DNA of 64,000 nt, from NCBI RefSeq assembly GCF_024055715.1, contig NZ_JAMXMV010000027.1, positions 1-64,000 of the forward strand, given 5' to 3'. The notes below the pieces were generated by a model, which ran no database searches, was not told where the DNA came from, and was given only the letters and a program-made list of their open reading frames with translations. Made by a program: the position numbers and the translations under genes. The DNA is from Actinoallomurus soli (GTDB taxonomy: Bacteria; Actinomycetota; Actinomycetes; Streptosporangiales; Streptosporangiaceae). Positions within the stretch are counted from its first letter, which is position 1; each line of letters begins with the position of its first letter. This document shows positions 1 through 64,000 of this stretch, one piece after another.

Positions 1-45
1 GCTCGTGGTGTGGCGGGGGGCCGACGGCGGGGAGCGATCGGATGG

Positions 46-3000
46 TCAGCCGGAGCAGGTGAGCACGGGGTTCGCCCAGTCGCCGTGGTCGTTGCCGTTG
101 CCGTCGCCGGCGTCCCCGACGACCAGGTCGACCACCTGACCGCCGGTGACCGGAACGTCGATCGAGATGGCCGGTGTGGAACCGGTGACGGTGGGCGTGG
201 TGATCAGCGTCTTGCCGTCGAGCACCACACTGAACGTGACGGTTCCGGCGTTGCCGTTCTCGTCGTCCATGCCGACGGTCGCGGTGAACCTGCTGCACGT
301 CCCGCCGAGGTAGACCGCGACGTCACTGACGGCGTTGGTGCCGAGCCCCTTGGCGTACGAGGTGCCGTTGATGGTGATCGGGTGGCCGTCACCTGCGGCC
401 TGCTCACCGACGCTGGTGTCCCGCTCGACCGGTCCCCAGCCGTTGGTCGCCGACAGCCAGGGCAGGTCGCTGACCTTGTCCTGACCGGCCGGCGGCACCG
501 GCGGTATCGGGCCGATGATCCGCTCGTCGCTGAACGTCTGCCGGCCGCTCTTCTGCGTCATGGTCGCGGTGGCCGTGATCGCGGCCGGCTTCTCGACGGT
601 CGCCGGTGGGGTGACGGTGAACGTGAACGTCGCCGACTGCCCGGGGGTCAGCCTCGCGGCGGACGCGGGTGTCGGGACGCTCGCCGTCCAGCCGTCGGGC
701 AGCGTGAGCGCCGGGACGACGTTCTCCGCCGCGCCGCGGTCGACGCTCACCGTCTCCGTCGCGGTGAACTTGGTCCCTGCGGTCACCGTGCCGGGAACCT
801 GGAGGTTGACGGTTGAGATGGGCGACTTGGGCATCTTGTACGTGCCCCCGTTGTATCCCGGGCTGTTGTTCTGCACGACCGTCAGTGGGGACGCGTGGCT
901 GCCGTACTTGGTCAGCGTCACGGTGCCCAGGCCGCCGGTGGAGCCGTCCAGGTTCCACACGGCGATCTTGATGTCGTTCGTGCCGTGCGGGTTCAGCACC
1001 CCGTTCGGGATCGGGAAGCTGTGCTGCGGCCCGAGGTAGTTCACGTAGTTGCCCATGTGCCAGCCGTTGACGAAGATCTCCGCGCGGTACTTGCGGGACG
1101 ATGCGTCGCTGATGGTCAGGCCCAGCGAGGTGTCCTGGCCCGACGGCAGCTGCAGCGCCACGTCGGTGGCGTACCAGGAGACGCCCGGCGTCTTGTCGGT
1201 GGCCGGCAGTGACACCGGCTGCCAGGCGCCGGTCGGGTAGCCCGGCAGGTACCAGCCGGCGCGCTCGCCGTACAGGCCGCCGACGCTCAGAGGCCCGCGT
1301 ACGGTGTCCGGTGGCGTCTCGCCGCCCCGGTCGCCCTGCAGTTTCCAGGTGATCGCGTTCGGGGATCCGATCAGCCTGGCGCCGGTCAGCCCGCGGGCCG
1401 CCTTGTTGCCGCTGGATTCGTTGTAGTCCTCCTCGTGGCCCATGTTCACGGTGAGCACCGAGACCAGGTTGTCGGGACCGGCGTGCACCGATCCGGCCGG
1501 GAAGGTGTACGTCTTGGAACCGTCGGAGGTGGAGCTGCCGAGGAAGACGCCGTTGAGCCAGACCGATGAGGCGGCCGCGCCGCCGCCGCTCTGCGCGGAC
1601 AACGTGATCCCGGCCTCCTTGCCCGTGCCGGTGAAGCGGCCGCGGTACCAGGTGCTGCCGGTGTGGAAGCCGTAGTCATCGGCGAACAGCACCGGCAGCG
1701 TGCCGGGCGTGGTGATGCTGTTCGTCGTCATCTTGTCGGCCACCGTCCAGGTGGAGTCGTCGAACCGGGGCTGGGCCTCCGGCGACTCCTGGGTGTGCAC
1801 CCAGTTGGTGAGTGCCGGCAGTTCGACCGGGGCCGCGGTCGGCACCTTCCCGACCAGGCTGCCGTCGTCGGACGCCGTGGTCGCGACGTCGGAGCCGTTC
1901 CAGGTGATCTTCGATGCCTCGCTCCACACCTCGATCGAGCCGTCGGTGTCCACGTCACCGGTCAGTTCGGCCGTCGAGTGCCTGATCTTGGCGGTGCGCA
2001 CCAGGTGCGTACCGCGTACCAGGACCGGACCGGAGCCGGTGTCCTGCCGCCAGAACGTCTTCGCCGTGGCCGTGTCCGCCAGCAGCAGGAGCATCGGGTG
2101 GTCGCCGCCGGTGATCCGCACTCGGGCGAGGCCGTTGTGCGTGTAGTTCAACCGCAGGTCGCCGGTGGCGGCATCCCAGGTCTCGGTGACGTCGCCGCCG
2201 GTGGACGTGACGGTCGGCTTCGAGGCGAACCGCAGCACCGTCTCGCCCGTCGTGCCGGCGTCACCGTAGAGCACGGCGACGTCCTGACCGCCGATCGTCG
2301 CGTTGGTCATCAGCTCGGACGTCGAGTACTGCAGCCGGTTGCCGCCGAGGTCGTAGTTCGCCGTGATGATCTTCGACTCGCGGCCGTCCAGCGTGATACC
2401 GGTGCCGGGTTGTTGCGGCACGGTCGGGTAGGTCACGGGCTTGTTCGCGGGCACGGTCAGATCGATGGCGTCGATGGCGACGAAGTCGCCGGTCGCGCCG
2501 GAGCTGTGCCGGCCGTCCACGACGATCTTGAGCGTGTGCGGACCGTCGGTCAGGCCGCTCTTCTGGAACAGCACCGCCTGGTTCTCGTTGCCGTAGCCAT
2601 CGACCGTGGTCTGCAGGACGCCGTCCAGGTAGACGTCGGCGAGCCCGTGGTTGTCGACCTTCGATCCGATCCAGCGGACGGCGGTGCCGTTGAAGGGCAC
2701 GGTCAGCGAGTCACCGGCCGCGTTGGACCACGACTCGGTGTGCTTGTAGTCGCCCCCGGTGTAGCTCTGGTCGGCCACGTGCGACCAGGACCCGGAGTAC
2801 TTCAGGGCCGCGTCGTTGTCGTCGTAGGTGTAGTCGGCCGGCTTGGTGTTGAAGTCGACAGAGATGTGCGTGCTGTCCTTCGACGTCGACGTGGAATCGG
2901 AGTGCCGCAGCACGTGGAACTGCGTGCCGGTGTCCGGGTTCCTCCGCGCGGTGTCGACGATCCGCGAGTTGTCCGGCGCGGTGGCCGAGATCGCGTCGGT

Positions 3001-4164
3001 CTTGGTCAGCGGCGCCACCGCCCGGGTGAAGTACCCGATGAGCTTGTCCTGGTCGTACTTGGGGTCGAGCTCACGGTTCTCGCGGATCGCGGCGCCGTAG
3101 TCGTAGGAGGTGTAGTTCTGCGGCTCGCCGAGCCAGCCCCAGTTGGTGCCGCCGTAGGTCATGTAGAAGCTCTGTGACGTCGCGCCGACCGCGATGTTCT
3201 GCTTGTAGAACACGTCGGCGAACCGGTCGTTGATGAGCTGGGCGCATTTGTCGTAGCCGGGGCCGCCCCACGGGTCGAAGGCGCCGCCCTGGAATTCGGC
3301 GGTCGCCAGCGGCTTGCCCGCGACATGGTCGTAGCTGATGTCCGGCACGCCGTTCCACTGCGTGGGATTGGAACAGTTGAAGCCCTGCGGGTAGGAGTCC
3401 GCGGCGTCCACGTCGAGAGCGGCGTCACCGGCGTTGAACGTGCCGTTGTTGTTACCGACCAGCGGGACCTTGATGCCGTCGGCGAGCGCCTTGTTCTCCA
3501 GGTGTTTCATGTACGAGCGTCCGGCGGCGTCGCCGTGGTAGTACTCGTTCTCGACCTGGTACTCGATCACCGGGCCGGTGCCCGTGGTGAGCTGGTGCCT
3601 GGCCAGGATCGCGTCGATCTGGGTCTGCCACTCGTCGGAGTACTTGAGGTAGTCGGGGTCGCCGGTGCGGGTGGTCCCGGCCTTGGTGGACAGCCAGCCG
3701 GGGAAGCCGCCGCCGTCGACCTCGGCGTTGATGTACGGGCCGGGCCGGGCGATGACGTAGAGGCCGGCCTGGTCGGCCATGTCCAGCAGCTTGTCGACGT
3801 CCCGTACCCCGGTGAAGTCGTAGACGCCTGGCCTCGGGGAGTGGTAGCCCCAGTCGAAATAGAGCGAGACGGCGTTGAAACCGGCGGCTTTGAGCTTCTG
3901 GAACACGTCCCGCCACAGGTCCTGATTGGGCAGACGGAAGTAGTGGAACTCGGCGGACCAGATGTACGTGCGCTCGCCGTCGATCTTGAAGGAGTAGCCG
4001 TCGTACGTCACCGAGTGCGCCGTCCCGGCGGTGACGGGCGCCGCCATCGGAGGTGGTGCGGCGCTCGCCACCGGGCCGGCGCCCAACGCCAGCACCGTGA
4101 GGATCATGATCGCGGTCAGGACCGCGCGCGAGCGGGACAGCAGTCTGGGGATGCTGGGGGGCAT
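46..4164 (-). CDS. Secreted GH35 beta-galactosidase with NEW3 and NPCBM modules
   Basis: This is a large (1372 aa) exported enzyme expected to hydrolyse terminal beta-galactosides of plant or microbial glycans outside the cell. Arg/Ser-rich residues then a hydrophobic stretch (LTAIMILTVLALGAGPVASA) form a signal peptide. The GH35 domain follows: QVENEYY carries the acid/base Glu (about residue 207) and ATAEFQGGAFDPWGG the nucleophile Glu (about 290). Jelly-roll regions follow, then a NEW3-type beta-sandwich (around 1130-1230) and a C-terminal NPCBM carbohydrate-binding domain. The ATG at 4164 is chosen because it places the signal peptide at the N-terminus; an in-frame upstream start at 4287 would add 41 non-signal residues and read through the palindrome at 4191-4214. 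The gene runs toward the window edge, so downstream partners are unseen. Confidence 0.9.
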   Translation of the reverse strand: MPPSIPRLLSRSRAVLTAIMILTVLALGAGPVASAAPPPMAAPVTAGTAHSVTYDGYSFKIDGERTYIWSAEFHYFRLPNQDLWRDVFQKLKAAGFNAVSLYFDWGYHSPRPGVYDFTGVRDVDKLLDMADQAGLYVIARPGPYINAEVDGGGFPGWLSTKAGTTRTGDPDYLKYSDEWQTQIDAILARHQLTTGTGPVIEYQVENEYYHGDAAGRSYMKHLENKALADGIKVPLVGNNNGTFNAGDAALDVDAADSYPQGFNCSNPTQWNGVPDISYDHVAGKPLATAEFQGGAFDPWGGPGYDKCAQLINDRFADVFYKQNIAVGATSQSFYMTYGGTNWGWLGEPQNYTSYDYGAAIRENRELDPKYDQDKLIGYFTRAVAPLTKTDAISATAPDNSRIVDTARRNPDTGTQFHVLRHSDSTSTSKDSTHISVDFNTKPADYTYDDNDAALKYSGSWSHVADQSYTGGDYKHTESWSNAAGDSLTVPFNGTAVRWIGSKVDNHGLADVYLDGVLQTTVDGYGNENQAVLFQKSGLTDGPHTLKIVVDGRHSSGATGDFVAIDAIDLTVPANKPVTYPTVPQQPGTGITLDGRESKIITANYDLGGNRLQYSTSELMTNATIGGQDVAVLYGDAGTTGETVLRFASKPTVTSTGGDVTETWDAATGDLRLNYTHNGLARVRITGGDHPMLLLLADTATAKTFWRQDTGSGPVLVRGTHLVRTAKIRHSTAELTGDVDTDGSIEVWSEASKITWNGSDVATTASDDGSLVGKVPTAAPVELPALTNWVHTQESPEAQPRFDDSTWTVADKMTTNSITTPGTLPVLFADDYGFHTGSTWYRGRFTGTGKEAGITLSAQSGGGAAASSVWLNGVFLGSSTSDGSKTYTFPAGSVHAGPDNLVSVLTVNMGHEEDYNESSGNKAARGLTGARLIGSPNAITWKLQGDRGGETPPDTVRGPLSVGGLYGERAGWYLPGYPTGAWQPVSLPATDKTPGVSWYATDVALQLPSGQDTSLGLTISDASSRKYRAEIFVNGWHMGNYVNYLGPQHSFPIPNGVLNPHGTNDIKIAVWNLDGSTGGLGTVTLTKYGSHASPLTVVQNNSPGYNGGTYKMPKSPISTVNLQVPGTVTAGTKFTATETVSVDRGAAENVVPALTLPDGWTASVPTPASAARLTPGQSATFTFTVTPPATVEKPAAITATATMTQKSGRQTFSDERIIGPIPPVPPAGQDKVSDLPWLSATNGWGPVERDTSVGEQAAGDGHPITINGTSYAKGLGTNAVSDVAVYLGGTCSRFTATVGMDDENGNAGTVTFSVVLDGKTLITTPTVTGSTPAISIDVPVTGGQVVDLVVGDAGDGNGNDHGDWANPVLTCSG

Positions 4165-4190
4165 ACGGGTGCCTCGCTTCACAAGCGGGA

Positions 4191-4214
4191 CGCGTTTAAG
4201 CCTGTGTAAACGCG
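4191..4214. promoter_or_regulatory. Perfect palindromic operator upstream of the GH35 gene
   Basis: An exact inverted repeat CGCGTTTA-N8-TAAACGCG lies 27-50 bp before the GH35 start codon. Its size, symmetry and position fit a dimeric repressor site, for example a sugar-responsive LacI- or GntR-type protein. The cognate regulator is not visible in the window. The remaining sequence up to the TetR gene (4215-4543) shows no convincing gene. Confidence 0.6.
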
Positions 4215-4543
4215 ATGTTCCGAGTGTGCAGTCTGCGGCTTCTTGGAGAATGACGTCAAGAGGGCTATGTGGCTGTTTCGCGGTCATTCGTGAAGTTTGA
4301 GGTCTGTCGCACCCTTGGCCCTGATGCCATCAATGCGGTTTGTCCGCTTCGTGAGTGCCGCCGCCCGCCGTGGGCAGCCGATCCGACGTCCTTGAATGTT
4401 GGAAAATGTTCGATTTGAAGCGGGATCTCTTCGAGGTCGATGTGCTTCGGCGGTGTAATCGCATTCCGTCGCTCCCGTGAGCGCGAGGATCGCGGGAGTA
4501 CCAGCGAGCATCGTTCTAGCGTTTTCGCCGGACCGGCCGTTCC

Positions 4544-5107
4544 TCAACGGGCTCCCTTGAGCAGGGCCTCGACGAGCCCGCGTGCCTGACGCGCGGGCCC
4601 GTCGGCGCCGTGCGACTGCACGGACGCGTAAACCCCTTCCATGACGAGGAAGATCTGGTCGGCGAGCACCGCAGGGTCCTTGACGGCCAGTTGGGCGGTC
4701 AGTTCGCCGATCTTCTGGCGTACCCACGCCTTGGTATCGACGGCCAGCGCGTGTGCCTTGGCCGACGCGTCCGGCAACTCGGCCATCGCCATCAGGAACG
4801 GACAACCGCGGCAGTGTTCCGGCTGCACCTGCTCGATGAGCGCGTCGAACAGTGACAGGATCCGGTCAGCGGGCGCGCCATCGGCCGTCGCCTCGACGAA
4901 CCATTGCTTGTAGAGCCCTGCGGCGCGGTCGACGTACGCGGCGACGAGGTCGTCCTTCGACGCGAACAGGCGGTAGAGGGTCGTCGGCGCGACACCGGCC
5001 GTCGCGGCGATGGTGTCGACGCCGGTGCCCTTGATGCTGTGCCAGTAAAAAAGGTCGTGCGCCACCGCAAGGATGTGCTCTCTCGTTTCCTTGGCAGTGC
5101 GCCTCAT
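4544..5107 (-). CDS. TetR family transcriptional repressor
   Basis: A 187-aa TetR-type repressor. The N-terminal helix-turn-helix is clear (TKETREHILAVAHDLFYW-like start, then VDTIAATAGVAPTTLYRLFASKDDLV), followed by an all-helical ligand-binding half. ATG 5107 (MRRTAKETREHIL) matches the family start; an upstream GTG at 5122 is possible and neither has a strong Shine-Dalgarno. It is divergent from the NmrA-type oxidoreductase at 5161, and a near-perfect operator lies between them, so it probably represses itself and that gene in response to a small molecule. Confidence 0.9.
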   Translation of the reverse strand: MRRTAKETREHILAVAHDLFYWHSIKGTGVDTIAATAGVAPTTLYRLFASKDDLVAAYVDRAAGLYKQWFVEATADGAPADRILSLFDALIEQVQPEHCRGCPFLMAMAELPDASAKAHALAVDTKAWVRQKIGELTAQLAVKDPAVLADQIFLVMEGVYASVQSHGADGPARQARGLVEALLKGAR

Positions 5108-5124
5108 GGCCACGTAGTCCACGC

Positions 5125-5144
5125 GTTAGGGAACGCTCCCTAAC
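5125..5144. promoter_or_regulatory. TetR operator between divergent genes
   Basis: GTTAGGGA-N4-TCCCTAAC is a perfect 8-bp inverted repeat in the short gap between the TetR gene and the NmrA-family gene. Location and symmetry are those of an autoregulatory TetR operator. Confidence 0.75.
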
Positions 5145-5160
5145 ATTTGAGGAGTCGACT

Positions 5161-5982
5161 GTGATCGTTGTGGCTGGGGCTACCGGGAACGTCGGGCGCG
5201 AAGTGGTCCGCCTGCTGGTCGAGGCCGGTCAACCGGTACGGGCCCTGACCAGGGACCCGGCGAAGGCGACGGTGCCGGCCGGTGCCACCGCCGTGGCGGG
5301 CGACCTGACCGACCCGGCGACGCTGCGGCCCGCGCTCGGCGGGGCCACCGCGTTGTTTCTGCTCAGCGGCTACTCGCCGGACGTCTTCACCGAGGCTTCG
5401 CGAGCCGGCGTGCGGCGCGTCGTGCTGATGTCCGGCGGCTCGGTCGAGACCGGCGACCGGTCCAACGCGGTCGCCAGATACATGATGGAGACCGAGGACG
5501 CGCTGCGGGCGTCCGGGCTGGGCTGGACGATGGTGCGGCCGCGGATGTTCATGACCAACGCACTCCAGTGGGTTCCCCAGGTGAGCTCAGGTGTGGTGCG
5601 GGCGCCGTGGCCGGACGTGCCGTCGGCGGTCATCGATCCGGCGGACATCGCGGCGGTTGCCGCTGAGGCGCTGGTGTCGGCGGACCACGAGGGCCGCGAG
5701 TACCCGGTCACCGGCCCGGAGGCGCTGCGGCCGGGGGAGCGGGTGCGGATCCTGGCCGAGGCACTCGGCCGTGAGATCCGTTACGAGGCGCAGCCCGACG
5801 ACGAGGCCCGTACGGAGATGCTCACGCAGATGCCGGAGCAGTACGTCGACGCGTTCTTCAGCTTCTACTCGGATGGGAGGCTCGACGAGGCAACGGTCTT
5901 CCCGACGGTTCTCGAAGTGACCGGCCGTCCGCCGCGGACGTTCGCGGAGTGGACCCGGGCCAACGCGGGACGGTTCCACTGA
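5161..5982 (+). CDS. NmrA-like NAD(P)-binding oxidoreductase
   Basis: A 273-aa atypical short-chain dehydrogenase of the NmrA/HSCARG type. The N-terminal Rossmann motif VVAGATGNVGREVVRLL binds NAD(P); the protein lacks the classical YxxxK pair and continues with the NmrA pattern RASGLGWTMVRPRMFM. Members reduce quinones or act as redox sensors; the substrate cannot be told here. GTG 5161 is preceded by GAGGAG at good spacing. It is the likely target of the divergent TetR and its stop overlaps the next gene, suggesting a two-gene operon with the MBL-fold protein. Confidence 0.85.
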   Translation: MIVVAGATGNVGREVVRLLVEAGQPVRALTRDPAKATVPAGATAVAGDLTDPATLRPALGGATALFLLSGYSPDVFTEASRAGVRRVVLMSGGSVETGDRSNAVARYMMETEDALRASGLGWTMVRPRMFMTNALQWVPQVSSGVVRAPWPDVPSAVIDPADIAAVAAEALVSADHEGREYPVTGPEALRPGERVRILAEALGREIRYEAQPDDEARTEMLTQMPEQYVDAFFSFYSDGRLDEATVFPTVLEVTGRPPRTFAEWTRANAGRFH

Positions 5983-6899
5983 GAAAGGCGATCGTCGCGC
6001 TCCTGCTGCTGATACTGGCCGCCGCGCCGGCGCCGGCGTCGGCCTCCCCGCTCTCGGTCGGCCGGTACGCGTCGCCGATCCCCGGCTCGGTCAACGTGCT
6101 GTGGATGTCCGCGCCGCACGGTCTGATCGTGGTCGACTCGGGCCGCACGCTGTCCGAGGCGCACAAGACGGTCGCCGCGATCCGTGCGGTGCACCGTCCG
6201 GTGGTCGGGATCCTGATCACGCACGCGCATCCGGACCACGTGGGCGGCCTGGGCGTGCTGCACGAGGCGTTCCCACACGCGCCGATGTACGCGACGGCCG
6301 CGACCAGCGAGGAGATCAGGACCGACTCGAAGGGCTTCTACGCGCTGACCAGGCAGATCGACGGCGACGACTACCCGGCCGTGATGACCGTGCCGGACCA
6401 CGTGCTTCAGCCGAACAAGCCGATAACGATCGGCGGCCTGCGGTTGGAGACCGCCGAGTTCGGCCCAGGGGAAACGGACGCGGAGACGGTGTTCTACGAG
6501 CCGATCCACCACACGCTGTTCCCCGGCGACATCGTGGCGAACCACATGACGCCGGCGCTGCTGGAGGAGCACACCTGCGGCTGGCTGTCCGACCTCGACC
6601 GGCTGCGCAAGCGCTTTGCCCGGGCGTGGACGCTGTACCCGGGGCACGGTGCGCCAGGCTCCCGCGACCTGATCGACGAGCAGGAGCGGTACATCCGCGA
6701 CTTCCGTGCGTTCGTGGCACCAGCCGCCGCCGTGGACTCACCGGGTGGTGCGGCGGTCACGCCCGGGGAATTGGCGGAGGTCGAGGCCAAGGTGGCGGCG
6801 AAGTATCCGGACTACCCGAATGTGGCGTCCCTGCCAACCCTGATGGACGTCAACGTCACCGCGGTGGCACACGAGATCGCGACCGGTACGCGCTGCTAG
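5949..6899 (+). CDS. Exported metallo-beta-lactamase-fold hydrolase
   Basis: An MBL-fold metallohydrolase with the zinc motif THAHPDHVGG (H92, H94, D96, H97 counted from the GTG). The C-terminal half has the expected LFPGDIV and YPGHGAPGS metal-ligand segments. Residues LRKAIVALLLLILAAAPAPASA form a signal peptide, so it is exported or lipid-tethered. The only standard start, GTG 5949, lies 34 bp inside the upstream gene and adds ten odd residues. CTG at 5979 would give an ideal signal peptide start and a 4-bp CTGA overlap with the upstream stop. The product could be a lactonase- or B-class-like hydrolase; specificity is not determined. Confidence 0.85.
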   Translation: MDPGQRGTVPLRKAIVALLLLILAAAPAPASASPLSVGRYASPIPGSVNVLWMSAPHGLIVVDSGRTLSEAHKTVAAIRAVHRPVVGILITHAHPDHVGGLGVLHEAFPHAPMYATAATSEEIRTDSKGFYALTRQIDGDDYPAVMTVPDHVLQPNKPITIGGLRLETAEFGPGETDAETVFYEPIHHTLFPGDIVANHMTPALLEEHTCGWLSDLDRLRKRFARAWTLYPGHGAPGSRDLIDEQERYIRDFRAFVAPAAAVDSPGGAAVTPGELAEVEAKVAAKYPDYPNVASLPTLMDVNVTAVAHEIATGTRC

Positions 6900-6951
6900 T
6901 CGTAATGACCCCTGAGGTCCGGGTCGTCGGCGACATCGATAGTTAAGTATC

Positions 6952-6980
6952 TTTACAAAAGCTGGTCGTGTACCTATTCT
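6952..6980 (+). promoter_or_regulatory. Predicted housekeeping promoter of the alginate lyase gene
   Basis: TTTACA-N17-TATTCT matches a vegetative -35/-10 pair with ideal 17-bp spacing, about 115 bp upstream of the alginate lyase start. The sequence around it (6940-6985) is AT-rich compared with its surroundings. Confidence 0.55.
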
Positions 6981-7096
6981 GACGTCGTTGGCCTGGAGGG
7001 GCCCGCCTCTGGCCGGCAACCATGAAGTGTGCCCGTACGCCCACCTTCGCGCCCCCGCCAGGACGCGTTCGCCCCCGCGCGTGAAGGAGAATGCTC

Positions 7097-7939
7097 GTGA
7101 CGGCAGAGAACGACCGAACACGCCGTACCAGGTGGAGAATCCTCGCGGCAGCCGCCGGCGGAGCCATGGTGATCGCCCCAGGCGCCATCGGCGCCCGTGA
7201 CGCCGAGGCCATCGGCTTCGCCCCTGCCACGGGACCGAGCGCCGCCGGCCTCGATCCGACCGTCGCACCGGGCGGCAACTTCAACCTGTCGGTGTGGGCG
7301 CTCCAGCTCCCGATCGGATCGCCCGGCTCGCCGACCACGATTCCGCCGTCGCAGTTGAAGGGCGCGAACGGCTACACGAATCCGGCTTACTTCTGGACCG
7401 ACAAGAATGACGGCTCGATGACCTTCTGGGATCCCGAGTCCGGGGTCACCACGCCGAACTCCAGCTACGCCCGCTCAGAACTGCGCGAGATGAACGCCGA
7501 CGGCAGCGCCGCGGACTGGCCGCTGTCCGGCACTCACAAGCTGTCGGCGACCCTGCGGATCGTCTCGGTGACGAAGAACGTCTGTGTCGGACAGATCCAT
7601 CTCGGCAGTGGCGGCTCGTCGACGAAGCCGCTGCTCGAGCTGTACTACCACTCCGACGGCGACGTGGTCCTCGGCATCGAGAAGTCACCCGACGGCGGTC
7701 AGAACACCTACACGCTGACCAATGTGCCGCTCGGCACCCAGTGGAGCTACGTCATCGCGATCGTCGGCGGCAAGATCCAGGTCACCGTCAACGGGAACAC
7801 GAAGAGCTACTCGATCGCCTCGGGCTTCTCCGCCTACCACCAGTATTTCAAGGCCGGCGACTACAACCAGTCATCGTCGAGCAGCACCAGCAACGGGGCG
7901 AAGGTCAAGTTCTACGCCCTGACCGTGGCCCACGGCTGA
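7097..7939 (+). CDS. Secreted PL7 family alginate lyase
   Basis: A 280-aa polysaccharide lyase of family 7, expected to cleave alginate (poly-mannuronate/guluronate) by beta-elimination. A Tat-like N-terminus (NDRTRRTRWRILAAAAGG) and an Ala-rich segment indicate export. Family motifs appear in order: RSELREM, QIHLGSG and YFKAGDYNQ, which line the catalytic groove of the jelly roll. GTG 7097 is preferred over ATG 7091 because AAGGAG at 7084-7089 is then 7 nt away; from the ATG it would be only 1 nt. Monocistronic, with its own promoter at 6952-6980. Confidence 0.9.
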   Translation: MTAENDRTRRTRWRILAAAAGGAMVIAPGAIGARDAEAIGFAPATGPSAAGLDPTVAPGGNFNLSVWALQLPIGSPGSPTTIPPSQLKGANGYTNPAYFWTDKNDGSMTFWDPESGVTTPNSSYARSELREMNADGSAADWPLSGTHKLSATLRIVSVTKNVCVGQIHLGSGGSSTKPLLELYYHSDGDVVLGIEKSPDGGQNTYTLTNVPLGTQWSYVIAIVGGKIQVTVNGNTKSYSIASGFSAYHQYFKAGDYNQSSSSSTSNGAKVKFYALTVAHG

Positions 7940-7944
7940 CCGCT

Positions 7945-8067
7945 CTGGTCCGCGTCGCCGGATCGAGGTGGGGGGTGGAGGAGACCGTCCAGTCCGGAAA
8001 GGGCCTGGCCGGGCTCGACGAGCACCAGGTCCGCCGCTACACCTCCCGGTCGACCTCGGCCACGTGG
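7945..8067 (+). pseudogene. Remnant of an IS701/IS4-like transposase
   Basis: Directly after the alginate lyase stop, one frame encodes about 41 residues including SRWGVEETVQSGKGLAGLDE and HQVRRYTS. This resembles the C-terminal VEExFQxGKGLxGLDxxQVR segment of DDE transposases of the IS701/IS4 type. No start, no other transposase domain and no terminal repeats remain. It overlaps the 3' end of the convergent LLM gene (to 8037). The assignment rests on recalled family motifs. Confidence 0.6.
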
Positions 8068-9071
8068 GGAGAGCCGCACGCGGATCGCAGCGACGGGGCG
8101 ATTCCGCCGAGGAGCTCGTAGGACCTGCGGCGGTCAGCGTGGTCGTACACCGGGGTGGTGACCATCAGCTCGTCGGCGCCGGTCTCATCGAGCAGCCGCT
8201 GGAGCCGTCGCCGCACCGTCTCCGGCGACCCCACGACGACGCCCTTCGTACGTTCGGCGATCTCCACCCGGTCGGCGTCGGTGTAAGGATGGGCGGCGGC
8301 CTCCTCCGGGCGAGGCAACAGGATCCGTCGGCCTTGTGCTCTGCTCAGCAGCTTCAACCGGAGGGGACCGGCGAGCCACTCGGCGCGCTCATCGGTGTCG
8401 GCCGCGATGACCGACACGCTGATCAGGGCCGGAGGTGCGGGGCCGGCCGTCTCGGGAGGCCGGCGCAGGGCCCGGTGAGCGCGGACGGCGTTCACCGCCT
8501 CGCCGGGGTTCAGGTGATGGGCGAACGCGTAGGCCAGGCCGAGTGACGCGGCGAGGCGTGCGCTCGCGGCGCTGGAGCCGAGGATCCAGATCGCCGGCCG
8601 GTTGCCGATGGCGGGAATCGCGCGTACTCCGTCGTCGGAGGCACCGTCGAAGTAGCCGAGCAGCTCCGTGATCTGCCGGCGGAAGCTCTTGGCGGTCCGC
8701 TCGGTCTCGCTGCGTACGGCGTCCGCGGCGCGGCGGGGACCGCCGAGGGCCCGGCCGATCCCAAGGTCGATCCGTCCCGGATGGAGCGCGGCCAGCGTCC
8801 CGAACTGTTCGGCCACGACGATCGGCGCGTGATTCGGGAGCAGCACGCCTCCCGCCCCCACCCTGATGCGACGGGTCGCGTTCGCGAGGTGGCCCACGAG
8901 CACGGCGGGGGCGGAACAAGCGACGCCGCGCATGCTGTGATGCTCGGGCACCCAATACCGGTGATAGCCCAGCGCATCGGCAGCAACCGCCAGATCGACC
9001 GTGGCGAGGAGCGCCTGCCGAGCGGTGGAGCCGGACACGATCGGAGAAGTGTCCAGCACCGAGATGCGCAC
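8037..9071 (-). CDS. LLM class flavin-dependent oxidoreductase (MsnO8-like)
   Basis: A luciferase-like monooxygenase of about 344 aa. It starts with the family pattern RISVLDTSPIV and contains YHRYWVPEHHSM, RIRVGAGGVLLPNHAP and RIDLGIGRALGG, which bind FMN in the TIM barrel. Reaction: probably FMNH2-dependent oxidation of an unknown small substrate. GTG 9071 is preferred because homologous proteins begin at RISVLDTSP; an in-frame GTG at 9167 would add 32 non-conserved residues. The last codons overlap the transposase remnant, so the C-terminus may have been rewritten by an insertion. Confidence 0.85.
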   Translation of the reverse strand: MRISVLDTSPIVSGSTARQALLATVDLAVAADALGYHRYWVPEHHSMRGVACSAPAVLVGHLANATRRIRVGAGGVLLPNHAPIVVAEQFGTLAALHPGRIDLGIGRALGGPRRAADAVRSETERTAKSFRRQITELLGYFDGASDDGVRAIPAIGNRPAIWILGSSAASARLAASLGLAYAFAHHLNPGEAVNAVRAHRALRRPPETAGPAPPALISVSVIAADTDERAEWLAGPLRLKLLSRAQGRRILLPRPEEAAAHPYTDADRVEIAERTKGVVVGSPETVRRRLQRLLDETGADELMVTTPVYDHADRRRSYELLGGIAPSLRSACGSPHVAEVDREV

Positions 9072-9220
9072 ACCGCCGTGGGCCTTGCCCCTGTCCTCTT
9101 CGGCCGTCGGCGCGCCGTGCCCGGAATCGTTGATGGCCACGGTCCGCAGGATAGGACGGTGGCTCACCCGGCCGGCATCGGGCCGATCCGGCCGGGTCCG
9201 GAAAGAAACCGTTCAGAGTG

Positions 9221-9249
9221 TTTACAGAAATCCGGTCCGATGATCTGAT
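9221..9249 (+). promoter_or_regulatory. Predicted promoter of the GH31 gene
   Basis: TTTACA-N17-TCTGAT lies 36 bp before the GH31 start. The -35 element is the same TTTACA seen upstream of the alginate lyase. A LacI-like half-palindrome GAAACCGTTC sits just upstream (about 9206-9215). Confidence 0.4.
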
Positions 9250-9284
9250 GCGGGGGGACGGCCAGCCGAGTGTGCGAGGTGCCG

Positions 9285-12200
9285 ATGCGTCTCCAGACGT
9301 CACCGGTCCGGCGTTCGGCGGTCGTGTCCGCCCTGGCCACGCTCGCGACGGCCGCCTCGGTCGTCGTCGCCCTTCCGCCGTCGCCCGCGACCGGGGCCCC
9401 GGCGGCGGCCGTGACGGACGGCTCCGCCCGGTTCGAGGTCCTGACGCCGACGTTGATCCGTACGGAGTACGCCGGTGACGGCGTCTTCACGGACGCGACC
9501 ACCTTCAACGCCGTCAACCGGTCGTTCACGCCGCCGCCGTACACCACGACGGTGACGGCGGACGGCTACCGGGAGATCCGTACTAGCGCGCTGACCCTGC
9601 GGTACAAGCAGAACAGCGGCCCGTTCACCGCTTCGAACTTAAGCGTCGCGATCACCGCGACGGGCACGACCGCGCGGCCGGCGTTCCCGTCGTACTGTCC
9701 CGTGTCGGTCGCGTGCGAGGGCGAGAACGCGCTGTTGACGGGCAACGCGACGCCCGCCTACGACCACAAGGGCTACACGGGTACCGGATTCGCCTCGGGA
9801 TACGAGCGCACCGGCAGCGGCGTGCAGTACGACGTCGACGTGCCCAGCGTCGGCACGTGGCGGCTCGCGGTCAGGTACGCCAACGCCACCGGCAGCGACG
9901 GCCAGTCCGCCACGCGCACGCTGACGGCGCACGTCAACGGCAACACCGGGCCGCGGTTCAGCCTGCCGCCGACCGGTTCGTGGGACACCTGGTCCACGGC
10001 GTCGGTGGACGTCGGGCTGCGCGCCGGTGTCAACACGATCACCGTCGCCGAGGACGCCGGTGACTCGGGCCGGGTCAACATCGACAGTCTCGCCGTCACA
10101 CCGACCACGGCCACGGGGTACCCGGCGCCGGCCACCGATCTGCGCACCACGGGCTACGGAGCGGGTCCGGCCGACCAGTTGGGCGGCTGGTACCGGTCGC
10201 TGGACAATCTTCCGGACGGTCTGCCGGACGTGGGCACGTTGCATCCGGGCCTCCTGGATCGGGGCGGCTGGTACCTGCTGGACGACACCCGCACCGCGTT
10301 GCTCGGCGCGAACCACACGGTCGGCGACCGGCCGAGCCACGGCGCACAGCCCTATCAGGACGGCTACTTCTTCGGGTACGGGCAGAACTACAAGCAGGCC
10401 CTGAGCGACCTGGGCGCGCTGACCGGGGGAGCGGACCTGCTGCCGCAGACCGCGTACGGCGTGTGGTTCTCCCGGTTCTGGGGGTACAGCACCTCCGACT
10501 ACCAGAACACGCTGCTGCCCGCGTTCCGGAGGAACTTCGTCCCGATCGACTGGCTCGTCGTGGACACCGACTGGAAGAAGCCGGTGGAGTGGGACGGGTG
10601 GAACTGGAATACGGACCTGTTCCCGGATCCGCAGGCATTCCTCGACTGGACGAAACAGATGGGCCTGGACGTGAGCCTCAACGTCCACCCCGAGATCGAT
10701 GACACCGATCCGAGGTTCCCGGCGGCGAACACCGCCGCCGGCGGCCTGCCGGTCCAATCTGACGGGCACACCCACTACTTCGACTGGTCGAATCCGGCGC
10801 ACCTGGCCGCCTACCAGGGGCTGCACGCACCGTTCGAGCAGCAGGGCGTCCGGGCCTGGTGGCTGGACTACTGCGGGGGGTGCGGGGCGTCGATCGCCTC
10901 GGACCCGCACGTCGCGCCGGACAACCTGATCAACCAGGCGTACGCCGACCACGACACCGGGCGCGGCCTGCGCGGCTTCGCCTTCAGCCGGATCGGCGGC
11001 ACCGAGCACGGCGGCCTCGACGCCACGAACTTCGCGGTCGGCCCGTGGTCCGAGCGGCGCAACACCCTGGCGTTCACCGGTGACACGTACTCGACCTGGG
11101 ACACCCTGGCCTACGAGGTGCGGTTCACCGCCGGTGAGGCCGCCGCCGGCCTGACCGGTGTGACGCACGACATCGGCGGCTTCCACGGCGGCCACCTCGC
11201 CGACGACATGTACGCGCGGTGGGTGCAGTTCGGCACCTTCCAGCCGGTGCTGCGGCTGCACTCCGACCACGGCGACCGGCTCCCGTGGGACTACCCGGGC
11301 GCGGCCCAGTCCGCGGCGCAGCGGTTCCTGCGTCTGCGGGAGGCGCTGGTGCCCTACACCTACACGATGGCATGGCAGGCGGCCCGGACCGGAGTGCCGA
11401 TCGTACGGCCGATGTACCTGGACTACCCGGCCGCCGACGCCGCCTACAGCGCCTCCGGCGAGTACATGTACGGCGATGACCTGCTGGTGGCGCCGGTCAC
11501 CACTCCGAATGACGCGAACGGCGACGGGTCGGTGTCGGTGTGGGTGCCGCCGGGCACCTGGAGCGACTACTTCACCGGCGCGACGTACACGGGGCCGGCG
11601 ACCGTCACGATGACCGCTCCGCTGTCCCGGATGCCCGTGCTGGTCAAGGCCGGCGGCCTGGTGCCCCTCCGCACCGACTACGTGAACGGTCAGAAGGAGA
11701 GGCCGGCCGGCGGGCTCACCGTCGACGTCACCGCCGGGGCGGACGGCTCGTTCAGCCTCTACGGCGACGCGGGGGAGGGCAACGGGTACGCGTCCGGGCA
11801 GTTCACCACCACCCCGCTGTCCTGGGCCGACGGTTCCCGTACCTTCACGGTCGGCGCCTCCACCGGCGGCTACCCGGGGGCGCCCACCACCCGGGCGTAC
11901 ACCCTGCGCGTCGCGGGCAGCGCCGCGCCCACCGCGGTCCTGATCGACGGCGTGCAGGTGCCGGAGACGGCGTGGGCGTACAACCGCAACAGCCGCACCG
12001 TCACCGTCACCACCGACGGCCTGTCGACGGGCACGGCCCACACCGTGACGCTCACCGGATCCGCCGCGGACAACCCGGGCACCGGCGAGGTCGTCGGCGT
12101 CGGCGGACTGTGCCTGGACGTGCGGGGCGGTGTCGACGCGGACGGCCAACCGGTCCAGGTCTACACCTGCAACCACACCACCGCGCAGCAGGCCGACCAC

Positions 12201-12830
12201 GCCGGCGACGACACCGTACGGCTGCTGAGCCGCTGCCTGACCGCCGGCGGCACGGCCAACGGCGCGCCGGTCACCATCGCCTCCTGCAACGGTGCCCCCG
12301 GCCAGTCCTGGACCCGCCGGGCCGACGGCACGCTGCTGAATCCCGGATCCGGCCGCTGCCTGGACGTCCCGAACTCCAACCCCACCCCCGGGGCCGCCCA
12401 GCTCCAGCTGTACGACTGTCTCGGCACCGACGGGCAGATCTGGCGGCTGCCGCCCGGACCGGTCACGGGCCCGGGCGGGCTGTGCGCCGACGTCGCCGAC
12501 GCCGACCCCTCCTCGGCCGGCGCGGTGCAGCTGTACACCTGCAACGGCACCGACGCGCAGCGCTGGTCCACCCCTGGTGACGGCACCGTCCGGGTGTTCG
12601 GCAAGTGCCTGGACGTCAGTCACGGGGCCACCGCCGACGGCACCCCGGTCCAGTTGTTCGACTGCAACGGCACCGGCTCCCAGAAGTGGACCAGCCGGAG
12701 CGACGGCACCCTCTACAACCCGCAGTCCGGACGCTGCCTCGACGACCCCGGCAACAGGCAGCGCCCCGGCGACGCCCTGCAGATCTACGCCTGCAATACC
12801 AGTACCGCCCAGCAGTTCCGCCTGGGCTGA
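9285..12830 (+). CDS. Secreted GH31 glycosidase with CBM35-like and ricin-B modules
   Basis: A 1181-aa exported enzyme, probably an alpha-glucosidase, alpha-xylosidase or related alpha-glycosidase. Signal peptide about 1-38. An inserted CBM35-like module (about 145-272) lies between the N-terminal GH31 sandwich and the barrel. The barrel has GVWFSRFWGY, WLVVDTDW and VRAWWLDYCGG, the Asp near residue 528 being the expected nucleophile. After the C-terminal sandwich, a ricin-B beta-trefoil (about 1040-1181) shows repeated GLCLDV, QLYTCNG and QxW units for galactose/xylan binding. ATG 9285 with GAGG at 9275-9278 is preferred over GTG 9270. Exact substrate is unknown. Confidence 0.9.
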   Translation: MRLQTSPVRRSAVVSALATLATAASVVVALPPSPATGAPAAAVTDGSARFEVLTPTLIRTEYAGDGVFTDATTFNAVNRSFTPPPYTTTVTADGYREIRTSALTLRYKQNSGPFTASNLSVAITATGTTARPAFPSYCPVSVACEGENALLTGNATPAYDHKGYTGTGFASGYERTGSGVQYDVDVPSVGTWRLAVRYANATGSDGQSATRTLTAHVNGNTGPRFSLPPTGSWDTWSTASVDVGLRAGVNTITVAEDAGDSGRVNIDSLAVTPTTATGYPAPATDLRTTGYGAGPADQLGGWYRSLDNLPDGLPDVGTLHPGLLDRGGWYLLDDTRTALLGANHTVGDRPSHGAQPYQDGYFFGYGQNYKQALSDLGALTGGADLLPQTAYGVWFSRFWGYSTSDYQNTLLPAFRRNFVPIDWLVVDTDWKKPVEWDGWNWNTDLFPDPQAFLDWTKQMGLDVSLNVHPEIDDTDPRFPAANTAAGGLPVQSDGHTHYFDWSNPAHLAAYQGLHAPFEQQGVRAWWLDYCGGCGASIASDPHVAPDNLINQAYADHDTGRGLRGFAFSRIGGTEHGGLDATNFAVGPWSERRNTLAFTGDTYSTWDTLAYEVRFTAGEAAAGLTGVTHDIGGFHGGHLADDMYARWVQFGTFQPVLRLHSDHGDRLPWDYPGAAQSAAQRFLRLREALVPYTYTMAWQAARTGVPIVRPMYLDYPAADAAYSASGEYMYGDDLLVAPVTTPNDANGDGSVSVWVPPGTWSDYFTGATYTGPATVTMTAPLSRMPVLVKAGGLVPLRTDYVNGQKERPAGGLTVDVTAGADGSFSLYGDAGEGNGYASGQFTTTPLSWADGSRTFTVGASTGGYPGAPTTRAYTLRVAGSAAPTAVLIDGVQVPETAWAYNRNSRTVTVTTDGLSTGTAHTVTLTGSAADNPGTGEVVGVGGLCLDVRGGVDADGQPVQVYTCNHTTAQQADHAGDDTVRLLSRCLTAGGTANGAPVTIASCNGAPGQSWTRRADGTLLNPGSGRCLDVPNSNPTPGAAQLQLYDCLGTDGQIWRLPPGPVTGPGGLCADVADADPSSAGAVQLYTCNGTDAQRWSTPGDGTVRVFGKCLDVSHGATADGTPVQLFDCNGTGSQKWTSRSDGTLYNPQSGRCLDDPGNRQRPGDALQIYACNTSTAQQFRLG

Positions 12831-13020
12831 CCCGAGACGACCGCCACGTCCCGTCCCGGTTCAGCGGTCCGGTCCGCCGGTTCCCTGACGGTTCGGCGCG
12901 CTCACCATGCCGGTGCGGGAGGTCACGCCGAGGGCCCCGGCACCGACCCGGGCGACCCGGCGACCTGGTAGGCCGGCGGTGCGGCCAGGTGACATGCGTG
13001 TTCGGCCTCAGCGGGGAGCG

Positions 13021-14052
13021 TCAGGCGTGGAGGACGACCTTGCCGGCGACGGTGCCGGACTCGGCCAGGCGCATCGCCTCGGCGACCTGGGCGAGGGGCA
13101 GCTCGGCGGCGATCTGGGCGGTGATCTCACCGCGCCGCAGCGCTTCGAACACCTCGGTGAGGTCGGCGCGCAGCCGGGCCCGGAAGCGGCTGCGGCTCAG
13201 GGCCCGGCCGGCCCAGACGTTGAAGAAGTAGGCGCGGCGGCGGTTGGGCAGGGCGTTCCACAGCCACACTCGGCCCAGCAGCTTGAGCACCGGCCACTGC
13301 TTGGAACCTTCATCGTCGCGGGTGGAGGCGCTGCCGTAGGAGACGAGCGTGCCGCCCGGCGCAAGCATGCGCCAGGAGTCGACGACGCTGCGGCCGCCGA
13401 CGTGGTCGAAGACGGCGTCCACGCCGCGCGGGGCGAGTTCACGGACGCGTGCGGGGATGTCCTCGGTGCGGTAGTCGATCGGGGCGACTCCACGTTCCCG
13501 CAGGGCGGCGTGGTGACGCGCGGAAGCGGTTCCGATCACCTTCGCGCCCGCGGCCTGGGCGAGCTGGACCAGGACCGAGCCGACTCCTCCGTTGGCGCCG
13601 TGCACCAGGACGGTCTGCCCGGCCCGGACGCGGGCCTTGCGGTGCAGCATCTGCCAGGCCGTGATGCCGTTGATCACCACGGTCTCCGCCTCCGCGGCTC
13701 TGATCCCGTCCGGCACCGGCACCACATCGGCGGCGTCGACGACCACGTGGCTGGCCCAGCCGCCGACCTTCAGCAGCGCGGCAACCCGGGTGCCGGCCAG
13801 GCCCGGAGCGACACCGTCCCCGGTCGCCAGCACGGTGCCGACCAGGTCGTAGCCGGGAACGAACGGGTAGGGCGGCTGGTCGTAGTAGCGGCCGCGGCGC
13901 ATCTGCTGCTCGGCGAAGGAGACACCGGTCGCCTCCATCCGGACGACGACCTGACCCGGGCCGGCGGTCGGCACGGCCCTCTGCCGCATCTGAAGTTCCT
14001 CCGGCTCGACCTTGCCCGGCAGCACGACCTCGACCATTCCCGCAGCGTTCAT
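13021..14052 (-). CDS. Medium-chain NADPH:quinone oxidoreductase-like dehydrogenase
   Basis: A 343-aa zinc-independent member of the medium-chain dehydrogenase family (QOR/zeta-crystallin branch). The GroES-like half includes FVPGYDLVGTVLATGDGV; the Rossmann half has VLVHGANGGVGSVLVQLA for NADPH. Zinc-ligand cysteines are absent. It probably reduces quinones or enones. ATG 14052 is chosen because GGAGG lies 5 nt upstream; the upstream ATG 14064 would contain this Shine-Dalgarno. It diverges from the TetR gene at 14233, its probable repressor. The 190 bp between its stop and the convergent GH31 stop shows nothing recognisable. Confidence 0.88.
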   Translation of the reverse strand: MNAAGMVEVVLPGKVEPEELQMRQRAVPTAGPGQVVVRMEATGVSFAEQQMRRGRYYDQPPYPFVPGYDLVGTVLATGDGVAPGLAGTRVAALLKVGGWASHVVVDAADVVPVPDGIRAAEAETVVINGITAWQMLHRKARVRAGQTVLVHGANGGVGSVLVQLAQAAGAKVIGTASARHHAALRERGVAPIDYRTEDIPARVRELAPRGVDAVFDHVGGRSVVDSWRMLAPGGTLVSYGSASTRDDEGSKQWPVLKLLGRVWLWNALPNRRRAYFFNVWAGRALSRSRFRARLRADLTEVFEALRRGEITAQIAAELPLAQVAEAMRLAESGTVAGKVVLHA

Positions 14053-14108
14053 GACGACCTCCATCGACGTCTCACCAGCGACAGTTAGCGGCTGGTGCTT
14101 TCGTTAGA

Positions 14109-14118
14109 AGTTATAACT
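14109..14118. promoter_or_regulatory. Candidate TetR operator in divergent intergenic region
   Basis: A perfect 10-bp palindrome AGTTATAACT lies in an AT-rich gap between the oxidoreductase and the divergent TetR gene. TTAG/CTAA half-sites flank it (GTTAG near 14083 and 14103; CTAAC near 14157). A TetR dimer could use the palindrome or the spaced half-sites. Confidence 0.45.
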
Positions 14119-14232
14119 CACGGCGGGAGTGACGGTCAACAACATTCGTAATAGGGTCTAACTGCGGGCATGCGCCGAGCGGCCCGCCGGGCTCCCGGGA
14201 GCCGGTGATCGAACAGGGAAAGGGACGAGCAC

Positions 14233-14898
14233 ATGACCACCGCGGGCAAGGAGACCCCACGCGAGCGCTACCGGGCCCAGCTACGGGCCGAGGTCAAGGA
14301 GCGCGCCTGGGAGCAGATCGCCGCCGCGGGGGCGCCGGGGCTGTCCCTGAACGCCATCGCCAAGCAGATGGGTATGAGCGGCCCCGCGCTCTACCGGTAC
14401 TTCGCCGGCCGGGACGAGCTGATCACCGAGCTGATCCGCGATGCCTACCGAAGCCTCGCCGACGCCATCCGCACCGCCGCCGCGGCGGGTGCGGACCTGG
14501 CCGGACTGGGACACGCACTGCGCGCCTGGGCACGGGACGACCCCCAGCGCTACTTCCTCGTCTACGGCACTCCGGTCCCCGGATATCACGCACCCGACGA
14601 CATCACCGAGATCGCCTCAGAGATCATGGGCGCTCTCCTCGACGCCGCCCAGTCGGACGGCACAGCCGTGGAGACCCCGGCCGACGGCCACCCCGACGCC
14701 CGCCTGGAGGCCCACCTCGCCGAACACCGGCAGTGGGCCGACGGCCACCCCGCACCCCCGGCCGCCCTGCGCCGCGCCCTGCGCTTCTGGACCCGTCTGC
14801 ACGGCATCCTCTCCCTGGAACTGGCAGGCCACTTCACCGGCATGGGCTTCGACCCGGCCGAGCTGTACGACAGCGAACTGCGCCACCTGCCCCAGTAG
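14233..14898 (+). CDS. TetR family regulator with WHG-type C-terminal domain
   Basis: A 221-aa TetR repressor. The DNA-binding helices are LSLNAIAKQMGMSGPALYRY, followed by FAGRDELITELI. The C-terminal half has the RAWARDDPQRYFLVYGTPVPGY segment typical of the WHG ligand-binding type. It is divergent from, and likely represses, the quinone-oxidoreductase-like gene at 13021-14052. ATG at 14233. Confidence 0.9.
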   Translation: MTTAGKETPRERYRAQLRAEVKERAWEQIAAAGAPGLSLNAIAKQMGMSGPALYRYFAGRDELITELIRDAYRSLADAIRTAAAAGADLAGLGHALRAWARDDPQRYFLVYGTPVPGYHAPDDITEIASEIMGALLDAAQSDGTAVETPADGHPDARLEAHLAEHRQWADGHPAPPAALRRALRFWTRLHGILSLELAGHFTGMGFDPAELYDSELRHLPQ

Positions 14899-15111
14899 GC
14901 GGCCCGCTTCGGGAGCCCTGCTCTGTCGTTCGGATGATCCCCGGGTATGCCGCGGTCGGGTGGTCGCCTGCCGTCCTTCCTCCGTCTCGACACCCGTGGT
15001 CCGGTTCGCCGCACGCAGCTGCCGTCGCACCGGACGGCCTCCCGTCGCCCCGTGAGTGGACGGACCTGGGTGCGAGTGTTTTCGCGGAGGCTGGGCGGGA
15101 AGCAGCGCTGC

Positions 15112-15654
15112 ATGCACCATGCCGACGCACCGGTTCCGGAAACGACTGATCCCTTCCGACGCGAGGCGGGAAGCACCGAGCGATTCATCTCGGGATTCGA
15201 CTACCCGATGTTCGTGGTGACCACCGCCGCCGACGGCGGGCGCGTACGGGCAGGGTGCCTCGTCGGGTTCACGACACAGTGTGGGATCGACCCTTTTCGC
15301 TTCCTCGTCTGCCTGTCGAAGAAGAACCGGACCTACCGCGTGGCGACCTCCGCCTCCTACCTCGCGGTCCACGTGATGGGCCGGGACCAGCAGGATCTGG
15401 CGACGCTGTTCGGCTCCGAGACCGGGGACGAGACGGACAAGTTCGCTCGCTGCGAGTGGCGGCCGGGCCCGGACGGGGTTCCGCTGCTGACCCGCTGCCC
15501 GCGCGTCCTCGTCGGTAGGGTGCTCGACCGTCGGGAACTCGGTGACCACATCGGCGTGCTGCTCGCCCCGGCCGAGACGCATGTCGGTTCCAATGGCGGC
15601 GGCCCGCTCATGTTCTCCGGCCTCCCCGCGATCGACCCCGGGCACCCGGCGTAG
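15112..15654 (+). CDS. Flavin reductase-like domain protein
   Basis: About 180 aa with the FMN-binding split-barrel fold of flavin reductases: FDYPMFVVTTAADG, RAGCLVGFTTQCGIDPFRFL, LSKKNRTYR and HVMGRDQQDLA. It may supply reduced flavin to a monooxygenase or bind FMN for another redox job; no partner is adjacent. The ORF is open back to 14947, but only from about ATG 15112 does the sequence look like the family, and the Shine-Dalgarno is weak. The 210 bp between the TetR stop and this start shows nothing I can name. Confidence 0.8.
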   Translation: MHHADAPVPETTDPFRREAGSTERFISGFDYPMFVVTTAADGGRVRAGCLVGFTTQCGIDPFRFLVCLSKKNRTYRVATSASYLAVHVMGRDQQDLATLFGSETGDETDKFARCEWRPGPDGVPLLTRCPRVLVGRVLDRRELGDHIGVLLAPAETHVGSNGGGPLMFSGLPAIDPGHPA

Positions 15655-15748
15655 GCCACCCGCAGCCCAGGCTGCGGCCGGTGGCGGAGTTCCGGCACCG
15701 ACACGCCGGTCGGCGAACATTGTCGGTGCCATCGCCTTTAATCGAGGA

Positions 15749-17740
15749 GTGGACGTTGAAGAGCGCATCGCCGAGCTGGCCGCCGAGGTCGAGCGGCTGA
15801 ACGACCTGTACTACGGCACCGGCGACAGCCCGCTGCCGGACGCCGACTACGACGCGCTGAAGGATGAGCTGGCGGCGCTCGTAGCCGAGCATCCCGAGCT
15901 CGAGCCGGCTGACAGCCCGCTCGGCAGGGTCAACGCGCCGGCGGAGTTGACCGGTCCGACCGTGCGCCACGCGCGCCCGATGCTCTCGCTGGCGAAGGCG
16001 ACGAGCGAGGAGCAGATCCGCACGTTCTGCGAGCGCTTCAGCGGCCAGGTCTTCCGCGTGTCGGAAAAGCTCGATGGGCTCTCGCTCAGCGTCGTCTACA
16101 CCGACGGAAGGCTCGACTATGTCGCCACGCGCGGCACCGGCGCGGTCGGCGAGCTGGTGACCGAGAAGGTGCGTCACGTGATTCCGGGCCTGCCGACCCG
16201 GATTGAGGCGCCGGGGCGCGTAGAGGTCCGCGGTGAGGCCGTGATGCTGCGGTCGGTGTGGGCGGCCTATAACGAGGCGCACCCGGACCGGACGCTGACC
16301 AACCCGCGGTCGGGTGCCGCCGGGACGCTGGTGCTGAAGGATCCCGAGGCGGCCGCGAAGGCCGAGCGGCTGCTGCGGTTCTTCGCCTTCGGTGCCGATC
16401 GCGATGGCGTCGCGGTGCAGGTCCCGGCGGGCTTCGAGCCGGTCGCCCAGTACGTGTGCGCGAGCGCCGGGGAGGTGATTGACGCGATCGGCGAGATCGG
16501 TGGCCGCCGCGATGGACTGGACTACGACATCGACGGCGCGGTCGTGCGGCTGCACGAGCCGGCGGCGTTCGAGGCGGCGGGCTTCAACAGCGCCGAGCCC
16601 CGTGGCGCGATCGCGTTCAAGTATCCGCCGGAGGAGAAGCTGACGACGTTGCTGTCGGTCGAGTGGCCGGTCGGCAAGATCGGCCGCGTCCCGCCGCGCG
16701 CGAAGGTCGCGCCGGTGTTCGTCGGCGGTGTGACGGTGGAGAACATCACCCTCCACAACCCCCGGCTGATCCGCGAACGCGACCTGCGGATCGGCGACAC
16801 GGTGGCGGTCGTACGGCGCGGCGATGTGATCCCGTTCGCGGGCCGCTCGCTGCCGGAGCGGCGCGATGGCAGCGAGGTCGAGATCGTCCCGCCGACGCAC
16901 TGCCCGTCGTGCGGTTCAGAGCTGGAGGTCCGCGGCACCGGCGAGGAGCGCTGGTGTGTCAATCTGCAGTGCCCGGCGCAGGCGACGCGTCGGCTGATGC
17001 ACTGGGCGTCGCGCCAGGCGGCCGACATGGAGGGCGTCGGTGACGTCTGGATCGAGAAGCTCGCCGAGGACGGCGTGCTCAAACGCCGCAGCGACCTGTA
17101 CGACCTGACGGCCGAGCAGCTCCTCGGTTACGAGCGGATGGGCGAGACCAGCGCCCGGAAAATGGTCGACTCGATCGAGTCGTCCAAGGGCATGGGGCTG
17201 CGGCGCGCATTGATCGGGCTGGCGATCCCGATGGCCTCCGAGGGCACCGCCAAGCGCCTGTGCCTGGCCGGCTACGAGCGCATCGAGGACATCGCGGCGG
17301 CGACGGTCGAGGATCTGGTGGCGATCCGCGACATCGGGCCGAAGGCCGCCGAGAGCATCGTGGCCTTCTTCGCCCGCGCGGACGTCCAAGAGGAGATCGT
17401 GGCGCTGCGCGAGCGGGGCGTGAATCTCGATGTGCTGCCCGAGGACCGGCCGGTCGACGCGGCGGCCGCGGGTGACTCACCGCTCAAGGGGAGGTCGGTC
17501 GTGATCACCGGCGCTTTCACCGACCCGCGCTCCGGCGCGAAGATCAGCCGGCCGGACGTCACGCGCCTGGTGGAGCAGGCGGCCGCAACGACCGCCTCGT
17601 CGGTCTCGGCCAACACCGACTACCTGCTCGCCGGCGACAACGTCGGAGCCTCGAAGACCGGCAAGGCCGAGAAGCTGGGAGTCACGGTCGTCCACCAGGA
17701 TGAACTATGGCGTTGGCTGGCCGAAGCCGGCGTCATCTGA
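15749..17740 (+). CDS. ligA: Divergent NAD-dependent DNA ligase (LigA-type)
   Basis: A 663-aa bacterial DNA ligase that seals nicks using NAD. Domain Ia is present (LNDLYYGTGDSPLPDADYDAL), then the adenylation motif EKLDGLSLS with the catalytic Lys, the OB domain, a four-Cys zinc finger (CPSCG...WCVNLQCPAQ), helix-hairpin-helix repeats (VAIRDIGPKAAESIV) and a C-terminal BRCT domain. GTG 15749 is chosen as the only standard start just before the conserved VEERIAEL; its GAGGA abuts the codon. KLDG replaces the usual KIDG and TNPRSGAAGTL the usual ANPRNAAAGSL, so this may be a second, accessory LigA. A recombinase scrap follows. Confidence 0.9.
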   Translation: MDVEERIAELAAEVERLNDLYYGTGDSPLPDADYDALKDELAALVAEHPELEPADSPLGRVNAPAELTGPTVRHARPMLSLAKATSEEQIRTFCERFSGQVFRVSEKLDGLSLSVVYTDGRLDYVATRGTGAVGELVTEKVRHVIPGLPTRIEAPGRVEVRGEAVMLRSVWAAYNEAHPDRTLTNPRSGAAGTLVLKDPEAAAKAERLLRFFAFGADRDGVAVQVPAGFEPVAQYVCASAGEVIDAIGEIGGRRDGLDYDIDGAVVRLHEPAAFEAAGFNSAEPRGAIAFKYPPEEKLTTLLSVEWPVGKIGRVPPRAKVAPVFVGGVTVENITLHNPRLIRERDLRIGDTVAVVRRGDVIPFAGRSLPERRDGSEVEIVPPTHCPSCGSELEVRGTGEERWCVNLQCPAQATRRLMHWASRQAADMEGVGDVWIEKLAEDGVLKRRSDLYDLTAEQLLGYERMGETSARKMVDSIESSKGMGLRRALIGLAIPMASEGTAKRLCLAGYERIEDIAAATVEDLVAIRDIGPKAAESIVAFFARADVQEEIVALRERGVNLDVLPEDRPVDAAAAGDSPLKGRSVVITGAFTDPRSGAKISRPDVTRLVEQAAATTASSVSANTDYLLAGDNVGASKTGKAEKLGVTVVHQDELWRWLAEAGVI

Positions 17741-17789
17741 ACGACACCCACCACGCCCTCGCTCTGTTCTCCGAAGAACATCCATCCGG

Positions 17790-17870
17790 AAGTACCCGCT
17801 GAAGATCATGCGGCACACCGCGACCTCCTGGCTCGTCCAGGCCGGTGTGCCGCTGTAGGACGTCCAGCCC
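17790..17870 (+). pseudogene. C-terminal scrap of a tyrosine recombinase/integrase
   Basis: Just downstream of the ligase one frame reads LKIMRHTATSWLVQAGVPL, stop (17856-17858), then DVQ. This matches the box II region (LRHTxASWLVQAGVxLxDVQ) of tyrosine recombinases. The in-frame TAG and loss of everything else show it is dead. A small hairpin (TGTTCT-CCGA-AGAACA, 17765-17780) lies just before it. Confidence 0.65.
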
Positions 17871-17992
17871 GGGCGCACGAGAACTCCTGTTCACACCTCA
17901 TGAAGTTCTGACGATTCCCAACGGCTGATCGTCACGAACCATACGGTCAGCGTGGAATCCATGAAGGTCCTCCTCCCGGACGATCTTCAGAC

Positions 17993-18376
17993 TCACGATG
18001 CCACCGGCCGGTTCGATGGCGGCACTGAGATCGAGGGAGACTCCCAACACCAACAGGAGTACCGGATTGCCTCCAGGGCGACGGTCAGCCAGATCGCCCA
18101 CGCTATGACGCTGATCGGCCAGACCAGCCAGCCCGTGTGGAATACATCGCGAAGCCAGCCGGTCACATGCGTTGGTATGGAGAAGAGGATCAACTGATAG
18201 GCCCGGATGGTGTAGTGGAGGTAACCCGCCATCGCGACGCCGGCGGCCCAGGCCAGGAGCGTCCGCATGATCCATGGCCACCGCAGGGCCTTCCATTCCT
18301 CCGCTGGCGACTGGCCGGTGAGCCGGATGATGTGACCCAAGAGTCGGGTGGCGAGGGCCTCCGTGGCGAGCACCAC
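17993..18376 (-). CDS. Hypothetical membrane protein
   Basis: A 127-aa product with two strongly hydrophobic segments (MRTLLAWAAGVAMAGYLHY and VWPISVIAWAIWLTVALEAI) separated by an amphipathic stretch rich in aromatic residues. Coding-like sequence continues upstream of GTG 18376 in frame almost to the ZIP stop without a standard start, so it may begin at a non-standard codon or be the truncated 3' end of a larger gene. No family recognised. Confidence 0.5.
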   Translation of the reverse strand: MVLATEALATRLLGHIIRLTGQSPAEEWKALRWPWIMRTLLAWAAGVAMAGYLHYTIRAYQLILFSIPTHVTGWLRDVFHTGWLVWPISVIAWAIWLTVALEAIRYSCWCWESPSISVPPSNRPVAS

Positions 18377-18446
18377 GTTGAAACGGCCAGTGGTGGTCGA
18401 CCTGTCATCGAGGGCTTGGTGGTCCAGCCTTTCTCTCGAAGAACAC

Positions 18447-19166
18447 TCAGCCCAAAGTCTCGGTCAGCACCATGAACAGCAGGAAGCCGACGAAGAACAA
18501 GGCTGATCCGGATGCGGTCTCGCCGCGTTCGTGCGCCTCGACGAGGAGTTCTTCGGTGACCAGGTACATGAACGCGACAGCGCCGAAAGCCAGAACGCCG
18601 GCCAGGACGGCGGCCGAGACTCCGGACAGCAGCACGAGCCCGGCGACGGCTCCGACGATGGTCAGGACCGCCAGTACGGTGGGCAAGGCGATGAGGGTCG
18701 TTCTGCGGGTCTTCGGGCCTAGCGCTGCGGCGATCGACAGGCCGACGAACAGGTATTCGAGGGTCAGCGCCAGAGTGAGCAGGAGCCCGGTCTGATGGCC
18801 CGAGGTGAACCCGGCGCCGAGGACGGCGCCATCGACGAGGAAGTCGAGGGCTGTGGCGCCGATCAGGCCGGTCGGCATGCTGACACCGGCGTGTTTCTGC
18901 CGGGCTTCGATGCGCTCGGTGTAGGCGCGCATCGTGAACATGACGATGATCCCGGCGGTGAAGCCGATGATCGCCACGCCCGGGTTCTGGCGCAGCACCT
19001 TGGGAATGAGCTCGATCGCGGCGGCCGCGAACACCACGCCGGCGGCGAAGTGCTGAAGAGCGCTGGTGAGACGCTCGCCTGGGCGGGCGACTGCGGCGAC
19101 CACGCCGGCGACGGCGGCAGCGGCGACCGGGATCGCCACGAAGCCGATGTCGATGGGGTCCAGCAT
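18447..19166 (-). CDS. ZIP family metal transporter
   Basis: A 239-aa, eight-helix membrane protein of the ZIP family, expected to move zinc or other divalent metals across the cytoplasmic membrane. The conserved helix IV/V patterns are seen: QHFAAGVVFAAAAIELIP early and LDFLVDGAVLGAGF with TLEYLFVGLSIA later. A charged loop (RAYTERIEARQKHAG) replaces the His-rich loop of many ZIPs. ATG 19164-19166. Close to the small membrane protein on the same strand. Confidence 0.85.
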   Translation of the reverse strand: MLDPIDIGFVAIPVAAAAVAGVVAAVARPGERLTSALQHFAAGVVFAAAAIELIPKVLRQNPGVAIIGFTAGIIVMFTMRAYTERIEARQKHAGVSMPTGLIGATALDFLVDGAVLGAGFTSGHQTGLLLTLALTLEYLFVGLSIAAALGPKTRRTTLIALPTVLAVLTIVGAVAGLVLLSGVSAAVLAGVLAFGAVAFMYLVTEELLVEAHERGETASGSALFFVGFLLFMVLTETLG

Positions 19167-19240
19167 CAGATGCCGCCCTGGTCATCTGATGCGGTGACGG
19201 CGAAGCCGGAGTGCACGAATCCTCCTGTGGCATAGGCGGG

Positions 19241-19369
19241 TCATGGTGCGAGACCCTCAAGATCAGGCACGCTACCGTGTTCGTCTGGTTCGCCGAGAAG
19301 CTTCGACGGCATGGCCACGCCGAGGTGGCCTCCCTGGAGGGGGCGATCGAGGAGGTGGCGACCGCGTAA
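19241..19369 (+). pseudogene. Orphan C-terminal coding fragment
   Basis: One frame encodes about 42 residues with coding-like composition (TLKIRHATVFVWFAEKLRR, then HGHAEVASLEGAIEEVATA and stop) but no start or upstream gene. It looks like the tail of a lost gene. No family recognised. Confidence 0.3.
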
Positions 19370-19420
19370 CCATCACGCCGCGCTCTATCTGGCCGCGAGA
19401 CCTGTACTGGCTCAACAGCC

Positions 19421-20284
19421 CTAGGCACTCCGGCGCAGGTCCCGCACTTCGGGAAGCTGCTGGAAGCCGGCCGACCGATAGGCGGCGACGGCTCCGGCGT
19501 TGGAACTCTGGGTGCAGACGATCGCGCTCGACGAGCCCATCTCCTGGAGGGCGGCCGCAGCGGCGACGGCGATCGCTGTGCCGTAACCGTGGCCGCGATG
19601 TTCGCGGTGCACACCCAGCGGTTCGAGCAACCCGGGTTTTCCCGGGCCGGCCGACCACACGGTCGTGGCCGCCACCGCGTCGCCCTGGTCGTCGTACGCG
19701 GCCGAACACCGGGCGTCGGCGTACGGCAGTCCGGCGGCCATCGTGTGCCAGCGCTCGTCGGTGAACGTCGACCGGTCGAACGCCGCGCGCTGAACCGCAG
19801 CCCGCACATGGGCCTGCTCAGGACCGATCACTTCGATCCGGACGCCACAGTTCTCCACTGGCTCGCGGAGGCAGCGTGACAGCGGGATCCACGGCTCGTC
19901 GGGCTCCCATCCGTCTTCCCGCAGCAACTCTTGGAACAGTCCGCCCCAGCGCGCTTCGACGTAGGCCCTGTCCTCCGGCAGAACGCCGCGTTCAGGCTGC
20001 GTCACGTCCTCAGCCATCTGCCGGGCCAGTTCATCGTCCTCTCGAGCCTCGGGAGCGACGGCCAGACGCACCAGCTCGGAATCCACAAGCCCGACTGCGA
20101 GAATCCGCCCGTCGCGGCCCCAGGTCCGCACCGCCGCGGCCGTCGGCTCCCCGCCGAACCGCCAGTGCCAGCCGAGGTCTCCCGGATGCAACTGCATCGG
20201 CGCCCCGTCGTACTGCCACTTCCGCAGTGCGCGCACAGCCTCGCCCAGTTCGTCGGCTCCCGGCGTCCTCAACACGATCGACAT
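19421..20284 (-). CDS. GNAT family N-acetyltransferase
   Basis: A 287-aa acetyltransferase. The C-terminal GNAT domain has the acetyl-CoA pyrophosphate loop (HREHRGHGYGTAIAVAAAAA) and the later CTQSSNAGAVAAYRSAGFQ strand-helix. The N-terminal half (LRKWQYDGAPMQLHPGDLGW) looks like a degenerate second GNAT domain. Substrate unknown. ATG 20284 (MSIVLRTPGADEL) fits the fold better than the upstream start at 20335. Confidence 0.82.
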   Translation of the reverse strand: MSIVLRTPGADELGEAVRALRKWQYDGAPMQLHPGDLGWHWRFGGEPTAAAVRTWGRDGRILAVGLVDSELVRLAVAPEAREDDELARQMAEDVTQPERGVLPEDRAYVEARWGGLFQELLREDGWEPDEPWIPLSRCLREPVENCGVRIEVIGPEQAHVRAAVQRAAFDRSTFTDERWHTMAAGLPYADARCSAAYDDQGDAVAATTVWSAGPGKPGLLEPLGVHREHRGHGYGTAIAVAAAAALQEMGSSSAIVCTQSSNAGAVAAYRSAGFQQLPEVRDLRRSA

Positions 20285-20335
20285 CCCCTGATCGAATACG
20301 GCCCCCACCCGAGGCGTCGAACGGGTCAGCGACAC

Positions 20336-20711
20336 GACCTAGCCGTTGCTGAAAACGGCAGCCTGACGATCAGGGGTGTTGCCCAGACTCTTCGACGAAC
20401 GTCGTCACTACACGCGGACGAAACCAGGGCCTCGAGCCACTCACCCAGCCCCGGTGTCGTAGTCCACGAGTTCAAGCACTGGAGCAGCGAGACGCCACGT
20501 CGTTGGCGCGCATTCACCTGGAGCCGAGGTGAAGCCGGCCGGCTTCAGGTCGATCAGCGGAAACTCCTACACCATGTCCGGGGGATGCAACCCGCGGCCC
20601 GGCGTTGCGCTCCTCGGAGTAGACCTTCATCCCTACACGGGCCCCCTTTCCCCTCAGACCTCCGTGGTCCAGGGCGTTCAGGGTGTCCACACCTCGGGCG
20701 GATGGCCCGCA
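20336..20711. other. Gap without a gene; contains an 18-bp palindrome
   Basis: No convincing coding sequence. The notable element is the loop-less perfect palindrome TGAAGCCGGCCGGCTTCA at 20530-20547, which could be a protein-binding site or a weak terminator for the GH99-like gene that ends at 20712 on the minus strand. Confidence 0.35.
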
Positions 20712-22376
20712 TCAACTGATCGTGCAGCCGGTGCCGCCCGTGAGCGCAAGCTGCTGGCGAATAGTGTTCAGGTAGGCGCAGCCATCGCGAACGTTGGGCT
20801 CGATGTGGCCCCCTTCATGCCATTCGTTCCAGGCGTAGATCAGCACGAGATTGTCCGTGGCGGGCGGCCTGGTCGATGCCTGGATGTCGGATCGCAGGTT
20901 GGCCAGCAGCGTGCCGAACCGGGCGATCGAGTGGTCGTCGTACCAAGAGAACGCGGCCTCCAGCTGCTGCTCCGTGGCGTTCGGGCCTGGGTCGGCGATG
21001 CCGACGCCGTCCCAGGGCCGGTTGTCGAAGCCGGAGGTGGCACCCCGGATCAGGATGCCGGGGTAGTTCGCGATGCGGCCGCGCTCGGTGTCGACGTACT
21101 GCTGGTACGAGCGGCTGGCGTCGTAACGACCCTGGACCTGCGTGCCATCGAAGCCGCTGTCCGTGGACGGCACGCCCAGCTGGTCGTTGAGTGTGATCAG
21201 TACGTCCTCGCCGTACTTGACCTTGGCCTCCGCGCGGAGCGCGTCGGTGAACCGCCGGACAGCAGCGGCGTCGACCGAGTTCGCGGTACCGCTGCCGATA
21301 CCGCGGTCATCGCACACCTCGATGATCGGCCGCCCGTCATTGGCGCGCAGGTAGTTCGGCTGCCCGAGGTAGGTGTCGACGATCGTGTCGGCGGCCTTGG
21401 TGATCTGGTCGGCGGGCAGCCGCAGCGAGACGTTGCCGTTGCTCCACGGATGGATGCACGTCATGACGTTGAAATCCATGTCGGCGCGGTTGGCGGCCTG
21501 CAGGAACGACCGTAGGCCGCCGATGAGCTGCTCCCCGCCACCGTTCGCCGGGTTCCAGTACCAGTAGAAGGAGAAGTAGCGGAGGCCGGCGCTCGACGCC
21601 TGCTCGATCTGCCGCTCCAGAGTGGCCGGCTGCTCGTCGTCGTAGTAACCGATCGACGGCTTCAGGTCCGAGAAGTCGGCATTCGGCCAGTGCCAGGTGT
21701 TCTGCGGCGCATCGTATCCGGCGAAGTCTTTGACGCCGCCCCACCAGTCGTTGTCACGGCCGTAGACGCTCTTGACATTGTCCATGAACGCTCGGTTTCC
21801 GTCCGCGTCGAAGGTGCCGAAGTAGATGGCGCCGACGCGGTTGTACACGGGGTACACATACCCGAGCGGCCCGTCGTCGGTGTAGCCGTTCTGTGCGAAT
21901 CTGGCGACGTCGGCGTCGGGCACCACCCGCCATTCCACTCCGTTATTCATCCGGTGGAGTTCGGCGGTGCCGGAATGCGGCTGGGTGAAGGCGTACCCGA
22001 TGACGCCCTCGTACGTGAACGCGCCCGACGCGGTCAGCGAGTCGCGCTCGGCCGAGGAGGCGGTGAGCAGATAGGTGGCCCGGGCGTTGCTCCTGAGCCG
22101 GTAGATCGCCTGGGATCCGGTGAACGGCTGCCGGAGCAGATATCCGAGCTTCGTCGGCTCAAGCGTCATGCCATACTGGCTGACTGCGGCGCTCTCCTCG
22201 GCCTCGGACAAGGTCCAGAACCAGCCGGCATTGCCGTTGGTGCGTAGTTCCAGGAGGGGCACCGGGTCGGTGACCTTGTTCTCCTGACCCGCCGTGTCGG
22301 CGGTCGCGACGCGCCCGCCCACCAGCGCCAACAGGACCAGCGTCGCCACCAATAGTGCTGTCGACCTTCGCCGCAT
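20712..22376 (-). CDS. Secreted GH99-like (WbsX-type) glycoside hydrolase
   Basis: A 554-aa exported protein. Signal peptide: MRRRSTALLVATLVLLALVGG. Residues about 40-170 carry repeats of the type LELRTNGNAGWFWTLSEAE and YRLRSNARATYLLTASSAE, resembling DUF5648 beta-trefoil lectin-like repeats. From about 185 on, the GH99-like/WbsX barrel shows IGYYDDEQPATLERQIEQA, LRYFSFYWYW and LVLIYAWNEWHEGGHIEPN, with Asp/Glu in the last motif likely catalytic. Expected to act on mannan-like or other surface glycans. A LacI-like site GGAAACGGTTGC lies upstream (about 22430 on the minus strand). Confidence 0.85.
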   Translation of the reverse strand: MRRRSTALLVATLVLLALVGGRVATADTAGQENKVTDPVPLLELRTNGNAGWFWTLSEAEESAAVSQYGMTLEPTKLGYLLRQPFTGSQAIYRLRSNARATYLLTASSAERDSLTASGAFTYEGVIGYAFTQPHSGTAELHRMNNGVEWRVVPDADVARFAQNGYTDDGPLGYVYPVYNRVGAIYFGTFDADGNRAFMDNVKSVYGRDNDWWGGVKDFAGYDAPQNTWHWPNADFSDLKPSIGYYDDEQPATLERQIEQASSAGLRYFSFYWYWNPANGGGEQLIGGLRSFLQAANRADMDFNVMTCIHPWSNGNVSLRLPADQITKAADTIVDTYLGQPNYLRANDGRPIIEVCDDRGIGSGTANSVDAAAVRRFTDALRAEAKVKYGEDVLITLNDQLGVPSTDSGFDGTQVQGRYDASRSYQQYVDTERGRIANYPGILIRGATSGFDNRPWDGVGIADPGPNATEQQLEAAFSWYDDHSIARFGTLLANLRSDIQASTRPPATDNLVLIYAWNEWHEGGHIEPNVRDGCAYLNTIRQQLALTGGTGCTIS

Positions 22377-22701
22377 CGCCTACCCGCTTTCGACCACCGC
22401 CAACCGGCTGGAGCCGACTTTACCGGCCCGCAACCGTTTCCGGCTGCCATTTTGAATCACTCCGAAATAAGCGAGCCAGTGGGTTCGGCGGCCGAGCGCC
22501 GATTCGGGAATGCTGGAGGACCAGGTGCTGTGGCCGGGATGTCTTGGCATGGTCCAGCTGCGCCGTCAGTTCGGCTGGTAGCACTCGCTCCGACACCGCA
22601 TTGACCAGCCCGCCCATTAACCTCGGGCGTCTCCCTGCAGGGATACCCGGTCCGGGGGCACGCGAGTGCAGGCGAAGGCCCGCACAGTCGGCGGTGTAGG
22701 A

Positions 22702-22892
22702 AGAGATCACGTGGTCCAGCACCGTGCGGGGGTTCACGGATCCGTCTCCGGGCTCAAGCTGTTCCGCAACACCGACGACGACAGCCTGCTGATTCTGCCG
22801 ACGCTCCCGACCCGGGCGAAGCACGGGACCACGTACTGATGCTCGCCGACATCGCCGACGCCGAGCGGGCCCGCGCGTGGCTGGTCGAATAG
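22702..22892 (+). pseudogene. Frame-broken remnant of an ABM-type small protein
   Basis: Two frames must be joined to read coding sequence: GLKLFRNTDDDSLLIL (frame 1), then HVLMLADIADAERARAWLVE and stop (another frame). The order and pattern (LFRxxDDxxxVLxLxxxDDxERARAW) are those of antibiotic-biosynthesis-monooxygenase-like small proteins. The start and first half are gone. The preceding gap (22377-22701) has no recognisable gene. Confidence 0.4.
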
Positions 22893-23022
22893 GGGGCCCA
22901 TCGTCCTTTACCGCAGCGCCGCCGGCTGCACCGTGCGGGTGACCCGCGCAATGACCTGCTCACCTCGGCGGCCGAGCCGGCGGCCGAGCCGGGGGCCGTG
23001 GCCGTCGCCCGCATGCGCCCGC

Positions 23023-23847
23023 TCAGTCGCCGACGGCCTCTACCGCGGCGGCGATCGGCTCGAGCCCGGCGACCAGCTCGTCGAGCTCGTCCGCGCTGAG
23101 CACGTCGTACGCCGGCGCCGCCAGCTCGTCGGTGAGAGCCTCGATCCTCTCCTTGGTCTCCCGGCCGGCGTCGGTGAACCCGCCGGCGGCGTCCACGAGA
23201 CCGCGGCCGCGTAGCCCGTCGACGACGGCGGCAACCCGTGCCTTGGGCAGATGATGGATCCGGCCGAATTCCTCCGCCCTCATTCCGAGGGAGAGAGCGA
23301 GGAGGACGTGGGCTTCGGTGCCGCCGATGCCGTGGGCGAGGAGGGCGGCGTTGTGGCCGTCCCCGCGGTGTTCGCGCAGCAGCGTCGCCGCGTGCCAGAG
23401 CCTGGCCACCGGTTCCTCGGGCACGTCGAGCGCCCGGAGCCCGGCATACAGTGCTCGGCCCTCGATCGGCGCGCTGACCGCTGCTCGGGCAGCGAGGTCG
23501 GTGACCCGTACCATGCCGGGGGAGTCGGCGAGCCCCCCGATCATCTGCCGTAGCGCGGCGGCGCTGCTCCGCTCGCGTACGGCGATCGCCTCCTCCGGGG
23601 TGATCTTCCCCCAGACCCACGGGATGTGGCGCGCCACCTCGCCGTCGGCGAAGTTGTAGAAGACCGCATGCACCACCTCGGCCGGTGCCGGCCCCAGCGG
23701 CGCGGCCCGGCCCGCGAAGTATCCGTCCCAGTAGTTGCGCATGCCGAGGGCCAGGAACGCCTCGTTGGGCACCTCGGAGAAGGTGACGGTGGCGATCGGC
23801 TCGACGAGCTCGAACATGCGGTGGACCTTGGCCTGTGGGTGCGGCAT
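23023..23847 (-). CDS. SCO6745 family protein
   Basis: A 274-aa soluble protein of a family common in actinomycetes. It has the typical N-terminus VHRMFELVEPIATVTFSEVPN, the GMRNYWDGYFAGRAAPLG segment, and a C-terminal winged-helix-like part (GLRGRGLVDAAGGFTDAGR) like a MarR domain. The family has no established reaction that I know of. ATG 23847 is chosen because GGAG lies 9 nt upstream. Its 5' region holds the CCTGA tandem repeat. Confidence 0.78.
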   Translation of the reverse strand: MPHPQAKVHRMFELVEPIATVTFSEVPNEAFLALGMRNYWDGYFAGRAAPLGPAPAEVVHAVFYNFADGEVARHIPWVWGKITPEEAIAVRERSSAAALRQMIGGLADSPGMVRVTDLAARAAVSAPIEGRALYAGLRALDVPEEPVARLWHAATLLREHRGDGHNAALLAHGIGGTEAHVLLALSLGMRAEEFGRIHHLPKARVAAVVDGLRGRGLVDAAGGFTDAGRETKERIEALTDELAAPAYDVLSADELDELVAGLEPIAAAVEAVGD

Positions 23848-24011
23848 CGGTCGCATCTCCTGTGGTCGCGGCAGCGCCCCTGCTGGGCGGCCTCTCACCC
23901 TTGCTACGAACGACGCGGCCCGGATCCGACAACTCCGGTCGATCCTGCCGGGCAGTTTTTGGGTGTCACCCGGACTCGGCACCGCGCACAGCGTGTACGC
24001 GGCATTGTTGC

Positions 24012-24045
24012 CCTGACCTGACCTGACCTGACCTGACCTGACCTG
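24012..24045. repeat. CCTGA pentanucleotide tandem repeat
   Basis: Nearly seven uninterrupted copies of CCTGA (34 bp) lie about 165 bp upstream of the SCO6745-type gene. Such a tract can change copy number by slippage. It is not in a predicted reading frame of a real gene. Confidence 0.85.
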
Positions 24046-24100
24046 CGGGCGGGTCGAGGGTAGCGAGCGCCGGCGCCCCACGACCGGGCGTCGTCGCTGG

Positions 24101-24232
24101 GTCGAACAGGACCTGACCGAGATTCAGGAAGTCGACCTGGTGAAGGTCGTAGAGCAGAAAGTGCAGGACGCCTGTTCCACGCTGCGAGCCCCGGTGCTGG
24201 TGGACGACACCGGCCTAACGTGTGACGCCTGA
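24101..24232 (+). pseudogene. Fragment of a HAM1/RdgB-like non-canonical NTP pyrophosphatase
   Basis: An open stretch of 43 codons reads QDLTEIQEVDLVKVVEQKVQ, then LRAPVLVDDTGLTCDA and stop. This matches the DLPEIQ...EIVREKA...RPVLVEDTGL core of Ham1-family nucleotide pyrophosphatases. N- and C-terminal parts are missing, so it is a decayed or exchanged fragment. Confidence 0.55.
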
Positions 24233-24568
24233 TCATCCAGGTCCAACGGTCGGTTCGGGTGCTCCGTGGGTGTTTTCTGGCGCGATCTTCATGATGTCCT
24301 CCCTCTGATGTGCGCGTTGGTGGCGCTCGCTCCCACCGCGCTACCCGGGTGGGCCGCCTTCGCGGGAGTGACCTACCGCAGGATGCGGGGCGGCCGGGCG
24401 GCGACTACGGTGAAGTAATGCCGTATCGGTCGGTCTGGCCGATGCGGGCCGCTCGGCCATCGAGGTCTCCGCGCCGCCCCTGACCGATTGGCCGAAAACG
24501 CTCGCGGGCGTGTGGTCGCGTCCGCCGCACCCCGCCGAGACCGGCTCCTGATCGGGGGAGGAGCGATC
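24233..24568 (+). other. Gap with one short doubtful ORF
   Basis: No recognised gene. ATG 24308 opens a 36-codon frame (CALVALAPTALPGWAAFAG, then VTYRRMRGG) with one hydrophobic stretch, ending at 24418. It has no Shine-Dalgarno and may be the tail of a lost membrane protein. Confidence 0.25.
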
Positions 24569-24970
24569 GTGGACTACCGTGAGTTCATCCAGGCCATGCA
24601 GCGCAAAGGCGGCCTCGACGGCGACCTGGCCGAACGCGCCGCACGGGCGACCCTGACGACGCCGGCCGAATTCCTGGACAAGATCGCCGAACGTATCGCC
24701 GGTGGCGAGGTCGACCACCTGATCCCGCGGCCTTCCCTCACGCTGCACGGTCCGCTCAGACGCAGCGCGAGCGGCGGGACGGCGCGACGGATGCCGCTGA
24801 ACCGGCTCGTGGACCGTATCGCCGAGCCGGCGGGCGTGTACCCGTTCGAGGCGTGCGAGTACGCCTGCGCGGTCTTCGCCACGTTGTGCGAGGCAGTAGG
24901 GGACGACGAGTACTCCGACGTCACCGTCCAGCTGCCGATGGGCTACCACGCGCTGCTGCCGGAGCCATGA
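24569..24970 (+). CDS. Short DUF2267 protein
   Basis: A 133-aa DUF2267 protein. It begins VDYREFIQAMQRKGGLD and ends with VFATLCEAVGDDEYSDVTVQ, both typical DUF2267 helices. GTG 24569 has GGAGGAG 5 nt upstream. Aligned by eye with the 258-aa DUF2267 protein at 43841, it keeps the first and last parts but lacks the middle, and so looks like an internally deleted paralog. Its stop overlaps the LAL regulator start by ATGA, so the two are translationally coupled. Function of the family is not established; members recur in stress islands. Confidence 0.75.
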   Translation: MDYREFIQAMQRKGGLDGDLAERAARATLTTPAEFLDKIAERIAGGEVDHLIPRPSLTLHGPLRRSASGGTARRMPLNRLVDRIAEPAGVYPFEACEYACAVFATLCEAVGDDEYSDVTVQLPMGYHALLPEP

Positions 24971-27840
24971 TGTCCACCGTTCCGACGCACTGCACCGAGG
25001 ATGGTCGTGGGCCGGCGGCGATGCGCGGCCGTGCGGCCGAATGGAGCGCCGTCCTCGATCTGCTGGCCGCGGCGCAGGAGGGGCGCTCTGGGGTCCTGCT
25101 CGTCGAGGGCGAGCCCGGCATCGGCAAGAGCCTTCTCCTCCGCGAGGCGACGCGAACGGCCCGCGCGCGCGGCGTCTTGTCGGTGACGGTCGGCGCCCCC
25201 GAACTCGGCCGGATGCCGCTTGTGGAGTCGCTGCTCTCGGCGCTCGGCGAGGACGTGATCGCCGACGGCGAGGGACCGTCCGCCGAGCAGGACCGGCACA
25301 TGTGGCGGATCGAGAGGGTCCGCGCCGGTCTCGACGAACGAGCGGGAGCCGGCCCCGTGCTGGTCAGCCTCGACGACCTTCAGCTGGTGACGCCGACCGC
25401 CCTCGCGACGCTGCGGGCCTGGACGTCACAGCTCGCCGGCCGGCCCGTCGCGTGGCTGCTGGCCCGCAGCACGGTGAAGGAGGGGAAGGCCGCCGGTCGC
25501 CTCTTCGGCCTCCTCGAATACGACGGCGTGCAGCGGGTCATCCTGCCGCCGCTCGACGACGAGGCGCTGACCTGGATCGTCATCGACATGCTCGGTGCCG
25601 TGCCCGACGCGCGGCTGGCGGCGCTCGCCCGCCAGTCAGGCGGCAACCCGTACCTCCTCACCGCGCTCATAGCCGGACTGCGCGGCGAGAATGGGATCCA
25701 GATTCGCGACGGCAGCGCACGTCTCGTCGCGGCCGGCCTGCCGCGGCGGTCCCAGGCGGCGGCACGGCACCTGCTCGACCAGTTGAGCCCGCGGACGCGC
25801 CACCTGCTGACCGTGGCCGCGGTCCTGGCACGCTCGTTCTCGCCGGACGCCGCGGCCGCGGTGCTCGGCGCGACCCCGACCGCGATCGTCCCGCAGCTCG
25901 ACGAGGCGCTGTCGGCCGGCGTGCTCGCCGTCGCGGGGGAGGAGCTGGCCTTCCGGCACGGCCTGCTGTGGCAGGCGGTCACCGACGCCGTTCCGGTTCC
26001 CATCCGGAAGGCGCTGCACCAGCAGATCGGCGAGGTCCTGTACGACCGGGGCGGGCCTGCGACGGCGGCCGCGGCGCACCTGATGCAGGGTGTCCGCACG
26101 GGCGATCCCCGTGGCCTCGCCGAGCTGGATCGGCTGGTCGACGACATCCTGCCGGTCTCACCGCACACCGCGGCGGACATCGCACTGCGGGTAGTGCACC
26201 TCACCGGTCCCGCCGAACCGGCCCGCACCGATCGCACGCTGACCGCCGTCCGCACGCTCATGGAGGCGGGCCGGCTGGACGAGGCCGCCGGTTTCACCGA
26301 AGCGGCCCTCACCCGGCCGCTGACCGCCGCCGCCCACGCGCGCCTGTGCTGCCTCCGGTCGGAGATCCTGCACATGCAGGGCCGGTCGGCCGAGGCCGCG
26401 GCGGACGCCGCGACCGTACTGGCCCAACCGGGCCTACCGAACCGGCTCCGCGACGCCGCTGAACTCGCGCTGCTCAACGCGCAGGTCGCTGCCCGTGACG
26501 GTAGGCTCGCGCGTCGGCATGCGCAGGCGATCGTCGAGGCTGCCGGCGAGCACGGCGACGCCCTCGTCACCGGGGCGTTCATCACGCTCGCGCTGGCCGC
26601 GTGGGACATGGACGACCTGGCCGAGGGCCTGCGGCTCGCCCGCGAGGCCGTCAGCCGGGCGGCGTCCATCGACGCCTGGTGCCTGCACCCCCGGATGATT
26701 CTGGCGATGCTCCTGACCGACGTCCGGCGGCTGGACGAGGCATGTTCGGTGATGGCGAGCGCGGGCGACGACGTCAAGGTGCGCGGACGTCTCGTGTGGG
26801 CGGCGGCGCCCGCCGTGCTCCGCGCCCGTCTGCATCTGGCCGCGGGCCGTTTCGACGACGCGATCGCCGAGGCCGAGGCGGGCCTGGCGGCCACCAGTGG
26901 GTCGGGCCCGCATGTGCTGATGTCGTCCGCGCTGGCGGTGCTCGCCGTCGCCGCGCTGCGGTCCGGGGGCCCGAACGCCGCGCAGCGGTACGTCGACCGG
27001 GTACGGCCGGGACTGTCGCAGTACGGATCGCCACACGCAGAGGCCCGCTTCGCGCTCGTGACGAGCCAGATCGCGATGGCGCGCGATGGTGCCGGTGCCG
27101 TGGCGAGGGCGTTCGCGGAGCTGTGCGAGCAGGTGCCGGAGCACTCCTGGGCGCTGGTCAGCGACCCCACCGCGGCGGCCTGGCTGGTACGCACCGCGCT
27201 CGCCCTGGACGATCGCCTGCGAGCCGAGAGCGTGGTCGGCGCCGCGGAACGGCTCGCCCGCGAGAACCCGGGCTTTCCCACCGTCGCGGCGGCGGCCGAA
27301 CACGCCCGCGGCCTGCTGGACGGTGACGAGTGCGCGCTGGACCGCGCGTCCGCGGACCACGCCGACCCGTGGGCGCGCGCGTCCGCGGCGGAGGACCTCG
27401 GCGCACTGGCCGCGAGCCGGGGCACCGGGTCACGGCAGTCGGCCATCGCCAGCCTGGACCAGGCGCTGGCCGGCTACGACGGCATCGGCGCGGCCTGGGA
27501 CGCCGCTCGGGTGCGCCGCCGGCTTCGCCGGCTGGGCGTGCGGCGCCGCCACTGGACACAGGGCGAGCGTCCCGTCTCGGGCTGGGGCAGCCTCACCGAC
27601 ACCGAGCGCCGGATCACCGAGTTGGTCGCCCAGGGACTGACCAACCGGCAGGTGGCCGACCAGCTGTTCATCAGCGTGCACACGACCGCCTTCCACCTCC
27701 GTCACATCTTCCGCAAGCTCGAAATCGGCTCACGCTTCGAGCTGGCCCGGCGGGTCATGGAGGAGAACCGGCAACAGACGCCGTCCGACGCACGTCTCGG
27801 CGCGGCGACACCGGTCAGCACACCTCCCTGGCCAGGTTAG
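24967..27840 (+). CDS. LAL-type LuxR family ATP-binding transcriptional regulator
   Basis: A 957-aa regulator of the LAL/MalT class. An N-terminal ATPase has Walker A GEPGIGKS (residues 48-55) and Walker B PVLVSLDDLQLV. A long helical TPR-like middle follows, ending in a LuxR HTH (about 885-945): LTDTERRITELVAQGLTNRQ and HTTAFHLRHIFRKLEIGSR. Such proteins activate transcription when bound to ATP and an inducer. ATG 24967 overlaps the stop of the DUF2267 gene. The next gene follows after 8 bp and is probably co-transcribed. Confidence 0.92.
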   Translation: MMSTVPTHCTEDGRGPAAMRGRAAEWSAVLDLLAAAQEGRSGVLLVEGEPGIGKSLLLREATRTARARGVLSVTVGAPELGRMPLVESLLSALGEDVIADGEGPSAEQDRHMWRIERVRAGLDERAGAGPVLVSLDDLQLVTPTALATLRAWTSQLAGRPVAWLLARSTVKEGKAAGRLFGLLEYDGVQRVILPPLDDEALTWIVIDMLGAVPDARLAALARQSGGNPYLLTALIAGLRGENGIQIRDGSARLVAAGLPRRSQAAARHLLDQLSPRTRHLLTVAAVLARSFSPDAAAAVLGATPTAIVPQLDEALSAGVLAVAGEELAFRHGLLWQAVTDAVPVPIRKALHQQIGEVLYDRGGPATAAAAHLMQGVRTGDPRGLAELDRLVDDILPVSPHTAADIALRVVHLTGPAEPARTDRTLTAVRTLMEAGRLDEAAGFTEAALTRPLTAAAHARLCCLRSEILHMQGRSAEAAADAATVLAQPGLPNRLRDAAELALLNAQVAARDGRLARRHAQAIVEAAGEHGDALVTGAFITLALAAWDMDDLAEGLRLAREAVSRAASIDAWCLHPRMILAMLLTDVRRLDEACSVMASAGDDVKVRGRLVWAAAPAVLRARLHLAAGRFDDAIAEAEAGLAATSGSGPHVLMSSALAVLAVAALRSGGPNAAQRYVDRVRPGLSQYGSPHAEARFALVTSQIAMARDGAGAVARAFAELCEQVPEHSWALVSDPTAAAWLVRTALALDDRLRAESVVGAAERLARENPGFPTVAAAAEHARGLLDGDECALDRASADHADPWARASAAEDLGALAASRGTGSRQSAIASLDQALAGYDGIGAAWDAARVRRRLRRLGVRRRHWTQGERPVSGWGSLTDTERRITELVAQGLTNRQVADQLFISVHTTAFHLRHIFRKLEIGSRFELARRVMEENRQQTPSDARLGAATPVSTPPWPG

Positions 27841-27848
27841 GAGGAGCC

Positions 27849-28199
27849 ATGGCAGTGAAGCTGAGTGAGCGGTCGTTCGCGTACGCGAAGAAACTGATCG
27901 ACGAGGGGAAAGCCGTCGTCGACGAGATGGGCGAATGGAGCGAACACCAGCCGTCCACGCAGCAGGAGAACGAGTTCATCGAGACGTTCGGATTCGACGA
28001 GTACGGCAGGTGGCACCTCGGCATCGACGACGACTACTCCAAGGACGACAAATCCAGGTACAAGTTTCCCTACGGGGACTTCGAGAGGGCCCACCGGTGC
28101 GGTGTGATCGCCGCGGAGGTGCGGGCGGCGCAGCGGAAGTACGACGACATCCAGGTCGCCGCGGCCCACCTGCACGGCATGCTCGACAAGCCGAAGTAA
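27849..28199 (+). CDS. Conserved small protein, function unknown
   Basis: A 116-aa acidic soluble protein starting AVKLSERSFAYAKKLIDEGK, with a central FGFDEYGRWHLGID segment and KFPYGDFERAHRCGVIAAEV. I recall this pattern as an uncharacterised protein of actinobacteria and other soil bacteria. GGAGGAG precedes ATG 27849. Eight bp after the LAL regulator, so likely in its operon; convergent with the F420 oxidoreductase 11 bp away. Confidence 0.75.
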   Translation: MAVKLSERSFAYAKKLIDEGKAVVDEMGEWSEHQPSTQQENEFIETFGFDEYGRWHLGIDDDYSKDDKSRYKFPYGDFERAHRCGVIAAEVRAAQRKYDDIQVAAAHLHGMLDKPK

Positions 28200-28210
28200 C
28201 GCCCCGAGCT

Positions 28211-29065
28211 CTATCGCTGTGCGTTCCGGGCGACCGCAGCGAACTCGTCCAGCGCCCGCGCGGTCTCGTCCGCGGGGAGCGTGGGCAGATCGAACAGCAC
28301 CCGCTCCACGCCCGCATCCGCCAGCCGGGCGACGATGTCACGATCGCCGGGCACGGCGTAGACGGTCACGGGGATCGGCTCGCGCCCGGCGTCGGAGGCC
28401 CGCCGCCGCAGGTCGGCGATCCTGCGGGCGATCTCCTCGACGCCCAACCCGTAGGTCGGCATCCAGCCGTCGCCGTACTCCAGCACGCGATCGAGCGTTC
28501 TCGGCCCGGAACCGCCGACGAGGATCGGGGGATTCGGGCGTTGTACGGGTTTGGGCCAGGAGAAGATCGGGTCGAAGTCCACGAAGTCGCCGTGGAACTC
28601 GGCCTGTTCCTTCGTCCATATCTCCTTCATCGCGAGGACCCGTTCGCGTAGCAGGCTCATGCGGGTCTTCGGATCGGTGCCGTGATCGCGCATCTCCTCG
28701 CGGTTCCAGCCGGCGCCTATGCCCACGACGACCCGTCCGCCGGAGACGTGATCGAGGCTCGCGATCTCCTTGGCCGCGATGATGGGGTCGCGCTCGATGA
28801 GAAGGAGGATCCCGGTGCCGAGCAGGAGCCGTTCGGTCGTCCCGGCCATCGCGGTGAGGGCCACGAACGGATCGAGCGTCCGGTAGTACTTCCGCGGAAG
28901 CTCGCCCCCCTCCTCACCCTCGGGCCACCGCGACTCCCGCTTCACCGGGATGTGCGTGTGCTCGGCGATGAACACCGACTCGAAGCCGCGCCGCTCGAGC
29001 TCGCCGCCCAGCCGTGCAGGATGAATGCCCTCGTCCGTGACGAACGTAGCGATGCCGAATCTCAT
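28211..29065 (-). CDS. LLM class F420-dependent oxidoreductase
   Basis: A 284-aa luciferase-like TIM-barrel protein of the F420-dependent branch. The N-terminus (MRFGIATFVTDEGIHPARLG) and FESVFIAEHTHIP, GTGILLLIERDPI, GRVVVGIGAGWNREEM and PILVGGSGPRTLDRVLEYGDGW match the family (TIGR03619-like). It probably uses coenzyme F420H2 for an unknown substrate. ATG 29065 follows a G-rich Shine-Dalgarno. Found next to stress genes on the opposite strand. Confidence 0.88.
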   Translation of the reverse strand: MRFGIATFVTDEGIHPARLGGELERRGFESVFIAEHTHIPVKRESRWPEGEEGGELPRKYYRTLDPFVALTAMAGTTERLLLGTGILLLIERDPIIAAKEIASLDHVSGGRVVVGIGAGWNREEMRDHGTDPKTRMSLLRERVLAMKEIWTKEQAEFHGDFVDFDPIFSWPKPVQRPNPPILVGGSGPRTLDRVLEYGDGWMPTYGLGVEEIARRIADLRRRASDAGREPIPVTVYAVPGDRDIVARLADAGVERVLFDLPTLPADETARALDEFAAVARNAQR

Positions 29066-29191
29066 AGGTGCCCCCCGAATCTCCCTCCTGATTCCTTCCC
29101 CAAAGCGGGCGCTCCGGCAAACGCGACATCCAGCCGCAAGGGACCGCCCATATCCACCAGGGCTGAGGACGCGACCGGCCGCACGATGTTC

Positions 29192-29290
29192 ATGAGCGGG
29201 CACACGGTCGCCTTCCACCTGCGACACGTCTTCCGCGAGCTCGAGGTGACCTCGCGGGGACCTCGCGGGCGGAGCCGACGCGGCTCGTGA
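29192..29290 (+). pseudogene. Orphan LuxR-type HTH fragment
   Basis: The frame reads SGHTVAFHLRHVFRELEVTS, then loses similarity. It mirrors ISVHTTAFHLRHIFRKLEIGSR at the end of the intact LAL regulator at 24967-27840. Only the recognition-helix part remains. It is best seen as the scrap of a second LAL-type gene. The flanks (29066-29191, 29291-29410) have no other gene that I can support. Confidence 0.6.
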
Positions 29291-29410
29291 TGAAGGCGAG
29301 CAAGTGATCAGGACGAGGCCGCCGCGAGTGACCGGTGATCCGGGGCCCTCCGGAACGGCCTAGCCGATTAGGGGATGCCGCTCGAAGTCCCGGTGCATAG
29401 CGTCAGAGGC

Positions 29411-29587
29411 ATGGAAACCGTTGAGGACCACGCGAGCGCCGCTCGTCTCTTCATCACGGAGGCGCTCACCATGGATCCCAGGATGAGCCACGAGAAGCTC
29501 ATGGCCGCTCAGGCCGAGGCCGCACTCGCGATCGCGTCGGCGCTGGACGGCGTGGCGGCGGCGGTCCGGGACGGCAGGGGCGCGTGA
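29411..29587 (+). CDS. Small hypothetical protein
   Basis: A 58-aa product (METVEDHASAARLFITEALT, then Ala-rich helical AAQAEAALAIASALDGVAAA). ATG 29411 has AGAGG upstream; an in-frame start at 29375 is possible. Predicted largely helical. Position at the head of a small stress cluster on the plus strand. No family recognised. Confidence 0.5.
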   Translation: METVEDHASAARLFITEALTMDPRMSHEKLMAAQAEAALAIASALDGVAAAVRDGRGA

Positions 29588-29689
29588 CGGCGTTGACGCG
29601 GGGCCGGTGGGAGCGGTCTCACCGGCGGGCCGCGGTGCCGCATTCGACAGGGCATCACGGCATCAACCGAGAGAGGAAGCCGAGGGCAC

Positions 29690-30175
29690 ATGTCAACCGG
29701 CAGGGCCGAGGAAGGCCCGCACAAGGTCGTGCTCGGTACGTACGGCAGTCACGAGGCGGCCCAGCACATTGTGGACGTTCTTGCGCAGCACAAGTTCCCG
29801 GTGGAGCACGTGGGCATCGTGGGCACGGGCCTCAGGCTGCAGGAGGCCGTACTCGGCCGCCTCACCCTGGGCCGGGCCCTGGCCTCCGGAGCACTCACCG
29901 GTGGCTGGATCGGGCTTCTCGTCGGGCTCGTGTTCCTGATCGTCAGCCCGTGGGTGGCGGCATCGGTGATCTCCGCGGTCGTGATCGGCATCGTGTTCGG
30001 CCTGATCTGGGCGGCGGTCGCACACGTGTGGCGGCGGTCGTCGTTCGTCGCGGTGCCCGCCGTCGTCGCCGACCGTTACCAAGTGCTGGTCGACGCACCG
30101 TTCGCCGAGGAGGCGCGGCGCGTACTGGCCACGGCCAGGGTGGCTCCGGCCGGCAACGCGAGCCGACTGGTGTGA
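29690..30175 (+). CDS. General stress protein 17M-like membrane protein
   Basis: A 161-aa protein. The first about 60 residues match the GSP17M/YflT domain (VVLGTYGSHEAAQHIVDVLA, FPVEHVGIVGTGLRL), followed by two glycine-rich membrane helices (SGALTGGWIGLLVGLVFLIV and AASVISAVVIGIVFGLIWAA) and a C-terminal return strand YQVLVDAPFAEEARRVL. The family is associated with general stress. ATG 29690 with GAGGG. Followed after 20 bp by the DUF5335 gene. Confidence 0.82.
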   Translation: MSTGRAEEGPHKVVLGTYGSHEAAQHIVDVLAQHKFPVEHVGIVGTGLRLQEAVLGRLTLGRALASGALTGGWIGLLVGLVFLIVSPWVAASVISAVVIGIVFGLIWAAVAHVWRRSSFVAVPAVVADRYQVLVDAPFAEEARRVLATARVAPAGNASRLV

Positions 30176-30195
30176 CGCTTCGGGAGGAGATCGAG

Positions 30196-30558
30196 ATGAG
30201 CCAGGCCACGACGGTCGACCGCGGCAAGTGGACGGAGTTCTTCGACACGCTGAGCGCGGATCACGCCGGTCACAGCGCCGCCATCGAACTGCTCGACGCC
30301 GACCTCGGTGACCAGTTCGAGACCGAGCGGCTGCCGTTCGCGTACGCCTCCTACGATCCCCGCGACGACGTGGTCGTCATCGGAGTCGGGGGGAACTCGG
30401 CGCGATTCCCGGTTCTGCTCCGCCACATGATCGACCATCCCACGGAGATCGACTTCACGGTCCTCGCCCCGGCCGAGACCGACGTCCGGATCGTCGGCGG
30501 GGACGGGACCGCGACCCTGCTGCGCCTGCGTCCGGAACCCGCCCTGCCTCCTCCCTGA
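30196..30558 (+). CDS. DUF5335 family protein
   Basis: A 120-aa soluble protein. It begins ATTVDRGKWTEFFDTLSADH and contains LPFAYASYDPRDDVVVIGVGG and RHMIDHPTEIDF, as in DUF5335 proteins. ATG 30196 is preceded by GGGAGGAG. Likely in one operon with the GSP17M-like gene. Molecular role unknown; occurs among stress genes. Confidence 0.78.
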   Translation: MSQATTVDRGKWTEFFDTLSADHAGHSAAIELLDADLGDQFETERLPFAYASYDPRDDVVVIGVGGNSARFPVLLRHMIDHPTEIDFTVLAPAETDVRIVGGDGTATLLRLRPEPALPPP

Positions 30559-30599
30559 GCCCGCCGGTGGACGTCGTATGGCGGCGGTCCGGTGCCGCG

Positions 30600-30621
30600 G
30601 GCCCGGCCGGCGCACCGGGCC
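30600..30621. terminator. Hairpin between convergent genes
   Basis: GGCCCGG-N8-CCGGGCC in the gap between the DUF5335 gene (plus) and the flavoprotein gene (minus). GC-rich and without a U-tract, as is usual for actinomycete terminators; could serve both strands. Confidence 0.5.
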
Positions 30622-30692
30622 TGAGCGCCTTCGGTCTACGGAGGTGTCCGCGTTCCCGACGTCGCTCACCTCCGCCACACCGTCCGTCCGAA

Positions 30693-32282
30693 TCATCCGC
30701 TGAGACGCTCGTGGACCAGCCGGACGGCCATCGCGCCTTCGCCCACGGCCGATGCGACCCGCTTGATTGACCCGCTCCTGACGTCGCCGACCGCGAACAC
30801 GCCCGGCAGGCTGGTCTCCAGGGGCAGCGCATCGTCACCGGTGCGGATGAAGCCTTTCCCGTCGAGCTCAACCTGGCCTGCCAGCCAGCCGACACAGGGG
30901 TCGGCGCCGATGAAGATGAACAGGTTCCGGGCCTCGTGGACGCGCCGTTCGCCGGTGCGGCCGTCCTCGACGACGACCGCCTCCAGCGTCTCGTCGCCGA
31001 CCAGCTCGCGCACCTCGGTGCGCAGGTGGACCTCGATGCCCGGAGAGCGCTCGATCTGGTCGATCAGGTAGCGGGACATGCTCTTGCCCAGGTCACCGCC
31101 CCGGACGAACAGCCTGACCCGCTTCGCGCGCTCAGCGAGATAAAGGGCGGCCTGGCCGGCCGAGTTGCCGCCGCCGACGACCGCGACGGGCAGGTGGACG
31201 CACTGCAGCGCCTCGACCTCGGTGGCGGCGTAGTAGACGCCGCACCCCTGGAACCGTTCGAGGCCAGGGACGTCGAGCGACCGGTAGCGGGCGCCGGTGG
31301 CGAGCACCACCGTGCGGGCGCTGATCCGGCCGCCGTCGCCGAGGGCGACGCCGTAGCCGGCGTTCCCGACCTCCAGCGCGGTGGCCTCCGCGGGGACACC
31401 GAGCCGCGCGCCGAACTTCTCGGCCTGGATGACCGCGCGCTCGGCGAGCTCGGCGCCGGAGATCCCAGAGGGGAACCCCAGGTAGTTCTCGATGCGGGAG
31501 GACGTGCCGGCCTGGCCGCCGGTGGCGACCGCGTCGACGACGACCGTGTTCAGGCCCTCGGACGCGCCGTAGACGGCCGCGGCCAGCCCGGCCGGCCCCG
31601 CACCGACGATCACGAGGTCGGCGACGTCGCCGTGGGCGGCCGGTGTCGGCAGGCCGATCGCGTGGGCCAGCTCGGCGTTGCTCGGGTTGCGCAGGATCCG
31701 GTCGCCGTTGAGGATCACCAGTGGGGTGTCCTCGGGCCGGACGCGCAGCCGCCGCAGTGCCTGTTCGGCCTGCGTGTCCTGTTCCAGGTCGATCCACCGG
31801 TGCGGGAGCCGGTTGCGCGCCGCGAAGTCCCGCAGCCGACGGGTGTCGGGGGAGAAGCGGGAGCCGATGATCCGCAGCCCGGCACCGAGCTCGATCAGCA
31901 GGGAGCGCCGGATGAAATAGGCACGCAGGACGAGGTCCCCGAGCACGGGGTCCCGGGCGATCAGCAGGCGCAGGTGCTCCGCCGGGATCCGCAGGACCGC
32001 TCCCGGCTCGTCGACCACGGCTCCGACCAGCGCCGCCTGCCCGGTGAGCAGGCCGAGCTCACCGAGGAACCGGCCCGGGCCGTGCACACGGATGACCTCG
32101 TCGGCGTCGACCATCGCGACCGAGCCCTCCAGGACCACGAAGAAGTCGTAGTCCGGCTCGCCCTGCCGGAACAGGACGTCGCCCTGCCGGGTCGGGATCC
32201 GCTCGCCGTGCGCGGACAGGCGCTGAATCTGCTCGGGGTCCAGCCGCGGCCATGCGCCGTGCAGGTCAGGTGTCTCTTGCAA
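30693..32282 (-). CDS. cNMP-binding domain fused to thioredoxin-reductase-like flavoprotein
   Basis: A 529-aa fusion. Residues about 20-135 form a cyclic-nucleotide-binding fold (GDVLFRQGEPDYDFFVVLEG, GRFLGELGLLTG); about 150-215 resemble a thioredoxin-fold linker (TPLVILNGDRILRNPSNAEL); about 222-529 are TrxR-like with FAD motif VIVGAGPAGLAAAVYGA and NAD(P) motif VAVVGGGNSAGQAALYLAER. The redox CxxC of true thioredoxin reductases is absent: the region reads GCGVYYAATEVEAL. The start is TTG 32282, supported by GGAG 7 nt upstream, and overlaps the thioredoxin stop by 17 bp. Last gene of the chaperone operon. It may reduce the partner thioredoxin by an altered route or act as a sensor. Confidence 0.88.
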   Translation of the reverse strand: MQETPDLHGAWPRLDPEQIQRLSAHGERIPTRQGDVLFRQGEPDYDFFVVLEGSVAMVDADEVIRVHGPGRFLGELGLLTGQAALVGAVVDEPGAVLRIPAEHLRLLIARDPVLGDLVLRAYFIRRSLLIELGAGLRIIGSRFSPDTRRLRDFAARNRLPHRWIDLEQDTQAEQALRRLRVRPEDTPLVILNGDRILRNPSNAELAHAIGLPTPAAHGDVADLVIVGAGPAGLAAAVYGASEGLNTVVVDAVATGGQAGTSSRIENYLGFPSGISGAELAERAVIQAEKFGARLGVPAEATALEVGNAGYGVALGDGGRISARTVVLATGARYRSLDVPGLERFQGCGVYYAATEVEALQCVHLPVAVVGGGNSAGQAALYLAERAKRVRLFVRGGDLGKSMSRYLIDQIERSPGIEVHLRTEVRELVGDETLEAVVVEDGRTGERRVHEARNLFIFIGADPCVGWLAGQVELDGKGFIRTGDDALPLETSLPGVFAVGDVRSGSIKRVASAVGEGAMAVRLVHERLSG

Positions 32283-32691
32283 TGTTCTTCTCCACCCATG
32301 CGCGCAGGACGGGAGCGGGCGCGGCGCCGGCCTGCCGATCGATCACCTTGCCGTCCCGCATGAGGAGCAGGGTCGGCACCGCCTGGACGGCGAACCGCTC
32401 CTGGATCTTCGGCGCCCGGTCGACGTCGACCTTCACGAGCTTGATCCGGCCGGCCATCTCGCGGGCGAGCTGTTCGAGCGCCGGGCTGACCATGCGGCAC
32501 GGGCCGCACCAGGTCGCCCACAGGTCGACCACGACCGGCACGGAGGCGCGCTCGGCGACGTCGGCGAAGTCGTCGTCGCCGGCGTCGGCGATCCACGGAA
32601 GCGGCCGGTGGCAGTTCCCGCAGCGCGGCGTACCATCGGCCACCGCCGGCACGCGGTTGCGCTTGCCGCAGTGCGGGCATTGGACGGTCAT
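32266..32691 (-). CDS. trxC: Thioredoxin 2-like protein with zinc ribbon
   Basis: A 141-aa thioredoxin. The N-terminal zinc ribbon (CPHCGKRN, C5/C8; CGNCHRP, C24/C27) is that of thioredoxin 2, followed by the redox site WCGPC (residues 61-65) and the cis-Pro VPTLLLM. It reduces protein disulfides and is often linked to oxidative or heat stress. ATG 32691 has GAGGGG 6 nt upstream. Ten bp after clpB, overlapping the next gene by 17 bp. Confidence 0.92.
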   Translation of the reverse strand: MTVQCPHCGKRNRVPAVADGTPRCGNCHRPLPWIADAGDDDFADVAERASVPVVVDLWATWCGPCRMVSPALEQLAREMAGRIKLVKVDVDRAPKIQERFAVQAVPTLLLMRDGKVIDRQAGAAPAPVLRAWVEKNIARDT

Positions 32692-32701
32692 CGATGCCCC
32701 C

Positions 32702-35287
32702 TCATGGGTTCTGGTGGGAGACCTTGAGTTCGCCGTCCTCCAGGACCACGCGGATGACCGCGCCGTCCAGGATCTCCCCGGACAGCAGCGCGCGGCCGAT
32801 CCGGGTCTCGACCTCGCGGGCGATGAACCGGCGTAGTGGCCGGGCGCCGTACACCGGGTCGAAGCCCTGGCGGGCGATGTAGGCGCACGCCTCCGGCGTG
32901 ACCTCCAGGGTCATCCGGCGATCCGCGAGGCGGCCCCGCAGGTCGTTGAACATCAGGTCGACGATCTGCTCGATCTCGCGCTGCGTCAGCGGCTTGAACA
33001 GCACGACGTCGTCCACCCGGTTGAGGAACTCGGGCCGGAAGTGGGTGCGCAGCGCGTCCATGACGGCATCGCGCGCGTCGGGCTTGATCTCGCCGTCGGA
33101 GGTGACGCCGACCAGCAGGTAGTCCGAGCCGATGTTCGACGTCATGATCAGCACGGTGTTGCGGAAGTCGACGGTACGGCCCTGGGCGTCGGTGAGCCGG
33201 CCGTCGTCGAGGACCTGCAGCAGCGTGTTGAACACGTCGGTGTGGGCCTTTTCGATCTCGTCGAGCAGCACGACGGAGTACGGCTTGCGCCGGACGGCCT
33301 CGGTGAGCTGGCCGCCCTCTTCGTAGCCGACGTAGCCGGGCGGGGCGCCGACCAGGCGGCTGACGGTGTGCCGCTCCTGGTATTCGCTCATGTCCAGCCG
33401 GACCATGTTCTCCTCGGTGTCGAACAGCGCCGCGGCCAGCGCCTTGGCCAGCTCCGTCTTGCCGACACCGGTCGGGCCGAGGAAGATGAACGAGCCGATC
33501 GGGCGGCGCGGGTCCTTGATCCCGGCCCGGGCCCGGATGATGGCGTCGGTGACCAGCCGCACGGCCTCGTCCTGGCCGACGACGCGTTCATGCAGCACCT
33601 CGTCGAGCCGGAGGAGCTTTTCGCGTTCGCCCTCCTTGAGGCGGCTCACCGGGACGCCGGTCCAGCGGGACACGATGTCGGCGATCTCGTCCTCGGTCAC
33701 GACCTCGCGCAGCAGCCGCCGGCCGCCCTGCTTGTCGGACAGCCGCTCCTCCTCGGCCTGCAGCCTGCGTTGCAGTTCCGGCAGCAGGCCGTGGCGCAGT
33801 TCGGCGGCGCGGTTCAGGTCGTAGTCGCGTTCGGCCTGGTCGGCCTCCCGGCGGACGCGTTCGATCTCCTGGCGCAGGTCCTGCACCTTACGGAGCGCCT
33901 GCCGTTCGGCCTCCCACTGGGCCCGCATGGCGTCGGCCTCGGCCTTGAGGTCGGCCAGTTCCTTGCGCAGGTCCTCCAGGCGCGCCCGGCTGGCCGGGTC
34001 CTCCTCCTTGGACAGTGCCGCCTCCTCGATCTCCAGGCGCGTCACCCGCCGCGTGAGCTCGTCGAGTTCGGCGGGCATCGAGTCGATCTCGGTGCGCAGT
34101 TTCGCCGCCGCCTCGTCGACCAGATCGATGGCCTTGTCCGGCAGGTACCGGTCGGAGATGTAACGATGGCTGAGCGTTACCGCGGCGACGATCGCAGAGT
34201 CTTGGATCTTCACGCCGTGGAAGACCTCCAGGCGCTCACGCAGGCCACGGAGGATCGAGATGGCGTCCTCGACGGAGGGCTCGTCGACCATGACGGGCTG
34301 GAAGCGGCGTTCGAGGGCGGCGTCCTTCTCGATGTGCTTGCGGTACTCCTGCAGCGTGGTGGCGCCGATCATGTGGAGTTCACCGCGGGCGAGCATGGGC
34401 TTGAGCATGTTGCCGGCGTCCATCGCGCCCTCGGCGGCGCCCGCACCGACGACCGTGTGCAGCTCGTCGACGAACAGCAGGATCCGCCCTTCGGCGGCCT
34501 TGACCTCGCCCAGCACCGCCTTGAGGCGTTCCTCGAACTCGCCGCGGTACTTCGCGCCCGCGACCAGCGAGCCCATGTCGAGAGCCCAGACGGTCTTGTC
34601 CCGCAGCCCCTCCGGCACGTCGCCCTGGTCGATGCGCTGGGCGAGCCCTTCGACGATCGCGGTCTTGCCGACGCCCGGGTCGCCGACGAGCACCGGGTTG
34701 TTCTTCGTCTTGCGGGACAGGATCTGGATGACGCGGCGAATCTCGGTGTCCCGGCCGATGACCGGATCGAGTTTCCCGGTCCGTGCCTCGGTGACCAGGT
34801 CCCGGCCGTACTTCTCCAGTGCCTCGTAGGCGGCCTCCGGCATCGATGAGGTCACCCGCTGGTTGCCGCGGACCTTCGTCAGCTCCTCGAGGAACCGGTC
34901 GCGCGTGACCCCCTGGATCAGCCCGTCCTCGATGAGGGCCAGCACGAGGTGCTCGACCGAGACGTACTCGTCCTTCAGCCGTTTCGCCTCGCGCTCGGCC
35001 GTGTCGAACAGCCGGGACAGCCGCTGGGTCACGTACACCTGACCGGGCGCCGCGCCCGGGCCGGTGACCCGCGGACGCCGCTGGAGCCGGGACTCGGTCT
35101 CCGTGCGCAGCAGGTCGGTGTTCACGCCGGCCCCCGCCAGCAGCCGGGGGGCCAAGCCCTCCGGCTGGTCGAGCAGGGCGAGCAGGAGGTGCTCGGCGTC
35201 GACCTCGGTGTGCCCGAAGCGCAGGGCCTTGGTCTGCGCGTCGTGCAGGGCCTCCTGGGACTTCTCGGTCAGTCGGTTCAGGTCCAT
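32702..35287 (-). CDS. clpB: ATP-dependent disaggregase ClpB
   Basis: An 861-aa Hsp100 chaperone that pulls proteins out of aggregates with the DnaK system. It shows the N-domain repeats, the first AAA+ module (Walker A GDPGVGKT), the coiled-coil middle domain (Glu/Arg/Leu-rich, about 400-530), and the second AAA+ module ([15 protein letters not shown], sensor region [14 protein letters not shown]). ATG 35287 is preceded by GGAG and overlaps the cbpM stop by 10 bp, so production is coupled to the Hsp70 genes upstream. Confidence 0.95.
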
Positions 35288-35592
35288 GATCGATCTCCGG
35301 AGCGTTGGTGAGCGCGATGTCTCTGGGCCGCCTCCAGGGCGGCGATGCGGTCGAGCAGGTCGCACACCAGGCCGACCGCCGCGTAGTTGAGCGAGAACCC
35401 GGCGCGGAGCCGCTGCACGCGCGCGAGGACCGCGAGCTGCTCGCGGGAGAACCACAGCCCGCCGGAGACGTCACGGTCGGCGTCGATGATGCCCAGCGCG
35501 ACGAACCGGCGGATCAGCTCCGGGTGGACGTGGGCGTCGCGTGCGAAGGTCTCCAGGTCGACCCGTACCGGCCGCATGAGCGCGTACCTCAC
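35278..35592 (-). CDS. cbpM: Chaperone modulator CbpM-like (MerR-like) protein
   Basis: A 104-aa MerR-type single-domain protein ([40 protein letters not shown]). In this position, straight after a zinc-less DnaJ, it fits CbpM, which binds the J-domain of CbpA and tunes DnaK; a HspR-like repressor role is the alternative. GTG 35592 with GGAGG 5 nt upstream overlaps the dnaJ stop (GTGA). Confidence 0.82.
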
Positions 35593-36566
35593 GGTCGCCT
35601 CCTCGGATCGAACGACGACGTGGCGGCCAGTTCCTCGAAGAGCCGTCTCTCCTCGGGACCGGGCTCGGGTGGCACTTTGATCTGGACCTCGGCGTACAGG
35701 TCCCCCGGAGTACCGCGGGGGTTGGGCAGGCCGCGGCCGCGCAGCCGCAGCCGCCTGCCGCAGGACGAACCGGGCGGCACCTTCACCTTCGCCTCGCCGC
35801 CCGGCGTCTCGACCGGGGCACTGGTGCCGAGCGCCGCCTCCCAGGGGGCGAGCGGCAGCCGTACCGTGACGTCACGGCCGTCGACGCGGTACCTCGGGTC
35901 CGGCCTGATGCGCACGATCAGGTACAGGTCGCCCGACTGCCCGCCGTCGCCACCGTGGCCGCCCTGCCCGGCGAGCCGGATCCGCTGGCCATCGGTGACC
36001 CCGGCGGGGATGTCGACGTCGACGGTCCTGCCATCAAGACCGATCGTGCGATGCCCGCCGCGGTACGCCTCGTCCAGACCGATCTCCAGCTCGGCCTCCT
36101 GGTCGGCACCGGGCATCGGTCCCCAGCCGAAACCGCCTGGACGGCGTCCCCGCCCGGCACGGCCGGCGCGTCCTCCGAAGATGCCACCGAGCAGATCCTC
36201 GAGGTCGACCTCCTCGCCCCCCGTACCGAACCCGCCGAAGCCGCCGAACCCGCCGGCCCCGGCGCCCGCACGCGTCCGCCCCCCGGCGCCGGCGCCGGCG
36301 CGGGCACGGGCCCACGTCTGCGGATCGACGTCCGGCGGCACGCGCCGGAAGTCCTCGCCGAAGGCGTCGTAGCGCTTGCGTTGTTCGGGGTCGGACAGCA
36401 CGGCGTACGCCTCGGACGCCTCCTTGAAGCGGTCCTCCGCGTCGGGGGCCTTGTTGACGTCGGGGTGGTATTTACGGGCGAGCTTGCGGTACGCGCGCTG
36501 GATCTCGTCCTGGCCGGCCGTTCTGGGCACGCCGAGGATCTCGTAGAAGTCACGGGCCGGAGCCAT
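35589..36566 (-). CDS. cbpA: J-domain co-chaperone, DnaJ class II (CbpA-like)
   Basis: A 325-aa DnaJ. The J-domain has the essential HPD ([12 protein letters not shown]); a Gly/Ala/Phe-rich linker (about 88-115) follows, then the two C-terminal beta domains ([20 protein letters not shown]). The CxxCxGxG zinc repeats of class I DnaJ are missing. It stimulates DnaK ATPase and delivers clients. ATG 36566 lies within the end of grpE (17-bp overlap). Confidence 0.92.
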
Positions 36567-37047
36567 CGGCCTGCCGTCCCTTCGAGACCACCACCTGCGC
36601 CGGACGCAGCTGGTTCTCGCCGTGGCCGTATCCGGGCCTGGTGACCTGCACGATCGTCCCCTCCGGGACGTCGGCGTCGGGAACGGCGGCGACCGCCTCG
36701 TGCCGGGTCGGGTCGAACAGGCGTCCCGTGTCGTCCTGGCGTGGATAGCCGAGCCGGGCGAGCACCGTGAGCGCCTGGTCGCGGACGGCGCGCACACCGT
36801 CGAGGAGGACGTCGGGCTCGGCACCGGCGTGCTCGATGGCCCGTTCGAGGTTGTCCACGACGGGCAGCCACTCGGCGGCGGTCCTGGCCCGCTCATCGGA
36901 CCGCGAACGCTCGGCGTCGCGGCCGGCACGCTTGCGGTAGTTCTCCAGGTCGGCGAGCGCGCGCTTCCACCGGTCCTCCAGCTCGGCGAGCTTCGTCGCC
37001 AGACCGCCGTCCTCTTCTGCCGGTTCTTCCGGCCGCATGTCACTCAT
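36550..37047 (-). CDS. grpE: Nucleotide exchange factor GrpE
   Basis: A 165-aa GrpE that releases ADP from DnaK. The long N-terminal helix ([20 protein letters not shown]) and the beta domain ([20 protein letters not shown], then [14 protein letters not shown]) match the family. ATG 37047 overlaps dnaK by 8 bp and its own 3' end overlaps dnaJ by 17 bp. Confidence 0.93.
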
Positions 37048-38971
37048 CGGTCGTGAACTCCGCGTCGATCACGTCCTCGTCGCCTCCGGTGGCTCCGCCA
37101 CCGGTGCCCGGACCGCCGGGACCGCCGGGGCCTCCCGGTCCTGTCGCACCCGGTCCTGTCGCACCCAGTCCGGCGCCGGCCGTCACGGTGCCGAGCCCGT
37201 AGTAGACCTGCTGGAGCTCGGCGGTCAGGTTCCGGAGCCGCTCGACCGGCGCCTCTTCCTTCATCGCCTGCCGGGCGTCGCCGACGAGCATCTCGGCGCG
37301 CGCCTTCTCGTGCGTCGGCACGCCCTCCCCGAGCTCCTGGACCCGCTTTTCGACCTGGTAGGCGATGGAGTCGAGCTGGTTGCGGGCGTCGATCATCTCG
37401 CGCAGCCGCTCGTCCTCGGAGCGGTGCTGCTCGGCGTCCTGGATCATCCGCTCGATCTCGGACTGGTCGAGGTTGGTCGTCTCGCTGATGGTGACCGTCT
37501 GCTCGACGCCGGTGTCCTTGTCCCGCGCGGAGACGTTGAGGATTCCGTTGGCGTCGATGTCGAAGGTCACCTCGATCTGCGGTACGCCGCGTGGGGCGGG
37601 CCGGATGTTCTCCAGCCGGAACCGCGCGAGGACCCGGTTGTCGGCGGCGCGTTCGCGTTCGCCCTGCAGGACGACGACGTCCACCGCGGTCTGGTTGTCC
37701 TCGGCGGTGCTGAAGGTCTCCGTGCGGCGGGCCGGGATGGTGGTGTTCCGCTCGATGATCTTGGTCATGACGCCGCCGAGCGTCTCCAGGCCGAGCGACA
37801 GGGGCGTGACGTCCAGCAGGACGACGTTCTCGACCTCGCCCTTGATGACGCCGGCCTGGGCCGCCGCGCCGAGGGCGACGACCTCGTCCGGGTTGACCGT
37901 CATGTTGGGGTCCTTACCGCCGGTCATCCTGCGGACGAGCTCCTGCACGGCCGGGATGCGGGTGGACCCGCCGACGAGGATGACCTCGTCGATGTCGTTC
38001 GCGGTGGTCTTCGCGTCGGCCATCGCCGTCTGCACCGGGCCCTTGGTGCGTTCGATGAGGTCGCCGGTGATCTGCTCGAAGGTCGAGCGCATCAGCGTGG
38101 TGTTCAGGTGCTTGGGGCCGTTCGCGTCCGCGGTGACGAACGGCAGGTTGATCGTCGTCTGGGTCACCGAGGACAACTCGACCTTGGCCTTCTCCGCGGC
38201 CTCGAACAGGCGCTGCAGCGCCTGGGGGTCGCGGCGCAGGTCGATGCCGGTGTCCCGCTGGAACTCATCGGCGAGGTGATCGACGATGCGGCGGTCGAAG
38301 TCGTCGCCGCCGAGGTGCCCGTCACCGGCGGTCGAGAGGACCTCCACGACGCCTTCGCCGATGCTGAGCAGGCTCACGTCGAACGTGCCGCCACCGAGGT
38401 CGAAGATGAGCACCGTCTCGTTCGCGCCCTTGTCCAGGCCGTAGGCCAGCGCGGCGGCGGTCGGCTCGTTGATGATCCGCAGGACCTCCAGGCCGGCGAT
38501 CTTCCCGGCGTCCCGCGTGGCCTGGCGCTGGGCGTCGTTGAAGTAGGCGGGGACCGTGATGACGGCCTCGGTCACCCGCTCACCGAGGAACTTGCCGGCG
38601 TCGTCGGCGAGTTTGCGCAGCACGAGTGCGGAGATCTCCTCCGGAGCGTACTGCTTGCCGCGGACGTCGAAACGTACCGCGCCGTCCGGACCGGACACCA
38701 CGTCGAACGAGACCGCGTTGATCTCGCTGGCCACCTCGTCGTACCGGCGGCCGATGAAGCGTTTCGCCGAGTAGATCGTGCCCTTGGGGTTGAGGATCGC
38801 CTGCCGGCGCGCGAGCTGCCCGACCAGGCGCTCACCCTGCTCGGTGAAGGCCACCACGGACGGCGTCGTGCGCGATCCCTCGCTGTTGGGGATCACCGTC
38901 GGGTGACCGTCCTCGGTGGTAGCGATCACGGAGTTCGTGGTTCCGAGATCGATTCCGACTGCCTTGGCCAT
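37040..38971 (-). CDS. dnaK: Hsp70 chaperone DnaK
   Basis: A 643-aa Hsp70. The ATPase domain has [37 protein letters not shown] and [13 protein letters not shown]; the linker [18 protein letters not shown] leads to the substrate-binding domain and lid; the tail is Gly/Pro-rich and ends with [16 protein letters not shown] 38971 has AGGAGGAG upstream. First gene of a seven-gene operon. I found no clear HAIR or CIRCE element in the 297-bp upstream gap, so its heat control, if any, is not obvious. An actinomycete usually has another dnaK locus; this may be an accessory set. Confidence 0.96.
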
Positions 38972-39268
38972 GCTCTCCTCCTAGCCGGACCTACGGAGCC
39001 CCGGCCTTCGGCGGAGAACAGCATGATCGGCTGGACGCTCGGAGCTCCTGCATCACGATGGCGTTACACCATCCAACGCTCGCCCTTCGCATGGCCGCTC
39101 GCATCCTCAGCCTTGGTAGACATGGCGTCCGCGTCTCGGCGGTGGCGCGCGGTCTTCCGGGCCGTGCCGAGGGTGGGGATCGACGCCGGACGAACTCCGC
39201 CCGGCGGGCGCTCGAGTGACGTCCTCGATCGTGTAGTGCAGCCGCCGTCGGGCGGTCGTCGTGGTGGC
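38972..39268 (-). other. Upstream region of the chaperone operon
   Basis: About 300 bp between dnaK and the DUF1931 gene, presumed to hold the operon promoter. I see no convincing HspR (HAIR), HrcA (CIRCE) or sigma-factor consensus and no real gene; an 19-codon ORF on the minus strand (start near 39123) is probably spurious. Confidence 0.4.
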
Positions 39269-39718
39269 CTACAGCAGGAGGTCGAACACGCGGCCGACGC
39301 GTTCCCAGTGCTCGGTGTGCGGGTTCTTCAGCTTCGGATCGATCAGTTTGAACGCGCGGGCGAGCGCGACGGTCAGTCCTCCGGCGATCTGTGGCAGGTC
39401 GGCCTCGGTCTCATCCGCGACCATCAGCTCGAGCGGCGGGTGCTTGGCGAGCCGCTCGAGGAGCGACTCGAGCTCGACCTCCTCGTCGAGCTTGCGGAAC
39501 TCGTGGATGCACTCCTGCAAGCCCTTGGTCACGGGTAGATCGTGCGGCTGGATGATGTCGCGGGCGTTGGCCTTGGCGTGTGCCTGGCCGATGAGGATCA
39601 GGTCGTAGATCTTGCCGTCGACGAAGTCGTCGTAGCGCTTGAGGTCGTCCTTGTCGACGTCCAGGCTCGCGGCGGCACGGAACAGGCGCTGAAACTGCGG
39701 GATGCCGGTCGGGGGCAT
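39269..39718 (-). CDS. DUF1931 histone-fold protein
   Basis: A 149-aa member of DUF1931, whose known structures have a pseudo-dimeric histone fold. The core is DVDKDDLKRYDDFVDGKIYD, AHAKANARDIIQPHDLPVTK and GLQECIHEFRKLDEEVEL. Two histone-fold halves in one chain are expected. GGAGG lies 7 nt before ATG 39718. Same strand as dnaK but 297 bp away. DNA binding is plausible but not shown for the family as far as I know. Confidence 0.85.
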   Translation of the reverse strand: MPPTGIPQFQRLFRAAASLDVDKDDLKRYDDFVDGKIYDLILIGQAHAKANARDIIQPHDLPVTKGLQECIHEFRKLDEEVELESLLERLAKHPPLELMVADETEADLPQIAGGLTVALARAFKLIDPKLKNPHTEHWERVGRVFDLLL

Positions 39719-39932
39719 GGGTACCACCTCCTGCCCCCAGCATCGTCCGGTGGTCCGCCTCCGGCATCCCACGACCGGACGGGTCTGAGCCGCCCGGCGG
39801 CACGGCCCGGGCGCGGCGGTCCTCGGCGCGCTTCCGCCGCCCGGCCGGCGGGGTCGGCGCGCGGTACCTTGGCGCCGGACCGTCATTGTGCGGTCCACCG
39901 TGAGCGTCACCTGAGCGCTCCGCCGGTGGGGG

Positions 39933-39962
39933 CCTTCCGGCCGGCCCGCGCCGGCCGGAAGG
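39933..39962 (-). terminator. Strong hairpin terminator downstream of dsbA-like gene
   Basis: A perfect 12-bp stem (CCTTCCGGCCGG / CCGGCCGGAAGG) with a 6-nt loop sits 60 bp after the stop of the DsbA-like gene on the minus strand. No U-tract. The rest of the gap 39719-40022 shows no gene. Confidence 0.7.
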
Positions 39963-40022
39963 GGGACGTGTGAGCCGTCCCGCGTTGCGACGAGCCGGGC
40001 CGATGCGGCGTACGGCCGCCGG

Positions 40023-40607
40023 TCACGCCTCCTCGAGGACCGCCGCCACGGCCGCGGCCACGGCCCGGGGGTCGGCGGGCACGGGCACCCCGTCGACCAT
40101 GACGGTCGGCGTCGCGCCGACGCCGCGCCGGCCGGCGGCGAAGGTCACGTAGGCCGCCCAGCCCAGGTAGGCACCGCCGAGCACGCAGCGGGCGAAGCCG
40201 GGATCGGTCAGCCCCACGGACCGGCCTCTCTCGATCAGCTCCTCGTCGGTCAGGCCGGGCCCGCCCTCGGGCGGCTGCACCGCGAACAGCGCCCGGGCGT
40301 ACTCCCGGAACCGTCCGCCGTCGGCCGCACAGCCCGACGACGACGCGGCGCGCGATGAGTAATGATTGGTCGACAGGCGGTCCAGGAACGACATCGGGTG
40401 GTAGTCGATGTTGATCAGCTGGTCGGCTACGAGCCGGTCCAGGGTCGGCCCGGCGACCTCTTCGAACCGCTTGCAGTACGGGCACTGGAAGTCGATGTAA
40501 GTGTCTACGGTGACGGGACCGGCGCCGACCACGACGCCGTCTCCGCCGGCCGACGCACCGGCCGGAACGCGGTCCGGTGCGGGGGCCATGGGCATCCATG
40601 TGGTCAC
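40023..40607 (-). CDS. DsbA family thiol oxidoreductase
   Basis: A 194-aa thioredoxin-fold protein with the active site DFQCPYCKRF (C42/C45) and the cis-Pro loop VGATPTVMVDGVPV. GTG 40607 has AGGAGG 5 nt upstream. No signal peptide or anchor is evident, so it may act in the cytoplasm, unlike classical DsbA. Likely a disulfide oxidoreductase or isomerase that adds to the redox theme of the neighbouring operon. Confidence 0.85.
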   Translation of the reverse strand: MTTWMPMAPAPDRVPAGASAGGDGVVVGAGPVTVDTYIDFQCPYCKRFEEVAGPTLDRLVADQLINIDYHPMSFLDRLSTNHYSSRAASSSGCAADGGRFREYARALFAVQPPEGGPGLTDEELIERGRSVGLTDPGFARCVLGGAYLGWAAYVTFAAGRRGVGATPTVMVDGVPVPADPRAVAAAVAAVLEEA

Positions 40608-40864
40608 GAGGCCTCCTGAGTCCGATTGGGGCGGGCCGACCGGTGTTCTGGCATCGCACCTGGTCAAAGGCCCATGCTGGTCGCTCTGACCCTGCCCTGA
40701 CGGCGTGACCTAAACACCGGCCGTGCCTTTGCCGCGCCCTTGCCGGGCTGTGTCGGCGCCCATGAGGCGTGAAGCCTGGCTCAAGTCTTGCCAGGCAGTT
40801 TGGCCCCCGCCGGAAGACGAAGTCCCGTGGAAGGAGACGGGCATCGCGCTCCGAGGGGGAACGT

Positions 40865-41182
40865 ATGAGCGAACGAGATCATCATCCGTTCCGCGGGCCG
40901 GCCGGGGCCTGGGCTCAGCGAGCCTGGGACTGGGCGCGGCGCAGCTCACGGCGCCGAACTCCGTCCGTCCACATGAGCGGCGTCGACGACTCGGCCGTGG
41001 CGCGCGTCCCGGTGTCCGACGACGACTTCGCCGCCTACGCCGTGGCGCCGGTGTGCTTCGACACCGAACCCTCCGGCGGCTGCCGGCACCACGACCACGA
41101 GATCGACGAGTGCCCCGGCGGCGGCCCGGCCCGTCATGGGAACGATGGCCAGAGCCGGTCCGTGAATGGGGGATTGCGATGA
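40865..41182 (+). CDS. Hypothetical protein with Cys/His-rich C-terminus
   Basis: A 105-aa protein. The start (SERDHHPFRGPAGAWAQRAW) is basic and aromatic; the C-terminal part has VCFDTEPSGGCRHHDHEIDE with Cys and His that might bind metal. ATG 40865 has GAGGGG. Its stop overlaps the next start by ATGA, indicating coupling with the zinc-ribbon protein. No family recognised. Confidence 0.6.
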   Translation: MSERDHHPFRGPAGAWAQRAWDWARRSSRRRTPSVHMSGVDDSAVARVPVSDDDFAAYAVAPVCFDTEPSGGCRHHDHEIDECPGGGPARHGNDGQSRSVNGGLR

Positions 41183-41544
41183 CGATGTTGGTCGACGTCG
41201 CCGTCGAGCGCTACAGATTCGTCTGCGGGCGCTGCGGCCAGACCTGGACCGCCGACTACGACGTGCAGTACGTGACCGACGACGTCGGCGCCACGTTCGC
41301 GTTCTATCGGCTCGACGGCGTGCCGGTGCCGCCGCCGACCGGAGGAGAGGTGACCTGCCCGAACTGCGGCGCCATGGGCGTCGCCGTGATCCCCGAGGGC
41401 CGGCGCGACAGCCCGCCCGCGCGCCTGGACAGCGACGAGCCGCGCGAGCGCGTCACCACCACCGCCGAGCAACGCCGGGCGTCCGTGCCGCACCTGCCGG
41501 GGCTCGTCGGCGAGAGTGGAGGACGGGCCGGTGATCGGCCGTAG
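41179..41544 (+). CDS. Zinc-ribbon protein
   Basis: A 121-aa protein with two CxxC knuckles, FVCGRCGQTW and VTCPNCGAMG, about 45 residues apart: a zinc ribbon. The C-terminal third is charged and probably disordered. ATG 41179 overlaps the upstream stop. Function unknown; partner of the preceding small protein. The gap after it (41545-41626) has no gene. Confidence 0.65.
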   Translation: MTMLVDVAVERYRFVCGRCGQTWTADYDVQYVTDDVGATFAFYRLDGVPVPPPTGGEVTCPNCGAMGVAVIPEGRRDSPPARLDSDEPRERVTTTAEQRRASVPHLPGLVGESGGRAGDRP

Positions 41545-41626
41545 CGGGCCGTCGGGCCGTGCCCATCCCGGCGGACAGCGCGCGGGACGGCGGCACCACG
41601 ACCGGCGGGCCCGTGTGCCGCAGGAT

Positions 41627-41770
41627 TCCTGCGGCACGATGAACGCCGACGGGGAAGGCGCAAGGACGACAGACGAACCGCCTCAGGGCCACGTGGCCCG
41701 TGAGCAGGCCGGCGACCGGCGGGACGCGCATGCCGGCCGCGGTCACCGGCTCGTACCGCGGCGCGGGTGC
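41627..41770 (-). pseudogene. Ghost of a FUSC family membrane protein
   Basis: Minus-strand frame reads APAPRYEPVTAAGMRVPPVA then GLLTGHV...AFPVGV. This aligns with the N-terminus of the intact FUSC protein at 45743 (AAPVYGLVTAAGVCVPLVAG, LITGRV...AFYVGV), with about 15 identities in 25 positions. Only this N-terminal part is visible, in opposite orientation to the intact gene. No start or downstream helices survive. Confidence 0.6.
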
Positions 41771-41907
41771 CCGCCGGGCGTGGCCGGCGCCCGGCGCGCC
41801 CCGGCCGACCGCGGGGCCTGCTCCCCTCGGCGCGATGACGTCGCGGCGCTCCGCATCTACCCGGTGCGCGGCCCGGATCGGTCTGGCGGCCGGCCGTCCG
41901 GGGTCGT

Positions 41908-43290
41908 TCACGGGGGCGCGTCGATCGGGACGACGCCGATGAGCTTCTTGTTGACGAACTCCTGTATGCCGAGCGCGGACAACTCCCGGCCGTAGCCGCT
42001 GTCCTTGGTCCCGCCGAACGGCAGCTCGGGCGAGGTCCAGGTCGGATGGTTGACGAACACCATCCCGCTGTCGATGTGCCGGGCGATCTCCCGGCCGTGT
42101 TCCTCGTCGCCGGTGAACACCGAAGCCCCGAGCCCGTAACGGGTGTCGTTGGCGACGGCGATCGCCTCGGCCTCGTCCCCGACGCGGAAGAACATCGCGA
42201 CCGGGCCGAACAGCTCCTCACCGTAGATCGGGTTGTCCTTCGCCACCCCGGTGAGGATCGTCGGCTGCATGAATGCTCCGGTCGTGGGCACGGGATCGCC
42301 GACCTCGGTCGCCCGCGCGCCGTGCTCGACCGCCTTGGCGACCTGCGCACGGAGGTTCTCGGCGGCGGTTCGCGACGACAGCGGCGGCAGCGTGGTCCGC
42401 TCGTCCATCGGGTCGCCCGCGGTCAGCGTGCCGAGCGCCGCCGTGAACTCCTCGAGGAACTTGTCGGCGATCTGCTCGTGGACGAGCAGTCGCTTGCTTG
42501 CCACACAGCTCTGGCCGCAGTTGTGCATCCGTCCCCACACGGCCCAGTGCACCGTCGCGCCCAGGTCGGCGTCGGGCAGGACGATCAGCGGGTCGCTGCC
42601 GCCCAGTTCTAGGGTGGTCTTCTTCACCACCTTGCCGGCGCGCGTCGCGACGGCGGCGCCCGCCTCCGTGCTGCCGGTGAGCGCCACGCCCCTGACACGT
42701 GGGTCGTCGATCACCGTCACGGCCTGTTCCTTGGTGATGAACAGGTTGGTGTAAACCCCCTCGGGCGCGCCCGCCTCGCGGTACAGCCGCTCGAAGGCCA
42801 GCGCGGACTGGGGCACGCTCGACGAGTGCTTGACCATGACGACGTTTCCCGCCATCACGTTCGGGGCCGCGAAGCGGACCAGCTGGTAGTACGGGAAGTT
42901 CCACGGCTGCACCCCGAACAGCACACCCAGCGGGCTGTTGACGACGACGGCGTCCCCCGTACGCGCGTCGAGGTGGACCGGTCTCAGGAGGTCCTCCGCG
43001 TTGTCGGCGTAGTAGTCGAAGATGTCGGCCGTCAGGAGGACCTCCTCGATGCTCTCGCCGATCACTTTGCCCATCTCCAGGGTCAGGAGGCGGGCGAACT
43101 CCTCCCGCCGTTCACGCAGGATGCGTGCGGCGCGCCGAGTGATGGCCGCGCGCTCGTCGAAGCCGCGTTCGCGCCAGGTCTCGTACCGCGACCGGGCACG
43201 CACCAGAGCGCTCTCCAGCTCCGCTGCGTCGAGTTCGTCGAAGGTGGCGAGCACCTCGTCGCTGTAAGGATTCACCGATTGGTAGGGCAT
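41908..43290 (-). CDS. gabD: NAD(P)-dependent succinate-semialdehyde/aldehyde dehydrogenase
   Basis: A 460-aa aldehyde dehydrogenase of the short GabD type. Catalytic Cys262 (NCGQSCVASKRLL) and general-base Glu228 (KKTTLELGGSDP) are present, with cofactor motif ALTGSTEAGAAVA. It probably oxidises succinate semialdehyde to succinate, though related small aldehydes are possible. ATG 43290 with GAGAG upstream. Monocistronic, beside stress genes. Confidence 0.88.
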   Translation of the reverse strand: MPYQSVNPYSDEVLATFDELDAAELESALVRARSRYETWRERGFDERAAITRRAARILRERREEFARLLTLEMGKVIGESIEEVLLTADIFDYYADNAEDLLRPVHLDARTGDAVVVNSPLGVLFGVQPWNFPYYQLVRFAAPNVMAGNVVMVKHSSSVPQSALAFERLYREAGAPEGVYTNLFITKEQAVTVIDDPRVRGVALTGSTEAGAAVATRAGKVVKKTTLELGGSDPLIVLPDADLGATVHWAVWGRMHNCGQSCVASKRLLVHEQIADKFLEEFTAALGTLTAGDPMDERTTLPPLSSRTAAENLRAQVAKAVEHGARATEVGDPVPTTGAFMQPTILTGVAKDNPIYGEELFGPVAMFFRVGDEAEAIAVANDTRYGLGASVFTGDEEHGREIARHIDSGMVFVNHPTWTSPELPFGGTKDSGYGRELSALGIQEFVNKKLIGVVPIDAPP

Positions 43291-43620
43291 TTCTCTCAAC
43301 CCTTTCGCCGACGGCTCACCGTGCTGCGGACGGAATGGGCCACGACGTGTGCAAGCCCGATGAGGGCGTAGGGATGTGGCGCGCCTTCTCGGCGGCACCG
43401 GGAGCCTGGTCGTCGTCGACGCGGGCGTGGGGGCCGCCTGATCTGGCGGCGACCCTGAATCAGCTGTTCCACCGTGGCATCCCCGGCGCGGTCGCAGGTC
43501 AAACCGCCGGCCGTCGCGTCGGGAGGCGCGAGGGGCGCGGCTCCGAGAGCGAGAGTTCCGGGACCCGGGTCAAGAGACGGCCACGATTCTCCAGGCCGCG
43601 CTCAACTCTGATACCCGTCC

Positions 43621-43674
43621 CTTTCGTACGAGACCGCCGGAAAGGTCCGGTAGAAGAAGACGCACGTACGAAAG
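43621..43674. promoter_or_regulatory. Perfect 10-bp inverted repeat with 34-bp spacing
   Basis: CTTTCGTACG (43621-43630) and CGTACGAAAG (43665-43674) are exact inverses 34 bp apart, just upstream of the Hsp20-like remnant and the long DUF2267 gene. Could be paired operator half-sites, or an RNA stem. The rest of the gap 43291-43620 shows no gene. Confidence 0.55.
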
Positions 43675-43686
43675 ATCGGGGAAGCC

Positions 43687-43824
43687 ATGGCATTGCCGGT
43701 GAAGCGCGCCAGGGGCGGCCGGCTGCACGGACTGGAACCGACCGCCGTGGTATTGCGACGGGATCCGTTCGCCGATGTGCAGGAGCGCTGGCGGCGGGCC
43801 GGTCTCGACGTCGCGGCTGATCGA
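43687..43824 (+). pseudogene. Possible Hsp20 N-terminal remnant
   Basis: ATG 43687 opens MALPVKRARGGRLHG then LRRDPFADVQERWRRAGLD. The pattern MxLPV...WDPFxxFExxxxRM is the start of actinobacterial small heat-shock proteins, but the alpha-crystallin domain never follows; the frame runs into the DUF2267 gene. Probably a truncated hsp20 whose 5' end now precedes the DUF2267 gene. Confidence 0.35.
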
Positions 43825-43840
43825 GTGGCGGGGCAACCTC

Positions 43841-44617
43841 ATGGAATTTCGCGAGTTCATCCGCACGGTACAGCGCGGCGCCGGTCTCGATGCCGACGCG
43901 GCTGAACGTGCGGCACGGGCGACGCTCACGACGCTGGCCGAGCGGCTTTCCCCAGGGGAGGCGCGGGACCTTCTGGAAGAACTTCCGGCCGAGATGAAAC
44001 CCTGGGTCTACACCGAGTCCGCCGCCGAACGCTTCGACATCGATGAGTTCCTGCGCCGCGTGGCCGAACGCGCCGGTGTGGATGTCGAGACCGCCGAGCG
44101 GCATGCGCGCGCCGTCTTCTTCGCACTCGGGCGGGCCGTACGCGCCGACGAGATCGACGACATCGCGGCGGAACTGCCCCAGGACTTCGAACCCCTCATC
44201 GCCGAGGCCCGGCATCGGTTCTTCACGGTGATGCCGAGCGAGGAGTTCCTGTCCCGGGTGGCGGAGCGAACCGGCCTCGACATCGATGGAGCGCGACGCG
44301 CCACCGAGGCCGTCTTGACGGCGCTCGCCCAGCGCATCGCGGGCGGCGAGGTCGACGACCTCATCCCGCGGCTCCCACTGTCGCTGCACGATCCACTCAG
44401 GCGCGGCAGGGCGGCGACCGGCGGCAGGGCGCGGCGGATGAGCCTGGACAGGTTCCTCCAGATCATCGCCGACCGGGAGGGAATCGACCGGTTCGCGGCG
44501 AGCGAGCACGCCCGGGCGGTCTTCGCCACCTTGCGCGAGGCGGTCGGCGACGAGGAGTACTTCGACGTGACCGTCCAGTTGCCGCCGGACTACTCGGTGC
44601 TGCTGCCCGTGCCGTGA
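43841..44617 (+). CDS. Multi-repeat DUF2267 protein
   Basis: A 258-aa protein with about three DUF2267 repeats, each with EFLxRVAERxGxD and RAVxxALxxRxxxxExDDxxxxLP patterns (starts near residues 3, 66 and 138), and a C-terminal repeat ending VFATLREAVGDEEYFDVTVQ. All helical and soluble. ATG 43841 (MEFREFIRTVQRGAGLD). Paralog of the short protein at 24569. Family function is unknown; it recurs in actinomycete stress islands. Confidence 0.78.
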   Translation: MEFREFIRTVQRGAGLDADAAERAARATLTTLAERLSPGEARDLLEELPAEMKPWVYTESAAERFDIDEFLRRVAERAGVDVETAERHARAVFFALGRAVRADEIDDIAAELPQDFEPLIAEARHRFFTVMPSEEFLSRVAERTGLDIDGARRATEAVLTALAQRIAGGEVDDLIPRLPLSLHDPLRRGRAATGGRARRMSLDRFLQIIADREGIDRFAASEHARAVFATLREAVGDEEYFDVTVQLPPDYSVLLPVP

Positions 44618-44647
44618 CGTCCGGGTACGTCCGGCGCGCCTTGCTGG

Positions 44648-45541
44648 TCAGCGGCCGGCGAGCAGGTCGGTCTCCGCGGCGTCGAGCAGCCGCTGGAGGT
44701 GGAGGCCGTGCCGCACGTCCAATGAGTGGGGCCTGCCGTGCTCCACCGCGTCCGCGAACTCCTCGACCATCGTCCCGAGTGCCTCGGGCCCGGTCGCGTC
44801 GCTGCAGTCGATCATGGCGGAGCCGCCCGGCCCGAAGACCTCGATCTCCGCGCGGGCGGGTAGGTCGGCCGGTGCGGTGGCCAGCAGGGATGCCTCGCTG
44901 TACCGGCCGCCCTCATGTTCCAGCAGGAGGCCGATCCAGCCGCGCGGATCGCCGTGCGCGCGGACCAGCGCCGTGTGGCCGAGGGCGGCGTCGAGGAGGT
45001 CTACGACGTCAACCCCTACGTCCATGAGCACACCCCGCCGGGCCCGCCACGCCGGCGCGTCCGAGGCCAGCGCCGCGGAGATCAGGCGGGCGGTGCCGCC
45101 GACCGGCTGCGCCCGCCTGACCTGCGTGCCGAGGTAGGTTCGAACGGCGGGCGCGTAGCGCCACGTCAACGCCACCTGGGAGACCACGTCGTCGGCGACG
45201 GTCTCGGCCAGTTCCTCCGCCCCGGCCAGTTCCTCCGCCCCGGCCAGGTCGTCGGCGATCGGCCTGCTCAGCAGTACGGCCACGTGCCGTCCCGCCGCTC
45301 TGGCGGCGAGGGACGGCTGCGCGGCGGGCGGCACGGCGAACGCGACGGCGTCGCAGTGGTCGAGCATCTCGGCGAAGCCGCCGAAGGCCGGCACCGAAAA
45401 TCGCGCGGCGAGGCCCTTTGCGGCTTCCGGCGACCTCGACCACACGCCCGCGAACCGGATCGCCGGGGCGGACGCCAGCGAGGGCGCGTACAACTCGGCC
45501 GCCGAGCGGCCCGCGCCGGCCAGTCCCACCGATGTGCTCAT
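44648..45541 (-). CDS. Gfo/Idh/MocA family oxidoreductase
   Basis: A 297-aa NAD(P)-dependent oxidoreductase. The Rossmann start VGLAGAGRSAAELYAPSLAS and the PPAAQPSLAARAAGRHVAVL region match Gfo/Idh/MocA; the C-terminal beta-sheet domain (DVGVDVVDLLDAALG) binds the sugar-like substrate. The usual catalytic EKP is replaced by LSRP, so activity may be altered. It contains an in-frame 6-residue duplication (GAEELA twice). Divergent from the FUSC gene. Confidence 0.82.
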   Translation of the reverse strand: MSTSVGLAGAGRSAAELYAPSLASAPAIRFAGVWSRSPEAAKGLAARFSVPAFGGFAEMLDHCDAVAFAVPPAAQPSLAARAAGRHVAVLLSRPIADDLAGAEELAGAEELAETVADDVVSQVALTWRYAPAVRTYLGTQVRRAQPVGGTARLISAALASDAPAWRARRGVLMDVGVDVVDLLDAALGHTALVRAHGDPRGWIGLLLEHEGGRYSEASLLATAPADLPARAEIEVFGPGGSAMIDCSDATGPEALGTMVEEFADAVEHGRPHSLDVRHGLHLQRLLDAAETDLLAGR

Positions 45542-45742
45542 ACACCCACCGTAATCACCCCACCTGTCGTCAGGAGGCGGGCGGGCTTGTGTCCTTCACC
45601 CAGGCGGGACCTCGAGGCTTCAGGCCCACGGCCACGCGGGCCATGTGCCTTAGCCGACCGCAGCTCCCGCACCGTGGTGGGTAGGCGTGAACGACGTGGG
45701 GTAAGGGGCGGAGACCGTGCCACGTCGCCGGGGGAGCAGACC

Positions 45743-47875
45743 GTGTCATCGCTGTTGTGGCTGCGCCGGGCGTTCGCCACGTTCGAGGGCGGTGCGGCGC
45801 CGGTCTATGGGCTGGTGACCGCGGCCGGCGTGTGTGTCCCGCTGGTGGCGGGCCTGATCACCGGGCGTGTCGACGAAAGCCGGCTCGTCGCCCTGGGGGC
45901 CTTCTATGTCGGGGTCATCGCACCGCAGGGGCCCCAGGGCGCCCGTGCCCGCTCGATGATCATCAGGGTCGCCGTCGTGACGCTGTTCTCCTGGCTCGGC
46001 GGCCTGGTCAGCGGCCATGACTGGCTGGTGGTGGTGGTCACATCCGCGGTCGCAGCGTTCGGCGCGGCGATCCCCGAGCTGGGACCGATGGCGGCGCTGT
46101 GCACGCTGGTCGCCGCGCTGCGACCGGCGACCAGCCCGGTGCTGTACAACGGACTGCTGGAGACGCTGGGCGGTGTGTGGATCTGTGTGCTGCTGCTGGC
46201 GCCGTGGGTCGTACGGAGGCTCCGGCCGCTGCGCGCCGGTATCGCCGCTGCCGCATGTTCGGTCGCCGACACGCTCGACGATCTGGCGGGCCCTGCCCTG
46301 GACCCGGGCGGGTGGTCTCGTCGGTGCGCCACGGCTTATTCGGACCTTCATTCCGCCCGGATCGCCTACGGCCTTTACCGCTCGGGCGGCTTTGAGGAAC
46401 AACGGCGACCGGCTCGGCTCATTGCGGCGATCGATCAGGTGATGGGCGAGGCAGCCGTCCTGGGTGCGCTGCGCCTGGAAAGTCGGCCGTATCCAACGGA
46501 TTGGCAGGCCGAATTCGGGGGTGCCCTCACCGCCGTCGCCGACCGTTTGCGCACGTTCGGCATGGCGATCGAGACGGACACGGACGTGCCGCCCGACACC
46601 GTGGCGGCGGGCTCGGTTCCGACGGGCCGGTTGGGCGAACGCCACAGCCAGGATATCGCCGGGCGGCCCGGCCCGCCTATCGTCGCGCTGCGCCTCCACG
46701 CCGACCGGATCATCGGCCGGATGAATGCGTCGGCCGACACGGTGTGCCGGGTCCTAGCGCAAGAGCGGCGCACCGCCGGGCGACGACTGCCCGGAATCCG
46801 TGCCTGGTGGGCCCGGTGCGTCGAAGCGGTCAGGACCCGCTCCCCCCGGTTCCGGCATGCCGCACGCGTGGGTACGGCGCTGGCGCTGACCATGATCCTG
46901 GCCGTCGGACTGCACCTGTCTCACCCGCACTGGCTGATCGTCACCGTACTGTTCAGCCTGCGCGACTCGTACACCGACACGGTGCGGATGGTCCTGCAGC
47001 AGGCCGTCGGCACCACGGTCGGCGCCACAGCCGCCGCCGTTGCGCTGGCACTCGCGCCCGGGCGGATCACCCTCCTCGCCCTGATCTTCATCAGCGGCGC
47101 GCTCGGGTTCACGCTCAAACCGGTGAACACGGGCTATTGGATCGCGCTCGGCACGCCGATGACCATGCTCCTCATCGACTTCACCGCGCCGCTGAACTGG
47201 CGGGCCGGGATCCTGCGCGTCGTACTCAGTCTCGCGGGCGCCCTGCTCGCGCTGCTCTTCGCACACCTGCTGTTTCCGGCGGGGATCCAGCGGCGGATGG
47301 CCGAGCGGCTGGCCCGGCTGCTGCACACCCATGCCGTTCTCGCGCGTGCGGTCGCCGAACCGTCCAGGGGACGCGAGGCCCGGATCCGCGGCGCGGACCG
47401 GAAGGCGGCGTCGGCCGCCGCCACGCTCGAAGCGGCCGGCACCATGCTCAGGCGGAAGGCCGCGTCACCCGACGAACAGATCTCGCGCATCGGGGAGACG
47501 GGCAGAGCCGCGCGGCGGCTACGAGATCGCCTGACATCGCCGGCGTCCTTCGCCGCCGTCCCGGTCGGTGTCATCGCTACCGCCGCGCGTGAAGTCGCCG
47601 ACCATCTTGACCAGGGCGCCGACGAGGTTCTCGCCCTTTCCTACCTGGGTTCGGCAATGCTGCAGGCCGACGTCGGCATCCGCGATCAACGTTCGCCGGA
47701 GCCGCCCGGCCGGCGCCGGGCCGGACTCGTCGACCGCATCGCCCCCGATCCAACTTCGGCGGAGCCTGCGGGTGCTGCAGGCACGCGCGACATGGTGTAC
47801 GGGCTGATCGCTGATGCCGAGCGACTCGGGGAACTCAGCCGCGCGACGGTGACCGGCCGGCCCGGCGGAGGGTGA
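45743..47875 (+). CDS. FUSC family membrane protein (aromatic acid exporter-like)
   Basis: A 710-aa protein with two sets of membrane helices (about 15-155 and 375-515) separated by a cytoplasmic helical region, then a soluble C-terminal tail, as in FUSC/YccS/aromatic acid exporter proteins. Key segments: GLVTAAGVCVPLVAGLITGR, SLRDSYTDTVRMVLQQAVGT and the FUSC-like GTTVGATAAAVALALAPG. GTG 45743 has GGGGGAG 6 nt upstream; coding further upstream is a shadow. Likely effluxes small aromatic or toxic acids. A ghost of its N-terminus lies at 41627-41770. Confidence 0.85.
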   Translation: MSSLLWLRRAFATFEGGAAPVYGLVTAAGVCVPLVAGLITGRVDESRLVALGAFYVGVIAPQGPQGARARSMIIRVAVVTLFSWLGGLVSGHDWLVVVVTSAVAAFGAAIPELGPMAALCTLVAALRPATSPVLYNGLLETLGGVWICVLLLAPWVVRRLRPLRAGIAAAACSVADTLDDLAGPALDPGGWSRRCATAYSDLHSARIAYGLYRSGGFEEQRRPARLIAAIDQVMGEAAVLGALRLESRPYPTDWQAEFGGALTAVADRLRTFGMAIETDTDVPPDTVAAGSVPTGRLGERHSQDIAGRPGPPIVALRLHADRIIGRMNASADTVCRVLAQERRTAGRRLPGIRAWWARCVEAVRTRSPRFRHAARVGTALALTMILAVGLHLSHPHWLIVTVLFSLRDSYTDTVRMVLQQAVGTTVGATAAAVALALAPGRITLLALIFISGALGFTLKPVNTGYWIALGTPMTMLLIDFTAPLNWRAGILRVVLSLAGALLALLFAHLLFPAGIQRRMAERLARLLHTHAVLARAVAEPSRGREARIRGADRKAASAAATLEAAGTMLRRKAASPDEQISRIGETGRAARRLRDRLTSPASFAAVPVGVIATAAREVADHLDQGADEVLALSYLGSAMLQADVGIRDQRSPEPPGRRRAGLVDRIAPDPTSAEPAGAAGTRDMVYGLIADAERLGELSRATVTGRPGGG

Positions 47876-48142
47876 CCGCGCGACGCATGGCGGCTTCGGC
47901 CGCGTCGATGGCAGCTCGCGAGGAACAGGGAGGTGGAGAACCGGGGAACCGGGTGCCGCCCGGTGGCGGCCGGCGCTGGGCATCTGCTCGCCGGACGGCA
48001 CGCGGACCAGGTGCTGCCGGTCGATCCGGTGCTCGGCTACTTCCGCGATGAGCCGGCTCCAACGAGATTTAGGCGCTTTGCTCCAATTCAGATGTTCCGC
48101 ACGGCAGTGTCGGACGAACTCCTGACGACTGAGACGGAAATC
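47876..48142 (+). other. Gap with uncertain coding remnants
   Basis: Before the permease pseudogene one plus frame reads AGHLLAGRHADQVLPVDPVL and GYFRDEPAP with coding-like composition but no start or family match. It may be another decayed gene end. Nothing else supported. Confidence 0.25.
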
Positions 48143-48807
48143 ATGCCTGATTCCCGTCTCGGATTGGCGTTGGTAAGAGCAATAAAGGCTGGTATCGGGT
48201 CGCCGCTGCAGACCACAGCGGTCGCGCATGAACGAATGCGCAAGCTGGTCGCGCTGCCGGTGCTGTCCTCCGATCTGCTGTCCTCCGTCGCCTGTGGGGC
48301 GGAGGCGGTGCTGAGCGTCCTGACGCCGGCGGGCAGCGCGGTCGGCGCTGCGCCTGTCCCCTTCCGCTCACTCTGGTGCCGACCCTCCTGGCGATCACGG
48401 TCGCGTTGTCCTCTCGGCAGACAATCACCGCCTACCCCCAGGGGGCCGGGTCGTACGTCGTGGCCGGCGACAACCTCGGACCTCGCCGGGGACTGGCGGC
48501 GGGCGCCGGACTGATGGCCGCCATGTGCTCGCCGTTGCGGTGTCGATCGCGTCCGGCGTCGATGCGATCGCGTCCGCGGTCCCCTGCGGTCCGGCCGTAC
48601 TCGCCGGTCCTCGGGCCGGGCGGCGATCGCCGTTTCGCTCGCGGGGAACCTCCGCGGCGTTCGCCAGGCGGGAAATCTGTTCGCGATCCGACGTACGCCG
48701 TCCCTCTGGCCAGGGTCCTGCTCATCGCGGTGAACAGGGCGCACGCCGCCGCCCGTGGGCTCGCCGCCGAGGCACGAACCGATCACCGGGGCCATGCCGA
48801 AGAGTAA
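48143..48807 (+). pseudogene. Frame-shifted, truncated APC-type amino acid permease
   Basis: Reading requires at least three frames. They give in order KLVALPVLSSDLLSSVACGA (helix 1 start), then SSRQTITAYPQGAGSYVVAG with DNLGPRRGL, then VAVSIASGVDAIASAVP, then IAVSLAGNLRGVRQAGNLFA and PTYAVPLARVLLIAV. This is the N-terminal half of an APC-superfamily permease (pattern YRQTxxAYPxGGGSYxVAxDNLG). Start would be ATG 48143. The C-terminal half is missing. Confidence 0.8.
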
Positions 48808-48866
48808 AGCTTTCTCGTCTACATTGACACCGGTACGAGAGGTGGGAAACTCGAAATAGGGGACTT

Positions 48867-48933
48867 GCCTGCGGATATTACTATTTCCGGCAGGCGTAGG
48901 GATGATTGTCGGGGGTCGCCGACAGTCGGCGAC
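48867..48933 (+). promoter_or_regulatory. AT-rich leader with two inverted repeats upstream of fdh
   Basis: Two stems precede the formaldehyde dehydrogenase: GCCTGC...GCAGGC (48867-48895, AT-rich loop) and a perfect GTCGCCGA-CAG-TCGGCGAC hairpin (48915-48933), 50 bp before the start. A TTGACA at 48824 could be a -35 element, but the -10 is weak. Likely operator or leader structure. Confidence 0.45.
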
Positions 48934-48983
48934 ATTACTTGGCGGCCGATATTCCATTGATCGACTAGATCGAGGTATTCGCC

Positions 48984-50138
48984 ATGAGAGCCGTTGTCTA
49001 CGAGGGACCGCGTACGGTCGGGGTCGAGGAGGTGCCGGACGCGAGGATCGAACGGGCCACAGACGCGCTGGTGAGGATCACCACGACCAACATCTGCGGT
49101 TCGGACCTGCACATGTACGAGGGCCGTACGGACCTGGAGACTGGTCGCGTGCTCGGCCATGAGAACCTCGGCGAGGTGGTGGAGGTCGGCGAGGCCGTGG
49201 ACCGGGTCAAGGTCGGCGATCTGGTGTGCATGCCCTTCAACGTCAGCTGTGGTTTCTGCGAGAACTGTGAGAAGGGGCTCACCGCCTTCTGCCTCATCGC
49301 GAACCCGGATCCGAATGTAGCGGGGGCCGCGTACGGCTTCGCGGACATGGGGCCCTACAACGGCGGCCAGGCCGAACTGCTCCGCGTTCCCTACGCCGAC
49401 TTCAACTGCCTCATCCTGCCGCCGGAGGCGGAGGAGCGGCAGACGGACTACGTCATGCTGGCCGACATCTTCCCGACGGGCTGGCACGCCACCGAGCTCG
49501 CCCGCGTACGGGCCGGCGAGACGGTCGCCATCTACGGTGCCGGGCCGGTCGGCCTGATGGCGGCCCTGTCATCGACGCTCAAGAGCGCGAGCAAGGTCTT
49601 CGTCGTCGACCGGCATCCGGACCGGCTCAAGCTCGCCGAGGAGATCGGCGCCATCGCGATCGACGACTCGAAGGTGGCGCCCGTCGATGCGATCATCGAC
49701 CAGACCGACGGCATGGGCGCCGACCGTGGCTGCGAGTGCGTCGGCTACCAGGCACATGACCCGGCGGGACATGAGCACCCGAACCTGACGCTGAACAATC
49801 TGGTCAGGTCCGTACGCTTCGCCGGCTCCATCGGCGTCGTCGGCGTGTACCTGCCGCAGGACCCGAAGAGCCCCGACCCGCTCTACAAGGAGGGGGAGGT
49901 CGCCTTCGACTATGGCCTGTTCTGGTTCAAGGGCCAGAGCATCGGAAACGGCCAGTGCAACGTCAAGGCCTACAACCGCGAACTCATGCGCCTCATCCGT
50001 ACGGGCCGGGCCCGGCCGTCGTGGGTCGTCTCGCACGAGCTCCCGCTGGCGGAGGCACCGGAGGGCTATGAGCACTTCGACCACCGGGACCCCGGCTGGA
50101 CGAAGGTCGTTCTGCATCCGAACGGGCAGCCGCGCTGA
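48984..50138 (+). CDS. fdhA: Zinc-dependent glutathione-independent formaldehyde dehydrogenase-like
   Basis: A 384-aa medium-chain dehydrogenase. Catalytic zinc ligands lie in NICGSDLHMYEGR and GHENLGEVVEVG; structural-zinc cysteines in CGFCENCEKGLTAFC; NAD motif AIYGAGPVGLMAALSS. The long insert (NPDPNVAGAAYGFADMGPYN) and length are those of the FdhA group, which oxidises formaldehyde or similar aldehydes without glutathione. ATG 48984. Confidence 0.88.
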   Translation: MRAVVYEGPRTVGVEEVPDARIERATDALVRITTTNICGSDLHMYEGRTDLETGRVLGHENLGEVVEVGEAVDRVKVGDLVCMPFNVSCGFCENCEKGLTAFCLIANPDPNVAGAAYGFADMGPYNGGQAELLRVPYADFNCLILPPEAEERQTDYVMLADIFPTGWHATELARVRAGETVAIYGAGPVGLMAALSSTLKSASKVFVVDRHPDRLKLAEEIGAIAIDDSKVAPVDAIIDQTDGMGADRGCECVGYQAHDPAGHEHPNLTLNNLVRSVRFAGSIGVVGVYLPQDPKSPDPLYKEGEVAFDYGLFWFKGQSIGNGQCNVKAYNRELMRLIRTGRARPSWVVSHELPLAEAPEGYEHFDHRDPGWTKVVLHPNGQPR

Positions 50139-50153
50139 GCCGCCCGCCATGTC

Positions 50154-50184
50154 CTCGACCGCCGGGCCAAGGCCGGCGGTCGAG
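50154..50184 (+). terminator. Terminator hairpin after fdhA
   Basis: A 12-bp perfect stem CTCGACCGCCGG / CCGGCGGTCGAG with a 7-nt loop, 15 bp after the fdhA stop. No U-tract. Confidence 0.7.
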
Positions 50185-50384
50185 CGGCCGGAGCAGCGCA
50201 GTTGAGGAAGTCGAGCCGACGGATGGCCGGAGTCGTGCCGCCGGGCGGCCGCGGTGGCCCGGTACGCCTGCGCTTCCAGCAGGCCGGCCGATATTCGCCA
50301 TACCGTGTTGCGGGCGAATACGCCGACAGGCGCGGCCACTGGGGAGGGCTGGGCGGTCGCCATGAAGGCAGGTCAGGCGTCGCC

Positions 50385-51050
50385 GACGCGACCGGTGGCG
50401 AGACGTTCCGAGCGGATTTCCCATCACTCGCCGAGGTCGGCTCTCTCGCCGCCGAGATCGCCGGCTCGTACGACCGGTTGGACGTGCTCGTCAACAACGC
50501 GGGTGTCGGATTTCACGCCAACGGCACTACACGAGAGTTGCCGGCGGACGGCTACGAACTGCGCCTGGCAGTCAACTACCTCGCACCCGTGCTGCTCACT
50601 TGCAAGCTCCTGCCGCTACTACGCCGGGGCGCCCCCTCGCGGATCGTCGACATCGCCTCGGTCGGTCAACAGCCGATCGATTTCGACGACCCGCACCAGG
50701 AACGCGGATACACCGACGTCGCCGCCTACCGCCGGTCCAAGCTCGCCCTCATCAGCCACACGTACGACCTCGCCGAAGAGCTCGTGGGAACCGGTGTCAC
50801 AGTGAACAGCCTGCATCCGGCGTTGTTCATGCCGACGGCCATGTCCGAGCGATCCGGCATGGAGGTCGTCGACTCCCTGGAAACGGGAGTGGCGGCCACT
50901 CGGCGCCTGGTGGACGCGCCCGAACTCGCCGACGTCACCGGACGCTACTTCGAAATAGACAAGGAGGCGCGAGCATCCGAGGAGGCCTACGACCCGGAGT
51001 ACCGCCGACGCCTCGGCGAGCCGACGCGGGACCTGCTGAAGGATCTGTAA
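50385..51050 (+). pseudogene. SDR family oxidoreductase lacking its cofactor-binding N-terminus
   Basis: From about 50394 the frame is a good short-chain dehydrogenase: FPSLAEVGSLAAEIAG, LDVLVNNAGVGF, the catalytic Tyr/Lys of DVAAYRRSKLALI, and HPALFMPTAM. The first 40-50 residues with the TGxxxGIG dinucleotide motif are missing; the upstream sequence in the same frame (Gly/Arg-rich) is not homologous and offers no credible start. Probably a 5'-truncated pseudogene of the retinol-dehydrogenase-like subgroup. The gap 50185-50384 has nothing else. Confidence 0.65.
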
Positions 51051-51244
51051 AGAGGATGCCGAGAACGGGGACCGGGGTGGGAACGGGCGAGTCGCAGGAA
51101 GTACAGGCCGGCGACGATCGCCAGCCCGCCGCAGACCCTGCTGACCAGCAGGCCGTCGGCGGCGACGCCCGCGACGCCGCCGCCGATAAGGGAGGCTCCC
51201 ACTCCGAGAGCGATGATCCGCGCGCGGCGGGAAGGTGTGCGCAT
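50987..51244 (-). CDS. Small membrane protein
   Basis: An 85-aa product with two hydrophobic helices (IIALGVGASLIGGGVAGVAA and GGLAIVAGLYFL) and a basic C-terminal tail. ATG 51244 has an excellent AAGGAG 7 nt upstream, which supports translation. Its last 64 bp are antisense to the 3' end of the SDR pseudogene. No family recognised. Confidence 0.6.
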   Translation of the reverse strand: MRTPSRRARIIALGVGASLIGGGVAGVAADGLLVSRVCGGLAIVAGLYFLRLARSHPGPRSRHPLYRSFSRSRVGSPRRRRYSGS

Positions 51245-51493
51245 GAGTCGACTCCTTGGCGACGAGATCGTGGGGCTCGTACCCCGTACGTGACCGGCGG
51301 TGACCACGCCCGGTAGGGGCACCAGTCTGGCCGTGAGCGAGCGCGCCGCGACAGCAACGGACGTCCGGTCCTGCGATCTCGGCTGAGACCTTCGACCGGG
51401 ACCCAAGCCGAAAGTCGCGATCCGCCGAGCCGAAGGTCAAGGCCCTGAGCCGCCCGGGACCGGGCGACGTCGCCGGTCGGCTAACGTTGCGGG

Positions 51494-52777
51494 GTGCTCA
51501 CGACGGGTGTCCGGTTCGCTGTGACGGCGGGCCGCCGCTCCGTCTGGCCACACCGCCGCCGCGACCGGTTCGTGACCGTGCTGACCGCCATCGTCGCCGT
51601 TGCCGGTGCCCTGTTCGGTCTGGCGGTGCTGCCGCATCCGTTCGCGGCGCTGGCGCCGGCGATGCTTGCCGGGCTGGCAACGCAGCTCGTGGCGACGGCC
51701 GTGCTGGCAGGGTCCGGCTCGCGTCCGCACGTCGGCATGGCCGCGGTCGTGCTCGTGGCAGCGTCGCTGGTCGTGGTCGCGTCGCCCTGGCGCTTGCTGG
51801 TCGCCGCGCAGGGCGTGCCGTGGGTTCCGCTGGCGCTGGCGTGGGCGACCGTCCGCGTGGTCGAAAGGGCCCGCGCCCCGTGGCAGTACCAGCTGTCCGC
51901 CGTCCTCGTCTGTGGCTACGTCGTCGCGGTCGCGGCGCAGGCGGCGTCCGGCGGCGGGTCGCCGTTCACGGCGGCCTTGAGCGCCGCGGTCCCGGTGCTC
52001 GGCGGGGTGTGCGTCAGTCTGCGTGGCCGCCTGCGTCGCGCGCGTCGCGACCGGGTCGCCGCCCTCGTGCAGGAGCGGGCGGCCATTGCACGCGAGGCCC
52101 GGGCCGATGAGCGGCGCCGCCTGGCGGTCGAGGTCCACGACGCCCTCGGGCACGTCCTCACGCTGCTGGTGCTCCACGCCAACGCGCTGGCCGGCGGCAC
52201 GGCCGATGCACGCACGCGGTCGGCGGCGGAACGGATGAGCCGGCTCGGCGCCGATGGCCTCACCGAACTGCGCCGCCTGCTCGATCTGCTCACCGACCCG
52301 GGTGCGGCCGCCGTGGCCGGGCACGCCGTCCGCGCTGCGCACACCCCGCCGCAGGAGCCGCAGCTGAGGACGATGCTGGACGCGCTCGTCGAAGACGCCC
52401 GCGCCGCAGGACAGGTCGTCGACCTGGCGTGGACGGGCGAAGACGGCGAGGTTCCTCCGGTCGCGGCCCGCGCCGTCCACCGCGTCGTGCAGGAGGGATT
52501 GACCAACGTGCGCCGGCACGCGCCGGGAGCCGCGGCCGACGTAGCGGTCGCCGTCACCGCGAACGCCGTCGACGTGACGGTGCGCAACGGCCCTGCCCCG
52601 GTGACTCCGGTAACCGCGTCGCCGAATACCGGGCGCGGGCTCGACGGCGTACGGCGGCGGGTCACGCTGCTCGGCGGTCGCTGTGAGCATGGCCCCGCCA
52701 CCGGCGGCGGCTACACTCTGCGCGCGTGCCTGCCGCTGGACGGCGGCCCCGCAGCCGAGGGACAGGACATCACGTGA
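51494..52777 (+). CDS. Sensor histidine kinase of NarL-type two-component system
   Basis: A 427-aa membrane kinase. About five N-terminal helices (to residue 175) precede the HisKA_3 dimerisation region, with phospho-acceptor His215 in ERRRLAVEVHDALGHVL, and a HATPase domain (VVQEGLTNVRRHAPGA; NTGRGLDGVRRRVTLLGG). It phosphorylates the response regulator encoded next, with which it overlaps by GTGA. GTG 51494; weak Shine-Dalgarno. Signal unknown. No gene is seen in 51245-51493. Confidence 0.9.
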   Translation: MLTTGVRFAVTAGRRSVWPHRRRDRFVTVLTAIVAVAGALFGLAVLPHPFAALAPAMLAGLATQLVATAVLAGSGSRPHVGMAAVVLVAASLVVVASPWRLLVAAQGVPWVPLALAWATVRVVERARAPWQYQLSAVLVCGYVVAVAAQAASGGGSPFTAALSAAVPVLGGVCVSLRGRLRRARRDRVAALVQERAAIAREARADERRRLAVEVHDALGHVLTLLVLHANALAGGTADARTRSAAERMSRLGADGLTELRRLLDLLTDPGAAAVAGHAVRAAHTPPQEPQLRTMLDALVEDARAAGQVVDLAWTGEDGEVPPVAARAVHRVVQEGLTNVRRHAPGAAADVAVAVTANAVDVTVRNGPAPVTPVTASPNTGRGLDGVRRRVTLLGGRCEHGPATGGGYTLRACLPLDGGPAAEGQDIT

Positions 52778-53457
52778 ACGATTCCGGCGCGGCGGCCCGC
52801 CCAACGGCTGCCCCCGTTCACGTCGTCGTGGTCGACGACGAGCCGATGGTGTGCGCCTTCCTGCGCTCCATCCTCGCCGCGACAGGCCAGGTCGTCGTCG
52901 ACGATGTCGCCTACGACGGCGCGGCCGGTGTCGAGGCGGCCGTACGAATGCGGCCCGACGTCGTGCTGATGGATCTCCGGATGCCGGGTGTCGACGGCGT
53001 CACCGCGACCGCCGAGATTCGGTCGCTGCCCGAGCCGCCCGCCGTCGTCGTGATGACGACGTTCGACACCGACGAGCACCTGCTGGCCGCGCTCGACGCG
53101 GGCGCGAGCGGCTTCCTTCTCAAGACCACGCCGCCTGACCGGCTCGTCCCACTGGTGGTGGCCGCAGCCGCCGGCGCTTCGGTGCTGTCCCCTGCGGCGT
53201 TGCGGCGGCTGCGCGAGCGCGGCGCCGCCGCGGCCGCCGCCGACCCGGCGGGCGATCCCGAACTCGACGCCCTGGCCGAGCGGGAGGCCCAGGTCCTGAC
53301 GCTCGTCGCCGAGGGTCTGTCGAACGCCGACATCGCCGACCGGCTGTACCTGAGCGAGGGAACGGTCAAGGGCCATGTATCGCGACTCATGACGAAGCTG
53401 AACTGCCAGAACCGGACCCAGCTCGCCCTTCGGGCCGCCCGCCCGGGCCGGGGTTGA
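52774..53457 (+). CDS. NarL/FixJ-family response regulator
   Basis: A 227-aa regulator: receiver domain with VVVVDDEP and phospho-acceptor Asp67 (DVVLMDLRMPGVDG), then a LuxR-type HTH (LAEREAQVLTLVAEGLSNAD, LSEGTVKGHVSRLMTKL). GTG 52774 overlaps the kinase stop. Expected to control an unlinked or nearby exporter or stress gene. Confidence 0.93.
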   Translation: MNDSGAAARPTAAPVHVVVVDDEPMVCAFLRSILAATGQVVVDDVAYDGAAGVEAAVRMRPDVVLMDLRMPGVDGVTATAEIRSLPEPPAVVVMTTFDTDEHLLAALDAGASGFLLKTTPPDRLVPLVVAAAAGASVLSPAALRRLRERGAAAAAADPAGDPELDALAEREAQVLTLVAEGLSNADIADRLYLSEGTVKGHVSRLMTKLNCQNRTQLALRAARPGRG

Positions 53458-53468
53458 GCCCCGGCCCG
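53444..53468. terminator. Bidirectional terminator between convergent genes
   Basis: A perfect 10-bp stem (CGGGCCGGGG / CCCCGGCCCG) with a 5-nt loop spans the response regulator stop codon, between it and the convergent carboxylesterase. Confidence 0.7.
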
Positions 53469-53505
53469 AACGGCCGCTCCGGCCCGCCGGCGCCGACGGG
53501 CGTCC

Positions 53506-55311
53506 CTACGCCGTCCGCCGGTCCAGGCGGTCCCAGAACGCGCACTGGTGCTCGCGGCCCAGCGCGACCGGAACGATGCCGTCGCGGCCTGGTGCCAGCG
53601 CCTGCGAGATCGACGCCGTGCCGTACGGGCGGAAGGACGGCCAGGACGGCGCGGAACCCCCGTTCGGGTCACCCGTGCGTGCAAAGCGCGTCCAGTAGCC
53701 GATCATGGTGGCGGCGAGCCGCCACTGGGCCGGCGTCAGCGGCACCGGGTCGCCGTTCCAGTCGATCGGCTCGCCGGCGACGTCGAAGAGGTAGGCCAGC
53801 TCGGATCCGTGAGAGGCGCCCGGCGGCATCGATCCGGGCGGGAACGGCGCGATCGGCGGAGCCTGACGGTCGGCGAACTCGTAGGAGTACAGCGGTATCC
53901 GCCCCGCCATCGCCCGGCCGTCCCGCAGTTGCGGGCAGACCATGTCACGGTCGGTGTCCACAGCCGCCCACGCCACCGCCGGGCTTTCGTACGCGGAGAG
54001 CGGATAGTGGCGGCGGACGGCGGCGGCCCGGTCGCCGAACGCCTGGTCGATGAGCGTGTCGAAGCGGTCGCGCGTGATCTTCCGGTCTGGCAGTTCGGCG
54101 TACGCGGTGACGAACCGGGACTCGTCCTGGGTGTTGCCCGAAAGTACCGGCACGTGCTGGAACGCGCCGTCCGCGATGGCCCGTGCGGGGTCGTGCGGCA
54201 GCGTCGCGGTGCCGAACGCGGGGAGGCTGAAGCCGGTCGTCCGGTCCCGAAGCCGGTCAGCGGGGACCCGCCGCAGGCAGTCGAGCGCCCCGGGACCTGC
54301 CAGGCAACCGAGCGTCGCGGCGGCGTCCGCGCCGTCGGCTTGGACCCGGCGTACCGGTCGCCACGCCGAGCCCGCCGACGGTGCGGGCGTCGTGTGGCCA
54401 TAGGAGATCATCCAGTTCTGGAAGGAGCACGAGCCGCTCTGCAGGATCGCGCGGTCGAACAATCCGGCAGCGCCCGGCGAGGTCAGCTGCGCGCACGTGT
54501 CGATGCCGCCGGCCGACTCGCCGAAGAGCGTGACGTTTCGCGGGTCGCCGCCGAACGCCGCGGCATTGCGCCGCACCCATCGCAGCGCGGCCTGCTGGTC
54601 CTGGAGGCCGTAGGTGCCTGAGCCGGGAAGGCCGGGGTAGCCGAAGAAGCCGAAGACGCCCAGCCGGTAGCCGACCGTCACGACGACCACGTCGCCGTCC
54701 ACCGCCATCCGGAGTGGATCGAACGCGGCGGCGGCGCCCTGGAAGTTCCCGCCGCCGTGCAGCCACACCATGACAGGCCTCGGCCGGCCGGCCGCCGGGC
54801 GGTCCGGCGCGGTGATGTTGAGGTAGAGGCAGTCTTCGCTTGCCGTACCCGGCACACCGGGCGGCTGGACACAGGCGGGAGGCGCCGTGGTGGCGGCTCG
54901 CGGCGCTGTCCACGGGTGGACGGGCCGTGGCGCCCGCCAGCGCAGTGGGCCCACCGGCGGCGCCGCGTACGGGATGCCGAGGAAGCGTCGCACCCCGTCC
55001 GCCGCGAGCCCGCGTACCGGCCCGGACGCGGTGTGCACGATCGGCTGGGAGGCGGCGGTCGCGTCGCGGCGCGCCCCGGCAATGAATGACGTCACCGAGA
55101 GCAGCGCGGTGACGCAGACGACGCCGACCCAGCGGACGACGTCAGGGTGCCGGTGCGGGCCGATCACGATGGACGCCGCACCGGATCGCCTCCGCTTGCG
55201 GCCGGGAGACGAACCGAGAACCCCCGCGATCGGACCGGTGGGCCGGCCGCCGTCGGTTGCGGCGATAGAGGGAACGTCGGGGGCGCTGCCGACGCCCGGA
55301 TCAGTGCGCAT
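53506..55311 (-). CDS. Type B carboxylesterase/lipase, membrane-anchored or exported
   Basis: A 601-aa alpha/beta-hydrolase of the carboxylesterase family. Motifs: FLGIPYAAPPVGPLRWRAP, SEDCLYLNI, oxyanion loop VWLHGGGNFQGA, nucleophile GESAGG, and later QDESRF and GASHGSELAYLF with the expected acid and His. A hydrophobic segment (VVRWVGVVCVTALLSVTSFI) after a charged, disordered N-terminus acts as signal anchor. ATG 55311 is chosen; an upstream start at 55497 and a shorter GTG 55167 are possible. Hydrolyses unknown esters outside the membrane. Confidence 0.85.
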   Translation of the reverse strand: MRTDPGVGSAPDVPSIAATDGGRPTGPIAGVLGSSPGRKRRRSGAASIVIGPHRHPDVVRWVGVVCVTALLSVTSFIAGARRDATAASQPIVHTASGPVRGLAADGVRRFLGIPYAAPPVGPLRWRAPRPVHPWTAPRAATTAPPACVQPPGVPGTASEDCLYLNITAPDRPAAGRPRPVMVWLHGGGNFQGAAAAFDPLRMAVDGDVVVVTVGYRLGVFGFFGYPGLPGSGTYGLQDQQAALRWVRRNAAAFGGDPRNVTLFGESAGGIDTCAQLTSPGAAGLFDRAILQSGSCSFQNWMISYGHTTPAPSAGSAWRPVRRVQADGADAAATLGCLAGPGALDCLRRVPADRLRDRTTGFSLPAFGTATLPHDPARAIADGAFQHVPVLSGNTQDESRFVTAYAELPDRKITRDRFDTLIDQAFGDRAAAVRRHYPLSAYESPAVAWAAVDTDRDMVCPQLRDGRAMAGRIPLYSYEFADRQAPPIAPFPPGSMPPGASHGSELAYLFDVAGEPIDWNGDPVPLTPAQWRLAATMIGYWTRFARTGDPNGGSAPSWPSFRPYGTASISQALAPGRDGIVPVALGREHQCAFWDRLDRRTA

Positions 55312-55660
55312 GGCCCCGAGGATGCCGATCCGGTCGCCGCGCCGGCCAGCCGCGAACGATCGGTCCTGCGCCCGCTCACCGGCCGTTCGTCCGGCCGGCC
55401 GGTGACGAAAGTCGTGACCGCCTCCGGACGGCCCGGGCTGGTGGCCGTCATCGGGGGGCGTGCCGGGAGACGTCGCAGCGAACGTCACGATCGACATGAC
55501 GCCTCGATGTCACGGTAGCGGGCCCGCTGCGTTCAAGGGCGAGGACACACGGTCGGCGCATGCGGCAAAAGCGGGCGATACTGGGTGAACCGCCCCGCGC
55601 TCGGTGGAGGCTCTGATCCTTGGAAAGGATGGGAACCATGCCCGCCCTGTCGCCTGGAGG

Positions 55661-57016
55661 TCAGTTCCCACGTGTCGTCGGCAGCATTCTCCGGTCCGGC
55701 CGGGTGCGCATTCTTCCTGCCGTGATGAGCAGGAATACCCCTGCGGTGTAGACGGCGAGTACGGGAAGGAGGGGCCGGCCGCTCGGGGCGAACCCCTGTG
55801 CCGAGATCCTGGCCAAGGCGAAGCCGACCGCCGCGACCCCGGTCGCGAGCAAGGGCCACGACTTCCGGCGGAGTGAGCCGATGTCCGGGCCTCGCCGCGT
55901 GGGGGTCAGGCGCTCCGCGGGGCGCAGTGCCATGGCCATCGGAATGAACAGGACCGTGAGCGCGAACATCCAGATCAGGCGCTGACGAAGCCAGGCCGAC
56001 GACCCGATCGGTGCTGGTGGAAGCAGGCCGGTGGGGTACAGGGTGACCGCCGCGAGGATCACCGGGGCCATGTGCCAGAGGTACAGCGTCATGACCATTC
56101 GGTTCGTCCGCGCCACCGCCCGCCACAGATGCGGCCGGCGCAACAGGCGCGTCATGGCCGGTTCGGCGGCGAGCAGCAGTCCCACCTGGCCGATGGCGAA
56201 CGCGAGGAGAGCGACCGAAGGCGGTGCGGAGTTCTTGATCCGTGCGCCGGGAACCCCGACCATGCTCACCGGGAAGGGGCCAAGCCACACGAGGCCCACC
56301 AGGACGGTGATTCCCATGGCGGCCAGTGTCAGCGGCCGCCGCCTGGTGCGGGTGAGCGCGCCGTGATGCCACGCGAGGCCCAATTGGTACACAACCCCCC
56401 ACACCAGCAGGTAATCCGCCCATCCCAGCAGTGGGGGATGGGACAACAGGACCGCCGTGTTCACCCCGGCGGCGCCGAGGGCGAGCACGGCCGGCACCCC
56501 AAGGCCCCACCGCCGATGGGCGGCGTGCAACCCCGGCGTCACGGCCAGCAGGCCAAGGTATATCGGCAGGAACCACAGATGGAGGGCCACCGCCCACCCC
56601 GCCCGTCTGAGCACGGCCGGGTCGACCTTGGCGGCACGGCAGACGGCGACGACGGCGACGGCCACCAGGACGTACGCCGTGGTAGGCGCCACGAGCCGGA
56701 TGGCCCGCCCGTACAGCCAACAGCCCCAACTCTCGCCGCGAGTACGGTGAGAGGTCCAAGACGCCGCGTTGGCGAAGCCTCCCACCAGGAAGAAGACCGG
56801 CATCACCTGGAAGGGCAGGGAAAGCCACTCAGTCCACGACAGTCGCGCCATCACGTCCTGTCCCTCCAGATGACCGCCGTGGTATGTGATCGATATCGCC
56901 AGCCAGTGCCCGAGTACCACCAGGACCACCGCGATGACACGCAGGAGGTCGACGTACCGGTTACGGGACCGCCCGAGGCTGCGGTTCCCATGCGGGCCTT
57001 CCACGCTCGGCTTCAC
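55661..57016 (-). CDS. Acyltransferase 3 family membrane protein
   Basis: A 451-aa integral membrane acyltransferase with about ten helices. The N-terminal catalytic region is RNRYVDLLRVIAVVLVVLGH (His as expected) and the second conserved helix is PVFFLVGGFANAASW. Such enzymes O-acetylate sugars, lipids or antibiotics. GTG 57016 is preferred because the alternative at 57097 would overlap the downstream-oriented 5-oxoprolinase remnant and add a non-membrane Arg-rich segment. Confidence 0.82.
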   Translation of the reverse strand: MKPSVEGPHGNRSLGRSRNRYVDLLRVIAVVLVVLGHWLAISITYHGGHLEGQDVMARLSWTEWLSLPFQVMPVFFLVGGFANAASWTSHRTRGESWGCWLYGRAIRLVAPTTAYVLVAVAVVAVCRAAKVDPAVLRRAGWAVALHLWFLPIYLGLLAVTPGLHAAHRRWGLGVPAVLALGAAGVNTAVLLSHPPLLGWADYLLVWGVVYQLGLAWHHGALTRTRRRPLTLAAMGITVLVGLVWLGPFPVSMVGVPGARIKNSAPPSVALLAFAIGQVGLLLAAEPAMTRLLRRPHLWRAVARTNRMVMTLYLWHMAPVILAAVTLYPTGLLPPAPIGSSAWLRQRLIWMFALTVLFIPMAMALRPAERLTPTRRGPDIGSLRRKSWPLLATGVAAVGFALARISAQGFAPSGRPLLPVLAVYTAGVFLLITAGRMRTRPDRRMLPTTRGN

Positions 57017-57030
57017 GGCGGGTCCGGGCC

Positions 57031-57764
57031 TTAGCCAGCATCGTCCGGCGTCTCGATGACGAAGATGCCCCCGACATCGACCGGTAGGCAGTCGCAACCC
57101 CGCGTCATGGTCACGGAGCCGTCCGCGTGTTCCACCCAGTGCCGGCCGACTCCGCCGGGTCCGCCGCCGGCCGTACCGTACGGTGCGACGCGTTCGTGAC
57201 CGGGGGGCGTGATGACGGTCATCGGCTGCGGGAAGCGGATTCCTCGCCTGCCGCCGTCTCCTCCTCGCCGGTGCCCGGAGTCACCGCTGCCATGGCGAAT
57301 CTCGAGGGTCTCCAGACGTACGGGGTAGCGCCAATCCGGGACCTTGGGATCGGTGAGCCCGGAGTTGGTTATCCGAGTCGGCGCGACGGAAGCGCCGTCG
57401 AAACCGCCCCCGGCGCCGGAACCACCGGCCACCATCTCGTAGTACTGGTGGTCGTCGCCGAGCATCACATCGTTCATGGTTCCGCAGCGTTCGGCCATGA
57501 CGCCGAGCGCGGCGTAGACCGCCCCGGTGACCGCCTGTGAGGTATCCACGTTGCCCGCCGCAACGGCGTCCGGGTACTCGGACGAGAGGCTCGTGCCGAC
57601 GGGACGCCGAGCAGTTCCCTGGTCCCGGCGACGATCGCGTCCCGGTACCGTTCGGCGTCGTCCGAGAGCGGCTTGCGCACGACGAGGATTCCGTCGGGCC
57701 GCCTGCCGACCACATCGATGAACGTGCCGTTGCGATCGATCCAGAATTTCCAGTCCCGTGTCAT
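57031..57764 (-). pseudogene. 5-oxoprolinase/hydantoinase gene with large internal deletion
   Basis: Two parts lie next to each other on the minus strand. The start (ATG 57764) reads TRDWKFWIDRNGTFIDVVGR then ERYRDAIVAGTRELLGV, matching the HyuA/OplAH N-terminus (RGGTFTD is RNGTFID here). After a frame change near 57600 the sequence is the HyuB C-terminus: SSEYPDAVAAGNVDTSQAV, YYEMVAGGSGAGGGFDGAS and GDVLVIETP-like GGIFVIETPDD. About 1000 residues of the roughly 1200-residue enzyme are gone. It cannot encode active 5-oxoprolinase. Confidence 0.82.
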
Positions 57765-57951
57765 CTCAGCCCTCGTCTCACCGCTCGTCACGATCGGTGG
57801 ACACCGCGGCCTCACCACCACGTTCGGCGACAGACGGGCTGCCGGGAAGAGGCGAAGGTCCACATCCGGTCCATACCGCCTGATGCCGCCGTTGATGACG
57901 TCCACGCGAGTGGTAGATGAGACGACCTTCCCGTGATCCGATTTCTGCGGG

Positions 57952-58098
57952 TCAAGCGGTAATCGCCGGGCGGCTCGGCTTTTCGGCCCCGCCGTCCCGC
58001 TGAACGCCCATCTTGGCGAACGGGGAGGACATGAACCACTGGTTGAACTTCGTGCCGCCGGCGGCGTCCTGGGCCATGCCGACCTGGGAGAAGGGCAA
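57952..58098 (-). pseudogene. Orphan C-terminal fragment, unknown family
   Basis: Minus-strand frame with coding-like composition: LPFSQVGMAQDAAGGTKFNQ, WFMSSPFAKMGVQRDGG, then stop. No start and no upstream continuation. No family recognised. Confidence 0.3.
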
Positions 58099-58109
58099 TC
58101 TTCAGCGCG

Positions 58110-58358
58110 TCACCCGCGGAGGGCAGTTTGCCCTGCAGATGGTTTGCTGACGACCCGGTCAACCGAGCCGGCGGGGACGGCGAACGCTTCGATCGCGGGT
58201 TGGTCGAGGATGGCGAGGCGGCCGGTTCGCGGGCCGAGCCGGGCGCTGGTGTGCCGGGCGCGGTGAAGGGCGCGGGCGCGTCGTGTGGCGGTCCACACGA
58301 GTGCGATCGCGATGGTCGCCAGGGTGAGGATGGCGGTTTTCGCGGTGAGGGGTGAGAC
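58110..58358 (-). pseudogene. Remnant of an M56-type metallopeptidase
   Basis: Minus-strand frame starts in a membrane helix (LTAKTAILTLATIAIALVWT) and continues ARHTSARLGPRTGRLAILDQ, PAIEAFAVPAGSVDRVV, then breaks. It parallels GRGQLVVVDDAAPDAYALPG and LPGRIVVSTGML just before the HERAH site of the intact M56 protein at 59883. The catalytic part is lost. Confidence 0.55.
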
Positions 58359-58387
58359 CGGGTCAGTGTGGTGGAGGCGCCTTCCGC

Positions 58388-58597
58388 GTGAAGCTCCTCG
58401 TTCCGGCCGGTGACACCGATGCCCTGGGCGAACTCATCGACGACCCCGCCAGACGCCACGCCATGGGCGCGGCCGCTCACCAGGCCGCCGCACGCTACGA
58501 CTTCGCCACCACCGCCCGGCAGTGGGAGACCCTGCTCACCAACCTCACCGCCACCCACACGGCCGCAAGGAAGGAAGTGATGGCGACGGCCGGGTAG
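58388..58597 (+). pseudogene. C-terminal fragment of a GT4-type glycosyltransferase
   Basis: Plus-strand frame reads LLVPAGDTDALGELIDDPAR and AAARYDFATTARQWETLL, the typical end of group 1 (GT4) glycosyltransferases (VPPGDxxALAxAL...DDPxxRxxMGxAAR). The catalytic domains are absent. Confidence 0.6.
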
Positions 58598-58671
58598 CCC
58601 AGCGGCCCAGGAACCGGGCGAACTCGGCCGGTCATGGGCCGCCGGGAGTTCCCTTCGAGCCCGACCGTGTT

Positions 58672-59316
58672 TCAGCGGGTGGTGTGGGCGCCGGCGGGCG
58701 CGGCGGTCAGCACCGGTGCCAGGGCTCCGGTGCGCAGGCGGGCGACGAGGGGGACGGCGATGCGGCCCAGCGCCCGGCTGAGGAGGTAGGCGACCGGCAG
58801 GGCCAGGACGACGGCGCCGATGACGTCGTGGGGGTAGTGGTCGCCGAGGTAGACGCGGGTGAAGCACTCGATGACCGCGAAGGCCGCGGCGACGGCGGAC
58901 AGACGCCGGTCGAGCAGCCACAACGCGGCCACCGCGGCGGCGGCGACGGTGGCGTGGCCGCTCGGGAAGGCGTAGTCGGTGCGGACGGGGCAGGAGGACA
59001 CGAAGTAGTCGTGCGGCAGCGAGTAGCACGGCCGCACCTCGGTGATCAGCTTCTTGGCGACCTCCGCGATGGCGAAGGCCACCGCCACGGCGACCGGCGC
59101 CGCCAGGGCGAGGGTCATGGCGCGGGTGTCACGGCGCCGGGCGTTCCACCAGCCGACCAGCATGAGCACCGCGAACACCCCGAGGCCGGCGTTGGTCCAC
59201 ATCTCCAGCGGTGCGTTGAGCCACCGGGTTTCGCGGGCGAGGTCGGTGATCGCGGTGAACAGCGATCCGTCGAGGTGCGAGCCGTCGAAGGCGAGAGGTG
59301 CCGGGTGGACTGTCAT
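58672..59316 (-). CDS. PAP2 family membrane phosphatase
   Basis: A 214-aa, about six-helix membrane phosphatase. The three PAP2 motifs are present: KKLITEVRP, the FPSGHA core, and TRVYLGDHYPHDV (the Ser of the third motif replaced by Thr). It removes phosphate from lipid phosphates such as undecaprenyl-PP or phosphatidate on the outer face. ATG 59316 with GGAG 10 nt upstream. Divergent from blaI. Confidence 0.88.
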   Translation of the reverse strand: MTVHPAPLAFDGSHLDGSLFTAITDLARETRWLNAPLEMWTNAGLGVFAVLMLVGWWNARRRDTRAMTLALAAPVAVAVAFAIAEVAKKLITEVRPCYSLPHDYFVSSCPVRTDYAFPSGHATVAAAAVAALWLLDRRLSAVAAAFAVIECFTRVYLGDHYPHDVIGAVVLALPVAYLLSRALGRIAVPLVARLRTGALAPVLTAAPAGAHTTR

Positions 59317-59441
59317 CGAGGTCGATCTCCAGGAACTGAGGAAGGCCGCGGACCGGGCCAAGGGAGCTCGCGATTCACGAGTCTGTGGAGGTTCGAAGGG
59401 CGGTGCGGCCGGTCAACGTGACAGACTCGGCGACGCACCGA

Positions 59442-59461
59442 CTTCTACATACTGGTAGAAG
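59442..59461. promoter_or_regulatory. BlaI-type operator 1
   Basis: CTTCTAC-N6-GTAGAAG, a perfect 7-bp inverted repeat in the gap between the PAP2 gene and blaI. The TAC/GTA symmetry resembles BlaI/MecI/CopY operators. Confidence 0.65.
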
Positions 59462-59462
59462 T

Positions 59463-59478
59463 TCTACAGGACTGTAGA
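59463..59478. promoter_or_regulatory. BlaI-type operator 2
   Basis: TCTACAG-GA-CTGTAGA, a perfect inverted repeat 1 bp after operator 1 and 24 bp before the blaI start. CTACAxxxxTGTAG is close to the classical BlaI/CopY dyad. Confidence 0.75.
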
Positions 59479-59502
59479 TGATGAACGGAGGGGAGCCAAC
59501 TC

Positions 59503-59886
59503 GTGAACGCCGGACACGCTCCGGGCGAGCGCAGGCCGGGCGGCGCGCTGGAGGCCGAGGTCCTCGGTCTGCTGCAGTCCTCCTCGGCGGCGCTCACCCC
59601 CGGCGAGGTGCTCCAGGGCCTGGGCGGCGACCTGTCCTACAGCACCGTGGTGACCGTGCTGTCCCGGATGTTCGACAAAGGCCTGCTGACGCGCGGCAAA
59701 CAGGGCCGCGCCTACGCGTACGCGCCGGTCGCCGACACCCCCGGGCTGACCGCGCGGCGGATGCGGCAGGTACTGGAATCCGACTCCGACCGGGAGGCGG
59801 TCCTCACTCGCTTCGTGGAAGACCTGCCCGCCCGGGATGAGCAACTGCTGCGGCAGCTCCTCGGTGAACTGCCGGATCAGGAGTGA
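59503..59886 (+). CDS. blaI: BlaI/MecI/CopY family repressor
   Basis: A 127-aa winged-helix repressor: LEAEVLGLLQSSSAALTPGE, LSYSTVVTVLSRMFDKGLLT and RGKQGRAYAYAPV match the BlaI/MecI/CopY fold; a C-terminal dimerisation helix follows. GTG 59503 with GGAGGGGAG 7 nt upstream. Coupled by GTGA overlap to the M56 peptidase, which likely cleaves it to relieve repression. Two operators lie just upstream. Confidence 0.92.
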   Translation: MNAGHAPGERRPGGALEAEVLGLLQSSSAALTPGEVLQGLGGDLSYSTVVTVLSRMFDKGLLTRGKQGRAYAYAPVADTPGLTARRMRQVLESDSDREAVLTRFVEDLPARDEQLLRQLLGELPDQE

Positions 59887-60857
59887 ACGACGTGGTGATG
59901 CACCTGCTGGTCTACCTGCCGCTGCTGTTCCCCGTGTCCGCCGCGCCGGCCGCACGGCCGCTGGCCGACCGGCTCGACCCACGCCTTGCGACCTGGCTGC
60001 TGACCGCGAGCGCGCTGGCCCTGGCCGGCTTGAGCTGCGCGGCACTGGGCGTTCTGGCCGCTGCGGGTGTGGTGCGCCTGCCCCTGGCGGCGTACGTGGG
60101 TCACTGGTCGGCGGCCACCGTACGCGCAGGCGACCCCGTCTCCACGATCGAGGCGGTCGCGGCCGCCGCGGTACTGGCCGCCGCCGCGGGAGCGGGGCTG
60201 CGGATGCTGTGGCGGCGGATGCGGGCGCTGGCCGCAGCCGCCTTCGAGGCCGCCTGCCTGCCCGGCCGCGGCCAACTGGTCGTCGTCGACGACGCCGCCC
60301 CCGACGCGTACGCGCTGCCCGGCCTGCCCGGACGCATCGTGGTCTCCACCGGCATGCTCGACGCCCTCGACCCCGCGGACAGGGAGGCCATGCTGGCGCA
60401 CGAACGCGCCCACCTGGCCTGCCACCACTACGCCTTCGTCGCCGTCGCCCACCTGGCCGCCGCGGTCAATCCGCTGCTGCGGCCGGTGGCCACCGCGGTC
60501 GCCTACACCGTTGAACGCTGGGCGGATGAGCGCGCCGCCACCGTCTGCGGTGACCGCCGTCAGGTCGCCCGCGCGGTCGGCAAGGCGGCCCTGGCGACCG
60601 CCCATCGCCCGGCTCGCCGGCGCCTGCCCGACGCCGTGCTCGGCCTGCTGGGGCGGCGGCGCGGCCCCCTGGCCACCGCCGGGCCCGTTCCGCGTCGCGT
60701 CGCCGCCCTGCTCGCCGAACCCACCACCTCCTTCACCCAGCTGGGCGTGCCACTGCTGCCGCTGGCCGGAGCCACCGCCGTGGTCGGCTCCAGCGCCCTG
60801 TGCGCGTTCGCCGCAGCCCACGACCTGCACCTGCTTCTCGAACTCGCCGGCGCCTGA
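59883..60857 (+). CDS. M56 family metallopeptidase (BlaR1-like)
   Basis: A 324-aa membrane metallopeptidase. Four helices flank a cytoplasmic zinc site HERAH (H173, E174, H177) with the preceding LPGRIVVSTGMLDALDP. It has no penicillin-binding sensor domain, so unlike BlaR1 the signal is unknown. It probably cleaves the coupled BlaI repressor. GTG 59883 overlaps the blaI stop. Confidence 0.88.
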   Translation: MNDVVMHLLVYLPLLFPVSAAPAARPLADRLDPRLATWLLTASALALAGLSCAALGVLAAAGVVRLPLAAYVGHWSAATVRAGDPVSTIEAVAAAAVLAAAAGAGLRMLWRRMRALAAAAFEAACLPGRGQLVVVDDAAPDAYALPGLPGRIVVSTGMLDALDPADREAMLAHERAHLACHHYAFVAVAHLAAAVNPLLRPVATAVAYTVERWADERAATVCGDRRQVARAVGKAALATAHRPARRRLPDAVLGLLGRRRGPLATAGPVPRRVAALLAEPTTSFTQLGVPLLPLAGATAVVGSSALCAFAAAHDLHLLLELAGA

Positions 60858-60906
60858 CCGGCACCCGCCCATCCCGCCGCAACCTCGTACCCCTGGGAGG
60901 CCGCCG

Positions 60907-62121
60907 GTGCCGACCACCACTCCCGACCAGGGCCGCGCCCGGCTGTGGCCGCTGTACGCGGCCGGGTTCACCACCGCGTTCGGCGCCCACGGCGTCGCGG
61001 CCAACCTGGGCCGCTTCACCATCGGCCACCACGACTCCCTGCTCATCCTCGGCGGCCTGCTCGCCCTGTACGACGCCGCGGAAGTCCTCCTCAAACCGGT
61101 GTTCGGCGCCCTGGCCGACAAGGTCGGCACCCGCCCGGTGCTGCTCGGCGGCCTGCTCGCCTTCGCCGCGGCCTCGGCGCTGTTCGCCCTCGCCGACGAC
61201 ACCGCGCTGCTGTGGGCAGCCCGCCTCGGCCAGGGCGCGGCGGCCTCCGCCTTCTCCCCGGCTGCCTCCGCCCTGGTCGCCCGCCTCAACCCGAACGCCC
61301 GACATGGTCGGGCGTTCGGCTCCTATGGCTTCTACAAGAGCATCGGATACACCGCCGGCCCGCTACTCGGCAGCGTCCTAGTGGCGCTGGGCGGGCTGCC
61401 GCTGCTGTTCACCGTCATGACCGCACTCGCCGCCGCCGTCGCCATCTGGGCGGCCGTTGCCGTGCCCGCCCTGGCGCCATTGCCCAAGACCCGGCAGACC
61501 GTGCTCGACCTCGCACGGCGGCTGGGCCAGGGAAGCTTCCTGAAACCGACCACCGCACTGGCGCTGGCCACCGCGGCCCTCGCCGTCGGCGTCGGCTTCC
61601 TACCGGTCGCCGGAGCCGCCGCCCACCTCGGCCCCATCGCCACCGGCACGGCCGTCTCCCTCCTCGCGGCCTGCGCGGCCCTCGTCCAGCCCCGGGCCGG
61701 AGCCGCCCTCGACCACGGCCGGATCACCACCGCCACCGGCATCCGTACCGGACTCGCGATCACGGCCGCCGGGCTCGCCGCACCGGCGCTGCCCGGCCTG
61801 GCCGGGCTCCTGCTCGCCGCGATCCTCATCGGAACCGGAACCGGGTTGATCACCCCGCTCGGCTTCGCCGCGCTGGCCCACGTCGGCCCGCCCGCACGAC
61901 TCGGCCAGACCATGGGCGCCGCCGAACTCGGCCGTGAACTCGGCGACGCGGGCGGCCCCGTCCTCGTTGCCACCGTGGCCGCCGCCACCACCCTCACCGG
62001 CGGCCTCGCCGCCCTCGCCGCCCTGACCGCCGCCGCACTCCTGGCCATCCGACCCGCGGCCGATCCTCCCGACCAGCGACCACCCACCGGCGATCTTGCT
62101 CATCGACCAGCCGATAGATGA
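60907..62121 (+). CDS. MFS transporter
   Basis: A 404-aa, twelve-helix major facilitator protein. The loop 2-3 motif is ALADKVGTRPVLLGG and helix 5 has SYGFYKSIGYTAGPLLGS. GTG 60907 has GGGAGG 6 nt upstream. It follows blaI-M56 by 49 bp and is probably a third operon member, perhaps a drug exporter induced via the BlaI/M56 switch. Ends with a short GCTCATC...GATGAGC repeat at 62098-62123. Confidence 0.88.
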   Translation: MPTTTPDQGRARLWPLYAAGFTTAFGAHGVAANLGRFTIGHHDSLLILGGLLALYDAAEVLLKPVFGALADKVGTRPVLLGGLLAFAAASALFALADDTALLWAARLGQGAAASAFSPAASALVARLNPNARHGRAFGSYGFYKSIGYTAGPLLGSVLVALGGLPLLFTVMTALAAAVAIWAAVAVPALAPLPKTRQTVLDLARRLGQGSFLKPTTALALATAALAVGVGFLPVAGAAAHLGPIATGTAVSLLAACAALVQPRAGAALDHGRITTATGIRTGLAITAAGLAAPALPGLAGLLLAAILIGTGTGLITPLGFAALAHVGPPARLGQTMGAAELGRELGDAGGPVLVATVAAATTLTGGLAALAALTAAALLAIRPAADPPDQRPPTGDLAHRPADR

Positions 62122-62188
62122 GCGAACAGATCTCAGCACAGTTCGATTGCTCGTCCGGGCGCGGTCAGTGCCAGGACATCCGGGCCGC

Positions 62189-62208
62189 ATATCGTCTTTC
62201 GATATCGG
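62189..62208 (+). promoter_or_regulatory. Shared dyad element upstream of the APC permease
   Basis: ATATCG-TCTTT-CGATAT followed by CGG (62189-62208), 35 bp before the permease start. The core CGATATCGG recurs upstream of the DoxX gene (63559). Candidate site for one regulator controlling both genes. Confidence 0.5.
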
Positions 62209-62243
62209 ATGACGTAAGACGCGACGCTCCCTGAGGTGAGCTG

Positions 62244-63518
62244 ATGGGCAAGGCAGCGACCGCCACCGGGGTTCCGGGTGAGCTGCAGCGTCGGCTGGGG
62301 GTCTTCGACGCGGTGGTGATCGGCCTGGGGTCGATGATCGGTGCGGGGATCTTCGCGGCGCTCGCGCCGGCGGCGCGGGCGGCCGGGTCCGGGCTGCTCG
62401 TCGGTCTGGGGGTGGCCGCGGTGGTCGCCTACTGCAACGCCACGTCCTCGGCCCGGCTCGCGGCCCGCTATCCGGCATCGGGGGGTACCTACGTTTACGG
62501 GCGCGAACGCCTGGGTGACTTCTGGGGCTATCTGGCGGGCTGGGGATTCGTGGTCGGTAAGACGGCCTCGTGCGCGGCGATGGCGCTGACCGTCGGGTCT
62601 TACGTCTGGCCTGGGCAGGCGCACGCGGTGGCGGTCGCGGCCGTCGTGGCGTTGACGGGGGTGAACTACGCCGGGGTGCACAAGTCGGCCTGGCTCACCC
62701 GCATCATCGTCACCGTGGTGCTGGCGGTGCTGGCCGCCGTGGTGGTCGCCGCCCTGACCTCCGATGCGTCGGAGACGGCCCGGCTGGACGCAGGCGGGGG
62801 CGCATCGTTCGGCGGGGTGCTGCAGGCGGCGGGTCTGCTGTTCTTCGCCTTCGCCGGGTACGCGCGGATCGCCACGTTGGGTGAGGAGGTCCGCGACCCG
62901 AAGCGGACGATCCCCCGCGCGATCCCGCTGGCGTTGGCCATCACCCTGGTCGTTTACGCGGCGGTCGCGGTGGCGACGTTGAGCGTGCTGGGCGGTAGCG
63001 GGCTGGGTGGCGCGGTCGCACCGCTGGCCGAGGTCGTCCGCGCGGCGGGGTCGCCCGGTCTGGTGCCGGTCGTGCGGGCCGGGGCGGCGGTCGCCGCGAT
63101 CGGCTCACTGCTCGCGCTCATCCTGGGCGTCTCACGCACGACACTGGCGATGGCCCGCGACCGGCATCTGCCGCACGTCCTGGCCGCCGTCCATCCGCGA
63201 TTCGGTGTCCCGCACCGGGCCGAGTTGACGGTGGGGGTGGTGGTGGCCGTGGTGGCGGGTCTCGTGGACGTGCGCGGGGCGATCGGGTTCTCCTCCTTCG
63301 GAGTGCTGGTCTACTACGCCATCGCCAATGCCTCCGCGGCGACCCTCACCGCCGCCGAGGGCCGCCCGCCCCGACTCGTCCCCGCCGTCGGGCTGATCGG
63401 CTGCCTGATCCTGGCCTTCGCCCTGCCGCTCACCTCAGTGATCACCGGGGCCACCGTGCTGGCCGTCGGCGCCGCCGCCTACGCCCTGCGCCGGACGGCC
63501 GCGACCCGCGCGCATTAG
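62244..63518 (+). CDS. APC superfamily amino acid permease
   Basis: A 424-aa, about twelve-helix transporter. The first helix has the APC motif VIGLGSMIGAGIFAALAP; helix 6 region is GLLFFAFAGYARIATLGEEV followed by RDPKRTIPRAIP, both conserved in cationic/neutral amino acid permeases. It likely imports amino acids. ATG 62244 with GAGGTGAG. Different subgroup from the APC pseudogene at 48143. Confidence 0.9.
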   Translation: MGKAATATGVPGELQRRLGVFDAVVIGLGSMIGAGIFAALAPAARAAGSGLLVGLGVAAVVAYCNATSSARLAARYPASGGTYVYGRERLGDFWGYLAGWGFVVGKTASCAAMALTVGSYVWPGQAHAVAVAAVVALTGVNYAGVHKSAWLTRIIVTVVLAVLAAVVVAALTSDASETARLDAGGGASFGGVLQAAGLLFFAFAGYARIATLGEEVRDPKRTIPRAIPLALAITLVVYAAVAVATLSVLGGSGLGGAVAPLAEVVRAAGSPGLVPVVRAGAAVAAIGSLLALILGVSRTTLAMARDRHLPHVLAAVHPRFGVPHRAELTVGVVVAVVAGLVDVRGAIGFSSFGVLVYYAIANASAATLTAAEGRPPRLVPAVGLIGCLILAFALPLTSVITGATVLAVGAAAYALRRTAATRAH

Positions 63519-63558
63519 CGATCAGTGGTTGCGGCACCGGAGTCCGGGGAACGGCTGA

Positions 63559-63576
63559 CGATATCGGGATCCGATA
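63559..63576 (+). promoter_or_regulatory. Second copy of the CGATATCGG element
   Basis: CGATATCGG-GAT-CCGATA contains a perfect TATCGG/CCGATA dyad and the same CGATATCGG core as the site at 62200, 31 bp before the DoxX start. Supports co-regulation with the permease. Confidence 0.5.
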
Positions 63577-63598
63577 CATCGCACGTCGGGGGTGAGCG

Positions 63599-63940
63599 AT
63601 GGGCGATCCGCGGCCGGGATGGGCGCGCCTGACCGATACCGGCGCGCCGGCCGCCACAGTGCTGATCCGTTCGTTCGTCGGGGCGGTGTTCTTCTCCGGG
63701 GGCATCCAGAAGTGCGTGTTCCCTGATCGGCTGGGGACCGGGCGGTTCGCCAAGGCCGGTATTTCGGCGCCGGGTTCTTCGCCGCCCTGGACGGGGTGGT
63801 CGAGATCGCCTGCGGTTCAGCGCTGCTGGCCGGGTTCTTGGCCGGCGGCGATTCCCACGGTCATCGACATGCTGGGGGGAGTCGCTCATCGGCAAGCTGC
63901 CGATTCTGTGGGGCGCCGCGCCCTTAGGCCATGACCGAAA
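63599..63940 (+). pseudogene. DoxX family membrane protein, frame-broken
   Basis: ATG 63599 begins a good DoxX start (LIRSFVGAVFFSGGIQKCVF, GRFAKAGISAPG). Reading then needs a frame change to FFAALDGVVEIACGSALLAG, back to AIPTVIDMLG, and again to LIGKLPILWG. Two or three indels within 150 bp point to a pseudogene, or to sequencing errors if the assembly is raw. Normal DoxX has four helices. Confidence 0.65.
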
Positions 63941-64000
63941 CCGACACACCACGATCGTGAGCCATCGGGAAGGACGGTGGGAACCACGAGGCATCACACG

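Follow-up and report, generated by a model that had tools for sequence, protein, structure and literature searches.

The minus strand of Actinoallomurus soli carries a run of seven genes that joins a DnaK set and ClpB to a thioredoxin and a flavoprotein, which raises the question of whether these genes form one unit, whether the two redox proteins work as a pair, and what would switch the whole on. Within the window (the entire 64,000-nt stretch of DNA analysed), the ORFs dnaK-grpE-cbpA-cbpM-clpB-trx-flavoprotein occupy 30693–38971 on that strand, and from dnaK onward they are joined by overlaps of 8, 17, 4 and 10 nt, a 10-nt gap between clpB and trx, and a 17-nt overlap between trx and the flavoprotein gene. 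An earlier note on this DNA had described seven such genes, and every ORF, overlap and gap was found as it gave them. The flavoprotein gene starts with TTG, with GGTGGAG seven bases upstream. Sequence scanning, weak at this G+C, found no sigma-70-like promoter in the cassette region and a single terminator-like match, inside the flavoprotein gene (1 versus a shuffle mean of 3.4).

Gene identities were backed by Pfam and NCBIfam profiles. The auxiliary dnaK (37040–38971) scored 934.9 bits with TIGR02350 (cut-off 822.55) and grpE (36550–37047) scored 121 bits with Pfam GrpE, while the dnaJ gene (35589–36566) is of the CbpA type, since only the J domain (Pfam DnaJ) and DnaJ_C were reported and the zinc-finger domain was not. 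The clpB gene (32702–35287; TIGR03346 1325.9 bits, cut-off 1232.1) encodes two Walker A motifs, at residues 202 and 604; assignment of this disaggregase to ClpK/ClpG was rejected, with scores of 775 and 762 against an NCBIfam cut-off of 1900. Between them lies a CbpM/HspR-like MerR_2 protein (35278–35592; Pfam MerR_2 44.5 bits, above threshold), which fell under the NCBIfam cut-offs for both CbpM (24.2 versus 138) and HspR (29.3 versus 105) and whose plasmid relatives are annotated as chaperone modulator CbpM. The thioredoxin (32266–32691) is TrxC-like, with an N-terminal zinc ribbon and the active site WCGPC; it scored below the cut-offs of NCBIfam TrxC (105 versus 125) and Pfam Zn_ribbon_Thio2 (20.8 versus 27.1), and its four zinc-ribbon and two active-site cysteines are each kept in 80–81 of 82 rows.

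In actinomycetes, dnaK-grpE-dnaJ-hspR and clpB stand under HspR/HAIR control. The same genome also holds a canonical dnaK-clpB operon (L050) with an HspR box, and the cassette proteins are only 58% (ClpB) and 53% (DnaK) identical to these copies. Judged by sequence, the cassette is a second, auxiliary chaperone set of a lineage separate from the canonical one. Both operons have the same chaperones and a MerR-family gene after dnaJ, whereas the cassette is without the HAIR box, uses a CbpA-type J protein and carries the trx-flavoprotein pair. The HAIR box shows one mismatch in the canonical operon and six before dnaK in the window; within 400 nt upstream of all 66 cassette dnaK genes at least four mismatches were counted, although the true promoter may fall beyond those 400 nt where a YflT gene precedes dnaK. 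No credible HrcA (CIRCE) or SigR-like box was found before the cassette, and no DosR box with up to four mismatches in 64 regions. A HAIR-like site with two mismatches 58 nt before trx was dropped, as it lies inside clpB codons and is not kept across the genus (common to L040; three mismatches in L038, five in L043, six in L041 and L042, seven in L037). Apparently, the cassette is switched by a regulator of its own and not by the usual heat-shock repressor.

Conserved synteny, by which the earlier note proposed to check its unit, extends well beyond this strain: the gene order is seen again in genomes of the genus and of the wider order, in further actinobacterial families and on plasmids. A search of 297 genomes from the order found the flavoprotein in 73 at E<=1e-130. 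Among its 79 loci there, trx lies on the same strand within 300 nt in 63, ClpB within 9.5 kb in 54, and both DnaK and ClpB in 47. The trx-flavoprotein junction is tight, at most 60 nt in 62 of 67 measurable loci (62 from the order plus five plasmids), with the overlap of 17 nt identical in 17 of the 67, including all eight genomes of the genus; the five loci beyond 60 nt are the plasmids, where a zinc-finger gene mostly sits between the two. In nine of nine plasmid regions examined, taken from the best 14 of 678 matching records, dnaK-grpE-dnaJ-cbpM-clpB-trx is complete, and three of the plasmid cassettes (L058, L059, L247) have Tn7-like or recombinase genes no more than about 12 kb away. The seven genes thus form a conserved unit carried by many soil actinobacteria, sometimes on plasmids. 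A ClpB tree of 29 of 32 sequences (L041, L075 and L136 were too short) largely tracks families and so lends no support to wide horizontal spread; with its one canonical ClpB, it does not bear on whether the cassette ClpBs are a single clade against all others.

One could read the locus as an ordinary second dnaK-clpB heat-shock operon in which trx and the flavoprotein gene are hitch-hikers of unrelated function sharing a promoter. In Thermus, the dnaK operon runs dnaK-grpE-dnaJ-dafA-clpB, likewise with a small protein encoded just ahead of clpB, which suits such a reading; it is not known to have a trx-flavoprotein-DUF1931 module. ClpB is out of reach in 25 of the 79 loci, several of them truncated at contig ends. 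Most of the 25 have trx-flavoprotein alone, so the redox pair also exists by itself; chaperone-free examples are L068-L071, L108 and L120-L122. Moreover, Streptomyces avermitilis has a published second operon, dnaK2-grpE2-dnaJ2, beside dnaK1-grpE1-dnaJ1-hspR, and sigma-8 bound the dnaK1 but not the dnaK2 promoter probe (PMC5402319). In the available part of that description, no cbpM, clpB, trx or flavoprotein gene is named after this second operon. The linkage of the modules, however, outlasts rearrangement: they still adjoin in the permuted order trx-flv-DUF1931-dnaK-..-clpB (L041, L042) and remain neighbours where the chaperone block is inverted (L075, L090, L133). Depending on the locus, the same upstream motif, described below, precedes dnaK, YflT, trx or UBP, and the missing HspR and CIRCE boxes do not fit an ordinary heat-shock operon either, making mere hitch-hiking improbable.

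The earlier note had cast the flavoprotein (30693–32282) as a reductase of the partner thioredoxin with a putative cyclic-nucleotide domain, so that the disaggregase would come with a dedicated thioredoxin and thioredoxin reductase, the latter under cyclic-nucleotide control. The protein comprises cNMP-like, Grx-like and TrxR-fold domains, and its predicted structure (AF2 pLDDT 90.7) matched TrxR folds by Foldseek with a TM-score to target of 0.94–0.95 (3cty, 5mh4), as well as AhpF. Besides this fold, the close and conserved junction with trx speaks for the pair, and Cys361, a single cysteine invariant in 40 of 40 members of the wide family, might in principle support monothiol chemistry. On the other side, the redox CxxC of the TrxR domain is absent in 97 of 97 aligned rows (counting the window's protein, and with one protein entered twice), whereas the true TrxR of the genome (L062) keeps CATC; the Grx-like middle domain has CxxC in 0 of 98 rows, and the protein misses the NCBIfam TrxR cut-off (TIGR01292, 227.9 versus 343.45). 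The N-terminal domain passes Pfam cNMP_binding (58.3 versus 27.5), yet the phosphate-binding-cassette Arg, which binds the phosphate in cAMP/cGMP domains, is present in none of the 87 rows with the domain, Ala84 aligning with the Arg of PKG, which makes canonical cyclic-nucleotide sensing unlikely. Without CxxC and without this Arg, the flavoprotein should neither reduce thioredoxin the TrxR way nor bind cAMP, and despite its fold it should not be a working thioredoxin reductase. Low-Mr thioredoxin reductase and AhpF share the TrxR fold, but the flavoprotein differs from them in lacking a redox disulfide, in its cNMP-like domain and in having one conserved Cys elsewhere. In addition, profile searches of 64 loci of the family outside cassettes detected neither trx nor chaperone genes, apart from a single distant ClpB-like gene (L189). 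A dedicated, cyclic-nucleotide-gated reductase pair is therefore very improbable.

In those 64 loci, zf-UBP was the commonest Pfam family among first neighbours, with only four members in a tally of 98 of 122 first-neighbour ORFs (24 short ORFs were excluded by eye), and a profile search placed UBP within about 600 nt of the flavoprotein gene in 13 of 64. Tentatively, the family may be a redox-disulfide-free TrxR descendant with one widely kept Cys. In several bacterial phyla it may team up with a small zinc finger of the UBP type to form a quality-control module not yet described, one that acts in redox or recognises protein tails. In actinobacteria it may have been combined with a histone-fold protein and a TrxC-like thioredoxin in a disaggregation island that is switched by LAL, is in some cases carried on plasmids and would be their equivalent of tLST.

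Other genes accompany the cassette. A DUF1931 histone-fold protein (39269–39718, minus strand; Pfam DUF1931 193 bits) lies upstream of dnaK here and, being a member of many cassettes, turns up no more than 9.5 kb away in 44 of the 79 loci; such proteins are said to lack conventional DNA-binding residues (PMC11390915). On the plus strand lie a YflT-domain general stress protein (29690–30175; Pfam YflT), whose gene immediately precedes dnaK in 23 of 79 loci, and a small protein ORF (30196–30558), presumably DUF5335-like by name, that adjoins the cassette in three further genomes of the genus (L038, L040, L043). The commonest extra neighbour family, which 39 of the 79 loci have in reach, is a LAL-type regulator with an AAA ATPase N-terminus and a LuxR HTH C-terminus in one protein of about 900 aa. 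The candidate activator of the window (24964–27840, plus strand, start codon uncertain; Pfam AAA_16 and GerE/LuxR HTH) lies 2.9 kb from the flavoprotein gene with several genes between. The earlier note mentioned neither this regulator, the operator-like motif and the second chaperone set nor the DUF1931 and YflT neighbours.

An operator-like motif with the consensus CTACC-N5-TGRGGATGYG, also written GACWWCC-N8-GGWWGTG, stands ahead of many cassettes, 73–324 nt before the profile starts. In the window it reads CTACCAAGGCTGAGGATGCG (39100–39119, minus strand), 148 nt before dnaK, and it is kept in the four genomes of the genus that share this arrangement. De novo palindromic dyads before cassettes did not exceed shuffles, and the motif was derived from an asymmetric dyad itself barely above them (5 clusters versus 4). 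The 9.4-Mb genome has one exact copy, the site before the cassette dnaK, and its only other site with at most one mismatch is 3.6 kb from a LAL paralogue; the genome-wide evidence rests on these two grades of site, matches with up to two mismatches (28, versus 60 for the reversed control) being set aside. Allowing two mismatches, 162 upstream regions yielded the motif in 32, where mononucleotide shuffles would give 0.4; allowing one, it occurred in 29 of 79 loci versus 2 of 395 shuffles. Its presence was associated with LAL (Fisher p=4e-4, 79 loci). The sequences counted include some from which the motif had been derived, and many loci are related, so the enrichment and p-value overstate independence. 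A good motif was missing in 130 of the 162 regions, including all first five plasmid cassettes (L057-L061; Streptomyces, Rhodococcus, Nocardia), and no site precedes the LAL gene of the window.

Some of this would also suit a motif read by a non-LAL regulator or forming part of an alternative sigma-factor promoter, with LAL linked by chance or acting elsewhere: seven motif loci have no LAL in reach, 17 LAL loci have no site with up to one mismatch, and the position of the sites fits a promoter element. Six LAL-paralogue regions outside cassettes, chosen for LAL alone (L250-L255), cut both ways, since four have no site better than three mismatches and two carry exact sites, one directly before a GrpE-like gene. 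The paralogue-linked site in the own genome again favours LAL, and the imperfect inverted repeat (GGTAGTC/GGATGTG) suits a dimeric LuxR-type HTH. Its GGATG half is reminiscent of the MalT box, and LAL regulators are of the MalT family. A reader other than LAL is thus a serious but less likely alternative. This LAL shares the AAA and LuxR HTH architecture of other LAL regulators and differs from them in standing beside a chaperone cassette, its target motif being a proposal of the present analysis; family-wide, LAL matches at E<=1e-90 were found in 84 of 250 genomes.

Taken together, the locus is probably an actinobacterial analogue of the proteobacterial tLST: an auxiliary, self-contained disaggregation cassette switched by LAL. 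Having left HspR control, it would be expressed when a triggered LAL (AAA-LuxR) binds the operator ahead of the first gene and yields one transcript. This would supply a second DnaK-GrpE-CbpA set, with the CbpM-like protein as a brake on CbpA, and DnaK-dependent ClpB would pull out and refold aggregated proteins. The zinc-ribbon thioredoxin would reduce wrong disulfides of the freed chains and be recharged by the housekeeping thioredoxin reductase rather than by the neighbouring flavoprotein. As the latter has no exchangeable disulfide, it may pass electrons from NADPH through FAD to another acceptor or serve in redox sensing, via Cys361 or the flavin directly.

Beta- and gammaproteobacteria carry the tLST, or locus of heat resistance, an extra disaggregase module with oxidative-stress genes, a thioredoxin among them, that consists of diverged duplicates of core proteins and often sits on plasmids or islands (PMC8290217, PMC8129007); its core is the dna-shsp20-clpG genes (PMC8290217). 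The cassette likewise joins an extra disaggregase module to a thioredoxin, duplicates core proteins and is found partly on plasmids. However, tLST uses autonomous ClpG/ClpK with sHSP20, whereas the ClpB of the cassette depends on DnaK and comes with DnaK, GrpE, CbpA and CbpM of its own; the flavoprotein, DUF1931, LAL and actinobacterial hosts set the cassette further apart. Classing it as a tLST member was rejected, as the disaggregase is ClpB, not ClpG. Streptomyces is already known to have a second dnaK operon, but no description of the cassette composition and switch was found in titles or displayed abstracts; the operator-like motif and LAL linkage are newly proposed here.

If this reading holds, actinobacteria would have a portable kit for protein rescue, comparable to the proteobacterial heat- and chlorine-resistance island, with a predicted private switch in LAL and its operator. 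The gene neighbourhood would also tie DUF1931 histone-fold proteins to protein quality control, and a large flavoprotein family, partly annotated as thioredoxin-disulfide reductase, should not work as such.

The seven open reading frames of the minus-strand cassette (30693..38971) and all their junctions, as given in the earlier note, were correct. Family searches backed DnaK, GrpE, ClpB and a thioredoxin with an N-terminal zinc ribbon, assigned the J protein to the CbpA type with no zinc-finger domain reported, and placed the small protein in MerR_2, of the CbpM/HspR kind. The flavoprotein (30693..32282, minus strand) has three domains, of which the cNMP-like and TrxR-like ones come from Pfam and the Grx-like stretch between them was assigned by eye and from AF2 secondary structure. 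Elsewhere in the window, a DsbA/Thioredoxin_4-like protein is encoded at 40023-40667, upstream of the DUF1931 gene on the same strand, and a DUF2267 protein that weakly matches the HU-like Bac_DNA_binding family at 43775-44617; plasmid L061 likewise has DUF2267 genes close to its cassette.

The proposal that the unit is conserved outside the strain held up, as it recurs in many loci of the order, in further actinobacterial taxa and on plasmids. Across the order, 73 of 297 genomes, from 20 of 62 genera, had a flavoprotein match at E<=1e-130; all 80 matches reached at least 525 bits, and the next matches, from smaller surveys, scored ~420 bits or lower. These matches correspond to 79 loci, the window included (L044 holds two), which were all read and re-annotated with profiles built for this analysis, contig ends cutting some of them. 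The thioredoxin gene lies within 300 nt of the flavoprotein gene on the same strand in 63/79 loci. Within 9.5 kb, ClpB is present in 54 loci, DnaK in 50 and the two together in 47; a contiguous dnaK-grpE-dnaJ-cbpM-clpB block on the flavoprotein strand is present in 44. DUF1931 occurs in 44 loci, YflT in 31 and a UBP zinc finger within 500 nt in two, and the trx/flavoprotein overlap is exactly -17 in 17 of 67 loci. The gene order of the window is common to four genomes of the genus (window, L038, L040 and L043); trx-flavoprotein-DUF1931 precede dnaK..clpB in L041 and L042, L039 follows the latter order as far as its contig end, L037 begins within dnaJ, and, outside the genus, the chaperone block is inverted in L075, L090 and L133. 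Because the modules remain together under changing order, their kept neighbourhood argues for a function that they would share. Three genomes of the genus also encode full-length flavoprotein paralogues (L047, L048 and L049; 46-47% identical), with no trx or chaperone genes near them in the stretch read.

Among the best 80 loci of a wider genome scan, chaperone-linked copies were found in Streptomyces, Actinacidiphila, Paractinoplanes, Mycobacterium, Nocardioides, Amycolatopsis, Arthrobacter, Diaminobutyricibacter and several MAGs, one of them labelled Solirubrobacterales, possibly through mis-binning. S. griseoluteus (L140) is an example of a Streptomyces with the cassette. The cassette is also carried by plasmids: 678 records had a match, and all nine regions read from the 14 best contain complete dnaK-grpE-dnaJ-cbpM-clpB-trx, eight of the nine with a UBP zinc finger between trx and the flavoprotein gene, which is interrupted in L248. 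Recombinase and Tn7-like (TnsA-like, TniB, TniQ) genes lie ~4-12 kb from plasmid cassettes (L058:24310-31565, L059:680-1387 and L247:17303-20649).

Another contig of the same genome carries a canonical dnaK-grpE-dnaJ-..-clpB operon (L050), to which the cassette ClpB and DnaK are 58% and 53% identical. In a tree of 29 ClpB sequences, the 28 cassette copies group together, distant from the single canonical copy (L050); wide transfer between families is not demonstrated, because the groups largely follow families. The HspR box before the L050 operon has one mismatch; before cassette dnaK, the best box has at least four in all 66 upstream regions (400 nt each, two pairs from the same contig).

The AF2 model of the flavoprotein (pLDDT 90.7) matches TrxR (3cty and 5mh4) with TM-scores to target of 0.94-0.95 and, of the Lactococcus TrxR structures, fits the FR-labelled one (0.94) far better than FO (0.65). 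The suggestion that it reduces the cassette thioredoxin is nevertheless not supported at the active site, where VSWCATCDGF of the genome's own TrxR (L062) stands against VYYAATxxEAxxC in most cassette proteins: among 98 aligned rows the true TrxR alone has a CxxC at this position, and the Grx-like stretch lacks a CxxC in every row. Cys361 is conserved in 96 of the 98 rows, the exceptions being the true TrxR and L111, and is invariant in a phylum-wide alignment (40/40). Canonical cyclic-nucleotide binding, also proposed, is made unlikely by Ala84, which aligns with the phosphate-binding Arg of PKG, an Arg absent from all 87 rows compared. With neither CxxC nor this Arg, neither canonical thioredoxin reduction nor canonical cAMP binding would be expected from these alignments.

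A profile search of 64 non-cassette loci of the flavoprotein family found no trx and one ClpB-like gene, which is distant (L189). A UBP zinc finger lies within about 600 nt of the flavoprotein gene in 13 of them (L151, L165, L167, L172, L175, L177, L180, L186, L188, L194, L196, L202 and L211), and such pairs without chaperones were seen in Gemmatimonadota, Acidobacteria, Bacteroidota and Proteobacteria. A Pfam control, with the UBP family in 2/14 genomes, marks this family as rare, and the single zf-UBP gene of the window genome lies away from the cassette.

Comparison of upstream regions yielded GACTACC-N8-GGATGTG, and CTACC-N5-TGRGGATGYG was counted in 162 regions upstream of genes without a close preceding cassette gene. 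It occurred with at most two mismatches in 32 regions, 13 of them exact, compared with 0.4 in mononucleotide shuffles, an enrichment that is partly circular because some of the counted loci served to derive the motif and the loci are related. By gene, the matches fall before YflT (12/37), DnaK (11/46), Trx (4/22), DUF1931 (2/10), UBP (2/3) and GrpE (1/26), with none before the flavoprotein (0/12) or ClpB, CbpM and DnaJ together (0/6). The site at 39100-39119, the sole exact copy in the genome, is kept in the four genus genomes sharing the arrangement of the window; at up to three mismatches, the window alone has five matches against 5.2 by chance.

The commonest extra neighbour family is a LAL regulator (24964-27840 in the window, plus strand), within reach in 39/79 loci; in seven its end is 9-25 nt past the flavoprotein gene, and in others it lies just upstream of YflT. 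Motif and LAL occur together in 22 loci, the motif alone in seven, LAL alone in 17 and neither in 33 (p=4e-4, a value that takes in related loci). Seven LAL-paralogue regions were fetched, comprising L249 from the window genome, whose coincidence of motif and paralogue was already known at selection, and six chosen for LAL alone. L249 (contig C11) holds the genome's only other site with at most one mismatch (it has one), 3.6 kb from the paralogue and 195 nt before a gene that we take to be polysaccharide-pyruvyl-transferase-like (L249:11606-11801). Two of the other six, L250 and L254, contain exact sites, that of L254 preceding a GrpE-like ORF by ~30 nt, and the remaining four offer nothing better than three mismatches; a rate of two sites with at most one mismatch per 9.4 Mb predicts ~0.02 sites for six regions of this kind. 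GrpE-like genes adjoin LAL paralogues outside cassettes at L254:8221-8962 and L253:10462-11043, and a DUF2267-like gene, recognized by eye, follows the paralogue in L249.

An accessory disaggregase-plus-redox locus is already known in tLST, the proteobacterial heat-resistance locus, as passages of PMC8290217 describe, and the cassette is of the same kind; a second dnaK operon of a streptomycete is also described in PMC5402319. The titles, abstracts and passages covered contain no description of the cassette composition, its candidate LAL regulator or its non-TrxR flavoprotein. The proposed LAL-operator contact and the putative flavoprotein acceptor are the weakest steps of the overall reading, by which the cassette is somewhat favoured to be an auxiliary disaggregase.
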